Source: Deltaproteobacteria bacterium
GTDB taxonomy: Bacteria > Myxococcota > Myxococcia > Myxococcales > 40CM-4-68-19
Assembly (NCBI GenBank): GCA_005879315.1
Contig: VBLC01000046.1
Location: forward strand, 1-64,000
Direction of reading: 5' to 3'
DNA: 64,000 bases
Below are positions 1 to 64,000 of the stretch, piece after piece. The notes below the pieces were generated by a model, which made no database searches, was not told the origin of the DNA, and saw nothing but the letters and a program-made list of their open reading frames with translations. Numbering within the stretch: position 1 is the first letter of the stretch; every line of letters begins with the position of its first letter. The position numbers and the translations under genes are program-made.

Positions 1-265
1 ACTTGTCGGCCCGCACCGACTCGAGCGTCAGCTCGATCATCGTTGCGCCGCAGCGCGGGCACTCGAGCGCGCCGGCCGCCGCCGGAGCTCGCGCCGCGCG
101 CAGCTGCTCGCGCAGATCCTGCGCCTCTGCGCGCGCCGCCTCGATCTCGACCTCGCGGGTGGTGAGCATGTTCTGCACCGCGCGGAGCTGATCGCCCCCG
201 TTGGTCTTGGGCTTTGCGCGGGCTTTGGCGGCGGACTTTTTCTTCACCTGGGTCTTGGCGGGCAT
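1..265 (-). CDS. Partial zinc-ribbon protein (zf-TFIIB-like), C-terminus off the edge
   Basis: Only the N-terminal 88 codons are in the window. Translation from ATG at 265 gives a Lys/Ala-rich start (MPAKTQVKKKSAAK), a charged Arg/Glu/Ala stretch at about residues 25-60 that could form a coiled coil, then ECPRCGATM at about 68-76. That is the first CxxC of what looks like a two-CxxC zinc ribbon of the zf-TFIIB type, with the second knuckle expected just past the edge. It is transcribed divergently from rpsL, and the 194 bases between the two starts hold the rpsL promoter. Function is unknown. The zinc-ribbon call is an inference from one CxxC and its context. Confidence 0.6.
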   Translation of the reverse strand, partial: MPAKTQVKKKSAAKARAKPKTNGGDQLRAVQNMLTTREVEIEAARAEAQDLREQLRAARAPAAAGALECPRCGATMIELTLESVRADK

Positions 266-337
266 TGCCGGAGAATGCCCGAAGATGATGCCGGCAGCCA
301 AGCAGGCCGGCGCACTCCGCGCCGGGATTCGGCGCGC

Positions 338-365
338 TTGACAGTGGGAAGTTGCCCGCTATGAT
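338..365 (+). promoter_or_regulatory. Sigma70-type promoter of the str operon
   Basis: A perfect -35 TTGACA at 338-343, a 16-nt spacer and a near-perfect -10 TATGAT at 360-365 predict transcription starting near 372. The leader is then about 88 nt before rpsL. The predicted start excludes the longer rpsL reading frame that begins at 352, because its first codons would be untranscribed. Confidence 0.85.
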
Positions 366-413
366 GGCGCGCCCTTCGCTTGGAGAGGGGCGATCAGATT
401 GCGATTTGTTCTG

Positions 414-440
414 CCGCCGCCGGCAGTTACGAGGCGGCGG
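414..440 (+). promoter_or_regulatory. GC-rich hairpin in the rpsL leader
   Basis: CCGCCGCC at 414-421 pairs perfectly with GGCGGCGG at 433-440 around an 11-nt loop. It lies in the untranslated leader and ends about 8 nt before the AGAAAGG ribosome binding site of rpsL. No U-tract follows, so it is not an intrinsic terminator. A role in translational control is possible but unproven. Confidence 0.45.
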
Positions 441-459
441 TCGCTTTAGAAAGGTCTGG

Positions 460-831
460 ATGCCGACGATCAACCAGCTCATCCGCAAGGGTCGCGAGAA
501 GGTCATCTACAAGGGCAAGGCGCCCGCGATGACCCGCTGCCCGCAGAAGCGCGGAGTGTGCACGCGCGTCTACACCACGACGCCGAAGAAGCCCAACTCG
601 GCTTTGCGCAAGGTGGCCCGCGTGCGCCTCACCAACGGGATGGAAGTGACCAGCTACATCCCTGGCGTCGGCCACAATCTTCAAGAACACTCGGTGGTGA
701 TGATCCGCGGCGGCCGCGTCAAGGACTTGCCCGGCGTGCGCTACCACATCATCCGCGGCACGCTCGATTCGGTCGGCGTCGCCGGCCGCAAACAAGGCCG
801 CAGCAAGTACGGCGCCAAGCGCCCCAGCTGA
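460..831 (+). CDS. rpsL: 30S ribosomal protein S12
   Basis: S12 shapes the decoding centre of the 30S subunit. The 123-residue product from ATG 460 starts [13 protein letters not shown] and contains the hallmark [19 protein letters not shown] and the [10 protein letters not shown] tail, so it is full length. The frame stays open upstream to 352, but ATG 460 matches the family N-terminus, has AGAAAGG just upstream and lies downstream of the predicted transcription start. The conserved lysines of the TPKKPNS and streptomycin-contact regions are present, so nothing suggests a resistance allele. It is the first gene of the operon; rpsG follows after 9 nt. Confidence 0.97.
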
Positions 832-840
832 GGATTCCCG

Positions 841-1311
841 ATGCCCCGTCGCCGTGAAGTCGCCAAGCGCAGGATCCTTCCCGACCCCAAATTCCAGGAT
901 CGGCTGCTCGCCAAGTTCATCAACGACATGATGCGCCGGGGCGAGAAGGCGGTGGCAGAGCGCGTCGCCTACCGCGCGCTCGACCGCGTCCAGCAGATCA
1001 CCAACGACGATCCGCTCAAGACCTTCAAGAAGGCGCTCGACAACGTCAAGCCGGTCTTGGAGGTGAAGAGCCGCCGCGTCGGCGGCGCCACCTACCAGGT
1101 GCCGGTGGAAGTGCGGCAGGACCGCCGGGTCGCGCTCGCCATGCGCTGGTTGATCGAATACGCCAAGGCGCGCGGCGAGAAGACGATGGATCAGAAGCTG
1201 GCCGCGGAACTGATCGACGCTTCCAACAACCGCGGCAACGCCGTCAAGAAGCGCGAGGACACGCACAAGATGGCGGAAGCCAACAAGGCTTTTGCCCACT
1301 ACCGCTGGTAG
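841..1311 (+). CDS. rpsG: 30S ribosomal protein S7
   Basis: S7 nucleates assembly of the 30S head and contacts mRNA and tRNA at the exit site. The 156-residue protein begins [18 protein letters not shown] and contains the conserved [11 protein letters not shown] segment and [11 protein letters not shown]. Its end, [14 protein letters not shown], is the classic C-terminus. In many bacteria S7 binds its own mRNA to repress the str operon; no specific S7 site was identified here. The stop codon abuts the ATG of the unusual membrane-protein gene that follows. Confidence 0.97.
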
Positions 1312-2808
1312 ATGACGAGCGGCGAGTCTTTCGAGCGAGGCGCCCTCCTGGGCGCCTCGCGCCGCTTCGCCGGGCCGCTCCTCGTCGCGGTGGCGCTCTT
1401 CTTCCGCCTGCCGCTCTTGCTGCAGCCCTTCTTCACCTCCGACGCCGCCATCACCGGACTGCAAGGGCTGCACATGCTGCGGGGAGAATTCTCCCGCTGG
1501 CTCTGGGAGCGGCCTTACCAGTCGTCGCTGGAGCCGGCCATCGCGGCGGTCTTCGAAAAGTTGCTCGGCGCAAATCTTCTCGCCATCGCGGCAGGACCGG
1601 TCCTCGAAGAGCTGCTCGTCTGCTGGCTCCTGCACCGCCTTCTCTCGCGGTACGTCGGCGACTGGCCCGCGGCGATCGCCTGCCTGCCGGTCGCCCTCCC
1701 CGTGATGCCGCTGATCGCGCCGGTCATCTTCGGGACTCGCGCGCTGGTCGGCCTGGTCGCGATCGCGGCAGTCGTTCTCGCCGATCGCGCCGAGTCCATC
1801 GCGGGCTTTTCCCTCGCTGCGGCAGCGCTGGTCTTTTGCCTGTTTCTCGATCTCTACGCGCTCCAGCTCGTGCCGCCTCTGCTCCTCCTCATCGTCCTCC
1901 CTGCGCACAAGCGCGGGCGGTTGGCCGCAGTCATCGCAGGCGCTGCTGCCGCGGCAGCCGCGGTGGCGGCGCTGCGCATCGGAGCGGACAGCAGCATTCT
2001 CGGCCAAGGCCTGCATCTCCCCTTCAACGCGAAGCTCGCGCTCCTCTTTCGGGTCTGCCTGCCGGTCGCGCTCGGAAGCTACTGGCATCGCCTCGACGCC
2101 ACCGCGATGAACGGCGGCGGCCTGCCGGGCGAGGGGCTGCGCATCCTCGGCGCCGTGGCGTTGCTCGCCGGAATCGCTTCCGGGGCGCTGCTCTGGTTCC
2201 GCCGCAGCCTGCCGCTCGCCGTCCGGCGCATGGGCTTGTGCGGCGCGCTCGCCGCGGCCGGCTCGGTCGCAGCCTTTCTCGTCTCAGGGCTGTCCCAGGA
2301 CCTCTGGAGCTCGCGCTATCTGGTTGCGGCGCTGTGGGCAGCGCCGCTCGCGCTCGCGCCCGCAGCCCATCTTCTGGGCGCTGGGAGGCTCCTCTTGGGA
2401 CTCATCCCCTGGCTGGCGTCGGCGACGATCGCCGCCTGCGTCGCGCTGGAGATTCCCGCGAGCCTCCGGCCCGGTCCGCTCGACGGCCTCTCCCCGGACG
2501 AGGTCGCGTTGCGCGACTTCCTGCGAAACCGCGGCGTCCGCGCCGGCACCGCTCAGTACTGGCTCTCCTACCGGCTCACCTATCTCTTCGGGGAGCGGCC
2601 GATCATCGTCCCCATCAATCAAGAGGAGGACCGCTACCCCCCTTACCGGGACCTCTTCCGCTCCGCCGGCCGCCTGGCGTACGTCTTCCATCCCAGCCAA
2701 TCGTCAGTCCGGATTGGCCCGGTCCGGCAGATGCTGGAGGGCTCGGGAAAGCACATCGTCGAAGAGGCCCGATTCGGCCCCTACACGGCCCTGGTCGTCG
2801 AGCGGTAA
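1312..2808 (+). CDS. Polytopic membrane protein, GT-C glycosyltransferase-like
   Basis: A 498-residue protein with about ten hydrophobic segments between residues 20 and 390 and a soluble C-terminal domain of about 110 residues (from about SPDEVALRDFL). After the first segment comes SDAAITGLQGLHMLRGEF (D44) and then a Tyr-x-Ser-Ser-Leu-Glu stretch. This resembles the first extracytoplasmic loop of GT-C enzymes (PMT/ArnT/GT39 group), which transfer sugars from polyprenyl-phosphate donors using an acidic residue in that loop. Sugar and acceptor are unknown, and GT-C membership is inferred from topology and this motif. The ATG abuts the rpsG stop codon, so it should be translated with the str operon. 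Its position between rpsG and fusA is exceptional. Confidence 0.7.
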   Translation: MTSGESFERGALLGASRRFAGPLLVAVALFFRLPLLLQPFFTSDAAITGLQGLHMLRGEFSRWLWERPYQSSLEPAIAAVFEKLLGANLLAIAAGPVLEELLVCWLLHRLLSRYVGDWPAAIACLPVALPVMPLIAPVIFGTRALVGLVAIAAVVLADRAESIAGFSLAAAALVFCLFLDLYALQLVPPLLLLIVLPAHKRGRLAAVIAGAAAAAAAVAALRIGADSSILGQGLHLPFNAKLALLFRVCLPVALGSYWHRLDATAMNGGGLPGEGLRILGAVALLAGIASGALLWFRRSLPLAVRRMGLCGALAAAGSVAAFLVSGLSQDLWSSRYLVAALWAAPLALAPAAHLLGAGRLLLGLIPWLASATIAACVALEIPASLRPGPLDGLSPDEVALRDFLRNRGVRAGTAQYWLSYRLTYLFGERPIIVPINQEEDRYPPYRDLFRSAGRLAYVFHPSQSSVRIGPVRQMLEGSGKHIVEEARFGPYTALVVER

Positions 2809-2818
2809 CCGGGCGAAA

Positions 2819-2906
2819 ACCTGCCTGAAGGTTCTCTTGACGCACGCGGTCCGCGGCTGTAGACAGCCCGCGGTTCGCTGAGGGAGCCGATCTTTCTCAG
2901 GCAGGT
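2819..2906 (+). promoter_or_regulatory. fusA promoter inside nested inverted repeats
   Basis: TTGACG at 2837-2842, a 17-nt spacer and TAGACA at 2860-2865 form a good sigma70 promoter. The -10 lies within a 23-bp dyad at 2851-2873: CCGCGG, CTGT, a two-base loop, ACAG, one bulged C, CCGCGG. A second perfect 10-bp inverted repeat, ACCTGCCTGA at 2819-2828 and TCAGGCAGGT at 2897-2906, encloses the whole promoter. Transcription probably restarts here for fusA-tuf and the S10 genes. The dyads could be an operator or a transcript structure. Confidence 0.65.
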
Positions 2907-2960
2907 CCTTCATCCAGTCCTGGCGCCCGACAAGGCGTCGCAAACGAAGGGGTATTCGCC

Positions 2961-5057
<2,097 letters not shown>

Positions 5058-5125
5058 AAGGCCCGCCCCCGGCGAAGGCAGAGGCAAGGCAACTTCACGC
5101 AGGACAGAGGATCAGGAGCACGACC

Positions 5126-6331
<1,206 letters not shown>

Positions 6332-6416
6332 GAAGGCTTCAGGCCTCGGACTTCAGGCCGGATGCCTGAGGCCCGAGACCGGAATTTCGTTCTTTGAGAT
6401 TTCACAAGAGGCATTG

Positions 6417-6725
<309 letters not shown>

Positions 6726-6728
6726 GCC

Positions 6729-7349
6729 ATGGCCACCCTCGACGTCATCAATCTCGAGAAGCAGAAGGTCGGCACCATCGACCTCTCCGACGCGGTCTAT
6801 GCCGCGCCGGTGGACGAGCATCTCTTCTACGAAGTGGTCAAGGCGCAGCTGGCCTCGCGGCGCGCCGGGACCCAGGCGGTGAAGAACCGCTCGCTGGTCT
6901 CGGGCGGCGGCAAGAAGCCCTACCGGCAGAAGGGCACTGGGCGCGCGCGGCAGGGATCGATTCGCGCCAGCCAGTGGGTGGGCGGCGGCAAGGCGATGGG
7001 ACCGAAGCCGCGCGACCACGAGTATCACGTGCCCAAGAAGGTGCGGAAAGCGGCCATCCGCGCGGCCATCAGCAAGCGCAACGCCGACAAAGCGCTGGTG
7101 ATCGTCGACCAGTGGTCGCCGGCCAAGCCTTCGACGAAAGAAGCGGTCAACACCTTCGCCAAGCTCGGCATCGAGAGCGCGCTGGTGCTCGGCATGAAGG
7201 ACAACGAGAACCTCTTCAAGTCGGTGCGCAACGCGAAGAGCTACAAGTTCCTGCCCATCGAGGGCGCCAACGTCTACGACATCCTCAAGCACCAGACGCT
7301 GGTGCTCACCCGGGACTCGGCCAAGGCGCTCGAGGGGGTGCTGGCATGA
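6729..7349 (+). CDS. rplD: 50S ribosomal protein L4
   Basis: L4 lines the peptide exit tunnel and in gamma-proteobacteria autoregulates the S10 operon. The 206-residue protein has the family signature [18 protein letters not shown] in its extended tunnel loop and the C-terminal globular region ([20 protein letters not shown]). It starts 3 nt after the rpsJ stop codon, which leaves no room for rplC. Its last codons overlap the ATG of rplW by 4 nt, so the two are probably translationally coupled. Confidence 0.96.
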
Positions 7350-7633
7350 ACCGCTTCGACATCCTCAAGCGCCCGCTCGACACCGAGAAGCTCGACCGCA
7401 TGCGCGACCGGGAGAACAAGTTCGCCTTCGAGATCGACATGCGGGCGAGCAAGACCGAGGTGAAGCAGGCAGTCGAGCACCTCTTCAAGGTCAAGGTGGT
7501 CGACATCAAGACGGCCATCGTGCGGGGCAAGTTCCGCCGCATCGGCCGCAGCGAAGGCCGGCGGCCCAACTGGAAGAAGGCGATCGTGACGCTCAAGGAA
7601 GGCGACGCGATCTCGCTCTTCGAGGGGAAGTAG
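7346..7633 (+). CDS. rplW: 50S ribosomal protein L23
   Basis: L23 sits at the tunnel exit and is a docking site for trigger factor and the signal recognition particle. The 95-residue protein starts [15 protein letters not shown] and contains VDMRAxK-like ([15 protein letters not shown]) and the [15 protein letters not shown] hairpin. ATG 7346 overlaps the rplD stop codon in an ATGA arrangement; the much longer upstream frame is a shadow of rplD. It is followed without a gap by rplB. Confidence 0.95.
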
Positions 7634-8470
7634 ATGACTCTCAAGACCTACAAGCCGACCAGCCCCGGCCGCCGCCTGATGACCTCTCCGGATTTCTCGG
7701 AGATCACCAAGACCAAGCCGGAGCGCTCGCTGACGGCGCCGCTCAAGTCCACCGGCGGCCGCAACGTCCACGGCCGCATGACCGTGCGCCACCGCGGCGG
7801 CGGCCACAAGCAGCGGCTCCGCGTCGTCGACTGGAAGCGCGACAAGGATCTGGTGCAGGCGAAGGTGGCGGCGATCGAATACGACCCGAACCGCTCCGCG
7901 CGCCTGGCGCTGCTCCATTACACCGACGGCGAGAAGCGCTACATCCTCTGGCCGGTCGGCGTGAACGTCGGCGACGTGCTGCAGTCGGGCGACAACGTCG
8001 ACATCCGGCCGGGCAATGCGCTGCCGCTGCACGCCATCCCGCTCGGCACCGTCATCCACAACGTCGAGCTGAAGAAGGGCGGCGGGGCGCAGATGATCCG
8101 CAGCGCCGGCACCTTCGGCCAGCTGATGGCGAAGGAAGGGAAGTACGCCCAGATCCGCATGCCCTCCACCGAGGTGCGCAAGGTGCTGCTCGAGTGCCGC
8201 GCCACCGTCGGCCAGCTGGGCAACACCGAGCACGAGATCGTCCGCATCGGCAAGGCCGGCCGCAACCGCTGGAAGGGCTGGCGGCCGACCGTGCGCGGCC
8301 TGGCGATGAACCCGGTCGATCACCCGCACGGAGGCGGCGAGGGCAAGAGCGGCCAGGGCAATCCCCATCCGGTGTCGCCCTGGGGCCAGCCGACGAAAGG
8401 CTACAAGACGCGCGTCAACAAGCGCACGACGAAGTTCATCATCAAGCGGCGCGACAAGGGAGTTCGCTGA
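7634..8470 (+). CDS. rplB: 50S ribosomal protein L2
   Basis: L2 is a primary 23S rRNA binder close to the peptidyl transferase centre. At 278 residues it is the usual length. It has [11 protein letters not shown] at the start, [14 protein letters not shown], and the conserved [17 protein letters not shown] loop containing the functionally important His. ATG follows directly after the rplW stop codon. The stop codon overlaps the ATG of rpsS by one base. Confidence 0.97.
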
Positions 8471-8844
8471 TGGCTCGTTCGATCAAAAAAGGGCCCTTCA
8501 TCGACCGCCACCTGATCAAGAAGGTGGAGGAGATGAACCGGAGCAACCAGAAGAAGGTGGTCAAGACCTGGTCGCGCCGGTCGACCATCCTGCCCGATCT
8601 CGTCGGCCACACCTTCGCCGTGCACAACGGGCGCAAGTTCATCCCCGTCTTCGTCACCGAGAACATGGTGGGCCACAAGCTCGGCGAGTTCGCTCCGACC
8701 CGCACTTTCCACGGCCACACCGGCGACAAGAAGGCGAAGCCCGGCGCCGTCGGCGCCCCCGGCGCTCCCCCTACCCCGGGCGCTCCAATGACGCCAGGCG
8801 CGCCGACTCCCGCTGCCCCCGCGGCGGCGCCCAAACAAGGATGA
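8470..8844 (+). CDS. rpsS: 30S ribosomal protein S19 with Pro/Ala/Gly tail
   Basis: S19 is a 30S head protein that forms inter-subunit bridges with 23S rRNA and L5. Residues 1-91 are an ordinary S19 ([47 protein letters not shown]). The usual length is about 92, but this protein continues for 33 residues of almost pure Gly/Ala/Pro with GAP repeats, giving 124 in total. The tail is probably disordered and solvent exposed. ATG 8470 shares one base with the rplB stop codon, and the end overlaps rplV by 4 nt. Confidence 0.94.
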
Positions 8845-9302
8845 TCATGGAAGCCAAGGCCTCGCTCAGATACCTCCGCATCACGCCGCGCAAGGTGCGC
8901 GCAGTGGCCGACCTCATCCGCGGCAAGAAGGTCGACCAGGCGCTGGCCCAGCTCGCCTTCGTCGAGAAGCGCGCCGCCGAGCCGATGGCGAAGCTGTTGC
9001 GCAGCGCGGTCGCCAACGCCGAGCTGACCGCCAAGGATCAGTCGCTCGACGTCGACCGGCTGCACGTCAAGTCGCTGATGGTCGATCAGGGGCCTTCGTT
9101 GCGCCGCTACATGCCGCGCGCGATGGGCCGGGCATTCAAGGTGCTGAAGAAGACGAGCCACATCTCGCTGGTCATTTCGGACGAGTCGAAGAAGCGGGCA
9201 ATGCCCGCATCGCCAGTCGCGGAACGCGCAAAGGCGCAGCCTGCGACAGGCGAAGCCGCAAAGGCGCAGCCTGCAACCAAGAAGAAGAAGGGGCGGAGCT
9301 GA
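8841..9302 (+). CDS. rplV: 50S ribosomal protein L22 with Lys/Ala tail
   Basis: L22 lines the exit tunnel through its extended beta hairpin. The core (residues about 3-114) has the usual [17 protein letters not shown] and the hairpin [11 protein letters not shown], followed by HISLVISDE. Where most L22 proteins end, this one continues for nearly 40 residues with two copies of AKAQPAT and a final KKKKGRS, giving 153 residues. The start is ATG 8841, overlapping the rpsS stop codon; a second in-frame ATG at 8847 also fits. Two bases separate it from rpsC. Confidence 0.93.
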
Positions 9303-9304
9303 AC

Positions 9305-10021
9305 ATGGGTCAGAAAGTCAATCCGATCGGCTTCCGCCTCGGCGTGATCCGCTCCTGGGATTCCAAGTGGTACGAGGAGAAGAACTACGCCAAGTGGCTG
9401 CACGAGGACATCCAGCTGCGTGAGTACGTCAAGAAGAAGCTGGGTCAGGCCGGCATCAGCAAGGTCGAGATCGAGCGCGCCGCCAGCAAGGTGAAGGTCA
9501 ACGTCCACACTGCGCGGCCGGGCATCGTCATCGGCAAGCGCGGGGCGGGCATCGAGAGCATCAAGAAGGAGCTGCAGCAGTTCACCCAGAACGAGGTCTT
9601 CCTCAACATCGTCGAAGTGCGCAAGGCGGAGACGGACGCGCAGCTGGTGGCGGAGAACATCACCACCCAGCTCGAGCGGCGCATCGCCTTCCGCCGGGCG
9701 ATGAAGAAGGCCATCCAGACCGCGCAGAAGTTCGGCGCCAAGGGAATCCGCGTGGCCTGCTCCGGCCGTCTGGGCGGCGCGGAGATGGCGCGCTACGAAT
9801 GGTACCGCGAGGGCCGGGTGCCGCTGCACACGCTGCGCGCCGACATCGACTATGGCTTCGCCGAGGCCAAGACCACCTACGGAAAGATCGGCTGCAAGGT
9901 GTGGATCTTCCGCGGCGAGGTGCTGCCCGAGGGCGCCGCCGTCCTCCCCGAGAAGGGCAAGCCTTTGCCAAGGCCGCCCCGCGTGGCAACGGGCGGCGCA
10001 ACTCCGACGCCAGTTCAGTGA
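9305..10021 (+). CDS. rpsC: 30S ribosomal protein S3
   Basis: S3 forms part of the mRNA entry channel and helicase. The 238-residue protein starts [20 protein letters not shown]. It has the KH-domain motif [16 protein letters not shown] and the conserved C-terminal domain with [31 protein letters not shown] (here named by its first residues only: [12 protein letters not shown]). A Pro-rich end of about 25 residues follows. It is 52 bases from rplP, one of the larger gaps in this operon, with no evident promoter. Confidence 0.96.
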
Positions 10022-10073
10022 GTACGAGAACGAGAACCAGAACGGACCATAGAACCAACGGACGACAAAACCC

Positions 10074-10492
<419 letters not shown>

Positions 10493-10496
<4 letters not shown>

Positions 10497-10768
10497 AGGC
10501 CGCCGAGCTGAAAGACCTCACCGTCGAAGAGCTCTCGCGCAAGGCCGGCGAGCTGCGGGAAAACCTCTTCAACCTGAAGATCCGCCGCCGCGCCGGGACG
10601 CTCGAGTCGACCTCGGATGTGACCAAGAACAAGCGCGACCTGGCCCGCATCCTGACGGTGCTGACGCAGAAGCAGGGCACGAGCCGAGCGAAGAGAATGG
10701 CCTCGGGCCTCGGGCCTCAGGCCTCAGGGTCGCCGCCGCAACCCGCGGAGAAGAAGGAACAGCGATGA
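10493..10768 (+). CDS. rpmC: 50S ribosomal protein L29 with repeat-encoded tail
   Basis: L29 lies at the tunnel exit beside L23. Residues 1-65 are normal ([44 protein letters not shown]). The protein then continues for about 26 residues ([11 protein letters not shown] then a Pro/Lys end), giving 91 against a usual 65 or so. The tail begins in a four-copy heptamer tandem repeat, GGCCTCR, at 10699-10726. A gain or loss of one copy would shift the frame. ATG 10493 overlaps rplP by 4 nt and the stop codon overlaps rpsQ by 4 nt. Confidence 0.92.
10699..10726 (+). repeat. Four-copy heptanucleotide tandem repeat GGCCTCR in rpmC
   Basis: GGCCTCG GGCCTCG, then GGCCTCA GGCCTCA, runs without interruption inside the C-terminal extension of rpmC. 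The 14-mer CTCGGGCCTCAGGC within it (10709-10722) occurs as its exact reverse complement at 6364-6377 in the tuf-rpsJ gap. Confidence 0.85.
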
Positions 10769-11064
10769 CCGAGACCGTCACAGAGGAGCTGGCGCAGCGC
10801 GGGCGACCCAAGTCCCGCATCGGCACCGTCCTCTCCAACAAGATGACCAAGACGGTGGTGGTGCTGGTCGAGCGCCGCATGAAGCACGGCCAGTACGGCA
10901 AGTACATGACCGAGAAGAAGAAGTACAAGGTCCACGACGAGCAGCAGTCGTGCAAGCCGGGTGACAAGGTGCGCATCGTCGAGACCCGGCCGATCTCCAA
11001 GGAGAAGCGCTGGCGGGTGGCGGAGATCCTCGTCCGGGGCGAGAGCGAGGGACCGACGCCATGA
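10765..11064 (+). CDS. rpsQ: 30S ribosomal protein S17
   Basis: S17 is a primary 16S rRNA binder needed early in 30S assembly. The 99-residue protein has a Thr/Glu-rich start of about 14 residues before the conserved core: [29 protein letters not shown] and the [18 protein letters not shown] segment (core [12 protein letters not shown]). ATG 10765 overlaps the rpmC stop codon, and the end overlaps rplN by 4 nt, continuing the chain of coupled genes. Confidence 0.95.
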
Positions 11065-11429
11065 TCCAGATGCAGACGGTCCTCGACGTCGCCGACAACT
11101 CGGGCGCCAAGCGCGTCGCCTGCATCAAGGTGCTGGGCAGCAGCAAGCGCAGGTACGCCTCGATCGGCGACGTGATCGTCGTCTCCGTCAAGGAGGCGGT
11201 GGTCAACTCCAAGGTGAAGAAGGGCGAGGTCGCGCGCGCGGTCATCGTGCGCACCAAGCGCGAGCTGAAGCGGCCCGACGGCAGCTACATCAAGTTCGAC
11301 AGCAACAGCGCGGTGATGGTGACCAAGGAAGGCGAGCCGATCGGCACGCGCATCTTCGGTCCCGTCGCGCGCGAGCTGCGGGCGAAGAAGTTCATGAAGA
11401 TCATCTCGCTCGCCCCGGAGGTGCTCTAA
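11061..11429 (+). CDS. rplN: 50S ribosomal protein L14
   Basis: L14 forms an inter-subunit bridge and is the docking site of the silencing factor RsfS. The 122-residue protein is the standard length: [18 protein letters not shown] at the start, [18 protein letters not shown]-type core ([16 protein letters not shown]) and the [11 protein letters not shown] end. The ATG overlaps the rpsQ stop codon. It is followed by rplX after 2 nt. Confidence 0.96.
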
Positions 11430-11431
11430 CC

Positions 11432-11770
11432 ATGGCGCGCTCGAGCATCCGCATCAAGAAAGGCGACACCGTCTTCGTCCTCTCCGGCAAGGAGAAGGGC
11501 AAGACCGGCAAGGTGATGGACGTCGATCACGACCGGCAGAGGGCGGTGGTGGAGAAGCTGATGATCTTCAAGCGCCACTACAAGCGCGGCCGCAATCCCG
11601 CGGCGCCCGAGGGCGGCATCGTCGAGCGGAACGGCAGCATCCACATCTCCAACCTCGCGCTGCTCGATCCGGAGTCGAAGAAGCCGACCCGCATCGGCAC
11701 CAAGGTTTTGGAGAACGGCAAGCGCGTGCGCATCGCCAAGCGGAGCGGCGCGCAGATCGATCAGGCATAG
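11432..11770 (+). CDS. rplX: 50S ribosomal protein L24
   Basis: L24 starts 50S assembly by binding the 5' end of 23S rRNA. The 112-residue protein has the KOW motif at its start ([20 protein letters not shown]) and [17 protein letters not shown] and NLALLDP further on. ATG 11432 was chosen because it gives [12 protein letters not shown]; the longer upstream frame is a shadow of rplN. A 44-base gap with a small hairpin (GCGCCGAAGGCGC) separates it from rplE. Confidence 0.95.
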
Positions 11771-11814
11771 CCGCGGCGCCGAAGGCGCTTGGCGGCCAGC
11801 TCTTGAGGTTGAAA

Positions 11815-12552
11815 ATGGCAGACGACAAGAAGAAGCACGACGAAGAGAAGAAGGACAAGAAGCACGCCCACGGCGAAGGTCCGGTGACCGACGCCAAGGC
11901 GCACGCCGAGGCCAAGACCAAGCAGCAGCCGAAGAAGAGGGGCAAGCAGGAGAAGGGACCGGCCACCATCACGGCCGCGCCGGGCAAGGCGCAGGCGCGC
12001 GGCGAGCAGCCGGCGCGCCTCGGCATCGCCTACAAGGAGCAGATCATCCCGGCCCTGATGAAGGACTTCGGCTACAAGAACCCGATGCAGGTCCCCAAGG
12101 TGGAGAAGGTCGTCGTCAACATGGGCCTCGGCGAAGCGATCACCAACAACAAGCTGATCGAGCAGGCCGAGGAGCAGATGATGGCCATCACCGGGCAGAA
12201 GTCCATCGTCACCCGCTCGCGCAAGAGCATCGCCAACTTCAAGCTGCGCGAGAACCAGGCGATCGGGGTGATGGCCACCCTGCGGCGCGACCGGATGTAC
12301 GAGTTCCTCGACCGGCTCCTCAACATCGCCCTGCCGCGCGTGCGCGACTTCAAGGGCGTCGGGCACAAGTCGTTCGACGGGAAGGGCAACTACACGCTCG
12401 GCATCAAGGAGCAGATCATCTTCCCCGAGATCAACTACGACCGGATCGAGAAGATCAAAGGCATGAACGTCACCATCGTCACCACCGCAAAGAGCGACGA
12501 AGAGGGCCGCGCTCTGCTGCGTTACCTGGGCATGCCCTTCCGGACGGCCTGA
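11815..12552 (+). CDS. rplE: 50S ribosomal protein L5 with long charged N-terminal extension
   Basis: L5 binds 5S rRNA and forms the B1b bridge with S13. The L5 domain begins at about residue 67 ([20 protein letters not shown]) and runs normally to the RTA end. Before it lies an extra stretch of about 66 residues rich in Lys, Asp, Glu and His, starting [21 protein letters not shown]5 is usually near 180 residues; this one is 245. The start is ATG 11815, with GAGG at 11805-11808; an in-frame TTG at 11803 is less likely. The extension is in frame, lacks an internal stop codon and has codon use like its neighbours. Confidence 0.94.
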
Positions 12553-12553
12553 G

Positions 12554-12748
12554 ATGGCGAAGCTCTCCAAGATCGCGCAGGCGAAGCGCCTGCAACTGAA
12601 GCCCAAGTTCAAGGTGCGCGCCTACAACCGCTGCCCGCTCTGCGGCCGCAGCCGCGCCTTCCTGAACAAGTTCGAGATGTGCCGCATCTGCTTCCGCAGC
12701 CGCGCGCTGAAGGGCGAGATCACCGGCGTCATCAAGTCCAGCTGGTAG
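12554..12748 (+). CDS. rpsN: 30S ribosomal protein S14, zinc-binding type
   Basis: S14 completes the 30S head. The 64-residue protein has two zinc knuckles, CPLC and CRIC, in [15 protein letters not shown] and [13 protein letters not shown], which make it the short zinc-dependent type rather than the long zinc-free paralogue. It ends GVIKSSW as expected. It starts one base after the rplE stop codon. Some bacteria keep a zinc-free S14 elsewhere under Zur control; none is in this window. Confidence 0.96.
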
Positions 12749-12756
12749 GAGTCCAT

Positions 12757-13155
12757 ATGAGCATGACCGATCCGGTGGCAGATCTGTTGACGAGAATCCG
12801 CAACGCGCAGCGCGCGGGGCTGGAGGAGCTGACCTTGCCTGCCTCCAAGCTCAAGCTGCGGGTCTGCGAGGTGCTGCGCGAAGAAGGATTCATCCGCGAG
12901 GTCGCGGCGAAGGAGGGCGGCACGCAGGGCACGCTGACGGTGATCCTCAAGTACGACAGCGACAAGCGTCCGGCCATCAGCGACATCAAGCGCCAGTCCA
13001 AGCCCGGCCTGCGCCGCTACGTGCGGCACACCGAGATCCCCAAGGTGATGAACGGCCTGGGGATCGCCATCCTCTCCACTTCCAAGGGCGTGCTCGTCGA
13101 TCGCGAGGCGCGCAAGCAACACCTGGGCGGCGAGCTGATCGCCACCGTCTGGTAA
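12757..13155 (+). CDS. rpsH: 30S ribosomal protein S8
   Basis: S8 is a central 16S rRNA binder and, in E. coli, the translational repressor of the spc operon. The 132-residue product starts [17 protein letters not shown], and its end matches the family: [19 protein letters not shown] then [12 protein letters not shown] 12757 follows TAGGAG at 12746-12751; the longer upstream frame overlaps rpsN and is a shadow. Ten bases separate it from rplF. Confidence 0.96.
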
Positions 13156-13165
13156 CGGAGCTCTC

Positions 13166-13708
13166 ATGTCCCGCATCGGCAGGCTCCCCATCAAGATTCC
13201 CGACAAGGTCAAGGTCATGGCCCAGCCGGGCCTGGTCAACGTCGAAGGGCCCAAGGGCAAGGTCAGCCAGAAGCTCGACCGCGAGATGAAGGTCACCGTC
13301 GAAAACGGCCAGGTCCGCGTCGAGCGGCCCAACGATTCCCGCCGCGCCCGCGAGCTGCACGGCCTCACCCGCACCTTGGTCAACAACATGGTCCTGGGGG
13401 TGACCCAGGGATTCTCGCGCTCGCTGGAGATCGCCGGCGTCGGCTACAAGGCCGAGGTAAAGGGCAGGGAGATCCAGCTCGCTCTGGGCTTCTCCCATCC
13501 GGTGATCTATCCCCTGCCCGAAGGCGTCACCGCCGAATACGATGCCAAGGGAAACCGCCTGACGGTGAAGGGCGCCGACAAGCACCAGATCGGCCTGGTG
13601 GCGGCGGAGATCCGCAAGCTGCGCCCGCCCGAGCCTTACAAGGGCAAGGGCGTCAAGTACGTCGAGGAAACCATCCGCCGCAAGCAGGGCAAGACGGGAG
13701 CCGCCTGA
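13166..13708 (+). CDS. rplF: 50S ribosomal protein L6
   Basis: L6 lies near the sarcin-ricin loop and the GTPase-associated centre. At 180 residues it is full length: [17 protein letters not shown], then the second L6 fold with [16 protein letters not shown] and the [13 protein letters not shown] signature near the C-terminus. The stop codon shares a base with the ATG of rplR. Confidence 0.97.
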
Positions 13709-14076
13709 TGAGCGCTTCGACCATCATCAAGAAGCACGAGCTGCGCGACCGCCGCAAAGCGCACATCCGCAAGAAGGTCGAGGGCAGCCCCGTGCGGCCG
13801 CGCCTCTCGGTCTACCGCAGCCTCAACCACGTCTACGCGCAGGTGATCGACGACCTGAGCGGCAAGACGCTGGCCGCCGCCTCGACGCTCTCGCCCGAGC
13901 TCAAGGAGGGCAAGGGCAAGAAGAAGGATCTGGCGCAAAAGGTGGGCGAATTGGTGGCGAAGAAGTGCGCGGAGAAGAACATTGCCGCGGTGGTGTTCGA
14001 TCGCAACGGCTTCATGTACCACGGCCGCGTCGCTGCCGTGGCCGAGGGAGCCCGCAAAGGTGGTTTGAAATTCTAA
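13708..14076 (+). CDS. rplR: 50S ribosomal protein L18
   Basis: L18 brings 5S rRNA to the 50S subunit together with L5. The 122-residue protein has a basic N-terminus ([13 protein letters not shown]), the [20 protein letters not shown] core and [14 protein letters not shown] before GLKF at the end. The start overlaps the rplF stop codon and the stop codon overlaps the rpsE start (TAATG). Confidence 0.96.
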
Positions 14077-14591
14077 TGCCGACTCCAATCAATCCGAATG
14101 ATCTGCCCGAGCTGAACGACCGCGTCGTCTACATCAACCGCGTCGCCAAGGTGGTCAAGGGCGGCCGGCGCTTCTCCTTCTCCGCGCTCGTCGTCGTCGG
14201 CGACGGCCAAGGGCACGTCGGCGCCGGGCTGGGCAAGGCGAACGAAGTTCCCGAGGCGATCCGCAAGGGCGGCGAGCAAGCGAAGAAGAACCTCTTCAAG
14301 GTGCCGCTGGCGGGCAACACCATCCCCCACGAGGTGATCGGGCACTTCGGCGCGGGCCGCGTGCTGCTCAAGCCGGCGGGCGAAGGAACGGGCGTCATCG
14401 CCGGCGGGTCGGTGCGCGCGGTGCTCGAGGCGGTGGGGATCCGCAACATCCTCACCAAGTCGCAAGGCTCGCGAAATCCACACAACGTGGTGAAGGCGGC
14501 GCTCGACGGGCTGAAGAGGCTGCGCAGCCCGGAGGAGGCGGCTCGGTTGCGCGGCAAGGAGCCCGAGGCGCTGCGCGAGGAGAGAGCCTGA
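14076..14591 (+). CDS. rpsE: 30S ribosomal protein S5
   Basis: S5 acts in decoding fidelity and mRNA unwinding. The 171-residue product has the S5 double-stranded RNA-binding fold: [37 protein letters not shown] and the conserved C-terminal [22 protein letters not shown] 14076 gives [16 protein letters not shown] and overlaps the rplR stop codon by one base. The last residues ([14 protein letters not shown]) are a modest charged extension. Confidence 0.96.
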
Positions 14592-14845
14592 TGTCGCTCA
14601 AGGTCAAGCTGGTCCGAGGCATGAGCGGACATCCGGAAGCCCATCGCGCCACCCTGCGCGGCCTGGGGCTGACGAAGGTGGGCCGCGAGCGGGTCCTGCA
14701 GGACACCCCGGCCATCCGCGGCATGATCAACCAGGTCTCCTTCGCGGTCGAATGGTCGGAGACGAGCGAGGAGTTCAAGCATTTCGGCCGCCGCGCGACA
14801 CAGAAGGCAGCCCGAGCGGCACCGCGGGCCGAAGTGAAGAGGTGA
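14591..14845 (+). CDS. rpmD: 50S ribosomal protein L30
   Basis: L30 is a small, dispensable 50S protein. The conserved core is residues 1-60 or so ([48 protein letters not shown]). About 20 further Ala/Arg-rich residues bring it to 84, longer than usual. ATG 14591 overlaps the rpsE stop codon, and rplO starts 3 nt after the stop codon. Confidence 0.93.
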
Positions 14846-14848
14846 AGA

Positions 14849-15367
14849 ATGAATGAGCTGACGAAGTTGACCCCGCCTGCCGGCGGCGGCGTGAAAGAGA
14901 AGAAGCGGGTCGGTCGCGGCCAGGCGAGCGGCACCGGCAAGACCGCCGGCCGCGGCGGCAAGGGCCAGAAGGCCCGCACCGGCAACATGAACTTCATCGG
15001 CTTCGAGGGCGGCCAGATGCCGCTGCAGCGCCGGGTTCCCAAGCGCGGGTTCACCAACCCCTTCCGCATCGAGTACGCGCTCGTCAACGTCGGCGTCCTC
15101 GAGGGCCTCGGCCTGACCGAGGTCGATCTCGACAAGCTGGTCGAGGCCGGGGCCGTCAAGAGCAAGAAGGACGGTCTCAAGATCCTCGGCGACGGCGACC
15201 TGACCAAGGCCGTCACCGTCAAGGCGCACAAGTTCTCCGCGTCGGCGAAGGAGAAGATCGAGAAAGCGGGCGGCAAGGCGGAGCAGATCGTCATTCCGCC
15301 GCGCGTGACGCCTCAGCACCGCAAGGCGGAAGAGAAGAAGGCGGCCGCGGCCGCCAGGAAGGGCTAG
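14849..15367 (+). CDS. rplO: 50S ribosomal protein L15
   Basis: L15 is a late-assembly 50S protein. The 172-residue product has the Gly/Arg-rich N-terminal arm ([20 protein letters not shown]) and [18 protein letters not shown]. The C-terminal domain, [20 protein letters not shown] followed by [18 protein letters not shown], is also typical. It ends in an Ala/Lys/Glu-rich tail of about 25 residues. A 13-base gap precedes secY. Confidence 0.95.
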
Positions 15368-15380
15368 AATCGGGTCCGCG

Positions 15381-16724
15381 ATGTCTTTCGCAAACGCCTT
15401 CTCCAACCTTTTCCGCATCGCCGAGCTGCGCAAGCGGCTGCTCTGGACCCTTTTCCTGCTCGCGGTCTACCGCGTCGGCGTCTTCGTCACCGCGCCGGGC
15501 GTCAACCGCGTGGTCATGAAGAAGTACATCGAGACCTCGGGCGGCTTCCTCAACCTCTTCAACCTCTTCTCCGGCGGCGCGCTCGAGCAGCTCTCCATCT
15601 TCGCGCTCGGCATCATGCCGTACGTCAGCGCCAGCATCATCCTGCAGCTCTTGACGGTGGTGGTGCCGACCCTGGAGAAGCTCTCCAAGGAAGGAGAGAT
15701 GGGCCGGCGCAAGATCACCCAGTACACGCGCTACGGAACCATTCTCCTCTCCATGCTGCAGGGCTTCGGCATCGCCCGCTATCTGGAGTCGATCAAGGCC
15801 GGCAACGAGAGCGTCGTGCCCGACGACGTCAAGGGCTGGGGCTTCCGGCTCCTCACCGTCGTCACCCTGACGGCCGGCACCGCCTTCATCATGTGGCTGG
15901 GCGAGAAGATCACCGAGATCGGCATCGGCAACGGCATCTCGCTGATCATCTTCGCCGGAATCGTCGCGCGCATCCCGCAGGCGGCGCTGCAGACCTTCAG
16001 CACCTTCCAGGACAAGGCGGAGGGCTCCGACATCGAGCTGCTCGTCCTGGGCGGCGTCATGCTCCTCACCATCGGCGTCATCACCTACGTCGAGCGCGCC
16101 TACCGGAAAATCCCGGTCCATTACGCCAAGCGCGTGGTGGGCAGACAGACCTTCAGCGGCCAGAGCACGCACCTGCCCTTGAAGGTGAACATGAGCGGCG
16201 TCATCCCGCCCATCTTCGCCAGCTCGATCCTGCTCTTCCCAGCGACGCTCGCGACCTGGATCCCCGCCTTCAAACCCTTCGCCGACGCCATGCAGCGGGG
16301 CGGCTGGATCTACGACGGCCTCTACGTGATCGGGATCATCTTCTTCGCCTACTTCTACACGGCGGTGACCTTCAATCCCGTCGACGTGGCCGACAATCTG
16401 AAGAAGTACGGCGGCTACATCCCCGGCATCCGGCCCGGCAAGAAGACGGCCGACTACATCGACAGCGTGCTCACCCGCATCACCTTCGGCGGCGCGCTCT
16501 ACATCTCCGCCGTCTGCGTGCTGCCCAGCATCCTGGTGACCAGGTACAACGTGCCCTTCCAGTTCGGCGGCACCGCGCTGCTCATCGTCGTGGGCGTCGC
16601 GCTCGACACCGTCAACCAGATCGAGAGCCATCTCATCACCCGGCACTACGAGGGTTTCACCGGGCCGCGCGGCCCGCGCATCCGCGGCCGCCGCGACATG
16701 ACCGGCGCGCCCGCCGCGGCATGA
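15381..16724 (+). CDS. secY: Protein translocase channel subunit SecY
   Basis: SecY forms the protein-conducting channel of the inner membrane. The 447-residue protein shows ten hydrophobic segments. The N-terminal region ([20 protein letters not shown]), the plug region with [32 protein letters not shown] and the cytoplasmic loop with ENLKKYGGY-type residues (here [18 protein letters not shown]) are typical. It lies in the normal place after rplO. The last codon overlaps the ATG of adk by 4 nt. Confidence 0.97.
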
Positions 16725-17359
16725 ACCTCATCTTCCTCGGCCCGCCTGGAGCAGGAAAAGGCACGCAGGCGAAACGGCTGGCCGCGCGCTACGGCATTCC
16801 CCATCTCTCGACCGGCGACATCCTCCGCAAGGCCGCTGCCGACGGCACGCCTCTGGGCAAGCAGGCCCAGGCGCTGATGGACGCCGGCAAGCTGGTCCCC
16901 GACGAGATCGTCAACGGCATCATCGACGAGGCGCTGACCTCGCCCGAGGCCGCCAAGGGATTTCTTCTCGACGGCTTTCCCCGCACCGTGCCGCAGGCGA
17001 CCGCGCTCGACGAAATCCTCCAGCGGCGCGGCCGCAAGATCGACCATGTCATCCTCTTGCAGGTGCCGTTGAAGGTGCTGCTCGACCGCCTCGCCGGCCG
17101 CCAGGTCTGTCCCAAGTGCCAGACCAGCTACGGCAGGAACTCGCCGCCGAAGAAGCCGGGCATCTGCGACAAGGACGGCGAGAAGCTGGAGGTGCGGCCC
17201 GACGACCAGCCCGAGCGCGTGCAGCAGCGCCTGCAGGAGTACGAGAGCAAGACGGCGCTGCTCACTGGTTACTACAAGGCGCGGGGCGTAGTGCGGCCGG
17301 TCGACGGAGTGGGTAGCGTCGACGAAGTGGAGAAGCGCATCGAAAAAGCGCTGAGCTGA
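16721..17359 (+). CDS. adk: Adenylate kinase, zinc-LID type
   Basis: Adenylate kinase catalyses ATP + AMP = 2 ADP in the cytoplasm. The 212-residue protein has the P-loop [13 protein letters not shown] at the N-terminus, the AMP-site LDGFPRT and the long LID domain. The LID holds CPKC and a later CDKD, so three Cys and one Asp could bind structural zinc, as in many Gram-positive and some delta-proteobacterial enzymes. ATG 16721 overlaps the secY stop codon, and the gene ends overlapping map by one base. secY-adk-map is a common order. Confidence 0.96.
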
Positions 17360-18129
17360 TGGCGGGCGGCATCGAGATCAAGACGGCGGACGAGATCGCC
17401 TACATGCGCGAGGCCTCGCTGATCGTCTGGGAAGTGCTCGAGCAGCTGGAAAAGGCGGTGGCGCCCGGCGTGACGCTGGAGGAGCTCGACGCCATCGCCG
17501 AGCGGGAGACCGTCCAGCGCGGCGCCGTCTGCGCCTTCAAGGGCCTCTACGGATTTCCCAAGAACATCTGCATCTCGGTGAACGAACAGGTGGTGCACGG
17601 CATCCCCACGCGGCGCAAGCTGGTGGAGGGCGATCTGCTCAAGCTCGACTACGGCGTGATCAAGCGCGGGTGGTACGGCGACTCGGCGCGCACCATCCCC
17701 GTCGGCAAGGTCTCGCCCGACGCGCGCAAGCTGGTCGAAGCGACGCGCGACAGCCTGGAGAAGGGAATCCGCGCCATGGTCGAGGGCAACCGGATCAGCG
17801 ACATCGGCGCGGCCATCGAGTCGCACGTCGCGCCGATGGGCTACGGCATCGTCCGCGACTATGTCGGCCACGGCATCGGCAAGAAGCTGCACGAGGATCC
17901 ACAAGTGCCCAACTACGGACCGGCCCGCTGGTCGCGTGGGCAGCCCAATCCCCGCCTCCGCGCCGGGATGGTCCTGGCGATCGAGCCGATGATCAACCTC
18001 GGCACGCACGAGGTCGAGACGCTGCCGGACGGCTGGACGGTGGTGACCCGCGACGGGAAGCTCTCGGCGCACTGGGAGCATACCATCGCCATCACCGGCA
18101 ACGGGCCGCAGGTCCTCACCCGGCCCTGA
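17359..18129 (+). CDS. map: Methionine aminopeptidase, type I
   Basis: Removes the initiator Met from nascent proteins. The 256-residue protein has the five metal ligands of the pita-bread fold in order: LKLDYGVI (Asp), GDSARTI (Asp), DYVGHGIG (His), AIEPMI (Glu) and a late WEHTIAI (Glu). There is no N-terminal zinc-finger extension, so it is a type Ia enzyme. ATG 17359 overlaps the adk stop codon. In many bacteria infA follows; here 174 bases with a strong promoter and then rpmJ follow. Confidence 0.96.
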   Translation: MAGGIEIKTADEIAYMREASLIVWEVLEQLEKAVAPGVTLEELDAIAERETVQRGAVCAFKGLYGFPKNICISVNEQVVHGIPTRRKLVEGDLLKLDYGVIKRGWYGDSARTIPVGKVSPDARKLVEATRDSLEKGIRAMVEGNRISDIGAAIESHVAPMGYGIVRDYVGHGIGKKLHEDPQVPNYGPARWSRGQPNPRLRAGMVLAIEPMINLGTHEVETLPDGWTVVTRDGKLSAHWEHTIAITGNGPQVLTRP

Positions 18130-18166
18130 AGCCGGGAAGCGCCTGCCTGCCCGAGCCGGCGGCGCC

Positions 18167-18195
18167 TTGACACCCCCCGATCAGCCTGTTAAATA
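18167..18195 (+). promoter_or_regulatory. Strong sigma70 promoter for rpmJ-rpsM-rpsK-rpsD-rpoA-rplQ
   Basis: A perfect TTGACA at 18167-18172, 17-nt spacing and TAAATA at 18190-18195. The predicted start near 18202 leaves a leader of about 100 nt to rpmJ. This splits the superoperon into two transcription units, with RNA polymerase alpha in the second. Confidence 0.8.
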
Positions 18196-18303
18196 GCCGC
18201 GCTCTTTCGGGAACCGGGGTGGCCCCAGCCGCTGTTTCGCGAGGCGGCAGTCCGGGGTGCGGCTTCCGAGCGGTACGACAGTTCGCAGCGTGAGGAGCGG
18301 CCG

Positions 18304-18420
18304 ATGAAGGTCCGGGCTTCGGTGAAAAAGATTTGCGTGAAGTGCAAGGTGATCCGCCGCAAAGGCGTGGTCCGCGTGATCTGCACGGCCAACCCCCGTC
18401 ACAAGCAGCGGCAGGGCTGA
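18304..18420 (+). CDS. rpmJ: 50S ribosomal protein L36, zinc-binding type
   Basis: A 38-codon gene found by reading the sequence after map. The product starts [20 protein letters not shown] and ends HKQRQG. The zinc ligands Cys11, Cys14, Cys27 and His33 are all present, so this is the zinc-dependent form of L36. It is the first gene behind the promoter at 18167-18195. GAGGAGCGGCCG just before the ATG provides the ribosome binding site. Confidence 0.95.
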
Positions 18421-18432
18421 GGAGCCAAACGA

Positions 18433-18825
18433 ATGGCGCGTATCGCAGGCGTCGACCTTCCCCGCGAAAAGCAGATCCAGATCTCGCTGACCTACCTCTA
18501 CGGCATCGGCCGCACCAGCGCGCGGAAGATCTGCGCGAATGCCCAGGTTCCGCCGGAGAAGCGCACCAAGGATCTGACCGAGGACGAGACCCACCGCATC
18601 CGCGAGACGCTGGAGCAGGGCTACAAGGTGGAAGGCGACCTGCGCCGCGAGGTGAGCCTCAACATCAAGCGCCTGATGGACCTGGGCTGCTATCGCGGCC
18701 TTCGGCACCGCAAGGGACTGCCGGTCCGCGGGCAGCGCACTCACACCAACGCCCGCACTCGCAAGGGGCCGAAGCGCGGCATCGTCCGCCGCGCCATCGC
18801 CGCTCCCGCGCCGGCTCCCAAGTAA
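18433..18825 (+). CDS. rpsM: 30S ribosomal protein S13
   Basis: S13 forms head-to-50S bridges and contacts P-site tRNA. The 130-residue protein begins [21 protein letters not shown] with the [11 protein letters not shown] helix-hairpin-helix region. It contains the conserved [18 protein letters not shown] segment, and ends in a short Ala/Pro tail ([10 protein letters not shown]) slightly longer than usual. It is in the standard order after rpmJ, 12 nt downstream. Confidence 0.96.
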
Positions 18826-18837
18826 GGACAAACGCAA

Positions 18838-19302
18838 ATGGCCGAAGAGCAGAAGCCGCCCGCCGAGAAGCCGCAAGCCGCTTCCGTCCCGCCCGCCGCC
18901 GGAGCTGCCGCGACGCCCGCCGCCGAGCGCAAGGGCAAGAAGAAGACGAAGAAGAACATCCAGACTGGGATCGTCTACATCCAGTCGACCTTCAACAACA
19001 CCATCATCACCATCGCCGACGTCTCCGGGAACGTCATCTCCTGGTCCTCCGCCGGCGCGCGCGGGTTCAAGGGCTCGCGAAAGTCGACGCCGTTCGCCGC
19101 GCAAGTCGCAGCCGGCGATGCGGCCGCCAAGGCGATGGAGCACGGTCTCAAGAACGTCAGCGTGATGGTCACGGGACCCGGCGCAGGCCGCGAGTCGGCG
19201 CTGCGTGCCCTCGCCGCCGCGGGCCTCAAGGTCACGCTCATCCGCGACATCACCCCGATCCCCCACAATGGCTGCCGGCCGCCGAAGCGGAGGCGCGTGT
19301 AA
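18838..19302 (+). CDS. rpsK: 30S ribosomal protein S11 with Ala/Pro N-terminal extension
   Basis: S11 lines the 30S platform beside the E site. The S11 domain starts at about residue 33 ([20 protein letters not shown]) and is intact through [20 protein letters not shown] to [13 protein letters not shown]. About 30 Ala/Pro/Glu residues precede it ([13 protein letters not shown]...), giving 154 in total against a usual 125-130. ATG 18838 is the only nearby start; the next in-frame Met lies deep within the fold. The stop codon overlaps rpsD. Confidence 0.94.
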
Positions 19303-19928
19303 TGGCCCGCTATACCGAGTCCGCTTGCCGCATCTGCAGGCGCGAAAACCTCAAGATGTATTTGAAGGGCGACCGCTGCTACACCGACAAGTGCGCCATC
19401 GAGCGCCGCCCTTATCCGCCCGGCCAGCACGGCCAGGGCCGCGCCAAGTTCTCCGAGTACGGCGTGCAGCTGCGCGAGAAGCAGAAGGTGAAGCGGCTCT
19501 ACGGCCTGCTCGAGTCGCAGTTCCGCGGCTACTACCTGCGGGGCAGCGCGGCGAAGGGCAAGACCGGCGAGAATCTCTTGACGTATCTCGAGCAGCGGCT
19601 CGACAACGTCGTCTTCCGCCTCGGCTTCGCCGACACCCGCGCCGAGGCCCGCCAGCTGGTGCGCCACGGGCACTTCCGCGTCAACGAGCGCAAGGTCAAC
19701 ATCCCCTCCTTCCAGGTGCGGGTGGGCGACATCGTCGCGGTCAAGGACAAGAGCAAGAAGATCGTCCGCATCAACGAGGCGCTCGAGGCGGTCGACCGCC
19801 GCGGCGTTCCCGCCTGGCTCGATCTCGACAAGCCCGCATTCCGCGGCACGGTGAAAGCCTCGCCGGCGCGCGAGGACATCACCATGCCCATCCAGGAGCA
19901 GCTGATCGTGGAGTTGTACTCGAAGTAA
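19302..19928 (+). CDS. rpsD: 30S ribosomal protein S4, zinc-binding type
   Basis: S4 starts 30S assembly and in several bacteria represses its own operon. The 208-residue product has the N-terminal zinc knuckle (CRIC and CYTDKC: Cys9, Cys12, Cys26, Cys31) and the S4 RNA-binding domain ([20 protein letters not shown]). It ends [14 protein letters not shown] 19302 overlaps the rpsK stop codon; the longer upstream frame is a shadow. A strong hairpin follows in the gap before rpoA. Confidence 0.96.
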
Positions 19929-19930
19929 GG

Positions 19931-19953
19931 CCTCGGCCCCTCGGGGCTCGAGG
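19931..19953 (+). promoter_or_regulatory. Stable hairpin between rpsD and rpoA
   Basis: CCTCG (19931-19935) and GCCCC (19936-19940) pair with GGGGC (19943-19947) and CGAGG (19949-19953) around a two-base loop and one bulged base. No U-tract follows, so it should not terminate transcription. It may stabilise mRNA ends or tune rpoA expression relative to rpsD. Confidence 0.5.
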
Positions 19954-20023
19954 AACTGCGCGACTGTCCCAATGGTGCCGGCAATCCCGCCGGAGTAGGG
20001 CGGCGCAAAGAGGAGAAAGCAAA

Positions 20024-21049
20024 GTGGCTGAAGCATTGATTGCAAAGAATTGGCGCGATTTGATCAAGCCGCGCGGGCTGCACGTCGACCAGGAGAGCCT
20101 GACCGACACTTACGGCAAGTTCGTCGCCGAGCCGCTCGAGCGCGGGTTCGGCATCACCCTGGGCAATGGCCTGCGGCGCGTGCTGCTCAGCTCGCTGCAG
20201 GGAGCGGCCATCACCGGCGTGCGCATCGAGGGCGTGGAGCACGAATTCACCACCATCTCCAACGTCGCCGAGGACGTCACCGACATCATCCTCAACCTCA
20301 AGGAAGTCCTCCTCCGCATGCACACGCAGGAGGAGAAGACCATCCGCATCGAGGTCGAGGGCCCCAAGGAAGTGAAGGCGGGCGACATCATCCTCGACCA
20401 GGACGTCGAGGTGCTCAACCCCGGCCACCACCTCTTCACCGTCTCGGAAGGGGGCAGGGTGCGCATCGAGATGACCTGCCGCCGCGGGCGCGGCTACGTG
20501 CCAGCCGAGCGCAACAAGGTGCTCGGCGCGCCCATCGGGATCATTCCCATCGATTCGCTCTTCTCTCCCATCAAGAAGGTGAACTACCAGGTCACCAACG
20601 CGCGCGTCGGCCAGGCCACCGACTATGACCGGCTTTCCCTCGAGGTCTGGACCAACGGCGCGGTCACGCCGGCCGATGCGGTCGCCTTCGCCGCCAAGAT
20701 CGTCAAGGAGCAGCTCTCCATCTTCATCAACTTCGACGAGACCGAAGAGCCGGCGCCGATGGAGCCGATCAAGGCCGAGGAGAAGTTGAACGAGAACCTC
20801 TTCCGCTCCGTCGACGAGCTGGAGCTGTCGGTGCGTTCGGCCAACTGCCTGCAGAACGCCAACATCAAGACCATCGGCGATCTGGTGCAGAAGTCGGAAG
20901 CGGAGATGCTCAAGACGAAGAACTTCGGCCGCAAGTCGCTGAAGGAGATCAAGGAAATCCTCGCCGAGATGGGCCTCTCGCTGGGAATGAAGCTGGACAA
21001 CTGGCCGCCCAAGCCGCCCGCCGCGCAGGCGCCCGCCATGAAGCAGTGA
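20024..21049 (+). CDS. rpoA: DNA-directed RNA polymerase alpha subunit
   Basis: Alpha dimerises to nucleate RNA polymerase and its C-terminal domain binds UP elements and activators. The 341-residue protein starts at GTG 20024 behind AGGAGA. The N-terminal domain has [19 protein letters not shown] and GYVPAERN. A linker follows with [18 protein letters not shown], and the C-terminal domain has [20 protein letters not shown] and [12 protein letters not shown]. An Ala/Pro end of about 12 residues is added. It sits 95 bases after rpsD in the usual order before rplQ. Confidence 0.97.
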
Positions 21050-21056
21050 GGCAGAC

Positions 21057-21560
21057 ATGTCCCGCCACGCCAACACCGGCCGCAAGCTCAGCCGCAACTC
21101 GAGCCACCGCAAGGCGCTGCTCGACAACCTGGTGCGAGCCATCATCATCGAGGAGAGCATCCGCACCACCACCCCCAAGGCCAAGGAGGCGCGGCGGCTG
21201 GTGGAGCGGGTCATCACCAAGGCAAAGGCGAACACGCTGGCCGCGCGGCGGATCGTGCACAGGACCGTGCGCGACCAGGCGGTGCTCGCCAAGCTCTTCG
21301 AGGTGATCGGGCCGCGCTTCAAGGATCGGCCGGGTGGCTACACGCGGCTGGTCCACACCGAGAATCGGATGGGCGACAACGCGCCGATGGCGATCCTCGA
21401 GCTGGTGGAGAAGAGCGAGAAGACCGAGCCGGAAAAGAAGCCGGCGGCCGAGGAGAAGAAGGCCGAGGCGAAGAAGACCGAGGCAGCCGCGGGCGCGACC
21501 GAGAAGAAGCCGGCCAAGCCGAAGAAGGCGAAGAAGGAAGCGGGCGAGAAGAAGGAGTAG
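21057..21560 (+). CDS. rplQ: 50S ribosomal protein L17 with charged tail
   Basis: L17 lies near the tunnel exit. Residues 1-118 are a complete L17 ([53 protein letters not shown]). A further 49 residues of Lys, Glu and Ala follow, a low-complexity, probably disordered tail that gives 167 in total against about 115-125. It is the last gene of the superoperon and converges on a response-regulator gene 48 bases away. No clear intrinsic terminator was seen in that gap. Confidence 0.94.
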
Positions 21561-21608
21561 TCGCGTCTTCGCCGCCCGGCGGAGCTGCATCGCGCTCGGA
21601 GCGCCGCT

Positions 21609-22007
21609 CTACGCTGCGTTGAGGCGCTCGCGGATGCGGGCGATCAGCTCCTGGTTCTCGAACGGCTTGCGGATGAACTCCTCCGCGCCCGCCGCCAGCG
21701 CCCGCTCGACCACGTCCTTGCCTGGCCGCGCCGAGACGACGAAGACGGGCAGGTCGCGCGTGCGCGGGTCCTTCTTCAGCTCGCGGCAGAGATCGAGACC
21801 GTCGCGGTCGGGCATGGCGATGTCGAGCAAGACCAGATTCGGCAGCGCGTGCTCCAGCTTCTCCAGCGCCGCCGCCGCGCTGGTGGCCACCTGCGATTCG
21901 ATCCCCTCCAGCTCGAGCAGGGTGGCGAGGAAGGTGACGATCTCGGGGTCGTCGTCGACCACCAGCACGCGGGCGCGCAGCTCGGGCCGCAACAAGGCTG
22001 CGCTCAT
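21609..22007 (-). CDS. Stand-alone receiver-domain response regulator
   Basis: A 132-residue receiver domain with no output domain. The acidic pocket (VLVVDDDPEI), phospho-acceptor Asp62 in LVLLDIAMPDRDG, Ser92 in VFVVSAR and Lys114 in FIRKPF are all present. Such proteins relay phosphate or act by protein contact. ATG 22007 overlaps the stop codon of the upstream envelope-protein gene (ATGA); the longer frame to 22214 is a shadow. It is the last gene of a four-gene leftward operon. The cognate kinase is not obvious; the kinase at 25687-26595 is a possible partner. Confidence 0.88.
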   Translation of the reverse strand: MSAALLRPELRARVLVVDDDPEIVTFLATLLELEGIESQVATSAAAALEKLEHALPNLVLLDIAMPDRDGLDLCRELKKDPRTRDLPVFVVSARPGKDVVERALAAGAEEFIRKPFENQELIARIRERLNAA

Positions 22008-22699
22008 GGCGTGAGCTCCACGTCGATGTGCCCGCGGTCGCAATCGATGGAGAGCTGCTTGGGGACCAGGGTCTTGGGCGCCGGCGTGGTCCTGCCGGTG
22101 GCCGAGTCGACGAGGCCGAACTTGGTTACCGGCAGGAGCATCGTCTGTCCGCGCTTCACTTCGGGGGAGTTGAACGCATAGACGCCGTTGACGGTCACCC
22201 GGACGTCCCGCCATTCGTGCTTGGAGTCGTTGCGGACGAAGAGCATGGTGGTGTTGGGCAGGTCGACGAGCTGCAACCGCACGTAGGCGTCGAGAGGATT
22301 GCTGTTGTAGAGCTGCGCCACCAGCGTGCCGGCGACGATCAAGCCATAGCAGCCCAGGGCGTAGGCACGCCAGCGCGAGTGCTCGGGGCGGGCGCGAAAA
22401 TCTGCGACGGCCGCGCCGCTCCGCTTCTGCGCTTCGCCGAAGATCTTGCCGGTGATCCGGACCAGGCCGCCGGTGCCGGCGGCGAGACCTTTGCCGAGCG
22501 CAGCGCCCAAGCCGCCGGACTCCGGCTGCGGCTGCTGCGAGGCGACGACTGGCAGCTGCCCGACAGCCGGCGTCGGCCGCTGCGGAGCGATGACCGGCGG
22601 CGGCCCGGCGGGCGGCGTCGGCCGCTGCGAAACCACCGGGGGCAGCGGCCGGCGCGGCGCAGCGGTGGGCGGCCCGGGTGGGCCTTTGGTCTCGCTCAC
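22004..22699 (-). CDS. Pro-rich single-pass membrane protein of unknown function
   Basis: The 231-residue protein is not recognised. Residues 1-60 are Pro/Gln-rich with imperfect repeats around PVVSQRPTPP, VIAPQRPTP and VVASQQPQP. A Gly-rich and amphipathic stretch follows, then one membrane segment at about 112-128 (YALGCYGLIVAGTLVAQLY). The C-terminal domain of about 100 residues has a beta-rich character, including TMLFVRNDSKHEWRDVRVTV and KRGQTMLLPVTKFG, and resembles a small immunoglobulin-like fold. The Pro-rich end should be cytoplasmic and the beta domain periplasmic. It is coupled by overlap to the receiver-domain gene, so a signalling or envelope-assembly role is possible. Confidence 0.75.
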   Translation of the reverse strand: MSETKGPPGPPTAAPRRPLPPVVSQRPTPPAGPPPVIAPQRPTPAVGQLPVVASQQPQPESGGLGAALGKGLAAGTGGLVRITGKIFGEAQKRSGAAVADFRARPEHSRWRAYALGCYGLIVAGTLVAQLYNSNPLDAYVRLQLVDLPNTTMLFVRNDSKHEWRDVRVTVNGVYAFNSPEVKRGQTMLLPVTKFGLVDSATGRTTPAPKTLVPKQLSIDCDRGHIDVELTP

Positions 22700-22735
22700 C
22701 CTCCCATCGTACCGAAGCCTACCGGGCGCGCAAGG

Positions 22736-24052
22736 CTAGCCCGCCCGTAATGCGCTGAGCAGGCGATTTGCCGCGGCATTCTCCGGCTGCAGGCTGAGTA
22801 CGCGCTCGAGCAGTTTCTCGACGCGTCGGGTCAGGTCGCCGCGGGCAGGGTCAGGGGCCTTCGCGCGCTCGTCGAAGAGCAGCATCGCCAGCCGCAGCAG
22901 GACTTCGGCGTCCTCGGGGCGGCGCTGCGAGAGCCGCTCGAGGCGCGCCTTGGCAGGGACGGCTGCGCCAGAAGCGATCTCGGCGCGAGCCAGCTGCAGC
23001 TGGAGGCCATCGTCCTCGGGCTGCAGCGCCGCCGCCTGCTGGAGAGGATCGAGCGCGCCGGGCAGGGCGCGCTCCAGACGCAGCAGCCCCAGCCGGCGCA
23101 GGGACTCGGCGTCGAGCGGATTGCGTTCGATGGCGAGGGCATACTCGGCCGCCGCGGTCTCGGGCTTGTCCTTCGCTGCGTACAGCTCGGCCAGCCAGGC
23201 GTGCGGCTGCGGCAGATCAGGTGCGAGCTCCGCCGCGCGGCGCAGCTCGGTGACGGCCCGGCCAGCTTCGTCGAGCCTTGCGGCGGCGAGGCCGAGGAGC
23301 GCATGGGCGGGGGCGAGGTCCGGCAGCCGCGCCAGGAGCGCCTCGAGTGGCGGGACGGCCAGCCCCGGCGCATCGCGGCTGAGATACCCGAGCGCCTGCT
23401 CCAGCTCGCTGCGGGAGGCCGGCGGCAGGTCGCGGAACAGGTCGGTCAGCGAGCGCGCGACCTTCACCGCCAGCGCCGCTTCTTCTGGCGCTGGCTGCAA
23501 GCGCGGGAACTCGCGCAGCGCCTCGATCGCGCCTTTGCGATCGCCCAGCCGCCCGAGAGAGACTGCGAGCGGCGGCCGGTAGCGCGCAACGGCCGGCGCG
23601 AGCTTCACGGCTTCTCCGAGGGGCGCGCGCGCCTCGGCGAACTTCTCGCCGTCGAGCAGCGCCACTCCAAGCCTATACTGAATATCTGCCTCGCCCGGCC
23701 GCAGCTCGGCCGCCTTGCGCAGGGCGACTACCGCTCGCTTCTCGTCGGAAGCGGCGAAGGCAGCGAGGCCGAAGGTGTACCAGGCGATGGCGTCGTCCGA
23801 TCGCTCGGTGGCGCTTTTCTCCGCTTCGCGCAGGAGCGAGCCGAGCGCCCCGCGCCGCCGCGCCGACTCGATGCGGCCGCGGATGGCCGCCAGCTCGCCC
23901 GGATCGCTGGAGAGGATCTCCTCGAATTCGTGCTGCGCGAGCTCGGCCCGGCCGGCGGCGAGATCTGCCTGGGCGGCTTTCAAGTCGGGCTTCTGCCGCG
24001 CGGCGCAGCCGACGAGCGCGGCGAGACAGAGGGCGCGGAATCTTGCGTCCAT
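22736..24052 (-). CDS. TPR-repeat lipoprotein
   Basis: A 438-residue predicted lipoprotein. The N-terminus MDARFRALCLAALVGCAARQ has a short hydrophobic stretch and a lipobox ending in Cys16. The rest is mostly helix pairs of the tetratricopeptide type, for example AIAWYTFGLAAFAASDEKRA, VALRKAAELRPGEADIQYRL and YALAIERNPLDAESLRRLG. Such proteins are scaffolds in outer-membrane assemblies; no partner is identified. It follows another TPR lipoprotein by 9 bases and is followed after 36 bases by the Pro-rich membrane protein, so the four leftward genes probably share one transcript. Confidence 0.85.
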   Translation of the reverse strand: MDARFRALCLAALVGCAARQKPDLKAAQADLAAGRAELAQHEFEEILSSDPGELAAIRGRIESARRRGALGSLLREAEKSATERSDDAIAWYTFGLAAFAASDEKRAVVALRKAAELRPGEADIQYRLGVALLDGEKFAEARAPLGEAVKLAPAVARYRPPLAVSLGRLGDRKGAIEALREFPRLQPAPEEAALAVKVARSLTDLFRDLPPASRSELEQALGYLSRDAPGLAVPPLEALLARLPDLAPAHALLGLAAARLDEAGRAVTELRRAAELAPDLPQPHAWLAELYAAKDKPETAAAEYALAIERNPLDAESLRRLGLLRLERALPGALDPLQQAAALQPEDDGLQLQLARAEIASGAAVPAKARLERLSQRRPEDAEVLLRLAMLLFDERAKAPDPARGDLTRRVEKLLERVLSLQPENAAANRLLSALRAG

Positions 24053-24061
24053 TGCGCTGAT

Positions 24062-24853
24062 CTACCTCGGGCGGGAGTCGGAAAGCATCGGGTCGTCGCG
24101 CATGGCGGCCAAAGAGCGGGCGGTCGTCTCGCGGACGGCGGCGTCGAGCGCCTCCCCCTTGAGGCCCTGCTCGGCGAGGCGGGCGCGAGCATCGGGCTCG
24201 ACCAGCCTGGTCGCTGCCGACAGTTCTGCGGCGGCGGCGATCTTCTCGCCGCGGGCCGCCAGATAGCGTGCCCGGCCGTAATGCCCTTCGGGCGATTGCG
24301 GCGCGATCTTCAAGAGCCGATCGAACGTCGCGCCCGCCTCGGGAACCTGCCCGTCCTCGAGGAGAGAGAGCCCGTACTGGTAGAGCGCCGGCACGTTGTC
24401 GGACTTCAAATGCACGGCCCGCTCGTAATCCTTCAAGGCCGCTTTCTTGTCGCCGGCGCGCGCGGCGAGATTTCCGTGCGAGAGGAGAAGAAAGAGATTG
24501 GTCGGCGCCTTCTCCAGCGCGGCGCTCAGCTCGGACCGCGCGCCGGCGAGATCGCCTTTGTCGGCGAGCACGCGGGCCGCGCCGATGCGTGCGGTGGTCG
24601 AGTCCGGGTCGGCGCGAGCAGCATCGCGATAGGCGGCCAGCGCCTCCTCCCTGCGGCCGAGATCGTAAAGCGTGTCGCCCAGCCGCTCCCGCGGCAGCGC
24701 GCTCGTCGAGAGCCGCGCGGCCTCGCGATACTCGGCCGCCGCCTCGTCACGCTTGCCGTTGTTGACCAGCACGTTGCCGCGGGCGATGTGGGGCGCGGAC
24801 CGATCGGCGCTGCACGCCGCCAGCACCGCTGCGAAAGCTGCTGCACGCTTCAT
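24062..24853 (-). CDS. TPR-repeat lipoprotein
   Basis: A 263-residue predicted lipoprotein starting at ATG 24853 (MKRAAAFAAVLAACSADRSA, lipobox LAAC). About six TPR-like units follow, including YREAARLSTSALPRERLGDTL, YRDAARADPDSTTARIGAA and YERAVHLKSDNVPALYQYG (each shown in part). The open frame continues far upstream, but that part is a shadow of the divergent kinase gene. It is the first gene of the leftward operon. Only 24 bases separate its start from that of the kinase, and this gap holds back-to-back -10-like elements around GGATAATC. Confidence 0.85.
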   Translation of the reverse strand: MKRAAAFAAVLAACSADRSAPHIARGNVLVNNGKRDEAAAEYREAARLSTSALPRERLGDTLYDLGRREEALAAYRDAARADPDSTTARIGAARVLADKGDLAGARSELSAALEKAPTNLFLLLSHGNLAARAGDKKAALKDYERAVHLKSDNVPALYQYGLSLLEDGQVPEAGATFDRLLKIAPQSPEGHYGRARYLAARGEKIAAAAELSAATRLVEPDARARLAEQGLKGEALDAAVRETTARSLAAMRDDPMLSDSRPR

Positions 24854-24877
24854 GGCGCGCGAAGGATAATCGACATC

Positions 24878-25498
24878 ATGCCCGCCAAGAAGCGCTTCAT
24901 CGCGGTGGCCGGCAACATGGGAGCGGGCAAGAGCGAGCTGGTGGAGTTCCTCTGCCGCCGTTACGGGCTCACCCCTTTCTACGAGCCCAACGAGACCAAC
25001 CCCTACCTGGCCGACTTCTACGCCGACATGAAGTCCTGGGCCTTCCACTCGCAGATCTATTTCCTCACCCACAAGTTCCGCCTGCATCGCCGGCTGATGG
25101 GGGAGCCGGGCACGGTCGTGCAGGACCGCACCATCTACGAGGACGCCGAGATCTTCTGCGAGAACCTCCGCCGCAGGGGAATGATCAGCAAGCGCGACCA
25201 CCGCACCTATCGCGAGCTGTACGAGACCCTCTGCGCATCGCTCGCGCCGCCGGATCTGATGATCTTCCTCAAGGCCCCCATCCGCACGCTGCGCAAGCGC
25301 ATCCTCAAGCGGGGCCGCAAGATGGAGATCGACCTGCCCGCCGGGTATCTCAAGGCGCTCGACGAGCTCTACGACGAGTGGCGCGCCCGCTACACGCTCT
25401 CGCCCGTCATCGAGCTGGACACGGGCCGGCTCGACTATCTCACCGACCTGGTCGACCGGCTCGATCTCTTCCGCGCCGTCGAGCAATTCCTCGTTTGA
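24878..25498 (+). CDS. Deoxynucleoside kinase family protein
   Basis: A 206-residue P-loop kinase of the dNK family, which phosphorylates deoxynucleosides in salvage. The P-loop is AVAGNMGAGKSELVEFL near the start. The Glu of FYEPNETNPYLADFY and the Asp-Arg of VVQDRTIYEDAEIF are the catalytic base and substrate-binding signature. The LID has RKRILKRGRKMEI. It resembles bacterial deoxyadenosine/deoxyguanosine kinases, but substrate cannot be decided by eye. ATG 24878 lacks a well-placed Shine-Dalgarno; GATAAT ends 7 nt before it, which suggests a leaderless mRNA. Confidence 0.88.
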   Translation: MPAKKRFIAVAGNMGAGKSELVEFLCRRYGLTPFYEPNETNPYLADFYADMKSWAFHSQIYFLTHKFRLHRRLMGEPGTVVQDRTIYEDAEIFCENLRRRGMISKRDHRTYRELYETLCASLAPPDLMIFLKAPIRTLRKRILKRGRKMEIDLPAGYLKALDELYDEWRARYTLSPVIELDTGRLDYLTDLVDRLDLFRAVEQFLV

Positions 25499-25517
25499 GG
25501 CTAGTATATCTGCCCGG

Positions 25518-25669
25518 AAATTCGTTCCGTGTTGCTCAGCGATGAATGTCAGGGGTGGGTTGTAGACTGGCCCCGTCTTCAGGAGCCCCAGGCTTCAGCC
25601 TGGGGCTCCGAAGGCGACAATCTACAAGCCACTCCTGAGATCCATCGCCAACCAACACGGAGCGAATTT
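25518..25669. repeat. 152-bp imperfect palindrome between convergent genes
   Basis: The arms 25518-25566 and 25621-25669 are inverted copies matching at about 41 of 49 positions without a gap (for example AAATTCG, TCCGTGTTG, GCGATG, TTGTAGA and their complements). The centre is a perfect 12-bp stem, GGAGCCCCAGGC (25582-25593), a TTCA loop and GCCTGGGGCTCC (25598-25609). It fills nearly the whole gap between the kinase (rightward) and the histidine kinase (leftward) and holds no gene. It could be a MITE-like element or a bidirectional terminator. Confidence 0.85.
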
Positions 25670-25686
25670 GCGACTACGTGTACCAG

Positions 25687-26595
25687 TCAGGCGGGCGGCA
25701 GGCGGAGCACGAAGGTGGCCCCGCCACCCTCGGTGTCGAGCAACTTCAGCGTCCCCGAATGGGCTTGGGCGATCTCCCGGCTGGTGGAGAGGCCCAGCCC
25801 GCTGCCGCCCGCCCGGGTGGTGACGAAGCGCTGAAAGATGCGCTCGCGGTTTTCCGCCGGCACGCCCGGCCCGTCGTCGGAGACCGAGACTTCCGCCGAC
25901 CCATCGGCCGCGCGCGTGCTCACCACGATGCGGCTACGGGCGAAGTCGAGGGCGTTGAGCAGCAGGTTGAGGAGCAGCTGGCGGATGGCGAACGGATCGA
26001 CGTCGACGCGCGGCGGCGCACCCGACTTCTGCTCGAGGACGAGGTCCTTCATCCGCGCCATCGGCCGCACCATGGTCAGCGCATCGTTGACCAGCTCGTT
26101 GACGTCCTGCGGCTTTCGCGCCATCCGCTCGCCGCTGGCGTAGCTGAGGAAGCTCTGCAGTTGCGCCACCGTGCGGCGCGTCTCGTTCTCCAGCTCCTTG
26201 AGGTGCCGGGTCACTTTCGGATCGGACTGCGCGCGCTCCGAGGCGGTGCGCGCCAGCTCGGCGAAGCCGAGAACGACGGTGAGCGCATTCTTCATCTCAT
26301 GGGCGAACCCCGCGGTGAGCAAGCCCACGGTGGTGGTGCGCTGCGCCCGCTCGAGCGCGTGGCTGATCTCCTGCAGCCGCCGCTGCAGCGTCCATCCCGC
26401 CCCGACTCCCAGCGCGGCGAGGACGACGACACCGGCGTAGTAGACGCCGCCCAGGTTGATGCCGCGCCAGAGGCTCACCACCAGAGCGATGGTGGAGAGC
26501 AAGAAGATGATCGGGCCCCAGTAGAGCGCGCTGAGCGCGATGTTCCGCGCCCGCAGGGCGGCGCGGAGGCCTGGGGAGATCGGTCGGCGGGTCAC
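25687..26595 (-). CDS. Sensor histidine kinase
   Basis: A 302-residue inner-membrane kinase. Two hydrophobic segments (about 27-43 and 51-69) are joined by a very short loop, so there is no periplasmic sensor domain. The DHp domain has the phospho-acceptor His99 in GFAHEMKNALTVVLGFAEL. The ATPase domain shows the N box (NLLLNALDFA), G1 (VSDDGPGVP) and G2 (GGSGLGLSTS). The start is taken as GTG 26595, which gives MTRRPISPG; no strong ribosome binding site is visible, and the upstream frame overlaps coaBC. No response regulator is adjacent; the receiver at 21609-22007 is the nearest. Confidence 0.88.
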   Translation of the reverse strand: MTRRPISPGLRAALRARNIALSALYWGPIIFLLSTIALVVSLWRGINLGGVYYAGVVVLAALGVGAGWTLQRRLQEISHALERAQRTTTVGLLTAGFAHEMKNALTVVLGFAELARTASERAQSDPKVTRHLKELENETRRTVAQLQSFLSYASGERMARKPQDVNELVNDALTMVRPMARMKDLVLEQKSGAPPRVDVDPFAIRQLLLNLLLNALDFARSRIVVSTRAADGSAEVSVSDDGPGVPAENRERIFQRFVTTRAGGSGLGLSTSREIAQAHSGTLKLLDTEGGGATFVLRLPPA

Positions 26596-26649
26596 CAGTT
26601 CAAGGTACCAGAAGTGGAGCGGCGAGCGGGGGCCTGCGATGATGAAGCC

Positions 26650-27837
26650 ATGGCGCTCCAAGGCAGGCGCGTGCTCCTCTGCGTGGGGGGCGGAATCGCG
26701 GCCTACAAGGCCTGCGAGACGGCGCGCCTTCTCGTCAAAGCCGGCGCACAGGTCCGCGCCGCGCTGACGCCGGCCGCGCAGAAGTTCGTCTCGCCGCTCA
26801 CCTTCCAGGCGCTGACCGGCGAGCACGTCGCGACCGACCTCTTCTCCGCCGAGCAAGAGCTCGCGGCGGGGCACATCGCGCTCTCCGACTGGGCGGAGCT
26901 CGCCCTGGTCGCCCCGGCCACGGCAAATCTCCTCGCGCGACTGCGCCTGGGGCAGGCCGACGACGTCGCCGCGGCGACCCTGCTCGCCATCGAGCCGCGC
27001 AAATGGCTCCTCGCTCCGGCGATGAACGAGAAGATGTGGGCGAGCGCAGCGGTGCAGGAGAACTTGCGCATCCTGCGCGAGCGGGGCGCGCGGGTGGTCG
27101 GTCCCGCCGTCGGGGAGATGGCCGAAAGGACCCACGTCGGCCCCGGCCGGCTCGCCGAGCCGGAGGTGATCGCGGCGGCGGTGGAGGTCCTGCTCGGACC
27201 GCACGACTTCGAGGGTGTCCCTGTGCTGGTCACCGCGGGGCCGACCCGCGAGGCCTTCGACCCGGTCCGCTTCTTGAGCAATCCCTCCTCGGGGCGGATG
27301 GGGTTTGCCCTGGCGGAGGCCGCGCGCGATCGCGGCGCGCAGGTGACGCTCATCTCCGGTCCGACCGAGCTCCCTCCGGTGTCGGGCGTGAAGCAGGTCG
27401 GCGTCGTCTCCGCCGAGGAGCTCGCCAAGGCCGTCGACGAGCATCTCGACGGCGTGCGCGTCGTGGTCATGGCCGCGGCGGTGGCCGATCAACGCCCCGC
27501 CGACCGCGCCCCGCAGAAGATCAAGAAGAAGGAAGGCGAGGAGGTCGTCCGCCTGGTGCGCACGCCCGACATCCTCGCCGGCCTGGGCGCGCGGCCACAG
27601 CATCCGCTCCTGGTCGGCTTCGCCGCCGAGACCGAGAACCTGGAAGAGAACGCGCGCGAGAAGCTGGCAAAGAAGAACCTCGACCTGATCGTCGCCAACG
27701 ACGCCGGCGCCTTCGGTCAGGAGCAGAGCCGGGTCGTCATCCTCGGCAAGGATGGAGCGAGGGCCGAGCTGAGCGGCAGCAAGCTCGCGCTCGCCCACGC
27801 CGTCTGGAACATGGTCCGCGAGCGCCTCCCTCGCTAG
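26650..27837 (+). CDS. coaBC: Bifunctional phosphopantothenoylcysteine synthetase/decarboxylase
   Basis: CoaBC makes 4'-phosphopantetheine from phosphopantothenate, cysteine and CTP in coenzyme A synthesis. The 395-residue protein has the flavin-binding CoaC domain first ([16 protein letters not shown], then APAMNEKMW with its conserved Asn and Met). CoaB follows from about residue 190 ([41 protein letters not shown] and the NDAGAFGQ segment). ATG 26650 gives [21 protein letters not shown] in a TGC-GATGAT context ends 6 nt before it and no ribosome binding site is evident. Confidence 0.95.
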
Positions 27838-27867
27838 TCGCGGCCGCCGAAGGCGGCTTAGCGACTA
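27835..27867 (+). terminator. Hairpin at the coaBC stop codon
   Basis: TAGTCGC (27835-27841, containing the coaBC stop codon) pairs with GCGACTA (27861-27867), and GCCGCC (27843-27848) with GGCGGC (27852-27857) around a GAA loop. No U-tract follows, so it is terminator-like but may instead protect the 3' end. Confidence 0.4.
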
Positions 27868-27908
27868 CGCCGTTGCCTTTGTAGGATCCGTGATAGAGGG
27901 TCGCGGTC

Positions 27909-28568
27909 ATGCAGGAGGTGCTGAGAGAGCTGCGCGCATATCTCGAGTGGGCGCGCCAGGCGGGCCTGCAGAACCTCGCGGTCTCGCAAAGGCAGCCGGA
28001 CGTCGCGATGAAGCTTCCTACCCTGGAATCGGTCCGCGAGCAGATGGGCGAGTGCACGCTCTGCAAGCTGCACAAGGGCCGCCACAACATCGTCTTCGGG
28101 GTGGGCAATCCCTGCGCTCGTCTCATGTTCGTCGGCGAGGCGCCGGGCGAGGAGGAAGACCTCCAGGGCCTGCCCTTCGTGGGGAAGGCCGGACAGCTCC
28201 TCACCAAGATGATCGAGGCGATGGGCCTTCGCCGGGAGGACGTCTACATCTGCAACACCGTCAAGTGCCGGCCGCCCAACAACCGCAATCCCGAGCCGGA
28301 GGAGCTCGAGGCCTGCGAGCCGTTTCTCCGCGGACAGCTCGCCGCCGTGCGGCCCGAAGCGATCGTCACGCTCGGCAAGTTCGCCGCGCAGGCGCTGCTC
28401 CGCGAGGCCACGCCGATCTCGCGGCTGCGCGGGCAATGGCGCGAGTACCAGGGCATTCCGGTGATGCCGACCTTCCATCCCGCCTACCTGTTGCGCTCGC
28501 CGCAGGAGAAGGGGAAGGTCTGGGCGGATTTGCAGGAAGTGATGAAGAAGCTGGGGCTGCGCAAATGA
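27909..28568 (+). CDS. Type 4 uracil-DNA glycosylase (iron-sulfur)
   Basis: Removes uracil from DNA as the first step of base excision repair. The 219-residue protein has the family 4 motif [20 protein letters not shown] and the C-terminal HPAYLLRSP. Four cysteines sit at 49, 52, 120 and 136 in the Cx2C...Cx15C arrangement that holds a 4Fe-4S cluster. An N-terminal stretch of about 35 residues precedes the domain. ATG 27909 follows AGAGGG, which could act either as ribosome binding site or as part of TAGAGG, a -10-like element. The stop codon overlaps the start of nfeD by 4 nt. Confidence 0.92.
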
Positions 28569-29875
28569 TCGCCGCGCTGTTGCTCGCGCCGGTGGTGGCG
28601 TACGCCGAGCTGAGCGGCTCGGTCGATCCCGGCTCGGGCGATTACCTCATCGAGGCGATCCGCGAGGCGCAGGACAAAGGCGTCGAGGCGCTGGTGGTGC
28701 GGCTCGACACGCCCGGCGGCCTGCTCTCCTCCACCCGGGACATCGTGCAGGCCGAGCTCTCGGCCAAGGTGCCGATCATCTTCTGGGTCGGCCCGCCGGG
28801 CGCGCGCGCCGGCTCGGCGGGAGTCTTTCTCACCCTCGCCGCGCACGTCGCCGCGATGGCGCCTTCGAGCAACATCGGAGCGGCCCATCCGGTCGGCATC
28901 GGGCTTCCCGCATCCGACAAGGAGAAGAAGGGCGCCGAGGAGACGATGTTGAAGAAGGTGGAGAACGACACGGCCGCCTTCGTCAAAGGCATCGCCGAGC
29001 GGCGCGCCCGCAACGTCGAATGGGCGGAAAAAGCCGTGCGCGAGAGCGAGAGCATCACCGCCTCCAAGGCGCTCGAGTTGAAAGTCATCGATCTCATCGC
29101 CGAGGACATCCCCGAGCTGCTCCGCAAGGTCGACGGCCGCCGCATCGACCTGGGCGGGGGCGAACGGCGCGTGCTCCACACCGCCAGCGCCGAGCTCCGC
29201 CCGGTGCCCTGGTCGGTGAAAGACAAGGTGCTCCACGCGCTCGCCGATCCGGAGATCGCCTATTTGATCGCCATGCTCGGCGTCATCGGCGTGCTTCTCG
29301 AGATGTTCCATCCTGGCACCATCGTGCCCGGCGTGGTGGGCGGCATCTGCCTGGTCATCGCCGCCATCGCCTTCCAGATGTTGCCGGTGAACATCGGCGC
29401 TCTGATACTGCTGGTGCTCGGCGTCGCCTTTCTCGCCGCCGAGATGTACATCGGCGGCCACGGCGGCTTCATCGCGGCGGGAGCGGTGTGCATCGTCATC
29501 GGCTCCCTGCTCCTCATCGGCCACGTCGACAAGAGCTTCTATGCGGATCCCGATTTCGGCATCGGCTGGCGGGTGGTCGCGCCCGTCGGCGCAGGGCTGG
29601 CGATCATCGCCGCCACTCTCGCCTGGAAGCTCTCGCAGTCGGCGCGGCAGCCGATCAACACCGGCGGCTATGCGCTGATCGGCGAGATCGGCGAAGTGCG
29701 CGAGCCCGTCGACACGCTCGGCGAAGGCAGCGTGCTCGTGCAGGGCGAGCTCTGGAAGGCGCGGAGCCCGGAGCCCATCCCGGCCGGCGGGCGCGCGCGC
29801 GTGGTCGCGGTGCACGGGCTCTTGCTCGAGGTGGTGCCGGAGAAGCAGCTCACTTCTACGAGGGGGACGGCGTGA
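28565..29875 (+). CDS. NfeD-family membrane-bound serine protease
   Basis: A 436-residue protein of the long NfeD type. A signal peptide ([14 protein letters not shown]) precedes a ClpP-class protease domain with [17 protein letters not shown] and [18 protein letters not shown], which holds the likely nucleophilic Ser. Four to five membrane segments lie at about 235-340 ([16 protein letters not shown] onward), and a C-terminal OB-fold ([19 protein letters not shown]). NfeD proteins work with stomatin-like SPFH proteins, and the next gene is one, overlapping by GTGA. Role in membrane protein turnover is inferred from the family. Confidence 0.9.
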
Positions 29876-30621
29876 CGTTTCCTGTCATCTTCATCGTCAT
29901 CGTCTTGTTCTGGGTCATTTCGGGATTGCGGGTCATCCAGCAGTACGAGGCGGGGGTGATCTTCCGCCTGGGTCGCTTCGCCGAGACGAAACGCGCCGGG
30001 CTCAACTGGATCGTCCCCATGCTCGATCGCATGGTGAAGGTCGACCTGCGCACCGTCACCCGCGACGTTCCCCCGCAGGACGTGATCACCAGGGACAATG
30101 TCTCTCTCAAAGTCAGCGCGGTGATCTACATGCGCGTCATCGACGCGGAGAAGGCCATCATCCAGGTGGAGAACTTCCTCTACGCCACTTCCCAGATGTC
30201 GCAGACCACGCTGCGCTCGACGCTGGGCAAGCTCGAGCTCGACGACCTGCTCGCGCAGCGGGAGAAGATCAACAAGGAGCTGCAGCAGGTCCTCGACCTG
30301 CACACCGAGCCGTGGGGCATCAAGGTCACGGCGGTGGAAGTGAAGGCCATCGACCTGCCCCCCGAGATGCAGCGGGCGATGGCCCGGCAGGCAGAGGCCG
30401 AGCGCGAGCGGCGCGCCAAGGTCATCGCCGCCGAGGGCGAGTACCAGGCGGCCGAGAAGCTGGGCATGGCTGCCGACGTGATCGAGGCCCATCCCTCGGC
30501 GCTGCAGCTTCGCTATCTGCAGACGCTGGTGGAGATCAGCGCCGAGAAGGCCTCCACCACCATCTTCCCCCTGCCCATCGATCTTCTCGCGCCTTTCCTC
30601 AGGGGACGGCGCGATGGGTGA
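29872..30621 (+). CDS. Stomatin-like SPFH/band 7 protein
   Basis: A 249-residue membrane-anchored scaffold protein. It has an N-terminal membrane segment ([17 protein letters not shown]) and the band 7 core with [35 protein letters not shown] and [16 protein letters not shown] charged helical region ([20 protein letters not shown]) precedes the C-terminus. It pairs with the NfeD protease, to whose gene it is coupled (GTG start at 29872 inside the nfeD stop codon). The end overlaps kdd by 8 nt, which links this membrane pair to the lysine genes in one transcript. Confidence 0.92.
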
Positions 30622-31576
30622 TCCCTACGGCCTGCGGCGGGTGGTGCGGCCCAAGGGCGTCTTGCCGCAGCAGGCCGAGGTGCTCGATCCTTCGCTCCCG
30701 CTCGGCTCCGACGAGCTTTCCATCGATGTCGAGCAGCTCAACATCGACGCGGCCAGCTTCCGGCAGCTCTCCAGCGCAGGGGGCGTCGCCGAGCAGATCC
30801 GCCGCATCGTCCGCGAGCGCGGGAAGATGCACAATCCCGCCACCGGCTCCGGAGGAATGCTCATCGGGCGGGTCGGGGAGATCGGCCGCGAGCATCCCGC
30901 CTCCTCCGAGCTGAAGCGCGGCGATCGCATCGCCACCCTGGTGTCGCTGACGTTGACGCCGCTCCTTCTCGAGGAAATCGGCTCGATGCACGGCGAGCGC
31001 ATCGAGGTGCGCGGCAAGGCGGTGCTCTTCGCGACAGGGTTGTGGGCGGCGCTCCCCTCGGACATGCCCGAGGCGATGGCTCTTTCGATCCTCGACGTCT
31101 GCGGTGCGCCGGCCTGGGTGGCGCGCCTTGCGCAGCCAGGCCAGCGAGTGCTGGTGATCGGCGCGGGGAAGAGCGGCTCGCTCGCCTGCGCGCAGGCGCG
31201 CAAGAACGGCGCGCAGGTTACCGTCGCAGACGTGCGCTCGTGCGATTTCGTCTCCGCGGGGCTGGCGGACGAGGCGCTCGTCTTCGATGCGACCAGACCG
31301 CTCGAGTCGCCGCGCGGGCGCTACGACCTGGTCGTCAACTGCGCCTCGGTGCCCGGCACGGAGATGGCCAGCATCCTCGCGGCCCGCGAGGGTGGAGAGG
31401 TCTTGTTCTTCAGCATGGCCACCTCGTTCACCGCGGCCGCGCTGGGCGCGGAAGGAGTGGGCAAGGACGTGCGCCTGACCATCGGCAACGGTTACGCCCG
31501 CGGCCATGCGCGGCTCGCGCTCGATCTGGTGCGCGCGACGCCGGCGCTGCAGAGAATCTTCGCGGAGCGAGCGTGA
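30614..31576 (+). CDS. kdd: L-erythro-3,5-diaminohexanoate dehydrogenase
   Basis: Oxidises 3,5-diaminohexanoate to 5-amino-3-oxohexanoate with NAD(P)+ in the lysine fermentation pathway. The 320-residue protein is an alcohol-dehydrogenase-like fold without zinc ligands. An N-terminal substrate domain includes [20 protein letters not shown]. The Rossmann domain has [22 protein letters not shown], and the end is [17 protein letters not shown]. These segments match Kdd as I know it, and kamD, kamE, kal and kce lie 2.5 kb downstream, which supports the call. It overlaps the SPFH gene by 8 nt and mobA by 4 nt. Confidence 0.88.
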
Positions 31577-32181
31577 CCCGAAAGGCCTGCGCGCTGGTCG
31601 TGGCAGGCGGCGAGAGCAAGCGCTTCGGCAGCGACAAGGCGCTGGCGCGATTTCGCGGCGAGCCGCTGCTGGCACATGTGCTCCGCGAGCTGCAGGCCAG
31701 AGGCTTCGAGCAGCTGGCGCTCGCTGCCAAGGAGCCGCGGCGATACGCGCCCATCGCCGAGGAGATTGGTTACGTCACCGGCGCGCGAATCGAGCTTCTC
31801 GAAGATGTCCGCCCTTTTCAAACTCCCCTCGCCGGCCTCGCCGCCGGTCTGCACGCCTCGCGCCACGAGCTGGTCTTCGCCGCTGCCGCCGACATGCCCT
31901 TCGCGGCCGATGCGGCGCTCATCGATGCGCTCTTCGCGGCGATCGAGGGCCACGACGCAGCCGTGCCGGAGGCGGGGGGCTCGCTGCAGCCTCTCTGCGC
32001 GCTCTGGCGCCGCGCGCCGTGTCTCGCGGCCGTCGAGGAATTGCTCTCGCAGCCGCGTCCCCTCGGCCCGCGCGCCCTCTTGGCCAAGGTGCGCGCCGCC
32101 AAGCTCGATTGGGCGGACATCCGCCCCTTCCTCGACGCCGATACCCCCGAGGCGCTACGCGACCTGGAGAGCAGCCGCTAG
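31573..32181 (+). CDS. mobA: Molybdenum cofactor guanylyltransferase-like protein (MobA family)
   Basis: MobA adds GMP to molybdopterin to form the MGD cofactor. The 202-residue protein has the nucleotidyltransferase signature VVAGGESKRFGSDKALARF at its start, then ELLEDVRPFQTPLAGL and FAAAADMPFAADAALID, where the Asp binds Mg. The GTG start at 31573 overlaps the kdd stop codon. Its link to lysine catabolism is unclear; it may just share the transcript. Related families that transfer CTP to other cofactors look similar, so substrate is not certain. Its last 27 bases overlap the convergent aminotransferase gene. Confidence 0.8.
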   Translation: MTRKACALVVAGGESKRFGSDKALARFRGEPLLAHVLRELQARGFEQLALAAKEPRRYAPIAEEIGYVTGARIELLEDVRPFQTPLAGLAAGLHASRHELVFAAAADMPFAADAALIDALFAAIEGHDAAVPEAGGSLQPLCALWRRAPCLAAVEELLSQPRPLGPRALLAKVRAAKLDWADIRPFLDADTPEALRDLESSR

Positions 32182-33330
32182 GCGCGCGTACTGCTCTTCG
32201 GAATTGTAGATCTGCGCGGAAACGCGGATCAGCTGCCGGGGCAGGGCGGGAAACACCATCACCGGCACCTCGATCCGATGCTTCTGCAACAATTGCTTCT
32301 GCAACGGATGCCACCATGCCTCGCTCCCTGGCTGCGCCTCGCCGCGATAGTCGGGCAGCGGAACCGCCGCCATCGAGCCGAGCATGAATTCCGGCGCCGG
32401 CGGCTCTGCGCGCAGCGCCTGGCAGAGCAGCGTGCGGGCGCGCACGGCCAAGCGGTGATTTCGCTCCATCAACTCGGCCCAGCCGCCGGGCAGGAGCGAG
32501 CCGAGAAATTCCACCGCGGTCGCCACGCAGAGATATGCGGTCGGATCGTCCGTGCCAATCCAGTCCATCTGCAGCCGGAAGGGCGACCGATCGGTCCGCG
32601 GCGAATTGAGCCCATGCCCGTGCGCGATCGGCTTCACCAGCTCCTGCCGGTCGCGCCGCACGTGGAGGAAGGCGGCTCCCTTCGGCGCGCAGAGCCACTT
32701 GTGGCAATTGCCCGTGTAGTAGGCGGCGCCGAGCGCGCGCAGATCCAGCGGGACCATCCCCGGTGCGTGCGCGCCGTCGATCATCGTCTCGATGTCGCGC
32801 TCCTGCAGCTTCTGCACCAGCTCGGCGACGGGAAAGACGAGGGCGGTGGGACTGGTGATGTGATCGAGCAGGACGAATCGCGTCTGAGGCGTGACCGCCG
32901 AGAGCACCGCCTCCACCACCTGCCAGGGCCCGAGCAGCGGCCAGGGCACGCGCGCGAGCACGATCTTCACGCCCGCTCTCTCGTGCCAGCGGAGGGCATT
33001 GCGGCAGGAGTTGTAGGCGTGGTCGGTGGTGAGGAGCTCATCGCCCGGAGAAAGCTCGAGCGAGCGCACCACCGTGTTGACGCCGATGGTGGCGTTGGGC
33101 ACGAAGGCGAGATCGTCCCCGTCGGCGCCGACGAAAACGCCCAGCGCGGCGCGGGCGTCGTCGAGGAGCCCCTCCAGGTCGCGGAAGAACTGCACCGGCT
33201 GCCGCTCGAGCCGGGCGCGCAGCTCGGACTGCTTCTCCAGCACCGGCAGCGGGCAGGCTCCGAAGGAGCCGTGGTTGAGGAAATCGGTCTCCCGATCGAG
33301 CGTCCAGTAGCGGGCGAGCTCGCTACCCAC
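32155..33330 (-). CDS. Class V aminotransferase-fold PLP enzyme (isopenicillin N epimerase-like)
   Basis: A 391-residue fold type I PLP enzyme. The N-terminal FLNHGSFGACPLPVLEKQ and the FRDLEGLLDDARAALGVFVG segment are typical of the CefD/EgtE branch. The PLP Asp lies in ETMIDGAHAPGMVPLDLRAL and the Schiff-base Lys in YYTGNCHKWLCAPKGAAFL. Members act as racemases, lyases or sulfoxide lyases; substrate cannot be told here. It lies on the opposite strand between the two halves of the lysine cluster and overlaps the upstream DUF4230 gene by 8 nt. Confidence 0.85.
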   Translation of the reverse strand: MGSELARYWTLDRETDFLNHGSFGACPLPVLEKQSELRARLERQPVQFFRDLEGLLDDARAALGVFVGADGDDLAFVPNATIGVNTVVRSLELSPGDELLTTDHAYNSCRNALRWHERAGVKIVLARVPWPLLGPWQVVEAVLSAVTPQTRFVLLDHITSPTALVFPVAELVQKLQERDIETMIDGAHAPGMVPLDLRALGAAYYTGNCHKWLCAPKGAAFLHVRRDRQELVKPIAHGHGLNSPRTDRSPFRLQMDWIGTDDPTAYLCVATAVEFLGSLLPGGWAELMERNHRLAVRARTLLCQALRAEPPAPEFMLGSMAAVPLPDYRGEAQPGSEAWWHPLQKQLLQKHRIEVPVMVFPALPRQLIRVSAQIYNSEEQYARLAAALQVA

Positions 33331-33940
33331 GCTTCGGCTCCGGGGGAAGCTTGTCGACGAACTCCACTTCGTCGAAGCCGAGCCCGAGCATGAGCGAACG
33401 CAGGGACTGCTGCGCGGAGGCGCGCGCCCGCTGCTGCAAGGCGAGGTCGGCGCCGGCCTCGGCCTCGAAAGCGCTCTTGGCCGCGTCGAAGAGCTGGGCC
33501 GTCTCTTGCGAGTCGAGATTCGATCCGATGATCTCGGTCTGCGCCGGCAACAGCTCGATGCGCGTCTGCACCCGCGGCAACACCACCTCCACCCGCCGGC
33601 CCGCGACGCGCAGTCCGTCGACGTCGAGCTTGCGCAGATCCAGGCTCAGGTGGGCCACGGCAAAGACGATGGCCCGCCCGCGCGAGGGGCTCACTCCTTC
33701 CTTTACCCAGCGGGCGAACTGCACCCAGCCGCTCTCGGAGGGCGGCGGGTCGGGCGAGAAAACGACTTTCTTGTAGAGCGAGACGTCGAGCGTTTCGAGC
33801 CGTGCCACCTCGCGCACTTTCTCGATGACGGCGGGCGCATCTGGCAGGGCGCGCTCGCGGCGGCTCATGTGCCAGGAGACGAACGCGCCCAGGGCAAAAG
33901 CGAGGACGACGGCGAGCGCGACACCCGGGGTCTTCTGCAC
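33323..33940 (-). CDS. DUF4230-like membrane-anchored protein
   Basis: A 205-residue protein with one N-terminal membrane segment (GVALAVVLAFALGAFVSW) and a periplasmic domain. The stretch REVARLETLDVSLYKKVVFSP and the later RVEVVLPRVQTRIELL match the DUF4230 family as I recall it; function is unknown. The C-terminal half is helical and Ala/Gln-rich. It starts with GTG at 33940. TAGATC ends 6 nt upstream and no ribosome binding site is visible. It is the first gene of a two-gene leftward unit with the class V enzyme. Confidence 0.7.
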   Translation of the reverse strand: MQKTPGVALAVVLAFALGAFVSWHMSRRERALPDAPAVIEKVREVARLETLDVSLYKKVVFSPDPPPSESGWVQFARWVKEGVSPSRGRAIVFAVAHLSLDLRKLDVDGLRVAGRRVEVVLPRVQTRIELLPAQTEIIGSNLDSQETAQLFDAAKSAFEAEAGADLALQQRARASAQQSLRSLMLGLGFDEVEFVDKLPPEPKRG

Positions 33941-34021
33941 GCGATCGATCTACCACGAGGCCTTTCGCCCACTCCAACCGACCCGTTGCGGCGCCGCTTC
34001 GCTTGGGATAGACGCGCTCTC

Positions 34022-35584
34022 ATGGCGCAGCTCTTCGTCGAGGCCTCGAAGATCGCCCGCGCGCGCGAGCTGGCGCAGAGCGCGGCGCGCGAGGTGCAGG
34101 CTTTCATCGATCGACACACGACGGTTTCGATCGAGCGCACCGTGCTGCGGCTCCTGGGGATCTCGGGCACCGGGACGCGCGGCGCGCCGCTCGCGAATCT
34201 GATGGTCGACCGGCTGCGCGAGGCGAAGGTGCTGCACAGAGGAGCGGCGTACTGGCTGGGCCGCGCGCTGCGCGCCTCTCCGGGCAAGGATCCCCTCCAC
34301 GCCATCGAGCGCGTCGCGGCCCATCCGGAGAAGGCGCCCCCGCTGACCGCCGCAGAGGAGGTGCAGCTGCGGGAGGAGATGCGCGCCGAGTCGCGCTCGG
34401 CGATCCGCGAGCTGCAGTCGCGCATCGAGCAGCGGGAGGAGCTGAAGAGGTCGCTGCGCGTCGGATCCTTCGAGGGCGCTCCCTGGAAGTACGTCATCGT
34501 CGCCACCGGCAACATCCACGATGACGTCGAGCAGGCGAGGGCGGCGGCGCAGCAGGGCGCCGACGTGATCGCGGTGATCCGATCGACCGCGCAGTCGTTG
34601 CTCGACTACGTTCCCGACGGCGCCACCACCGAGGGCTACGGCGGCACCTACGCCACCCAGGAGAACTTCCGCATCATGCGCGAGGCGCTCGACGCGGAGT
34701 CGCGCAAGCTGAGCCGCTACCTCCACCTGACCAACTACAGCTCCGGCCTGTGCATGCCGGAGATCGCCTTCATGGCCGCGTACGAGCGGCTCGACATGCT
34801 CCTCAACGACGCCATGTACGGCATCCTCTTCCGCGACATCAACATGAAGCGGACTTTCTGCGACCAGTATTTCTCCAGGCGCATCTGCGGGTCGGCAAAG
34901 ATCATCATCAACACCGGCGAGGACAATTACATCACCACCGCCGATGCCGACGAGGCCGCCCATACCGTCATCGCCTCGCAGCTGATCAATGAAACCTTCG
35001 CCCACCTGGCGGGGATGAAGGACGAGTGGATCGGCTTCGGCCATTCTTTCGAGATCGACCCCGCGCGCGAGGACACCCTCTTGCGCGAGCTCGCCATGGC
35101 GATGATGGTGCGCGAGCTCTTCCCCAGGAGCCCCATCAAGTACATGCCGCCCACCAAGCACAAGGAAGGCGACATCTTCTTCAGCCACGCCTATGACGTG
35201 ATGGCCGATCTCGTCGCCGTGACCACCCGGCAGGGAATTCAATTGCTGGGAATGATGACCGAAGCAATGCACAATCCATTCCTGATGGATCGATACGTGG
35301 CGCTGAAATCGGCCGGATATGTCTATCGGGCGGCCCGGCATCTGGGCGAGGAGATCTCTTTCCGGCCCGACGGAATCGTCGCGCGCCGGCAGCAGGAAGT
35401 GTTCGACAAGGCTCTCCATCTCCTCGAGGAGGTCGCGCGCGACGGCATGATGGCCGCCATCGGCAAGGCTCGCTTCGGGGACACCGCGCGCACGCCGGAA
35501 GGTGGAAAAGGATTGGAAGGGGTCATTGAAAGAGGCGCTGATTACTTCAATCCCTTCCTCGAAATCCTCGAGGGCAAGGCATGA
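34022..35584 (+). CDS. kamD: D-lysine 5,6-aminomutase alpha subunit
   Basis: With KamE it moves the terminal amino group of D-lysine or L-beta-lysine to carbon 5, using adenosylcobalamin and PLP. The 520-residue length equals that of the clostridial alpha subunit. Conserved segments include [36 protein letters not shown] and [37 protein letters not shown] and [20 protein letters not shown] follow further along. ATG 34022 is preceded at 7 nt by TAGACG, and TTGCGG lies 17 nt further up; no ribosome binding site is seen. The stop codon overlaps kamE by 4 nt. Confidence 0.93.
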
Positions 35585-36399
35585 AGCAGCCCATCCGCCC
35601 CTACGGCGACCGCAAGGACGACGGCGTCATCCAGCTCTCCTTCGTCCTGCCCGTGCCCGCCAGCGAGAAGGCGAAGGAAGCGGCGGCGACGGTGGCCAAG
35701 AAGCTCGGTCTCAGCCACGTGCTCGTCGCCTGCATGGAGAAGGCGGGCGAGGATTACAGCTTCTGCGTCGTCTATGGCCGCACCCATATGCAGCTCGATT
35801 ATGCGGCCATCGAAGTGCCCACGGTGGTGCACCGCAAGCACGGTTTCGACGAGCTGAACGAGGTGATCCAGCGCGACGTCGGTCGCCGCATCGTCGTGGT
35901 GGGAGCCTGCATCGGGACCGATTCGCACACCACCGGCATCGACGCGATCATGAACATGAAAGGATTTGCCGGCGATTACGGATTGGAGCGATATCCGCTC
36001 TTCCGCGCCATCAATCTCGGCTCGCAGGTCGAGCCGGCCGCGCTCGTCGCCCGGGCCAAGGCGGAGAACGCCGATGCCGTCCTGGTGAGCAAGGTCGTCA
36101 CCCAGCGCGACGTGCACAAGGAGGACGCGCGCGCGCTGCTCGACATCGCCCGGGCGGAAGGGATCTTCGAGAAGACCCTCTTTCTCTTCGGCGGCCCGCG
36201 TGTCGATCACAAGACGGCGCTCGAGCTCGGTTTCGACGCAGGCTTCGGTCCGGGCACGAAGCCGAGCGACGTCGCCAATTACATCTACTATCGACTGCTC
36301 GAGCGCGCGGGGAAGGCGCCGCCGCCGCAGCAGACCGCCCACGGCACGCAGGACGCGACCGTGGCCGGCACCGGCGAGAAGCTGGGAGACACCCTATGA
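35581..36399 (+). CDS. kamE: D-lysine 5,6-aminomutase beta subunit (B12-binding)
   Basis: Carries the cobalamin and PLP sites of the aminomutase. The 272-residue protein has the base-off B12 motif DSHTTG at 114-119, with His116 as lower ligand. Lys127 in MNMKGF is 11 residues further on, the same spacing as His133 and Lys144 (PLP) in the clostridial enzyme. The N-terminal dimerisation region ([10 protein letters not shown]) and the [20 protein letters not shown] segment near the end are typical. Tightly coupled to kamD and kal by 4-nt overlaps. Confidence 0.93.
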
Positions 36400-36776
36400 A
36401 GGCGACGCTGCGCTTGCGCTTGTCCGCCCACGATGCGCACTACGGCGGAGGCCTGGTCGACGGCGCCCGCGTGCTCGGCCTCTTCGGAGACGCGGCCACC
36501 GAGCTGCTCATCCGCCGCGACGGCGACGAAGGATTGTTCCGCGCCTATGAGTCGGTCGAGTTCCTCGCCCCTCTGCACGCCGGCGATTTCGTCGAGGTGG
36601 AGGCCGAGCTCGTCGCAACCGGCAAGACCAGCCGCAAGGTGAAGTTCGAGGCGCGCAAGTACATCTCGCCGCGGCCCGACCTGAGCGACTCGGCCGCCGA
36701 GGTGCTCGCCGAGCCCGTCGTCGTCTGTCGCGCGGTGGGCACCTGCGTCACTCCCGCGGCAAAGCAGCGGCGCTGA
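36396..36776 (+). CDS. kal: 3-aminobutyryl-CoA ammonia-lyase (hot-dog fold)
   Basis: Removes ammonia from L-3-aminobutyryl-CoA to give crotonyl-CoA in lysine fermentation. The 126-residue hot-dog protein has [36 protein letters not shown] and [33 protein letters not shown] resembles the characteristic start of Kal. ATG 36396 overlaps the kamE stop codon. A generic thioesterase is the alternative, but the position between kamE and kce makes Kal far more likely. Confidence 0.88.
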
Positions 36777-36802
36777 TCCCCGCGCCGTGTTAGAGAATCC
36801 GC

Positions 36803-37636
36803 GTGGCGAGCCCGGCCATCATCACCGCCGCCATCTGCGGCGCCGAGACCACGCGCGAGCAGACCCCCTATCTGCCCATCACCGCCGAGGAGCTGGCTGC
36901 CGAGGCCGCGCGCTGCCGCGAGGCCGGCGCGGCCGTCATTCACCTGCACGTGCGCAAGAACGACGGCACGCCGACGCAAGACAAGGCGCTCTTCCAGAAA
37001 GCGCTCGACGCCATCCGGCGCGCCTGCGACATCGTCATCCAGACGAGCACCGGCGGCGCGGTGGGAATGAGCGCCGATGAGCGGGCGCAGCCGCTCGAGT
37101 GCGTCCCTCCTCCCGACATGGCGACCCTCAACGCCGGCTCGCTCAACTTCGGCGACGACGTCTTTCTCAATCCCTTTTCCCTGGTGCGCGATTTCGCCAA
37201 ACGCATGCGTGCGAAGGGCATCGCCTATGAGCTGGAGTGCTACGACGTCGGCCACGTCGAGGCCTGCCTCCGGCTGGCGGAGGAGGGCGTCATCTCGCTA
37301 CCGGCGCCGTTTGATTTCGTCATGGGCGTGCGCGGCGGCATCCAGGCCAGCGAGGAGAATCTGCGCTTCCTCATCTCCAAGCTGCCTTCGCGAAGTACAT
37401 TCAATGTAGCAGGCGTGGGTCGTCACCAGCTGCCCCTGGCCGAGCTGTCGCTGAAGCTGGGGGGCCATGCTCGCTGCGGCCTGGAGGACAACATCTATCT
37501 CTCCAAGGGCGTCTTGGCGAAAGGCAGCCACGAGCTCGTCGCCCGCGTCGCGCAGCTGGCCCGCGCCGCCGGCCGCGAGGTCGCCACGCCGGCGCAGGCG
37601 CGCGAGATGCTGCGCATCGAACGGAGGTCAGCGTGA
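36803..37636 (+). CDS. kce: 3-keto-5-aminohexanoate cleavage enzyme (BKACE family)
   Basis: Cleaves 5-amino-3-oxohexanoate with acetyl-CoA to acetoacetate and 3-aminobutyryl-CoA. The 277-residue zinc TIM barrel has ITAAICGAETTREQTPYLP at the start, the zinc pair in AAVIHLHVRKNDGTPTQD, and STGGAVGMSADERAQPLE. GLEDNIYLSKG, which holds the catalytic Glu-Asp, is near the end. The GTG start at 36803 has no ribosome binding site; TGT-TAGAGA ends 6 nt before it. It may thus have its own leaderless promoter although kal ends only 26 bases upstream. The end overlaps the next gene by 4 nt. Confidence 0.92.
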   Translation: MASPAIITAAICGAETTREQTPYLPITAEELAAEAARCREAGAAVIHLHVRKNDGTPTQDKALFQKALDAIRRACDIVIQTSTGGAVGMSADERAQPLECVPPPDMATLNAGSLNFGDDVFLNPFSLVRDFAKRMRAKGIAYELECYDVGHVEACLRLAEEGVISLPAPFDFVMGVRGGIQASEENLRFLISKLPSRSTFNVAGVGRHQLPLAELSLKLGGHARCGLEDNIYLSKGVLAKGSHELVARVAQLARAAGREVATPAQAREMLRIERRSA

Positions 37637-37929
37637 AGTACAGGGTGGCGAGGTTCAAGGTGCGCGCGGCCGAGGTGGCGAAGGCCGACAAGGCCATCAT
37701 CGCCTTCACCGGAGCGGTAGCCGACGAGCCGGGCACGCTGCGCTACGACTCCTTTCGCGAAGCCGACGGCGTTTCCTACCTGCATCTGATGGCATTCGCC
37801 GACGACAAGGCGGAGGCCGCCCACCGCAATACCGATCACATGAAGAAGTTCTTGGCCGCCATCCAGCCGCTCTGCGAAGCGCCACCCGCCTTCAGCGACT
37901 TGACCAAGGTCTCCGGCTCCGGCCGTTAA
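37633..37929 (+). CDS. ABM-fold (antibiotic biosynthesis monooxygenase-like) small protein
   Basis: A 98-residue protein with the dimeric ferredoxin-like ABM fold: a beta strand YRVARFKVRA, a helix, TLRYDSFREADGVSYLHLMAF and HRNTDHMKKFLAAI. Relatives include YgiN-type quinol monooxygenases and many uncharacterised proteins that detoxify or sense small metabolites. The GTG start overlaps the kce stop codon, so it is co-translated with the lysine genes, but a role there is unknown. Its last four bases overlap the convergent carboxyltransferase gene. Confidence 0.75.
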   Translation: MKYRVARFKVRAAEVAKADKAIIAFTGAVADEPGTLRYDSFREADGVSYLHLMAFADDKAEAAHRNTDHMKKFLAAIQPLCEAPPAFSDLTKVSGSGR

Positions 37930-39509
37930 ACTGGAGCGACCTCGCGCTTGCGCCAGGGCCGCTCGACCCTCTTGTTCTCCGTCATGCTCAAGTAATGAGC
38001 CAGGAGCGGCCGCGTCTCGCGCGGGTCGATGACGTCGTCGACGAATCCGAGCGCCGCGGTCCGATAGATGTCGATCTGCGGCCGGATCGCGTCGGCGAGC
38101 TGCTTCTTCAACGCCTCCGGCTCCGAGGACTGCAAAAGCTGCTTGTTGGCCGCGATCGCCACCATTCCCTCCGCACCCATCACGCTGATCTCCGCCCCGG
38201 GCCAGGCGAGCAGCACGTCAGGCTCATACGCGCGCCCGTTCATCACGTAATACCCGGCGCCATATCCCTTGCGCAGCACGACCGTGAGCTTGGGCACCGT
38301 CGCGCTCGCCACCGCGTAGAGCATCTTCGCCCCGTGGCGGATGATCCCCTGCTGCTCCACCTTGCTGCCGACCATGAACCCGGGAACGTCCTGCAGGAAC
38401 ACCAGCGGGATCTCGAACGCGTCGCAGAGGTTCACGAAGCGCGCCGCCTTGTCGGCGGCATTGACGTCGAGGACGCCGCCCGACTGCATCGGATTGTTGG
38501 CGACGATGCCCACCGGGCGGCCGTCGATGCGCGCCAGGGCGCAGACGATGCTCTTCGCCCAGCGCGGCTTGATCTCCAGGAAGCGCGACTCGTCGATGAT
38601 GCGCGAGATGATCTTCTTCACGTCATAGGCCTGCCGCGGGCTTTCGGGGATGACGTCGAGCAGCGAGTCGTCGCGTCGCCCGGCGGGGTCGGCGCAGGGC
38701 AGCCGCGGCGGCTTCTCTCCCGCGCGCAGGGGGAAGTACCCCAGATACTCGCGTACCACCGCCATGCAGGAGGCGTCGTCGGGCACCTCCAGGTCGGCCA
38801 CGCCGGAGATCTCGCAGTGCACTTTCGATCCGCCCAGCTCTTCCTCGCCGATCTCTTCGCCGACGATGCTCTTCACCAGATACGGCCCGCCGATGGCGAT
38901 CGACGACGTCCCCTTCACCATCGGCACGAAGTCGGCCAGCCCCGGAATGTAGGCGGTGCCCGCCGCGCCCGGCCCCACCATCGCCGCCACTTGCGGCACG
39001 ACGCCGCTCATCACCACCTGCTCGCGGAAGAGGTATCCGGTGTCGGCGAAGGAAGCGACCCAGGATGCCTCCTCCGGATCGGCCGAGAGCCGCGCTCCCG
39101 CCGAGTCGATCAGCCACACCATCGGGATGCGCTCGCGCAGGGCCAGCTCGCGCAGCCGCGACACCTTGCGCTCGCCCACCGGGCCGATGCTGCCGCCGCG
39201 CACGGTGAAGTCGTAGGACGCCACGCAAGCCGGCCGGCCGCCGATGAAGCCGGTGCCGCAGACGACGCCGTCGGCAGGAGCGGGCGGGTCCGCATCCAGC
39301 TTGCCGAGATGGGTGGCGAGAAGACCGATCTCGTGGAAGGTGCCGGGGTCGACCAGAAGCGCAATCCGCGCGCGCGCGTCCAGCTTCCCCCGCTCCTTCT
39401 GTCGCGCAAGTCTCGCTTCTCCGCCCATTTTTTGCGCTTCGGCCCGGCGCCGCTCGAGCTCCTCGACCTTCTCGCGCATGCTCATGGGGCGTCCCTCTAT
39501 CACGGGCAT
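37926..39509 (-). CDS. Acyl-CoA carboxylase carboxyltransferase (beta) subunit
   Basis: Transfers CO2 from carboxybiotin to an acyl-CoA. The 527-residue protein has both crotonase-like halves: RQKERGKLDARARIALLVDP, GTGFIGGRPACVASYDFTV, LIDSAGARLS and a GPGAAGTAYIPG region in the N-half. DVPGFMVGSKVEQQGIIRHGA and AYEPDVLLAWPGAEISVMG are in the C-half. It resembles propionyl-, methylcrotonyl- or geranyl-CoA carboxylase subunits; substrate is not resolvable by eye and no biotin-carrier alpha subunit is nearby. ATG 39509 is possible, but ATG 39485 (MSMREKVEE) has GAGGG at good spacing and may be the true start. Confidence 0.88.
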   Translation of the reverse strand: MPVIEGRPMSMREKVEELERRRAEAQKMGGEARLARQKERGKLDARARIALLVDPGTFHEIGLLATHLGKLDADPPAPADGVVCGTGFIGGRPACVASYDFTVRGGSIGPVGERKVSRLRELALRERIPMVWLIDSAGARLSADPEEASWVASFADTGYLFREQVVMSGVVPQVAAMVGPGAAGTAYIPGLADFVPMVKGTSSIAIGGPYLVKSIVGEEIGEEELGGSKVHCEISGVADLEVPDDASCMAVVREYLGYFPLRAGEKPPRLPCADPAGRRDDSLLDVIPESPRQAYDVKKIISRIIDESRFLEIKPRWAKSIVCALARIDGRPVGIVANNPMQSGGVLDVNAADKAARFVNLCDAFEIPLVFLQDVPGFMVGSKVEQQGIIRHGAKMLYAVASATVPKLTVVLRKGYGAGYYVMNGRAYEPDVLLAWPGAEISVMGAEGMVAIAANKQLLQSSEPEALKKQLADAIRPQIDIYRTAALGFVDDVIDPRETRPLLAHYLSMTENKRVERPWRKREVAPV

Positions 39510-39546
39510 GCGTCATTTTCCCTACATGCTGAGTATTTCCAGTTGT

Positions 39547-39576
39547 TTGACCCCACGAGAGGGAATCGGCTAGCGT
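39547..39576 (+). promoter_or_regulatory. Promoter of the Ser/Thr kinase gene
   Basis: TTGACC at 39547-39552, an 18-nt spacer and TAGCGT at 39571-39576 in a GCTAGCGT context. The predicted leader of about 40 nt ends in GGAGGAG before ATG 39624. Confidence 0.55.
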
Positions 39577-39623
39577 CTAGCTTCGCCTGATTGTTCGACT
39601 TTCGTTTGGAGGAGCGCGTTCGA

Positions 39624-41207
<1,584 letters not shown>

Positions 41208-41888
41208 ATGACAAAGACCTGCGCTCTCTTGCTGGCGCTTCTCCTTCCCGCCTCGGCGATGGCCGACGCGCGCGCCGACGCCAAGCGCCATTTCCGCAAC
41301 GGCATGGCACTCATCGCGGCCGGACGGGTGGAGCGGGGCATCGCCGAGCTCAAGCAGGCCTACGCCATCAAGCCCCACCCCGTCGTGCTCTACGATATCG
41401 CCAGGGCGTACGTCGACATCGGCAACATCGAGGAAGCGCTCGGGTACTTCCGGCAATACGTCGCGACCAACCCCGTCGACAAGGAGCGCGTGCTCAAGGT
41501 GATGCAGCGGCTGGAGGCGGCCATCGGCAAGACGCCGCAGACGGTCCCGATCGTGCCGACGACCGCGTCGGGCCAGCCCGTCGACGTGCAGAAGCTGATC
41601 GAGCAACTGCAGGCGCTGATCGCGCAGGGCCAGGCGGCGCAAGCCGCGATGGCGGCCGCAGCGGCCGCACCGCCGTCCCAGCCCCCTGCGCCGGTCAAGA
41701 CGGTCCCGGCCTCCGCCAAGCCGGGCGCGCCCGCTGCCGTGGAGACGCTCGAGCCGGCCGTCATCTCCGCGAAGAGCAAGACCACCGCCAAGGAGATTGC
41801 CGCCGAGCTCGCCGCCAGCGCGACGGGCAAGGACGAAGATCTCTTCGACGAGCAGATCATCACCGCCACGCCGGCGAAGGCGCCGTAG
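41208..41888 (+). CDS. Secreted TPR-like protein partnered with the kinase
   Basis: A 226-residue protein with a signal peptide (CALLLALLLPASAMADA). About two TPR-like units follow (FRNGMALIAAGRVERGIAELK and YDIARAYVDIGNIEEALGYF, in part), then a Gln/Ala-rich helix (LIEQLQALIAQGQAAQAAMA) that may oligomerise. The end is low in complexity (Ala/Pro/Lys). The ATG directly follows the stop codon of the kinase gene, so the two are almost certainly co-expressed. A sensor or scaffold role for the periplasmic part of the kinase is inferred from this. Confidence 0.78.
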   Translation: MTKTCALLLALLLPASAMADARADAKRHFRNGMALIAAGRVERGIAELKQAYAIKPHPVVLYDIARAYVDIGNIEEALGYFRQYVATNPVDKERVLKVMQRLEAAIGKTPQTVPIVPTTASGQPVDVQKLIEQLQALIAQGQAAQAAMAAAAAAPPSQPPAPVKTVPASAKPGAPAAVETLEPAVISAKSKTTAKEIAAELAASATGKDEDLFDEQIITATPAKAP

Positions 41889-41897
41889 AGACGCGGA

Positions 41898-42098
41898 CTA
41901 TCGCCGCTGCGCGTTCGGGTCGTCGTCGAGCATGTCGTTCGGCGACGGAATCTTGCGGAGCTCCTGCTTGGCGATCTTCCACGCCTGCTGCACCACCCAC
42001 GAGAGCGAGCGATCCAGGCGCTGTGCCTGAGACTGGATCTCGCCGAGCATCTCCTCGGGGAAGTAGAGGCTCTGTTTGCGCGCGTCGTTGGCCGACAT
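41898..42098 (-). CDS. Small ribbon-helix-helix protein, second of a tandem pair
   Basis: A 66-residue protein starting at ATG 42098: MSANDARKQSLYFPEEMLGE and then DRSLSWVVQQAWKIAKQEL. The pattern of one beta strand (KQSLYFP) and two helices is that of MetJ/Arc/CopG-type DNA-binding proteins. I recall such proteins in myxobacteria as the TIGR04563 family; that assignment is from memory. It shares the core KQSLYFPE-ML-EIQ and SLSW-VQQAWKIA with its upstream neighbour, and the two genes overlap as TAATG. It probably forms homo- or heterodimers with the neighbour. Confidence 0.82.
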   Translation of the reverse strand: MSANDARKQSLYFPEEMLGEIQSQAQRLDRSLSWVVQQAWKIAKQELRKIPSPNDMLDDDPNAQRR

Positions 42099-42304
42099 TA
42101 TTCGCGCTCCTCGGTGTTGCCGCGATCGCCGCCGATCACGTCGTTCACCGAGGGAAATCGCATGATCTCGTTGCGTGCGATCTTCCACGCCTGCTGCACG
42201 ATCCACGAGAGCGACCGGTCCTGCCGGTTCGCCTCCTCCTGGATCTCGCGCAGCATGTCCTCCGGGAAGTAGAGACTTTGCTTTCTCTTGTCGGTTCCCG
42301 CCAT
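42098..42304 (-). CDS. Small ribbon-helix-helix protein, first of a tandem pair
   Basis: A 68-residue protein starting at ATG 42304 (MAGTDKRKQSLYFPEDMLRE, then DRSLSWIVQQAWKIARNEI). GGAGGG lies 5 nt upstream, so this start is preferred over the in-frame ATG at 42316. It has the same ribbon-helix-helix layout as its downstream paralogue and probably arose by tandem duplication. The gene pair has a good promoter at 42362-42390 and a 14-bp palindrome further up, so autoregulation is plausible. No toxin gene is adjacent, which argues against a classical toxin-antitoxin module. Confidence 0.83.
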   Translation of the reverse strand: MAGTDKRKQSLYFPEDMLREIQEEANRQDRSLSWIVQQAWKIARNEIMRFPSVNDVIGGDRGNTEERE

Positions 42305-42361
42305 CAAGCCCTCCATCGGCTGCGCGCGACGCGGCCTTGAGGCCGCCTACAGCGTCCCTTG

Positions 42362-42390
42362 TGTCTAGACTTGGACGACACCGGGGTCAA
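42362..42390 (-). promoter_or_regulatory. Promoter of the ribbon-helix-helix pair
   Basis: On the minus strand TTGACC (42390-42385), 17-nt spacer and TAGACA (42367-42362). Transcription should start near 42355, giving a leader of about 50 nt that contains the GCGGCC-TTGA-GGCCGC hairpin. Confidence 0.7.
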
Positions 42391-42421
42391 GAACCATCCG
42401 CGAGACCAGTAGGAATGACAG

Positions 42422-42435
42422 GCCAAGCGCTTGGC
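42422..42435. promoter_or_regulatory. 14-bp perfect palindrome, candidate operator
   Basis: GCCAAGCGCTTGGC is a perfect palindrome about 73 bases upstream of the predicted start of the RHH transcript. A related inverted repeat, GCTTGC-N6-GCAAGC, lies at 42467-42484 and shares the GCTTG half. RHH proteins usually bind such dyads, so this is a candidate site, not a proven one. Confidence 0.45.
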
Positions 42436-42609
42436 TGACGCGCCGCAGTATGTCTCCTTCTGGTCTGCTTGCCAAGGTGCAAGCGCTCAAATGGAGCGCA
42501 GCACTCCACTCCAGCATCAGCAAAGTCGCCTGCAGGACGCAAATGGAGGGAATCGGCCGCTGGCACGAAGGTCGCAAGGGAGGCTCTCGCAGGTAGCGAC
42601 GAGGGTTCC

Positions 42610-42768
42610 ATGTCGATCTGCGGCGCCATCACCACGAGAGACGTCCTCCGGCACAGCGCGACGATCGTCCGCGAGTTCGGCGCCGTCGCCTACCTGCGCT
42701 GCTGCGTCGCCATCGTCTTGCGCAGGCGGACCACGTTCCTCAACTGCGTCTTCCAGCGCGCCGCGTAG
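42610..42768 (+). CDS. Possible 52-residue basic microprotein
   Basis: ATG 42610 is preceded by GAGGG at 42601-42605. The product begins MSICGAITTRDVLRHSATIV and continues through an amphipathic helix with AYLRCCVAIVLRRRTTFL, ending at a stop codon just before a GC-rich hairpin. It is basic, with four Cys, and not recognised. The frame is open further upstream, but that part looks random. Evidence is the ribosome binding site, the helix-like pattern and the terminator-like structure right after it. Confidence 0.4.
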   Translation: MSICGAITTRDVLRHSATIVREFGAVAYLRCCVAIVLRRRTTFLNCVFQRAA

Positions 42769-42780
42769 CCAAAAGAAAAC

Positions 42781-42860
42781 GGCTGGCCAGGCTTTCGCCG
42801 GGCCAGCCCATGAGCCTGGAGGGGGAGGGGGGGACCCCCAGGCTCACTACTCTAGTTTTT
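42781..42860 (+). terminator. Double hairpin with G-rich loop and T-tract
   Basis: First stem: GGCTGGCC (42781-42788) with GGCCAGCC (42801-42808). Second stem: GAGCCTGG (42812-42819) with CCAGGCTC (42838-42845). Its loop contains G5 and G7 runs at about 42821-42833 that could also form a G-quadruplex. TTTTT follows at 42856-42860. This is probably the terminator of the possible microprotein transcript and shields tilS from readthrough. Confidence 0.55.
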
Positions 42861-43042
42861 CGCGGCCCTCCGCGAGCCGCTGCACCGTCCAGAACCCGTT
42901 GCCCGCCTTGGATGTTCCCACCGCCGGTCCGGAGCCCCCTTGAAGTTTTCAAAGATGGGGTTGTCAACAGACGACGCGCAAGGCCACGTACGTAGAAAGA
43001 CCCCTCGCGGTAAGAAATCTCGTTCGCCGCTAAACTGGGCCG

Positions 43043-44292
43043 GTGCAAAGCATCGAGTGCGCCGTCCAGAAGTGGATTCCCTCGAGAGAGAGCGTTCTGG
43101 TGGCCTGCTCGGGGGGCGCCGACTCAGTGGCGCTGGCGCATGCGGCTCACTGCGCAGTAGGGCATGTCGATCATGGGCTCCGGCCCGAATCGCGCGCCGA
43201 AGCAGAGAAGGTGCAAGCGCTCGCCCGGCAATTCGGAGTGCCCTTTTTTCTCGAGCGCATCGTAGGTCTGCGCGTGCGCGGGCCGGGGCTCGAAGCGGCG
43301 GCGCGAGAGGCGCGGTATGCAGCGCTCGCGCGGCTGGCTGCGAAAGCGGGCGCGACGCTGGTCGCGACCGCGCACACGCGCCGCGATCAGGCCGAGACAC
43401 TCCTCTTGCGGCTCGCGCGCGGCGCCGGTCCCGGCGCGCTGGCGGGCATCCGGCGCAAGCGGCCGCTCGCGCCCGGTATCGATCTCGTGCGCCCTCTCCT
43501 CGGTGTTTCTCGCGAGGACACCGAGGCCTGGTGCCGGAAGCACGGCCTCGATTTCGTCGATGATCCGCACAACAGCGACCCGGCTCGCGCGCGCGGCCAG
43601 TTGCGGGCGGTCTGGCCGGCATTGTTGAAGCTCAACCCACGCCTGGAGGAAGCGCTCTGCGGAGCCGCGGAGCTGTTGGCCGAGGAGGATGAGCTGCTCG
43701 AATCGCTCTCCGCCGAGCTGCGCCCCGGAATGTCCGCTGCCCTGCAGCGGCGCTTTCTCTTGCGCGAGGCGACGGCTGCGGGCCTGCGACCGGAACGGCA
43801 GCATCTCGATGCGCTGGTCGCGCTCGCCGCCAAAGGCGAGGGCCAGCTCGACGTCCCCGGCGGGCGCGTCACTTTCCAGGGCGGTCAGCCGCAGTTCGGC
43901 GAGCAGGCGCTCGAAGTGGCGGTCGGTCGCCCGGGACGTTACCTCTGGCGGGGGCGCGAGCTGATCGTGGGCGAAGGCAATCTCACCGTGAATCCCGACA
44001 AGGCGCGGTTCCCCTGGACGCTGCGCGCGCACAGGCCGGGGGATCGGCTCGGCGCGAAGAAAGTGGCGGACCTCTGGACGCACATCCCGCGACCGCTGCG
44101 CCCGCGGCTTGCAGTGCTCGAAGACGCCGCGCGGCGCGTCTTTTGGGTCGAGGGTCTCGGCAAAGGTGAGCCGGGGTCGCTGAGGTTCGAGATGCGTCCG
44201 GAAATGGATGGCTTGGCTGCAGCGTTGACCTCCAGGCGGCGGCTCAATTCCGGTTCTGCTACGATGAAAGCCGCGCAGGACGAGGAGACAAG

Positions 44293-44296
<4 letters not shown>
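43043..44296 (+). CDS. tilS: tRNA(Ile)-lysidine synthetase
   Basis: TilS converts C34 of the AUA-reading tRNA(Ile) to lysidine with lysine and ATP. The 417-residue protein has the PP-loop SGGADS at 23-28, [37 protein letters not shown] and [15 protein letters not shown]. The middle and C-terminal TilS domains follow ([12 protein letters not shown], then [20 protein letters not shown]). The GTG start at 43043 has no ribosome binding site; TAAACT ends 6 nt before it. The last 22 residues look unconserved and overlap the upstream region of ftsH. Confidence 0.93.
44257..44265 (+). promoter_or_regulatory. Possible extended -10 promoter for ftsH
   Basis: TGCTACGAT, an extended -10 element (TGn plus TACGAT), lies inside the end of tilS, 27 nt before the ftsH start codon. 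No good -35 is found at the right distance. Confidence 0.35.
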
Positions 44297-46224
<1,928 letters not shown>

Positions 46225-46266
46225 CCGCGGCTCGCAAGGCACGCCCGGTGCTACAGTCCCGCGCCC

Positions 46267-47406
46267 GTGCGACTTCTCGAGCTCCAGAACGAGACCGACT
46301 CGCTGCAGGCCTGCGCCGCCATCGGCCGGTCCGTCGCCGATTCGAATCTGCGCGGATGGGCGGCGCTCCTGCCGCTCGATCCGCCGGCGCTGGCCGAGGG
46401 ACTGCGCCACTGCGGGCTCCCCGTCCTCCGGGGCGAGAAGGCAGCTCTCGCGCTCGGCAGCATCGCGCAGATCTGGAGCGCTGCGCGCAGCCTCGCCGAG
46501 AGCGTCGACCGCTACAAGGCGCGCACGCTGGCGCTCGAGCTGCGCAACCGGGCCGCTCATCTCGACGCCAGCCGGCCGCGCTGGGAGCTGCCGCGCTCGC
46601 AGCTCCCCAAGGACAGGACGCTGGTGATGGGCGTCGTCAACGTCACTCCTGATTCCTTCTCCGATGGCGGCCGCTTCTTCTCGCTGGAAAAAGCGGTCGA
46701 GCACGCGCTCGTCCTCGCGGAGCAAGGCGCGGACATCCTCGACATCGGCGGGGAGTCGAGCCGGCCGGGCGCAGAGCCGATCGGCGCCAGCGAGGAGCGC
46801 GAGCGGGTCGAGCCGGTGGTGAGAGAGCTCGCCCGCCGCGTGAAGGTTCCGCTCAGCATCGACACCAGCAAGAGCGATGTCGCCAGGGCCGCCCTCGACG
46901 CCGGAGCCGAGATCGTCAACGACGTCTCCGGCCTCGCCCGCGATCCGCAGATGGGCGAAGCCGTCAAGGGCGCGGCGGTCTGTCTCATGCACATGCGCGG
47001 CACGCCGGAACAGATGCAGGCGAAGGCGACCTACTCGGATCTCCTCGATGAGGTGCAGCGCGAGCTGATCGAAGCGCTCGAACGCGCCAGCGCGGCGGGG
47101 ATCGCCGAGGAGCGCATCGCCCTCGATCCCGGACTTGGCTTCGCCAAGACCGGCGAGCACAACCTGCTGCTCTTGCGCCGGCTGCGCGAGCTGACCCAGC
47201 TGGGGCGGCCGCTGGTGGTGGGCGCCTCGCGCAAGTCGTTCATCGGCACGGCGACGGGAAGGTCTGCGCCCGAGCGTCTCTTCGGGAGCGTGGCCGCCTC
47301 CGCCTTGGCCGCGTCCAGCGGAGCGGCGGTGCTGCGCGTCCACGACGTCGCCGCCACCAGGGAAGCGCTGGCCGTGGCCGACGCGATCCGTACGTCGACT
47401 GCCTGA
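46267..47406 (+). CDS. folP: Dihydropteroate synthase with N-terminal extension
   Basis: Joins p-aminobenzoate to the pterin diphosphate in folate synthesis; target of sulfonamides. The DHPS barrel begins at about residue 117 ([20 protein letters not shown]) and has [56 protein letters not shown] and GASRKSFIG. Before it lie about 110 extra residues with no motif known to me, giving 379 against a usual 270-290. The GTG start at 46267 has no ribosome binding site; TGC-TACAGT ends 9 nt before it. A later start would still leave part of the extension. Confidence 0.92.
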
Positions 47407-47465
47407 CACTCTTGCGGGTGCCCGCGATCGGCAGCAAGATTCCCTCTCTCCAAGGAGCTTTCATC

Positions 47466-48854
47466 ATGGCCGTGCGCTTGAGCGAAAAGGCCTCAGAGTC
47501 ATCCCGCCGCTTGTTCGGGACCGACGGAATCCGCGGCGTCGCCAACGTCTGGCCGATGACCGGCGAATTGATGCTGCAGCTGGGCCGCGCGGTGGCGTAC
47601 CTGATCAAGCGCGGGCATCACCGGCACCGGGTGGTGATCGGCAAGGACACGCGGCTCTCGGGGTACATGCTGGAGACGGCGCTGGCCTCGGGGCTGTGCT
47701 CGATGGGAGTCGACGTGCTGCTCTGCGGGCCGCTGCCCACGCCGGCCATCTCCAACCTGACCGTCTCGATGCGGGCCGACGCCGGCGCCGTCATCAGCGC
47801 CTCGCACAATCCTTACGACGACAACGGCATCAAGTTCTTCAGCGCCGACGGGTTCAAGCTGCCCGATGAGGTCGAGGCCGAGATCGAGGACCTCATCGTC
47901 AACGACAAGCTCCAACACCTTCGCCCCACCGCAACCAGCATCGGCAAGGCCCACCGCATCGACGACGCTGCCGGCCGGTACATCGTCTACGTCAAGAACA
48001 CCTTCCCGGCGAAGCTCACCCTCGAGGGCCTCACCATCGTGGTCGACTGCGGCCACGGCGCCGCCTACAAGGTGGCACCGGCCGTCTTCGAAGAGCTGGG
48101 CGCGAAGGTGATCGTCATCGGCAATTCGCCGGACGGCAAGAACATCAACCGCGGCTTCGGCGCTCTCCACCCAGAGACGATGTGCAAGGCAGTGAAGAAG
48201 ACCGGCGCCAATCTCGGGGTCGCTCTCGACGGCGACGCCGACCGTGTGGTCGTCTCCGACGAGCAGGGCAACGTCGTCCATGGCGATGCGGTGATCGCCA
48301 TCTGCGGCCTCGATCTCCTCAAGCGCAAGGCTCTCGCCAAGCGGACGGTGGTCGCGACGGTGATGAGCAACATGGGCCTCGACAAGGCGATCGAGAAAGC
48401 CGGCGGGCGCGTGGTGCGCACCAAGGTCGGCGACCGCTACGTCGTCGAGGAGATGCGCAACGGCGGCTACGTGTTCGGCGGGGAGCAGAGCGGCCATCTC
48501 GTCTTCCTCGACAGCGCCACGACCGGCGACGGCACTCTCGCGGCGCTGGCGCTCCTGAGCGCGATGGTGCAGAGCGGAAAGCCCATCTCCGAGCTGGCCA
48601 GGTGCATGGAGGTCTTCCCCCAGGCGCAGCTCGGCTTGCAGGTGAAGAGCAAGCCCGAGCTCGGCTCGTTGCCGGGCGTGATGCGCGCCATCCGCGACGT
48701 GGAGAAGAAGCTCGGTGACTCCGGTCGGGTGCTGGTGCGCTATTCGGGCACCGAGCCGAAAGTGCGCGTGCTCGTCGAAGGTCCCGGGAAGAAGGCCGTC
48801 GAGGTTTACGCCGGTCAGATCGCCGCCGAGCTCAAGCGCGCCATCGGCGCCTGA
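47466..48854 (+). CDS. glmM: Phosphoglucosamine mutase
   Basis: Interconverts glucosamine-6-P and glucosamine-1-P for UDP-GlcNAc and the cell wall. The 462-residue protein has [19 protein letters not shown], the catalytic phosphoserine loop [17 protein letters not shown], the metal loop LDGDADRVV, the sugar loop [10 protein letters not shown] and the phosphate loop [14 protein letters not shown] 47466 with AAGGAG 8 nt upstream is chosen over the longer frame at 47412. Only 59 bases separate it from folP; cdaA and ybbR, found between folP and glmM in many relatives, are absent. Confidence 0.95.
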
Positions 48855-48887
48855 ACCAGCTAGACTCGGCCCCGGAGGAGGGCCGGG

Positions 48888-49598
48888 ATGCGGCTTGGCA
48901 TCAACATCGATCACGTCGCGACGCTGCGGCAGGCGCGGCGGGGAAAGTATCCCGATCCGGTGGCCGCCGCAGCGCTGGCCGAGCTGGGCGGCGCCGACCA
49001 GATCACCCTGCACGTGCGCGAGGATCGCCGCCACGTCAGCGATCGCGACCTGGAGATCCTCCGCAAGACGGTCAACGGCACGCTGAATCTGGAGATGGCC
49101 GCGCTCCCGGCCATGCTCGACCTGGCGCTGCACCATCGACCCGACACCGCCACCATGGTCCCCGAGCGGCGCGAGGAGCTGACCACCGAGGGCGGCCTCG
49201 ACGTCGGCCCGCACCGCGAGGAGATCAAGCGCATCACCCGCGGCCTGCGCGATGCGGCGATCGAGGTCTCGCTCTTCATCGACCCCGACCTCGAGCAGAT
49301 CAAGGCCAGCCACAGGGTCGACGCCCAGGCCGTCGAGCTGCACACCGGCCGCTATTGCGAGGCGCGCCTCGGCCGCGATCGCAACCGCGAGCTCGCCCGG
49401 CTGATCGAGGCGGCCAAGGCGGCCACCAAGCTTGGCTTGCGCGTCGCCGCCGGTCACGGCCTCGATTACTGGAACGTCAGACCCGTCGCCGAGATCGAGG
49501 AGATCAGCGAGCTGAACATCGGCTACGCCATCATCTGCCGCGCGGTCCTGAGCGGGATGGAGCGGGCGGTGCGCGACATGAAGGAATTGATCGGATGA
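48888..49598 (+). CDS. pdxJ: Pyridoxine 5'-phosphate synthase
   Basis: Closes the ring of pyridoxine 5'-phosphate from 3-amino-2-oxopropyl phosphate and deoxyxylulose 5-phosphate. The 236-residue TIM barrel has MRLGINIDHVATLRQARRG, HVREDRRHVSDRDLE, ERREELTTEGGLDV, AVELHTGRY and AGHGLDYWNV. The ribosome binding site GGAGG lies in the loop of a small hairpin (CGGCCC at 48867-48872 with GGGCCG at 48880-48885). TAGACT at 48861-48866 may be a -10. The stop codon overlaps the next gene; acpS, often found here, is absent. Confidence 0.95.
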   Translation: MRLGINIDHVATLRQARRGKYPDPVAAAALAELGGADQITLHVREDRRHVSDRDLEILRKTVNGTLNLEMAALPAMLDLALHHRPDTATMVPERREELTTEGGLDVGPHREEIKRITRGLRDAAIEVSLFIDPDLEQIKASHRVDAQAVELHTGRYCEARLGRDRNRELARLIEAAKAATKLGLRVAAGHGLDYWNVRPVAEIEEISELNIGYAIICRAVLSGMERAVRDMKELIG

Positions 49599-51130
49599 GG
49601 CTCCTCACCGCCGCGGAGCAGCGCGAGTTGGACAAGCTCGCTGCGTCCGAGGCGGAGCTGCCCACCCGCGTCCTGATGGAGAGCGCAGGCGCCGCGGTGG
49701 CGCGAGCGGTGCTCCGGCTCTCGCCGCGCAAGGTGGTCGTCTTCTGCGGGCCGGGGAACAACGGCGGCGACGGCTACGTTGCGGCGCGCCTCTTGCGCGG
49801 CAACTGCGAGGTCTACAGCTGGGCGACCAGGACCGACCTGAAAGGCGACGCGGCGCTGGCTCGCAAGGCCTGGCTTGCTTCCGGAGGCGAGCAGGCCGAG
49901 CGCACGGTCCGCGGCGGGCCAGGGGTCGTGCTGGTCGACGCCGTCTTCGGCAGCGGCCTGTCGCGGGCGCCGGAGGGAGCCGAAGCGGAGGCCATCCGGA
50001 CGATGAACGCCGCCCGCGAGCGCGGCGCACGGATCGTCGCGATCGACGTTCCGAGCGGCATCGACTCCGACACCGGCGCGGTCTATCCCGTGCACCTCGC
50101 GCGCGCCGACCTGACCGTCACGCTGCATGCGCCCAAGCGCGGGCTGTACCTGTACCCAGGGGCGGAGTGCGCCGGGCGCGTCGAGGTGGCCTCGATCGGC
50201 ATCCCGCGCGACCTCGAGGCGCGGCTGCCTGGGCCCGCCTGCGAGCTGCTCGACGAGGACTGGGCGCTCTCTCTTTTTCCCCGGCGGCCGCGCAATACGC
50301 ACAAGAACGACTTCGGTCATGTGCTCGTCGTCGCCGGCTCGGAGGGAAAGAGCGGCGCAGCGGCGATGGTCTGTGAGGCGGCCCTGCGGGCCGGCGCGGG
50401 CCTGGTCACTCTCGCGGCGCGGCCAGAGGTGCTGCCGGCGCTGCATGGCCTGCCGGAGGCGATGGGGCTTCCGCTGCCCGGCGACGGTCCGCTCGGCCGG
50501 CGCGACCTCGCGCCGCTGGGTGAGGCGCTCAAGGGCAAGAGCGCGCTCGCCATCGGGCCGGGAATTCCTCGCGGGCCGGAGACGGGGGCGGTCATCGGAG
50601 AGCTGCTCTCGGGACTCGACGGGAGCTGTGCCTCGGTGCTCGATGCGGACGCCCTCAATGCCCTGGCGGAGGAGCGCGAGCGCATCGCCCAACGGCTGCG
50701 TGCTCCTGTGCGGCCGGTGCTGACGCCGCACCCGGGGGAATTCGCGCGGCTGACGGGCGAGGAGAGCGAGCGGATTCTGGCCGACCGGCTCGACGCCGCC
50801 GCCCGCGCCGCGCATCGCTTTGGGGCATGCATCGTCCTCAAGGGCGCGCACACGGCGGTGGCCGATCCGGAGGGAACGACCGCAGTGTGCGCGGCGGGAA
50901 ATCCCGGCATGGCCACAGCCGGTGCAGGCGATGTGCTCACGGGAATTCTCGCCGCTGTCCTCGCGCGCCGGGGTGGCCCGGGCGGCACCGGTGAGCGGGC
51001 GCGGCTGGGCGTCTTTCTCCACGCCTTCGCCGGTGATCTGGCCGCCGCCGAGCTGAGCGAGACGGCGCTGGTCGCGACCGACATCGTCCGCGTCGGCCTG
51101 CCGCAGCTGTTCCGGCGCTGGGATCGATGA
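49595..51130 (+). CDS. nnr: Bifunctional NAD(P)H-hydrate epimerase/dehydratase
   Basis: Repairs damaged NAD(P)H hydrates. The 511-residue protein joins the epimerase domain (NnrE; FCGPGNNGGDGYVAARLL, DAVFGSGLSR, IDVPSGIDSDTG) to the ADP-dependent dehydratase (NnrD; FGHVLVVAGSEGKSGAA, VLTPHPGEFARLTG, CIVLKGAHTAVADP, NPGMATAGAGDVLTGILAA). ATG 49595 overlaps pdxJ by 4 nt, and the stop codon overlaps tsaE by 4 nt. Confidence 0.95.
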   Translation: MRLLTAAEQRELDKLAASEAELPTRVLMESAGAAVARAVLRLSPRKVVVFCGPGNNGGDGYVAARLLRGNCEVYSWATRTDLKGDAALARKAWLASGGEQAERTVRGGPGVVLVDAVFGSGLSRAPEGAEAEAIRTMNAARERGARIVAIDVPSGIDSDTGAVYPVHLARADLTVTLHAPKRGLYLYPGAECAGRVEVASIGIPRDLEARLPGPACELLDEDWALSLFPRRPRNTHKNDFGHVLVVAGSEGKSGAAAMVCEAALRAGAGLVTLAARPEVLPALHGLPEAMGLPLPGDGPLGRRDLAPLGEALKGKSALAIGPGIPRGPETGAVIGELLSGLDGSCASVLDADALNALAEERERIAQRLRAPVRPVLTPHPGEFARLTGEESERILADRLDAAARAAHRFGACIVLKGAHTAVADPEGTTAVCAAGNPGMATAGAGDVLTGILAAVLARRGGPGGTGERARLGVFLHAFAGDLAAAELSETALVATDIVRVGLPQLFRRWDR

Positions 51131-51588
51131 TCGAGCTGTTGCTCCGCTCGCCCGAGGCGACTCGCAAGCTGGGCCGCAAGCTGGGGCGCGTTCTACGGGA
51201 AAGCGATTTCGTCGCGCTTACCGGGGAGCTCGGGGCGGGCAAGACACTGCTCGTGCGCGGCGCGGTGGAGGGCGCGGGGGCGAAGGACGCACCCAGCTCG
51301 CCGAGCTTCGCGCTCGTCAACATCTACCGCGGGGGCCAGGTCACGCTGCAGCACATCGATCTCTACCGGCTCTCGGGACAGGCCGAGCTGTTCGCGCTGG
51401 GGTTCGACGACCTGCTCGCCGAGCCGGCCGCCACGCTGTGCGAGTGGGCCGACAGGGCGGGGTCGGCTCTGCCCGCCGACCGGCTGGAGATCGCGCTGGA
51501 GCACGCCGGCCCCAGCTCGCGGCGCGCCCGGATGGCGGCGCGGGGGGCTCGCTCGCAGCGGTTGCTCGCCGCCATCCGGCGAAAGTAG
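51127..51588 (+). CDS. tsaE: tRNA threonylcarbamoyladenosine biosynthesis ATPase TsaE
   Basis: TsaE is the ATPase that supports the TsaB-TsaD complex in making t6A37 of ANN-decoding tRNAs. The 153-residue protein has Walker A LTGELGAGKTLLVRGA, SPSFALVNIY, HIDLYRLSG and the CEWADRAGSALPADRLEI segment. It is the last gene of the tilS-to-tsaE run. An AT-rich hairpin with a T-tract follows 34 bases later. Confidence 0.94.
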   Translation: MIELLLRSPEATRKLGRKLGRVLRESDFVALTGELGAGKTLLVRGAVEGAGAKDAPSSPSFALVNIYRGGQVTLQHIDLYRLSGQAELFALGFDDLLAEPAATLCEWADRAGSALPADRLEIALEHAGPSSRRARMAARGARSQRLLAAIRRK

Positions 51589-51621
51589 TACCCCCCACCC
51601 CATCACCGTCCAGCTTCTGCA

Positions 51622-51644
51622 CGAAAAAAATTATTTTTTTTTCG
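51622..51644. terminator. AT-rich bidirectional terminator hairpin
   Basis: CGAAAAAAA (51622-51630) pairs with TTTTTTTCG (51636-51644) around TTATT. It serves tsaE on the plus strand. On the minus strand it overlaps the last codons (KKK) and the TAA stop codon of the amidotransferase gene. It is one of the very few AT-only runs in this GC-rich window. Confidence 0.7.
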
Positions 51645-52431
51645 CAGCGGCGGCGAGGGAGGTGATGTGGAGGCGCAGGGCCGGGTCGACCGCCACCAGC
51701 GACTCTTCCGGCACCAGCCGCCAGGCCCGCCTGCCTCCCGGAGGCGGGGCGCCGATGTCCTCGCTCGCCACCGCGACGTAATCGCAGCAGCCCTGATCGT
51801 CGGGAGCCGGAGAGGAGACATGAAGGGTCCGGCCACGTCGGCAGGCAAGCAGCAGCCTTCCGTCGGTGGCGAGAAAGGTCGTGCTGGCGGGCTTGCCGTA
51901 GGTCTCGACCGCCTCGCGCACTAGCGACACCGTCTCGGCCAGTGCCGCAACGGCAGAATCGAGGTCCGCCTCGTCGGGGTCGCAGCGGCGCATCAGGCGG
52001 GTCAGGAAGAGCAGAAAGCAGCGCTCGCTGTCGGTCTCGCCGCGCAGCTTCTCGCGCAGCGCAGGGGCGATCAGCGCCTCGAGCCGCGGCCGGTTCTGCT
52101 CCCAGTCGGGCAGCGTCCCGTTGTGTGCGAACAGCCAGGACCCGCGCTGGAAAGGATGGGTATTCTCCTCCGCGACCCGCCCGACGCTCGCCTTGCGGAC
52201 GTGCGCGACCACCGTCCGCGCATTGAGATAATGCGAGAGCTTCTCGAACTCGCCATCGCCGTGCGCCGGAGTGAGGCTGCGCACGACCCGCAGACCGGAG
52301 GGCTCGTACCAGCCGAGCCCCCAGCCGTCCGGATGCTCGCGACTCTGCACGCGGAGGGCGTTCGAGCCGTGCAGCAGCTCATGCGCGACCGGACCGGGCA
52401 GCCGAGAGCGGGAGCCAAAAAGGCGGCACAT
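51631..52431 (-). CDS. Class II glutamine amidotransferase (YafJ/EgtC-like)
   Basis: A 266-residue Ntn-hydrolase. Translation from ATG 52431 gives MCRLFGSRSRLPG, with Cys2 as the N-terminal nucleophile after Met removal. HPDGWGLGWYEP, ARTVVAHVRKASVG, THPFQRGSWLFAHNGTLPDW and RGETDSERCFLLFL form the glutaminase pocket. There is no synthetase domain, so the partner or substrate is unknown; EgtC-type gamma-glutamyl hydrolases are relatives, but no other ergothioneine gene is nearby. TACACT ends 9 nt before the ATG. It converges on tsaE. Confidence 0.87.
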   Translation of the reverse strand: MCRLFGSRSRLPGPVAHELLHGSNALRVQSREHPDGWGLGWYEPSGLRVVRSLTPAHGDGEFEKLSHYLNARTVVAHVRKASVGRVAEENTHPFQRGSWLFAHNGTLPDWEQNRPRLEALIAPALREKLRGETDSERCFLLFLTRLMRRCDPDEADLDSAVAALAETVSLVREAVETYGKPASTTFLATDGRLLLACRRGRTLHVSSPAPDDQGCCDYVAVASEDIGAPPPGGRRAWRLVPEESLVAVDPALRLHITSLAAAAKKK

Positions 52432-52480
52432 GGAAAAAGCAGTGTAATTGTCTTGTGCGGCGGGCGACAGCAAGGAGAGG

Positions 52481-53500
52481 ATGAGAGGGATGCTGGCAGC
52501 GCTAGCACTGCTCCTCGCGGGGGGAGCGCAGACACCGCGCGACGCGCGACCGCCGGTTGCGCTCATTCCGCTGCGCGCGCTCGGGGTCTCGGCCGAGGTG
52601 GCGAACGCGCTGCAAACCACCCTGCGCAACGAGCTCTCCGCGCTGCCCGAGGCGCACATCCTGCCCGAGAAGGAGATCGCCGAGGCGCTTCGCAAGGAGC
52701 CCGAGTGCGACGCGCACCTCGCCTGCGCCGTTGCCGCGGCGGCGAAGGCCGGGGCGCGGCAGCTCGTGGCGGGAACGGCCAGCCGGCTCGGCAATGCCGT
52801 GGTCATCGATCTCAAGCTCGTCGACGCGCGCAGCGGGCTGGAGCTGCGGCGCGCGACGCGCGCCGTGACGGGATCCCAGGACGTGCTCATCGACGCGCTG
52901 CGAGCGGCCGCGGTGGAACTGCTCGCGCCGCAGCGGTTCGTCGGCTCGCTGCGGGTCGAGGTGCCCGGAGTCTCGGGCGCGATGCTCTTCCTCGACGGCA
53001 GGCCGGTAGGGCAGACGCCGCTCCCCCAGCCCATCGAGGGCCTCGCTCCCGGCCAGCACACGGTGCGCGTCGCTGACGGCGGGATGCGCGAGCTGAGCGC
53101 GTTCATCGACATCCAGTACGGTCAGACCACCGATGCCCGCTTCGATCTGGGGATGGCGCCGCTCCGCACCGTGCCGTTGCCGGCGCTCCCGGCTGCGGGG
53201 TCCTCTTCTCCTCGCAAGTCGTGGATCCGCCCCGCGGCGTACGCCGGTCTCGGAGTCGGTGTGGCCAGCGCGGCCCTGGCGATCTTCCTTCAGGTCAAGG
53301 CCTACTCGACCGCCTCGGATCTGAATCGGCGCGAAGCGGTCAACGGGCTGCGCGCCACCGACGCCGGCAGCTACGCGGAGATCGATCGCCAGGTGAAGGC
53401 CGCCCGTGGCTTGTATGTCGCGGCGGCGATTCTCGGCGCGGCCGGCGGCGGGCTCCTGCTCTGGGACATGAACGCCTTCGGCATCCAGGGCAAGTTCTGA
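52481..53500 (+). CDS. Envelope protein with PEGA-like domain and two membrane segments
   Basis: A 339-residue protein from ATG 52481 (ATG 52490 is also possible; AGGAG lies at 52473-52477). A signal segment (MLAALALLLAGGAQ) leads to a domain similar to TolB-N-like or curli-CsgG-like folds that read VALIPLRALGVSAEVANAL and LVAGTASRLGNAVVIDLKLV. A PEGA-like part follows (SLRVEVPGVSGAMLFLDGRP), then two membrane segments near the end (YAGLGVGVASAALAIFL and LYVAAAILGAAGGGLLLW). This layout recurs in myxobacterial genomes but has no known function. It is divergent from the amidotransferase gene. Confidence 0.78.
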   Translation: MRGMLAALALLLAGGAQTPRDARPPVALIPLRALGVSAEVANALQTTLRNELSALPEAHILPEKEIAEALRKEPECDAHLACAVAAAAKAGARQLVAGTASRLGNAVVIDLKLVDARSGLELRRATRAVTGSQDVLIDALRAAAVELLAPQRFVGSLRVEVPGVSGAMLFLDGRPVGQTPLPQPIEGLAPGQHTVRVADGGMRELSAFIDIQYGQTTDARFDLGMAPLRTVPLPALPAAGSSSPRKSWIRPAAYAGLGVGVASAALAIFLQVKAYSTASDLNRREAVNGLRATDAGSYAEIDRQVKAARGLYVAAAILGAAGGGLLLWDMNAFGIQGKF

Positions 53501-53583
53501 CCCCTCGCCCGGTGCGGCACAAAATCTGGCATCGGTCGGATGGCATGCTACCCTCGGGCAAATTGTCGAGCGGGAGAAAAACC

Positions 53584-54279
53584 GTGCGCGCCGCGCTCTG
53601 CTTCGTCTGCCTCGTCGCCCTCGCGGGATGTCGCAGGCAGAAGGGCCCGGACGCCAACTACGAGAAGGCCGCGCGGATCTACCAGCAGCTCTACGCCTCC
53701 CAGCTGGACGACGCCTACGGCGACCCGCAGATGGATCAAGTGGTGGTCCTGCTGAAGACGGTCGATTCGGCCTCGAGCGACGCGGAAGCCGCGCGGGCGA
53801 TGCTGCACGCCATCGACCACGGCCGGCAGGAGCTGGCCCGCTCTCGCGCCGCGCGCGAAAAGATGGGGGCGGCTGCGGCGGCGAGCGCGCGGACTGCAAT
53901 TTCCAACATCGATCCCACCAAGGTGCTGGCTGCTTCCGAGCCGGACGCCGGCCCTGCGCAGGATCCCTACGGCCCAGGGGCGCCGGTCGCCGAGATCAAC
54001 ACGGCGAGCGGCGGCTGCCTGGCTGAGTTCGAGCCTTTCCAGGAGCAACGCACCGGCGTGAGCGGCTCGGTGTATCGGATGACCAAGTCGCCGGGTTGCA
54101 TGGACAAGCTCCCCGGGTACGTCGGGCAGGCAGTGCTGGTGGTGGACGGCCGCGTCTACCGCCGCATCCCCGACTTCGAACCGACACCGATCGCTCCCCC
54201 GCCGCAACTCCTCGTGCCCGACGCCGGCGCCCCCGCGCGAGCGCCTGCTCCTGCGCCCGCTCCGGACGCCGGCGAGTAA
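53584..54279 (+). CDS. Lipoprotein with DAG-rich tail, unknown function
   Basis: A 231-residue predicted lipoprotein. GTG 53584, with GGGAG 7 nt upstream, gives MRAALCFVCLVALAGCRRQ with lipobox LAGC; ATG 53545 is an alternative in-frame start. The middle is helical (ARIYQQLYASQLDDAYGDPQ). A segment with two Cys (GGCLAEFEPF and SPGCMDKLPG) could hold a disulfide. The end is Pro/Ala-rich with PDAG repeats, shared with the small secreted protein at 56501-56647. Not recognised. A TGC-TACCCT extended -10 lies at 53546-53554. Confidence 0.72.
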   Translation: MRAALCFVCLVALAGCRRQKGPDANYEKAARIYQQLYASQLDDAYGDPQMDQVVVLLKTVDSASSDAEAARAMLHAIDHGRQELARSRAAREKMGAAAAASARTAISNIDPTKVLAASEPDAGPAQDPYGPGAPVAEINTASGGCLAEFEPFQEQRTGVSGSVYRMTKSPGCMDKLPGYVGQAVLVVDGRVYRRIPDFEPTPIAPPPQLLVPDAGAPARAPAPAPAPDAGE

Positions 54280-54324
54280 GCCTTCTGGCGCGCCTCGGGG
54301 CGGCCTGCTACATCACTCGGCCCG

Positions 54325-55218
54325 ATGGCCGAGCTCTCCTATACGCTGCTGCGCCTCTTGCCCAAGAACACTCTCAGCCGTGCGCTGGGAGCGGCATGCC
54401 GGGTGAGAACTCCGCGGCCGATGGTCAAGGCGGCGATCCGCGCCTTCGTCCGCAAATACGGGGTCGACGAGAGCGAGGCGGAGCGGCCGATCGAGGAGTA
54501 CCCGACGTTCAGCGAATTCTTCACCCGGCGGCTGAAGCCTGGCGCGCGGCCGATCGCGCCCGGGCCGGGAGCGGTCTCGCCGGTCGACGGGACGCTGGGA
54601 GAGCTCGGCGACATCGTCGAGGCGCGCCTCTACCAGGCCAAGGGCAAGCACTACACGCTCGCAGAGCTGATCGGCGGCCCCGATGCGGAGGAGGACGCGC
54701 GGCGATTCGCCGGCGGCAGCTTCTGCACCATCTACCTTGCTCCCTACAACTATCACCGCATCCACGCGCCGCTCGGCGGAGAGATCACCGGCTACGTCAA
54801 CATGCCCGGCAAGCTCTGGCCGGTGAATCCGCTCGGCGTGCGCAACGTCGAGAAGCTCTTCTGCGTCAATGAGCGGCTGACGACCTTCCTCGAGACGCCC
54901 CGCGGCGCGGCCGCGGTGGTGGCGGTGGGCGCGACCAATGTGGGCCGCATCCGCGCCGTCTACGACGACGTCGTCACCAACGTGAAACGCACCCGCCAGG
55001 CCGCGCGCAAGATCTACCAGAAGCCCATCCCCATCGAGAAAGGCGGCGAGCTGGCCATCTTCGAGATGGGATCGACCGTGGTGGCGCTCTTCGCTCCCGG
55101 ACTGAAGCTGGCCGAACGTCTGGCCCCGGGGCAGCCGATCAAGCTCGGCGAGGCGCTCGAGCCGGAGGAGCGGGCTTCGCCCGCGACGGGCGGAGGCGAG
55201 GCCGGAGCACGTCGATGA
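54325..55218 (+). CDS. psd: Phosphatidylserine decarboxylase proenzyme
   Basis: Makes phosphatidylethanolamine at the inner membrane. The 297-residue protein has YPTFSEFFTRRLKPGARPI, SPVDGTLGELGDI, NYHRIHAPLGGEITGYVNMP and the self-cleavage site in FEMGSTVVALFAPG, where Ser becomes the pyruvoyl group of the alpha chain. Length is that of the type with one membrane-associated N-terminus. ATG 54325 has no ribosome binding site; TGC-TACATC ends 10 nt before it. The stop codon overlaps hisS by 4 nt. Confidence 0.93.
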   Translation: MAELSYTLLRLLPKNTLSRALGAACRVRTPRPMVKAAIRAFVRKYGVDESEAERPIEEYPTFSEFFTRRLKPGARPIAPGPGAVSPVDGTLGELGDIVEARLYQAKGKHYTLAELIGGPDAEEDARRFAGGSFCTIYLAPYNYHRIHAPLGGEITGYVNMPGKLWPVNPLGVRNVEKLFCVNERLTTFLETPRGAAAVVAVGATNVGRIRAVYDDVVTNVKRTRQAARKIYQKPIPIEKGGELAIFEMGSTVVALFAPGLKLAERLAPGQPIKLGEALEPEERASPATGGGEAGARR

Positions 55219-56504
55219 GCGAGAAGATCCGCGGCGTGAAGGGCACCCGCGACGTCCTGCCCATCGACACCTACCTGAAGGACAAAGACCCGTGGGTGCG
55301 CGTCGGCCACCTTCAACTGATCGAGCGAACCGCGCGCGAGCTCTTTCCCCTCTACGGCTACCGCGAGGCGCGCACGCCGATCCTCGAGCGGACCGACCTG
55401 TTCGTCCGCGGCATCGGGCAGGAGACCGACATCGTCGGCAAGGAGATGTACACCTTCGACGACAAGGGCGAGTCGCTCACGCTGCGCCCCGAGAACACGG
55501 CGTCGATCGTGCGCGCCTACCTGGAGCACAACGTCAACCAGCAGGAGCCGGAGACGAAGTGGTGGTACCTGGCGCCGATGTTCCGCCGCGAGCGGCAGCA
55601 GCGCGGGCGCTATCGGCAATTCACGCAGATCGGCGTCGAGGCCCTGGGGAATCCGGGTCCGCGCATCGACGCCGAGCAGATCGAGCTTCTCGACCGGTGG
55701 CTGCGCAAGCTCGGCATCGCCTTCGAGATGCACCTCAATACCCTGGGCGACCAGAATTGCCGGCCGAACTATCGCGAGGCCCTGCAGAAGTATTTGCGCT
55801 CGCGGATCGACGAGCTCTGCGCGGACTGCAAGAAGCGGGTCGAGACGAACCCCATCCGCGTGCTCGACTGCAAGAATCCGGGCTGTGCCGAAGTCGCGGC
55901 GCAGGCCCCGAAGATGGAGCAGTTCCTCTGCGATGCTTGCCGGGCGCACTTCGCCGGCGTGCAGGAGACGCTGCAGCGGCTCGGAGTGGCGACGGTGATC
56001 GATCCGAGGCTGGTGCGCGGTCTCGATTACTACACGCGCACCGCGTACGAGGCGATCGTTCCTTCCGGGCTCGGCTCGCAGAGCACGGTCGCCGGCGGCG
56101 GGCGCTACGATGGCCTGGTGAAAGAGCTGGGCGGCCCCGACGTTCCCGGCATCGGCTTCGCCGCCGGCGTGGAGCGGATGGCGCTTCTTCTCGCGCAGCA
56201 AGGCAAGGAGGAGACGGTGCGGCCGGTGGTCTTCTTCGCGTCCCTCGGGCCCGCTGAAGAGGCCCGCGCGGACCGGCTGGCGCAACAGCTGCGCGCCGCC
56301 GGCATCGCGGCCGAGGTCAGCTTCCGCAAGTCGAATCCGGGGAACCTGCTCAAGCGGGCCGACGCGCTCGGCGCCCGCTTCGCGCTGGTGCTCGGCGAGC
56401 AGGAGCTACAGACCGGCCGCGCGAAATTGAAAGAGCTGAAGACGGGCGCGCAGCACGAAGTGGCGCTCGACGACCTGGTGCGGGCGGTGAAGGAGTTGCC
56501 GTGA
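55215..56504 (+). CDS. hisS: Histidyl-tRNA synthetase
   Basis: Class II synthetase that charges tRNA(His). The 429-residue protein has motif 1 (YREARTPILERTDLFVRGIG), motif 2 (MFRRERQQRGRYRQFTQIG), the His-specific LVRGLDYYTRTAYE and motif 3 (GIGFAAGVERMALLL). The C-terminal anticodon-binding domain follows (VVFFASLGPAEEA, FALVLGEQELQTG). ATG 55215 overlaps psd. Its stop codon overlaps a 48-codon gene for a small secreted protein. Confidence 0.96.
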   Translation: MSEKIRGVKGTRDVLPIDTYLKDKDPWVRVGHLQLIERTARELFPLYGYREARTPILERTDLFVRGIGQETDIVGKEMYTFDDKGESLTLRPENTASIVRAYLEHNVNQQEPETKWWYLAPMFRRERQQRGRYRQFTQIGVEALGNPGPRIDAEQIELLDRWLRKLGIAFEMHLNTLGDQNCRPNYREALQKYLRSRIDELCADCKKRVETNPIRVLDCKNPGCAEVAAQAPKMEQFLCDACRAHFAGVQETLQRLGVATVIDPRLVRGLDYYTRTAYEAIVPSGLGSQSTVAGGGRYDGLVKELGGPDVPGIGFAAGVERMALLLAQQGKEETVRPVVFFASLGPAEEARADRLAQQLRAAGIAAEVSFRKSNPGNLLKRADALGARFALVLGEQELQTGRAKLKELKTGAQHEVALDDLVRAVKELP

Positions 56505-56647
56505 CCCGCGTCCTTCTCGCAGCGCTCCTCGGTTTGCTCTCCGTCGCCGCGCTGGCCAGAGAGCCGCGCTTTCTCGGTCCGCCGGTGAAGAAGCCCGACG
56601 CCGGTACGCTCGACGCCGGGCCGGAAGACGCCGGCGACGCGAACTAG
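56501..56647 (+). CDS. Small secreted protein with DAG repeats
   Basis: A 48-residue product read directly after hisS: GTG 56501 overlaps the hisS stop codon (GTGA), as in many true coupled genes of this window. The start MTRVLLAALLGLLSVAALAR is a clear signal peptide. The mature part of about 28 residues is Pro/Asp-rich (KKPDAGTLDAG, EDAGDAN). The DAG repeat also occurs in the lipoprotein at 53584-54279. The stop codon abuts the stop codon of the convergent cNMP-binding gene. Function unknown. Confidence 0.6.
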   Translation: MTRVLLAALLGLLSVAALAREPRFLGPPVKKPDAGTLDAGPEDAGDAN

Positions 56648-57064
56648 CTATTTCTTGCTGGTCTCGCGCAAGCGGCGGGTGAGCACCTTCATCACGCCCA
56701 TGGCGATCTCGGGCCGCTCGCTGAGGATGTCGCGAAAGTCATCGCGGCCGATCTTGAGCACGACCGCGTCCTCCACCGCCGTCACGCTGGCGGAGCGCGG
56801 CTCGAAGTCGAGCACCGCCATCTCGCCGAAGACGTCGCGCACTCCCAGGCGGACCAGCTCCTTGTCGCCCTTGTGCACCTTCACCTTGCCCTCGACGATC
56901 AGGTAGAGCGCGTCGCCCGGCTCGCCCTCGGCGAAGACGCGATCGCCCGAGGCGAGCGGCTGCTCTTGGGCGATCTCGGCGATCTGCGCCAGCTCCTCGG
57001 AGGGCAGGGCGCGGAAGAGATCGATCGACTTGAGAAAGAGAACTTTCTCGACGGTGGAGATCAC
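56648..57064 (-). CDS. Stand-alone cyclic-nucleotide-binding domain protein
   Basis: A 138-residue protein made of one cNMP-binding domain and no DNA-binding domain: VEKVLFLKSIDLFRALPSEE, the beta-roll with GDRVFAEGEPGDALYLIVEG, and VFGEMAVLDFEPRSASVTA, which is the phosphate-binding cassette with Glu and Arg. The GTG start at 57064 overlaps the stop codon of the transporter-like gene, so the two are probably co-translated; the longer frame to 57310 is a shadow. This suggests it gates or anchors that transporter. Ligand (cAMP, cGMP or none) is not known. Confidence 0.86.
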   Translation of the reverse strand: MISTVEKVLFLKSIDLFRALPSEELAQIAEIAQEQPLASGDRVFAEGEPGDALYLIVEGKVKVHKGDKELVRLGVRDVFGEMAVLDFEPRSASVTAVEDAVVLKIGRDDFRDILSERPEIAMGVMKVLTRRLRETSKK

Positions 57065-59931
57065 GCGATCGCCCGCCGCTCCCGCAAGAGCGCGCGCACG
57101 GTGTGGGCCACCGAGGCGGCGGGATCGTCGGCGAGCGGCGCCAAGAGGCGGGGCGCCTCGCCGGGAGCGGCGCGCGCCAAGGCCAGCGCAGCCGCCTGGC
57201 GCAACGGCGCGGCGGAGGAGCGCAGTGCCGTCTGCAGGGGACTGGCCAGCGCCGGAAGCGGAAGCCCGGGCGCATCGAGCGTCCACCGCGCCGTGCAGGC
57301 CGCGACCCATTGCCCCGACTCGCTGGAGATGAGCGCCGCGACCAGGTCGTGGAGCGGCCGCGCGTCGGGCAGCACCGCGTCGCCGCGCCGCTTCACTTCA
57401 TCGAGCGCAGCGAGCACCAGCCGCTTCCAGGGCTCGGGGACCGCATTGTCGAGCACCTCGATGGCGTTGCCGCGCGCGACCGCCAGCTCCGACCGGAGGT
57501 TCTCCGCCACGACGTCGAGACGAACTTCGGGCAGGAGAACCTCGAGCAGGAGCAGCGACTGGAGCACGCGCGCGTCGCGCTCTTCCAGGAGCGAGACTGC
57601 CAGGAGCTCGCCGGTGGTGCGCGGCGCCGCGCCCGGCGGGGGAAGCGGCAGGGTGAGCTTCTTGAAGCTGCCCAGCGCGACGCGCGCGGCGCGCAGCTCG
57701 GAATGGACGCCTGCCTCGACGCGCGCAGTGTCGATCCAGATGCCGCGCCGCCGGCGAGTGACGCGCGAGAGAGCGCGCGCCACCGCCTTGCGCACCTCCG
57801 GCTGCTGCGAGACCAGCGCCGTCACCAGCAGGGAGGCGGCCTCGCGCGTGCCCAGCCGCTGCAGCACCAGCGCCACGCCGCGGCGGCAATCGACGTGCGC
57901 GGCTTCGTCGAGAAGGATGGGCCGCAGCTGTTCCTCGACGCCGGGCCCGAACAGAGCGAGAGCGCTGGCCGCCTCCAACATCGTCTCTCGCCGCTGGAAC
58001 TGCTCGACCAGGGCGGGGATCAGCTCGGAGGTGCGCAGCTTTCCGGCGGCGGCGATGGCGCGGCGCCGCACCATCGGATCTGGGTCGCGCAGGAACACGA
58101 GCAGCGGGCGGAAGAATCCGCGCACGCCGATGCTCCCCAGCGCTTCGGCGGCGGCGGCGCGGTCGCGCGGGTCCTCCGCGGAGAGCAGCTGCTTGAGGGG
58201 CTCGGCTGCGGCGAGCACGCCGTCGAGGCCGGCGTGGCGGATGAGCGCCACGGCGGCGGCAGCGCGCACCACCGCTCCGTTGCTGGAGTCGAGGAACGGA
58301 AGCACGTAGGGCACCGCTGCGTCCTGCTCGATGGCGCAGACCGCGCCCAGCGCAGCGGCGCGCACCTCCGGAACCGGGTCGTGCAACAGCACGCGCATCT
58401 CGGGGAGCGCCTCGGCTTCCTTCCGCTCGCCCAGCTGCTGAAGGGCGGCGGAGCGGACGCGCGCATCGCCGTGATCGAGCAGCTGGCGCAACTCCGGCAA
58501 GAAATTGATGCTCTGCGCGTGTTGTTCGACCAGCGTCAGCGCATGCAGCACCGTGGCCGGGTCGCCGCGCAGCGCCGTGCGCAGCGCGCGAAGGGTCGCC
58601 TCGTTGACCCCGGAGAAGGCGGTCCCGGAGAGGTCGAGGTGGCGCCTTTCGAGCGACTCGACCAGGCTGTGCACGTACTCGCCGCGCGCCCGCAAGAGGA
58701 GCAGCACCCAGAGAACCACGAGCAGGAGCACCGCCGCCGTCAACGGGCGGCCGCTCCCTCCGTACTGCTTGTAGAAGAGCAGCACCGCGCCGGTGAGGGC
58801 CACTGCCGTCGGCTTGAGCACGCCGTCGATGAACGCCTTGGCGCGCCCGCGGACGTGCGGCTGCACCGGCACGTAGAGGAGCTGCATCGAGGCGTCGTTG
58901 ATGGTGTAGCGGAAGATGGTGTCGGAGCCCTTGGCGAGCGAGCTGACGAAGAGGCCGGGCGAAGGAACCGCGGCCGCGAAAGAAGAGCCGGCAGCGAGCC
59001 CGACCGGGAGCGGCAAGAGCGAGGCGAGGATGCCGTAGCGCTCCAGCACCCGGCCGGTGATCCAGATCTGCACCGCCAACGCCACGCCGCCGCAGACGCC
59101 GTAGAAGCGGCCGAAGTATCCCGCGAGCTCGTTCTGCTGCAGCACCGAGGCGGCGGAGAGCTTGAACTGGAAGTCGACGATGGTGACCGCTGCCGCGCTG
59201 ATCGCGCCGATCAGCGCGACGAGCGTGAGGTGGCGATTGCTCATGAAGGCGAGCCCGGCGCGGGAGAGCACCGGGGCCCTGCGAGGCGGCATTCCTCTTC
59301 GGGCGCCGACGGAGGCCGCGGCTGCGAGCCTCGACCCGGCCCGGGCGAAGAGGGCGCAGAGGAGGAGCTGGGCCACCATGATCCAGAGCAGATTGGTGGC
59401 GCCGAAGGTCTTCGCCTCGCCGGCGATGAGCAAGCCGAAGACGACGTTGGCGAGCGTGCCGCCGCCGCCGATGAGGCCGAAGAGCCGCTTGGCTTCGCGC
59501 GCGTGGAAGACGTCGTTGGCCATGGTCCAGAACTGGATCACGACCAAAGAGCCCATCGCCTCCACGAAGATGTAGAGCGCGTAATAGATGAAGGTGCCGC
59601 CGCCGCCAAGGTTGAAGGCGGCCCAGAAGGCGGCGCAGAGCACGGCGGAGATTGCGGCGCAGGCGGAGTTGAGAGTTCCGCGCCGGACCTTGTCGGCGAT
59701 GCGGGCGTAGCCGTAGGAGACCAGGACGATGGCGAGCGAGCTCCAGACGTACATTCCGGCGAGCCGCTCGCGGGGCACGTTGGCGAGGAAGAGCGCGTCG
59801 CGGAGCGATCGGCCCACTACCACGGCCCCCACCGCGCTGGCGGCATAGGCCGCCATCAGCGCAACGCGCCGCTGCTCGCCGGGCCGGATGCGGAGTCCGG
59901 CCTCGAGCGCTCGTTCCAGCCTGCTGGCCAT
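57061..59931 (-). CDS. ATP/ADP-translocase-like (MFS) protein fused to HEAT repeats
   Basis: A 956-residue protein. Residues about 20-430 carry some eleven or twelve membrane segments resembling nucleotide transporters of the Npt/TLC type (RSLRDALFLANVPRERLAG, FVEAMGSLVVIQFWTMANDV, KRLFGLIGGGGTLANVVFGL). From about 440 to the end are HEAT-type helical repeats (LLDHGDARVRSAALQQLG, LLHDPVPEVRAAALGAV, FLRDPDPMVRRRAIAAAGKL). Free-living bacteria have such fusions with unknown substrate, so nucleotide transport is only a family inference. TAGTCT ends 9 nt before ATG 59931. It is coupled to a cNMP-binding protein and lies 31 bases after the peptidase-barrel gene. Confidence 0.85.
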   Translation of the reverse strand: MASRLERALEAGLRIRPGEQRRVALMAAYAASAVGAVVVGRSLRDALFLANVPRERLAGMYVWSSLAIVLVSYGYARIADKVRRGTLNSACAAISAVLCAAFWAAFNLGGGGTFIYYALYIFVEAMGSLVVIQFWTMANDVFHAREAKRLFGLIGGGGTLANVVFGLLIAGEAKTFGATNLLWIMVAQLLLCALFARAGSRLAAAASVGARRGMPPRRAPVLSRAGLAFMSNRHLTLVALIGAISAAAVTIVDFQFKLSAASVLQQNELAGYFGRFYGVCGGVALAVQIWITGRVLERYGILASLLPLPVGLAAGSSFAAAVPSPGLFVSSLAKGSDTIFRYTINDASMQLLYVPVQPHVRGRAKAFIDGVLKPTAVALTGAVLLFYKQYGGSGRPLTAAVLLLVVLWVLLLLRARGEYVHSLVESLERRHLDLSGTAFSGVNEATLRALRTALRGDPATVLHALTLVEQHAQSINFLPELRQLLDHGDARVRSAALQQLGERKEAEALPEMRVLLHDPVPEVRAAALGAVCAIEQDAAVPYVLPFLDSSNGAVVRAAAAVALIRHAGLDGVLAAAEPLKQLLSAEDPRDRAAAAEALGSIGVRGFFRPLLVFLRDPDPMVRRRAIAAAGKLRTSELIPALVEQFQRRETMLEAASALALFGPGVEEQLRPILLDEAAHVDCRRGVALVLQRLGTREAASLLVTALVSQQPEVRKAVARALSRVTRRRRGIWIDTARVEAGVHSELRAARVALGSFKKLTLPLPPPGAAPRTTGELLAVSLLEERDARVLQSLLLLEVLLPEVRLDVVAENLRSELAVARGNAIEVLDNAVPEPWKRLVLAALDEVKRRGDAVLPDARPLHDLVAALISSESGQWVAACTARWTLDAPGLPLPALASPLQTALRSSAAPLRQAAALALARAAPGEAPRLLAPLADDPAASVAHTVRALLRERRAIA

Positions 59932-59962
59932 GCGCGGACGAGACTACCCGATCGGACCGCCC

Positions 59963-62788
59963 TCAAAAAACTCCGCCGAGAGCGGCATAGCAGTCGAGGA
60001 TGGCGACGTCGCTTTTCTCCAGGCCGCGGGCGCAGCCGAAGCGGAGGTCGGCGGGGAGGATGTAGCCGAGCACCACCTCTGCGCGCAGCTCCGCGCCGGC
60101 GCCGGCGTGCAACTTGAAGTTGCGCTTGCCCGCCGTCCATGCGTCGCCCACGTCGGTGTAGAGCGCGCCGTGGAACCTCCTCAGGAAGAAGGGAAGCGTC
60201 CAGGCCCCGGTCTCGACCGTCCAGATGGGGAAGCGATACTCGGCGGTGCCGAGCGCGACTTCTTCGCCGTAGAAAGCGCCGTTGGTGTATCCGCGCAAGA
60301 GGCGCAGGGGCGCGCTGGTGGGGTTGATCACGGCGCGGATCGCGTCCGTCTGCTGGAAGCCGCCCAAGGAATAGAGATGGCGGAACGACAGGTCGCCGCG
60401 GGAGATGCCGAACGACGCGCGCAGCGCGAGCGCGTGGTGCGACGCCCAAGGGAGAAGGAAGTAGCGCGACATCGCGGTCGAGAGCTGCCAGAAGGAAAAG
60501 CTGCTGCCCAGCGCCGGGTCGGAGGCGCGCAGCGAGATGGAGAAGCGCTGTCCCTGCTCGGAAGAGACGCTGCGCACGAAGCGGAAGGCGTCGGAGTAGC
60601 TCCAGGTCAAGGTCGCCGCCGCCAGAGTGCCCGTGCCGACACGATAGGCGTACGGGTTCGTGTGCGTGGCGAGCGAGAACAGCTCGTAGTTGAGCGAGAG
60701 CGCGTGCGATCGCTCGACGCGCGAGAAAGGAAAGGTCGCCGTCGCCGATCCGCCCAGCTCGCGCTCGGTGTACGAAGAAGGCCAGTTGTTCGCGTAGGTC
60801 AGGTCGCGCAACAGCTCGAAGCTCAGGTCTGGATAGAGGGAATGGTTCACGTAGTAGACGTCCCAGCCGGGCAGTTTGCTCGTCAGGCCGTACCAGAGGG
60901 TCGCGGCGTACTCGTGCCGGTCGACGGCGTCGAGTCCTGCCGTCAGCATGCCCACGGTGGTTCCCAGCGCGTCGGTGTTCAGGTAGGGCAGCCAGAAATG
61001 CGGCCGCAGCGTCGGCCAGGGCTGATAGGGGTGCGAAGGATAGACCTCCTCGGCGGGCGGCGGCGTGGGCGGCGGCCGCTGCTCCGCGAGCGGTGGCGCG
61101 GTCACCGAACGGAACCTCTCGGGATCGAGCCGCATGCGGGCCACGTCGTACCCGCGCGAGCTGTAGGCGACGAGCGCGAGCGTCGCCCCGTCCGGCGAGG
61201 GCTGCGGCTCGAAAGCGCCGAGGACGACGTTGGTGACCTGGTAGAGGCCATGGTCGGCGACCGACCAGGCGAAGATGTTGTAGACGCCGGTCCGGTCGCT
61301 GCTGAAGAGCAGCCATCTGCCGTCTTTCGTCCAGGCGGGGTCGCGCTCCAGCGAGCGATCGCGAGTGACGTCGATGAGCGCGCCTCCGTCGCGGGAGACG
61401 ATGCGCACGTCCCAGGAGCCGCCGCGGTGGTGCAGAAAGGCGACCAGCGCGCCGTCAGGCGAGTAGCGGGGGCTGTCGACCGGCTCCCCTTCCGGATCTT
61501 CGAAGAGGATGCGCGGCTCGCCGGAAGTCAGCTCGGCGATGGCGGTGCGGCCACCCGGCCTCCGCCAGACGAAAACGATCGCTCCATCGGGCGCGACGTC
61601 GGGCCGGCTCGCGCGGAGCCCTCGCGTCAGCCGCTGCTCGGCGCCGCTCGGGCCTGGGTCTACTGAATATAAATCCTGCAGGCTCTCGAACTCCTGATAG
61701 ACCTGCCGCCGCGCATAGACGAGCCGGCCGCGCTCATCGACCGCGATGGTGTCGTCTCCCGCGCCGTCGGAATAAAGCCACTGTACGTGCCGCTCCTCGC
61801 AGCAGCGGGCCGGCTCGAGCGAGCGGATCTCTGGCAGCCGGTCCGGACCCGACCAGGTGTAATAGAGCGTGTTGCCGTCGGGGCTGAAGCGCGGCGTCCG
61901 CACCCATTCGCCCAGATGCGTGAGCTGCTCGATGGGGGTTTCGCCCTGCGCTCTCACCTCCTCCCGCATCGCTTGCGCGCGCTGCGTCTCCGCTGCGGCG
62001 AACTCCTTGTAGAGCTCCAGGTAGGACGAACCGAGCACGCGCTCGGCGCTCAGGTTCATCGCCAGCGGGATGGCGCGGCTGCCGTAGTCGTGCGAGAGGT
62101 CCCGCAGCGCGCCGAGGCCGTACTGCTCGCGGATCCACTCGACGAAGCGCGACCCGACCGTGTACTGGCCGAAGCCCCGCGGCCACTCCAGCACTGCGTT
62201 CGAGAGCCGATCGATGCGTGGCAGCGTCCCGGAGAGCACTTCCGCGCGCAGCATCATCTCCTCCTGCGACGATCGCAGCCGCCCCGCCCCGCTCACCTCG
62301 CTCTCGGCGAAGACCGCCATCCCTTCGATGAACCAGAGCGGCTGCGCCCCGTTCGGGATCCAGAGCTTCCCGAAGACGTTGTTGGTGGCCTCGGGAAGCC
62401 CGAGGACGGTGTCGAGATGGAGGATGTGCGTGTATTCGTGGCTGATCAGCTCGAAGATGTTGTCGTCGTAGTCGCCGATGGTCGAGCGCGAGTCGGGCGG
62501 GGGCGCGTAGGCGTGGATCAAATTGTACAAAACGGGCGTGGCGTTGCCGTTGGCGAAGTCGGTGTCGTCCTCCACCACGATGTGCGTGCGGGCCGGCTCG
62601 TGATCGAGCAGCGGCGCCAGCCGCCGGTAGGACTCCTCGCCGGCGCGCGCCGTCCGCTGCGCGTAGCGATACATGCCCTGGTGGTAGTGGACGAGGAAAT
62701 GCGGCGTCTCCAGCGTTTCCCAGGCGAAGCGCGGGTCGAGCGCCGCGGCCGGCAGCGCGAAGAGCAGGAGTGCCGTGCAGGTCCTCAC
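59963..62788 (-). CDS. Outer-membrane barrel protein with metallopeptidase and beta-propeller domains
   Basis: A 941-residue protein with a signal peptide (MRTCTALLLFALPAAAL). Residues about 25-270 form a gluzincin-type peptidase: HEYTH at 117-121, and WFIEGMAVFAE at 152-162 with Glu155 as third zinc ligand. From about 290 to 570 are TolB/PD40-like propeller blades (TPRFSPDGNTLYYTWSG, SPRYSPDGALVAFLHHRG, DPAWTKDGRWLLFSSDRTG). From about 600 to the end is a BamA/surface-antigen-like beta barrel with alternating residues, ending in Phe (YAALGGVF), an outer-membrane insertion signal. The whole should be a surface or periplasm-facing protease tethered to the outer membrane. Substrate unknown. Confidence 0.87.
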   Translation of the reverse strand: MRTCTALLLFALPAAALDPRFAWETLETPHFLVHYHQGMYRYAQRTARAGEESYRRLAPLLDHEPARTHIVVEDDTDFANGNATPVLYNLIHAYAPPPDSRSTIGDYDDNIFELISHEYTHILHLDTVLGLPEATNNVFGKLWIPNGAQPLWFIEGMAVFAESEVSGAGRLRSSQEEMMLRAEVLSGTLPRIDRLSNAVLEWPRGFGQYTVGSRFVEWIREQYGLGALRDLSHDYGSRAIPLAMNLSAERVLGSSYLELYKEFAAAETQRAQAMREEVRAQGETPIEQLTHLGEWVRTPRFSPDGNTLYYTWSGPDRLPEIRSLEPARCCEERHVQWLYSDGAGDDTIAVDERGRLVYARRQVYQEFESLQDLYSVDPGPSGAEQRLTRGLRASRPDVAPDGAIVFVWRRPGGRTAIAELTSGEPRILFEDPEGEPVDSPRYSPDGALVAFLHHRGGSWDVRIVSRDGGALIDVTRDRSLERDPAWTKDGRWLLFSSDRTGVYNIFAWSVADHGLYQVTNVVLGAFEPQPSPDGATLALVAYSSRGYDVARMRLDPERFRSVTAPPLAEQRPPPTPPPAEEVYPSHPYQPWPTLRPHFWLPYLNTDALGTTVGMLTAGLDAVDRHEYAATLWYGLTSKLPGWDVYYVNHSLYPDLSFELLRDLTYANNWPSSYTERELGGSATATFPFSRVERSHALSLNYELFSLATHTNPYAYRVGTGTLAAATLTWSYSDAFRFVRSVSSEQGQRFSISLRASDPALGSSFSFWQLSTAMSRYFLLPWASHHALALRASFGISRGDLSFRHLYSLGGFQQTDAIRAVINPTSAPLRLLRGYTNGAFYGEEVALGTAEYRFPIWTVETGAWTLPFFLRRFHGALYTDVGDAWTAGKRNFKLHAGAGAELRAEVVLGYILPADLRFGCARGLEKSDVAILDCYAALGGVF

Positions 62789-62791
62789 CCC

Positions 62792-63700
62792 TCAGGCGCT
62801 GCGCAGCTTCTCTGCCCGGGCCTCGGGCAGCGGCGCCAGGAACTTCTCCAGCCGCAGCGTGATCAGCTCGGGCTGCTCGATGGGCGCGACGTGCGTGCCG
62901 CCCGGGACGGTGAGCATCTCCGCGCCGGGGATGCGGTCGTGCATCTCCTCGGAGAGCCAGTAGGGAGTGAAGGTATCGTCGGTGCCGGCGACGATCAGGG
63001 TGGGCACGCGGATGTTCGGCAGGTGATCGTACGCGGTGTGCTCGGAGGCGTGCTTGAGCATGCCGAGGAAGAGGCGCGGGTCCATCGCCGACAGATGCGT
63101 GAAGTAGGGCGCGAAGTCATCGCGCCGGATGAGGCGCCCGTTCACTTCCAGATGCGTGGCGACCTGATAGGCCAGCTCCCCGCCGGCCAGCACGCGCCAG
63201 ATGAGCGACATCGCTTGCGGATAGTGCTCCGCCGCATCGATCAGGGCCGGCAGGATGATCTTCAGCGCCTTGGAATCGTGGAAGGTGTCGAGCGGCAGCC
63301 CGTGCGATCCGCAGATGAGCGCGAGGGCGACCACGTTCTCGGGATGCCGGCGGTGATATTCGAGCGCCACCTGCACGCCCATCGAGTGGCCGAGCAGCAC
63401 CGCCTCCTTCGTGCCGGTCGCCTGGATCACCGCCTGCAGGTCGGCGGAGATGTCGTCGAACCCCACGCGCGCCCGGTCCTTCGGGATGCCGCTGCGGCCA
63501 TGGCCGCGATAGTGCCAGCGCACGATCCGGTGGCTCTGGGCAAAGTCGCGCACCAGGTATTTCCAGGCGAAGCCGTCGCAACCGATGCCGTCGCAGCAGA
63601 CCAGCGCCGGCGCGCCCTGGCCCACGGTCGACCAGTGGATGGGCGTCCCGTCCTCGGCTTCGGCGAAGCCCTCGGCGGCGCCGTGCAGGTGGGTGCTCAC
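62792..63700 (-). CDS. Alpha/beta-hydrolase
   Basis: A 302-residue hydrolase. The nucleophile elbow is GHSMG in VLLGHSMGVQVALEYHRRHP, the acid is Asp in LIVAGTDDTFTPYWL and the His is in VPGGTHVAPIEQPE. The oxyanion region HYRGHGRSGIPKD fits lactonase, esterase or haloperoxidase-like enzymes; substrate is not resolvable. It starts with GTG at 63700. GCTACATT ends 7 nt before it, and no ribosome binding site is seen. It is the first gene of a leftward unit and lies 3 bases before the peptidase-barrel gene. Confidence 0.85.
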   Translation of the reverse strand: MSTHLHGAAEGFAEAEDGTPIHWSTVGQGAPALVCCDGIGCDGFAWKYLVRDFAQSHRIVRWHYRGHGRSGIPKDRARVGFDDISADLQAVIQATGTKEAVLLGHSMGVQVALEYHRRHPENVVALALICGSHGLPLDTFHDSKALKIILPALIDAAEHYPQAMSLIWRVLAGGELAYQVATHLEVNGRLIRRDDFAPYFTHLSAMDPRLFLGMLKHASEHTAYDHLPNIRVPTLIVAGTDDTFTPYWLSEEMHDRIPGAEMLTVPGGTHVAPIEQPELITLRLEKFLAPLPEARAEKLRSA

Positions 63701-63763
63701 CGGCCGGAATGTAGCTCATGTGCTTGCTGGAAGCTCGCCGCGCGGCGAATTATGATCTTGCAG

Positions 63764-64000
63764 ATGCGCGAGACCGGGACCGAGCGGGCGGCGGCGCTGG
63801 AGCGGGGCGGCGAGCAGCGCCGGCTCGTGTTCGCGCTCTTGATCGCGATCGTCGCGATGGTGGTCGAGGCGGTGGGCGGCTACTTCGCCAACAGCCTGGC
63901 CTTGATGTCCGACGCTGCACACATGATGGCGGACGCGGGGGCCATCGGGCTCTCGCTCTTCGCCCTGCGGGTGGGCTCACGGCCGGCGGACGCCAAGCGC
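63764..64000 (+). CDS. Cation diffusion facilitator transporter, N-terminal part
   Basis: The first 79 codons of a gene that runs off the right edge. A charged start (MRETGTERAAALERGGEQRR) precedes membrane segment 1 (LVFALLIAIVAMVVEAVGGY) and the hallmark SLALMSDAAHMMADAGAIGL in segment 2. There, the Asp residues and His of SDxxH and D bind Zn or a similar metal in CzcD/ZitB-type antiporters. ATG 63764 is chosen over ATG 63752 because the latter lies inside TATGAT (63751-63756), a -10-like element ending 7 nt before 63764. Confidence 0.88.
   Translation, partial: MRETGTERAAALERGGEQRRLVFALLIAIVAMVVEAVGGYFANSLALMSDAAHMMADAGAIGLSLFALRVGSRPADAKR

Follow-up and report, generated by a model that had tools for sequence, protein, structure and literature searches.

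The near-palindrome that separates two convergent genes in the window (the whole 64,000-nucleotide stretch of DNA analysed here) derives, with a probability that we put at roughly 0.85, from a Y1 (HUH tyrosine) transposon with long imperfect inverted-repeat ends, of which it is a core-deleted, non-autonomous remnant. The basis of this model is a family of copies in the same genome, remnants of tnpA inside the same arms, sites that are empty in congeners, a CTAG or TTAG at the left edge and the junctions found in the hairpins.

The palindrome covers about 182 bp (25505-25686), directly behind a CTAG (25501-25504). Its inverted arms (25515-25577 and 25610-25672, 63 nt each) show 79% complementarity and enclose a perfect central stem (25582-25594 with 25597-25609) that can be drawn as 12 bp with a TTCA loop or as 13 bp with 2 nt; family comparison carries the symmetry out to the CTAG at 25501-25504 and to a CCAG at 25683-25686. 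Folding is far beyond that of shuffled sequences, both for the DNA (-62.8 kcal/mol, z = -12.0) and for the minus-strand RNA (-108.1 kcal/mol, z = -11.6), neither value being reached by any of 200 shuffles. A near-palindrome between convergent genes for a kinase and a histidine kinase had been reported in a preliminary description of this DNA, and it is real: the flanking genes encode a deoxynucleoside kinase and a convergent sensor histidine kinase, and the 188-bp gap between them is almost wholly taken up by the element. The 152 bp assigned to it there (25518-25669) do lie within the palindrome, but stop about 17 bp short per side of the limits given by family comparison. The features are as follows.

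24878-25498, plus strand: deoxynucleoside kinase gene (PF01712), flanking gene, with its stop at 25498
25501-25504, no strand: target tetranucleotide CTAG at the left edge, 2 bp past the kinase stop TGA (25496-25498); YTAG stands left of 11/11 copies, and congeners have empty sites
25505-25686, no strand: probable core-deleted (tnpA-less) copy of the family A Y1 element, 182 bp, delimited by family comparison
25505-25577, plus strand: left arm (TATATCTGCCCGGAAATTCGTTCCGTGTTG...), of a left-end type in common with the left ends of family A'
25582-25609, no strand: central hairpin GGAGCCCCAGGC-TTCA-GCCTGGGGCTCC, putatively a 'double-foot' in which the two inner hairpins standing left and right of tnpA in longer copies are fused
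25610-25686, minus strand: right arm, ending in ...TTTGCGACTACGTGTACCAG and abutting the histidine kinase stop codon (TCA, 25687-25689)
25687-26595, minus strand: sensor histidine kinase gene (HisKA and HATPase_c), convergent flanking gene, start codon picked by eye

When the genome and its relatives were searched for the arm sequences, as had been proposed, the element proved to be multi-copy rather than single-copy, with at least 11 full-length related copies of 168-628 bp in its own genome. Six of these make up family A, with bodies of 182 bp (window), 183 bp (C50), 253 bp (C78), 527 bp (C92), 582 bp (C5) and 628 bp (C123); the other five (C40, C101, C77, C89 and C58) form the sister family A' and its relatives. 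Most copies share an edge pattern in which YTAG is followed, across the edge, by TA...TACTAG, the deviants being the window copy, C5 and C123 at the right edge, and C58 and C89 by about one base near an edge. Fragments of a Y1 (HUH, IS200-like) tnpA, some of which keep the HUH or the Y motif, lie inside the same arms in C5 (residues 6-91, two frames), C123 (about residues 6-91, two frames), C92 (residues 79-134), and C58 and C40 (both in pieces); no tnpA is recognisable in C78 and C101, which are of intermediate length. A protein search of the genome for an intact cognate tnpA found fragments only. Its other Y1 proteins were rejected as parents, there being no arms of such kind around them. 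One further locus in this genome (C51:7386-7532, L087) has the inner hairpin pair only, without the outer CTAGTA arms, and is like the simpler elements of congener G001, and a related genus carries a 424-nt near-complete palindrome (G011 C246, L044:1218-1644), 74% self-complementary, with similar hairpins inside.

Congeners G001 and G003 have the same convergent gene pair as the window locus, without the element. The site of C40 is likewise empty in G005, where the gene junction was read directly (the G005 row alone being relied on in the multiple alignment, where rows of some congeners had slipped out of register), and in G004 and G006 as judged from match coordinates, which also show the site of C77 to be empty in G005 and G006. 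It follows from these empty sites that the element has moved. The left-edge tetranucleotide is CTAG in 9 of the 11 copies and TTAG in 2. In the window CTAG is scarce (13 observed vs 51 expected). Most copies sit just behind stop codons, and the TAG stop of a neighbouring gene falls within the edge tetranucleotide in C50, C78, C5, C40, C101 and C77 (Pfam-supported genes) as well as in C92 and C89 (where the gene is an open reading frame only); REP ends, too, often give neighbouring genes TAG stop codons (PMC3733652). At C40 the flanks, when joined, give TAGTG, in which a stop and a GTG start overlap; the insertion separates the two while keeping both, since the right end also reads CTAG. A search for target-site duplications, suggested in the preliminary description, had a divided outcome: CTAG stands on both sides in 7/11 copies, so that the formal edge of the element is ambiguous and a 4-bp target duplication is compatible with the sequence, but the sides are unequal in the remaining 4/11 (CTAG/CCAG twice, TTAG/CTAG and TTAG/TCAG).

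Three of the copies (C50, C58 and C123) are situated at the CTAG foot of an unrelated repeat, REP family B. This repeat (GTCGC, a hairpin and GCGACTAG, often with a GCATCTCACAACCTCAAGCTGCAACTC tail) occurs in about 20 or more places in the genome, among them C78:104219, C40:13770, C52:92290, C39:16329, C93:25346, C28:21181 and C106:26150, and RAYT-like proteins of the same genome might serve it. A copy in the window (CTAGTCGCGGCCGCCGAAGGCGGCTTAGCGACTA, 27834-27870) starts at the stop of a coaBC/Dfp-like gene, whose stop codon is the TAG of the repeat's CTAG.

The hairpins suggest how the palindrome arose. C78 has two inverted inner hairpins close together, GGAGCCCCAGGC-TGAA-GCCTGGGGCTAG and TAGCCCCAGGC-TTCA-GCCTGGGGCTCC, in place of which the window copy has a single GGAGCCCCAGGC-TTCA-GCCTGGGGCTCC, the product expected of a deletion between the GCCCCAGGCT direct repeats of the two. 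An equivalent fusion, keeping the loop of the left hairpin (TAAA), is found in family A' (C77 and C89), and in C50 the fusion lies at another hairpin, an outer one (GTGATTCGGATCGAAG...). It is therefore likely that several separate core deletions lie behind the short forms. The parent element would have had the order left arm, inner hairpin, tnpA, inner hairpin, right arm, and would have landed at a CTAG within the handful of bases separating two convergent stop codons; a deletion between short direct repeats within the two inner hairpins would later have removed tnpA, fusing the ends into a near-palindrome. From what is known of the enzyme family, movement would take place as single-stranded DNA through a hairpin-binding, CTAG-cutting TnpA, and the short form could be mobile in trans. 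The element is presumably inert at present, as no intact cognate tnpA was found.

The mismatches spread over the arms had been taken as a sign of selection for pairing, a proposal that we reject. Of the 19 mismatches in the window copy, 15 are present in the family consensus and are thus ancestral differences between left and right, and the arm changes over six copies are 35 that break pairs, 5 that restore a pair from one side and 0 that compensate on both. Changes that preserve pairing are confined to the inner hairpin, which between families has changed on both sides in 5 of its 10 pairs (a covariation score reached by 0/500 shuffles); its loop (TGAA/TAAA) and the feet (GGAG/CTAG) are mostly conserved. 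The conserved structure is the inner hairpin, not the long palindrome, and the element offers a clear example of how an intergenic near-perfect palindrome can come about when an inverted-repeat transposon loses its core, with no selection for pairing involved.

These changes, which break pairing in the arms and never compensate for it, also argue against a bidirectional transcription terminator or mRNA 3'-end stabiliser selected between convergent genes, the former of which had been put forward in the preliminary description. Both strands do fold very stably and the majority of copies lie just behind stop codons, but a scan of the palindrome for terminators and promoters found nothing, neither strand has a T-run, the same gene pair does without the element in congeners, and the copy was placed by insertion; a role of this kind is therefore highly improbable, although the element may have a secondary effect on transcripts. 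An Rfam search of the palindrome gave no match at the gathering score, and the sub-threshold matches were taken as chance.

The same description had called the element MITE-like or REP-derived, which is right in kind (multiple copies, an empty congener site and a relation to Y1 transposases) but holds neither for a DDE-type MITE nor for a GTAG REP. A classical MITE would have terminal inverted repeats and a 4-bp CTAG target-site duplication, and would be moved by a DDE transposase in trans. The long terminal inverted repeats and the seven copies with CTAG on both sides fit such an origin, and IS5-like elements have YTAR as their target; the transposase fragments inside the arms, however, are all Y1 and none DDE, and the two sides are unequal in four copies, which makes a classical MITE very unlikely. 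Mobilisation of a REPIN-like repeat by a resident RAYT-like protein, rather than by a lost tnpA of its own, is also unlikely. Several intact RAYT-type Y1 proteins and the separate REP family B with its CTAG foot are found in the genome, but the GTAG/GTGG 5' foot is absent, the RAYT-like loci are without inverted arms of such kind, and the transposase remnants of the family itself are IS200-like and carry subclass 1.2 motifs.

The transposase of the family can be placed through its relatives. Intact homologues of the remnants are present in congeners, one of them scoring 72 bits with Pfam Y1_Tnp and 64 bits with the NCBIfam IS200/IS605 model (cut-off 55), and a profile of four intact proteins has IS608 TnpA and other IS200-type transposases as its nearest solved structures by sequence. 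The assignment to subclass 1.2 is by motifs: DHxH, WQ and Y---Q are found in 4/4 of the aligned intact proteins and the HH pair in 3/4, and the remnants in the genome itself read YVLDQKQQH (C92) and YVLDQRHHH (C58). Among the relatives that a single scan of bacterial and archaeal genomes yielded, 74 of the 77 that are readable have Y---Q--HH and 71 have WQ. The two flanks of tnpA match each other in inverted orientation above all 40 shuffles in 48 of the 61 relatives with enough flank, which belong to many phyla, as against 1/58 for control flanks 600 bp further out. Direct matches exceed the shuffles in 34/61, an excess partly due to hairpins matching in both senses. The subclass 1.2 tnpA genes of L176, L181, L196, L203, L207 and L227, all from other phyla, are flanked by long repeats in direct instead of inverted orientation (scores 95-117). 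The tnpA genes of this subclass are thus usually bounded by repeats, not always by long inverted arms. We give about even odds to a broader proposition, namely that TnpA-Y1 subclass 1.2 moves a widespread lineage of single-strand transposons whose ends are inverted hairpin repeats, and that in this Myxococcota lineage it targets CTAG, enters between adjacent or overlapping genes with stop and start left intact, and sheds palindromic derivatives devoid of tnpA. Of wider interest is the evidence for mobile elements formed by subclass 1.2. The palindrome is itself a relic; its family ties an uncharacterised subclass to real insertions with ends and a target that are defined, making the enzyme directly testable.

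The literature searched contained no paper on such elements in Myxococcota, and by comparison with systems described elsewhere the element is a variant of REPIN/TIRYT/PATE-like mobile DNA. The presence of a Y1 HUH transposase gene in the parent, evidenced by the remnants in five copies and a congener homologue above cut-offs, links it to IS200/IS605; those elements insert 3' of a short target of fixed sequence, have neither terminal inverted repeats nor a target duplication, and are cleaved as single strands at both ends under the direction of guide sequences. Here YTAG is fixed, but there are long terminal inverted repeats, atypical for IS200/IS605, and most copies have CTAG on both sides. 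Like PATEs (Dyall-Smith et al. 2011, PMC3119063), it is probably a transposase-less palindromic derivative of IS605 type that arose by repeat-mediated core deletion, and in both cases mobile elements are inserted into other mobile elements; PATEs, however, have near-terminal palindromes only and are without terminal inverted repeats, which extend here over 60-75 nt. With REPINs and double-foot REPs (PMC3116915, PMC6006769) it shares two inverted hairpin units, and its central hairpin resembles the double-foot product of a central deletion, but the foot is GGAG rather than GTAG/GTGG, the arms are long, the transposase is IS200-like and the copies are few. TIRYTs or TIRtrons (Di Nocera et al. 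2013, PMC3733652) have a Y1 tyrosine-transposase gene between long terminal inverted repeats and moderately abundant solo repeats, an arrangement that recurs here in the tnpA remnants of C5, C123, C92, C58 and C40. The described TIRYTs are RAYT-like, mostly of subclass 2.1 with a C-terminal HTH and a GGGGWSAS motif (PMC6006769), whereas the protein here matches the IS200 type only, has subclass 1.2 motifs with Y...Q instead of the class 2 Y...NP, and goes with repeats made of nested arms and hairpins and with CTAG targeting. TnpA-Y1 subclass 1.2 was described as lacking flanking structures and IS properties, and as occurring mainly in Cyanobacteria and Bacteroidetes (Quentin et al. 2018, PMC6006769). 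The proteins considered here are like it in their DHxH, WQ and Y---Q--HH motifs and their length of ~140 aa, but in contrast to the published members they have relatives that span many phyla with flanking repeats, and the family of one genome has empty sites.
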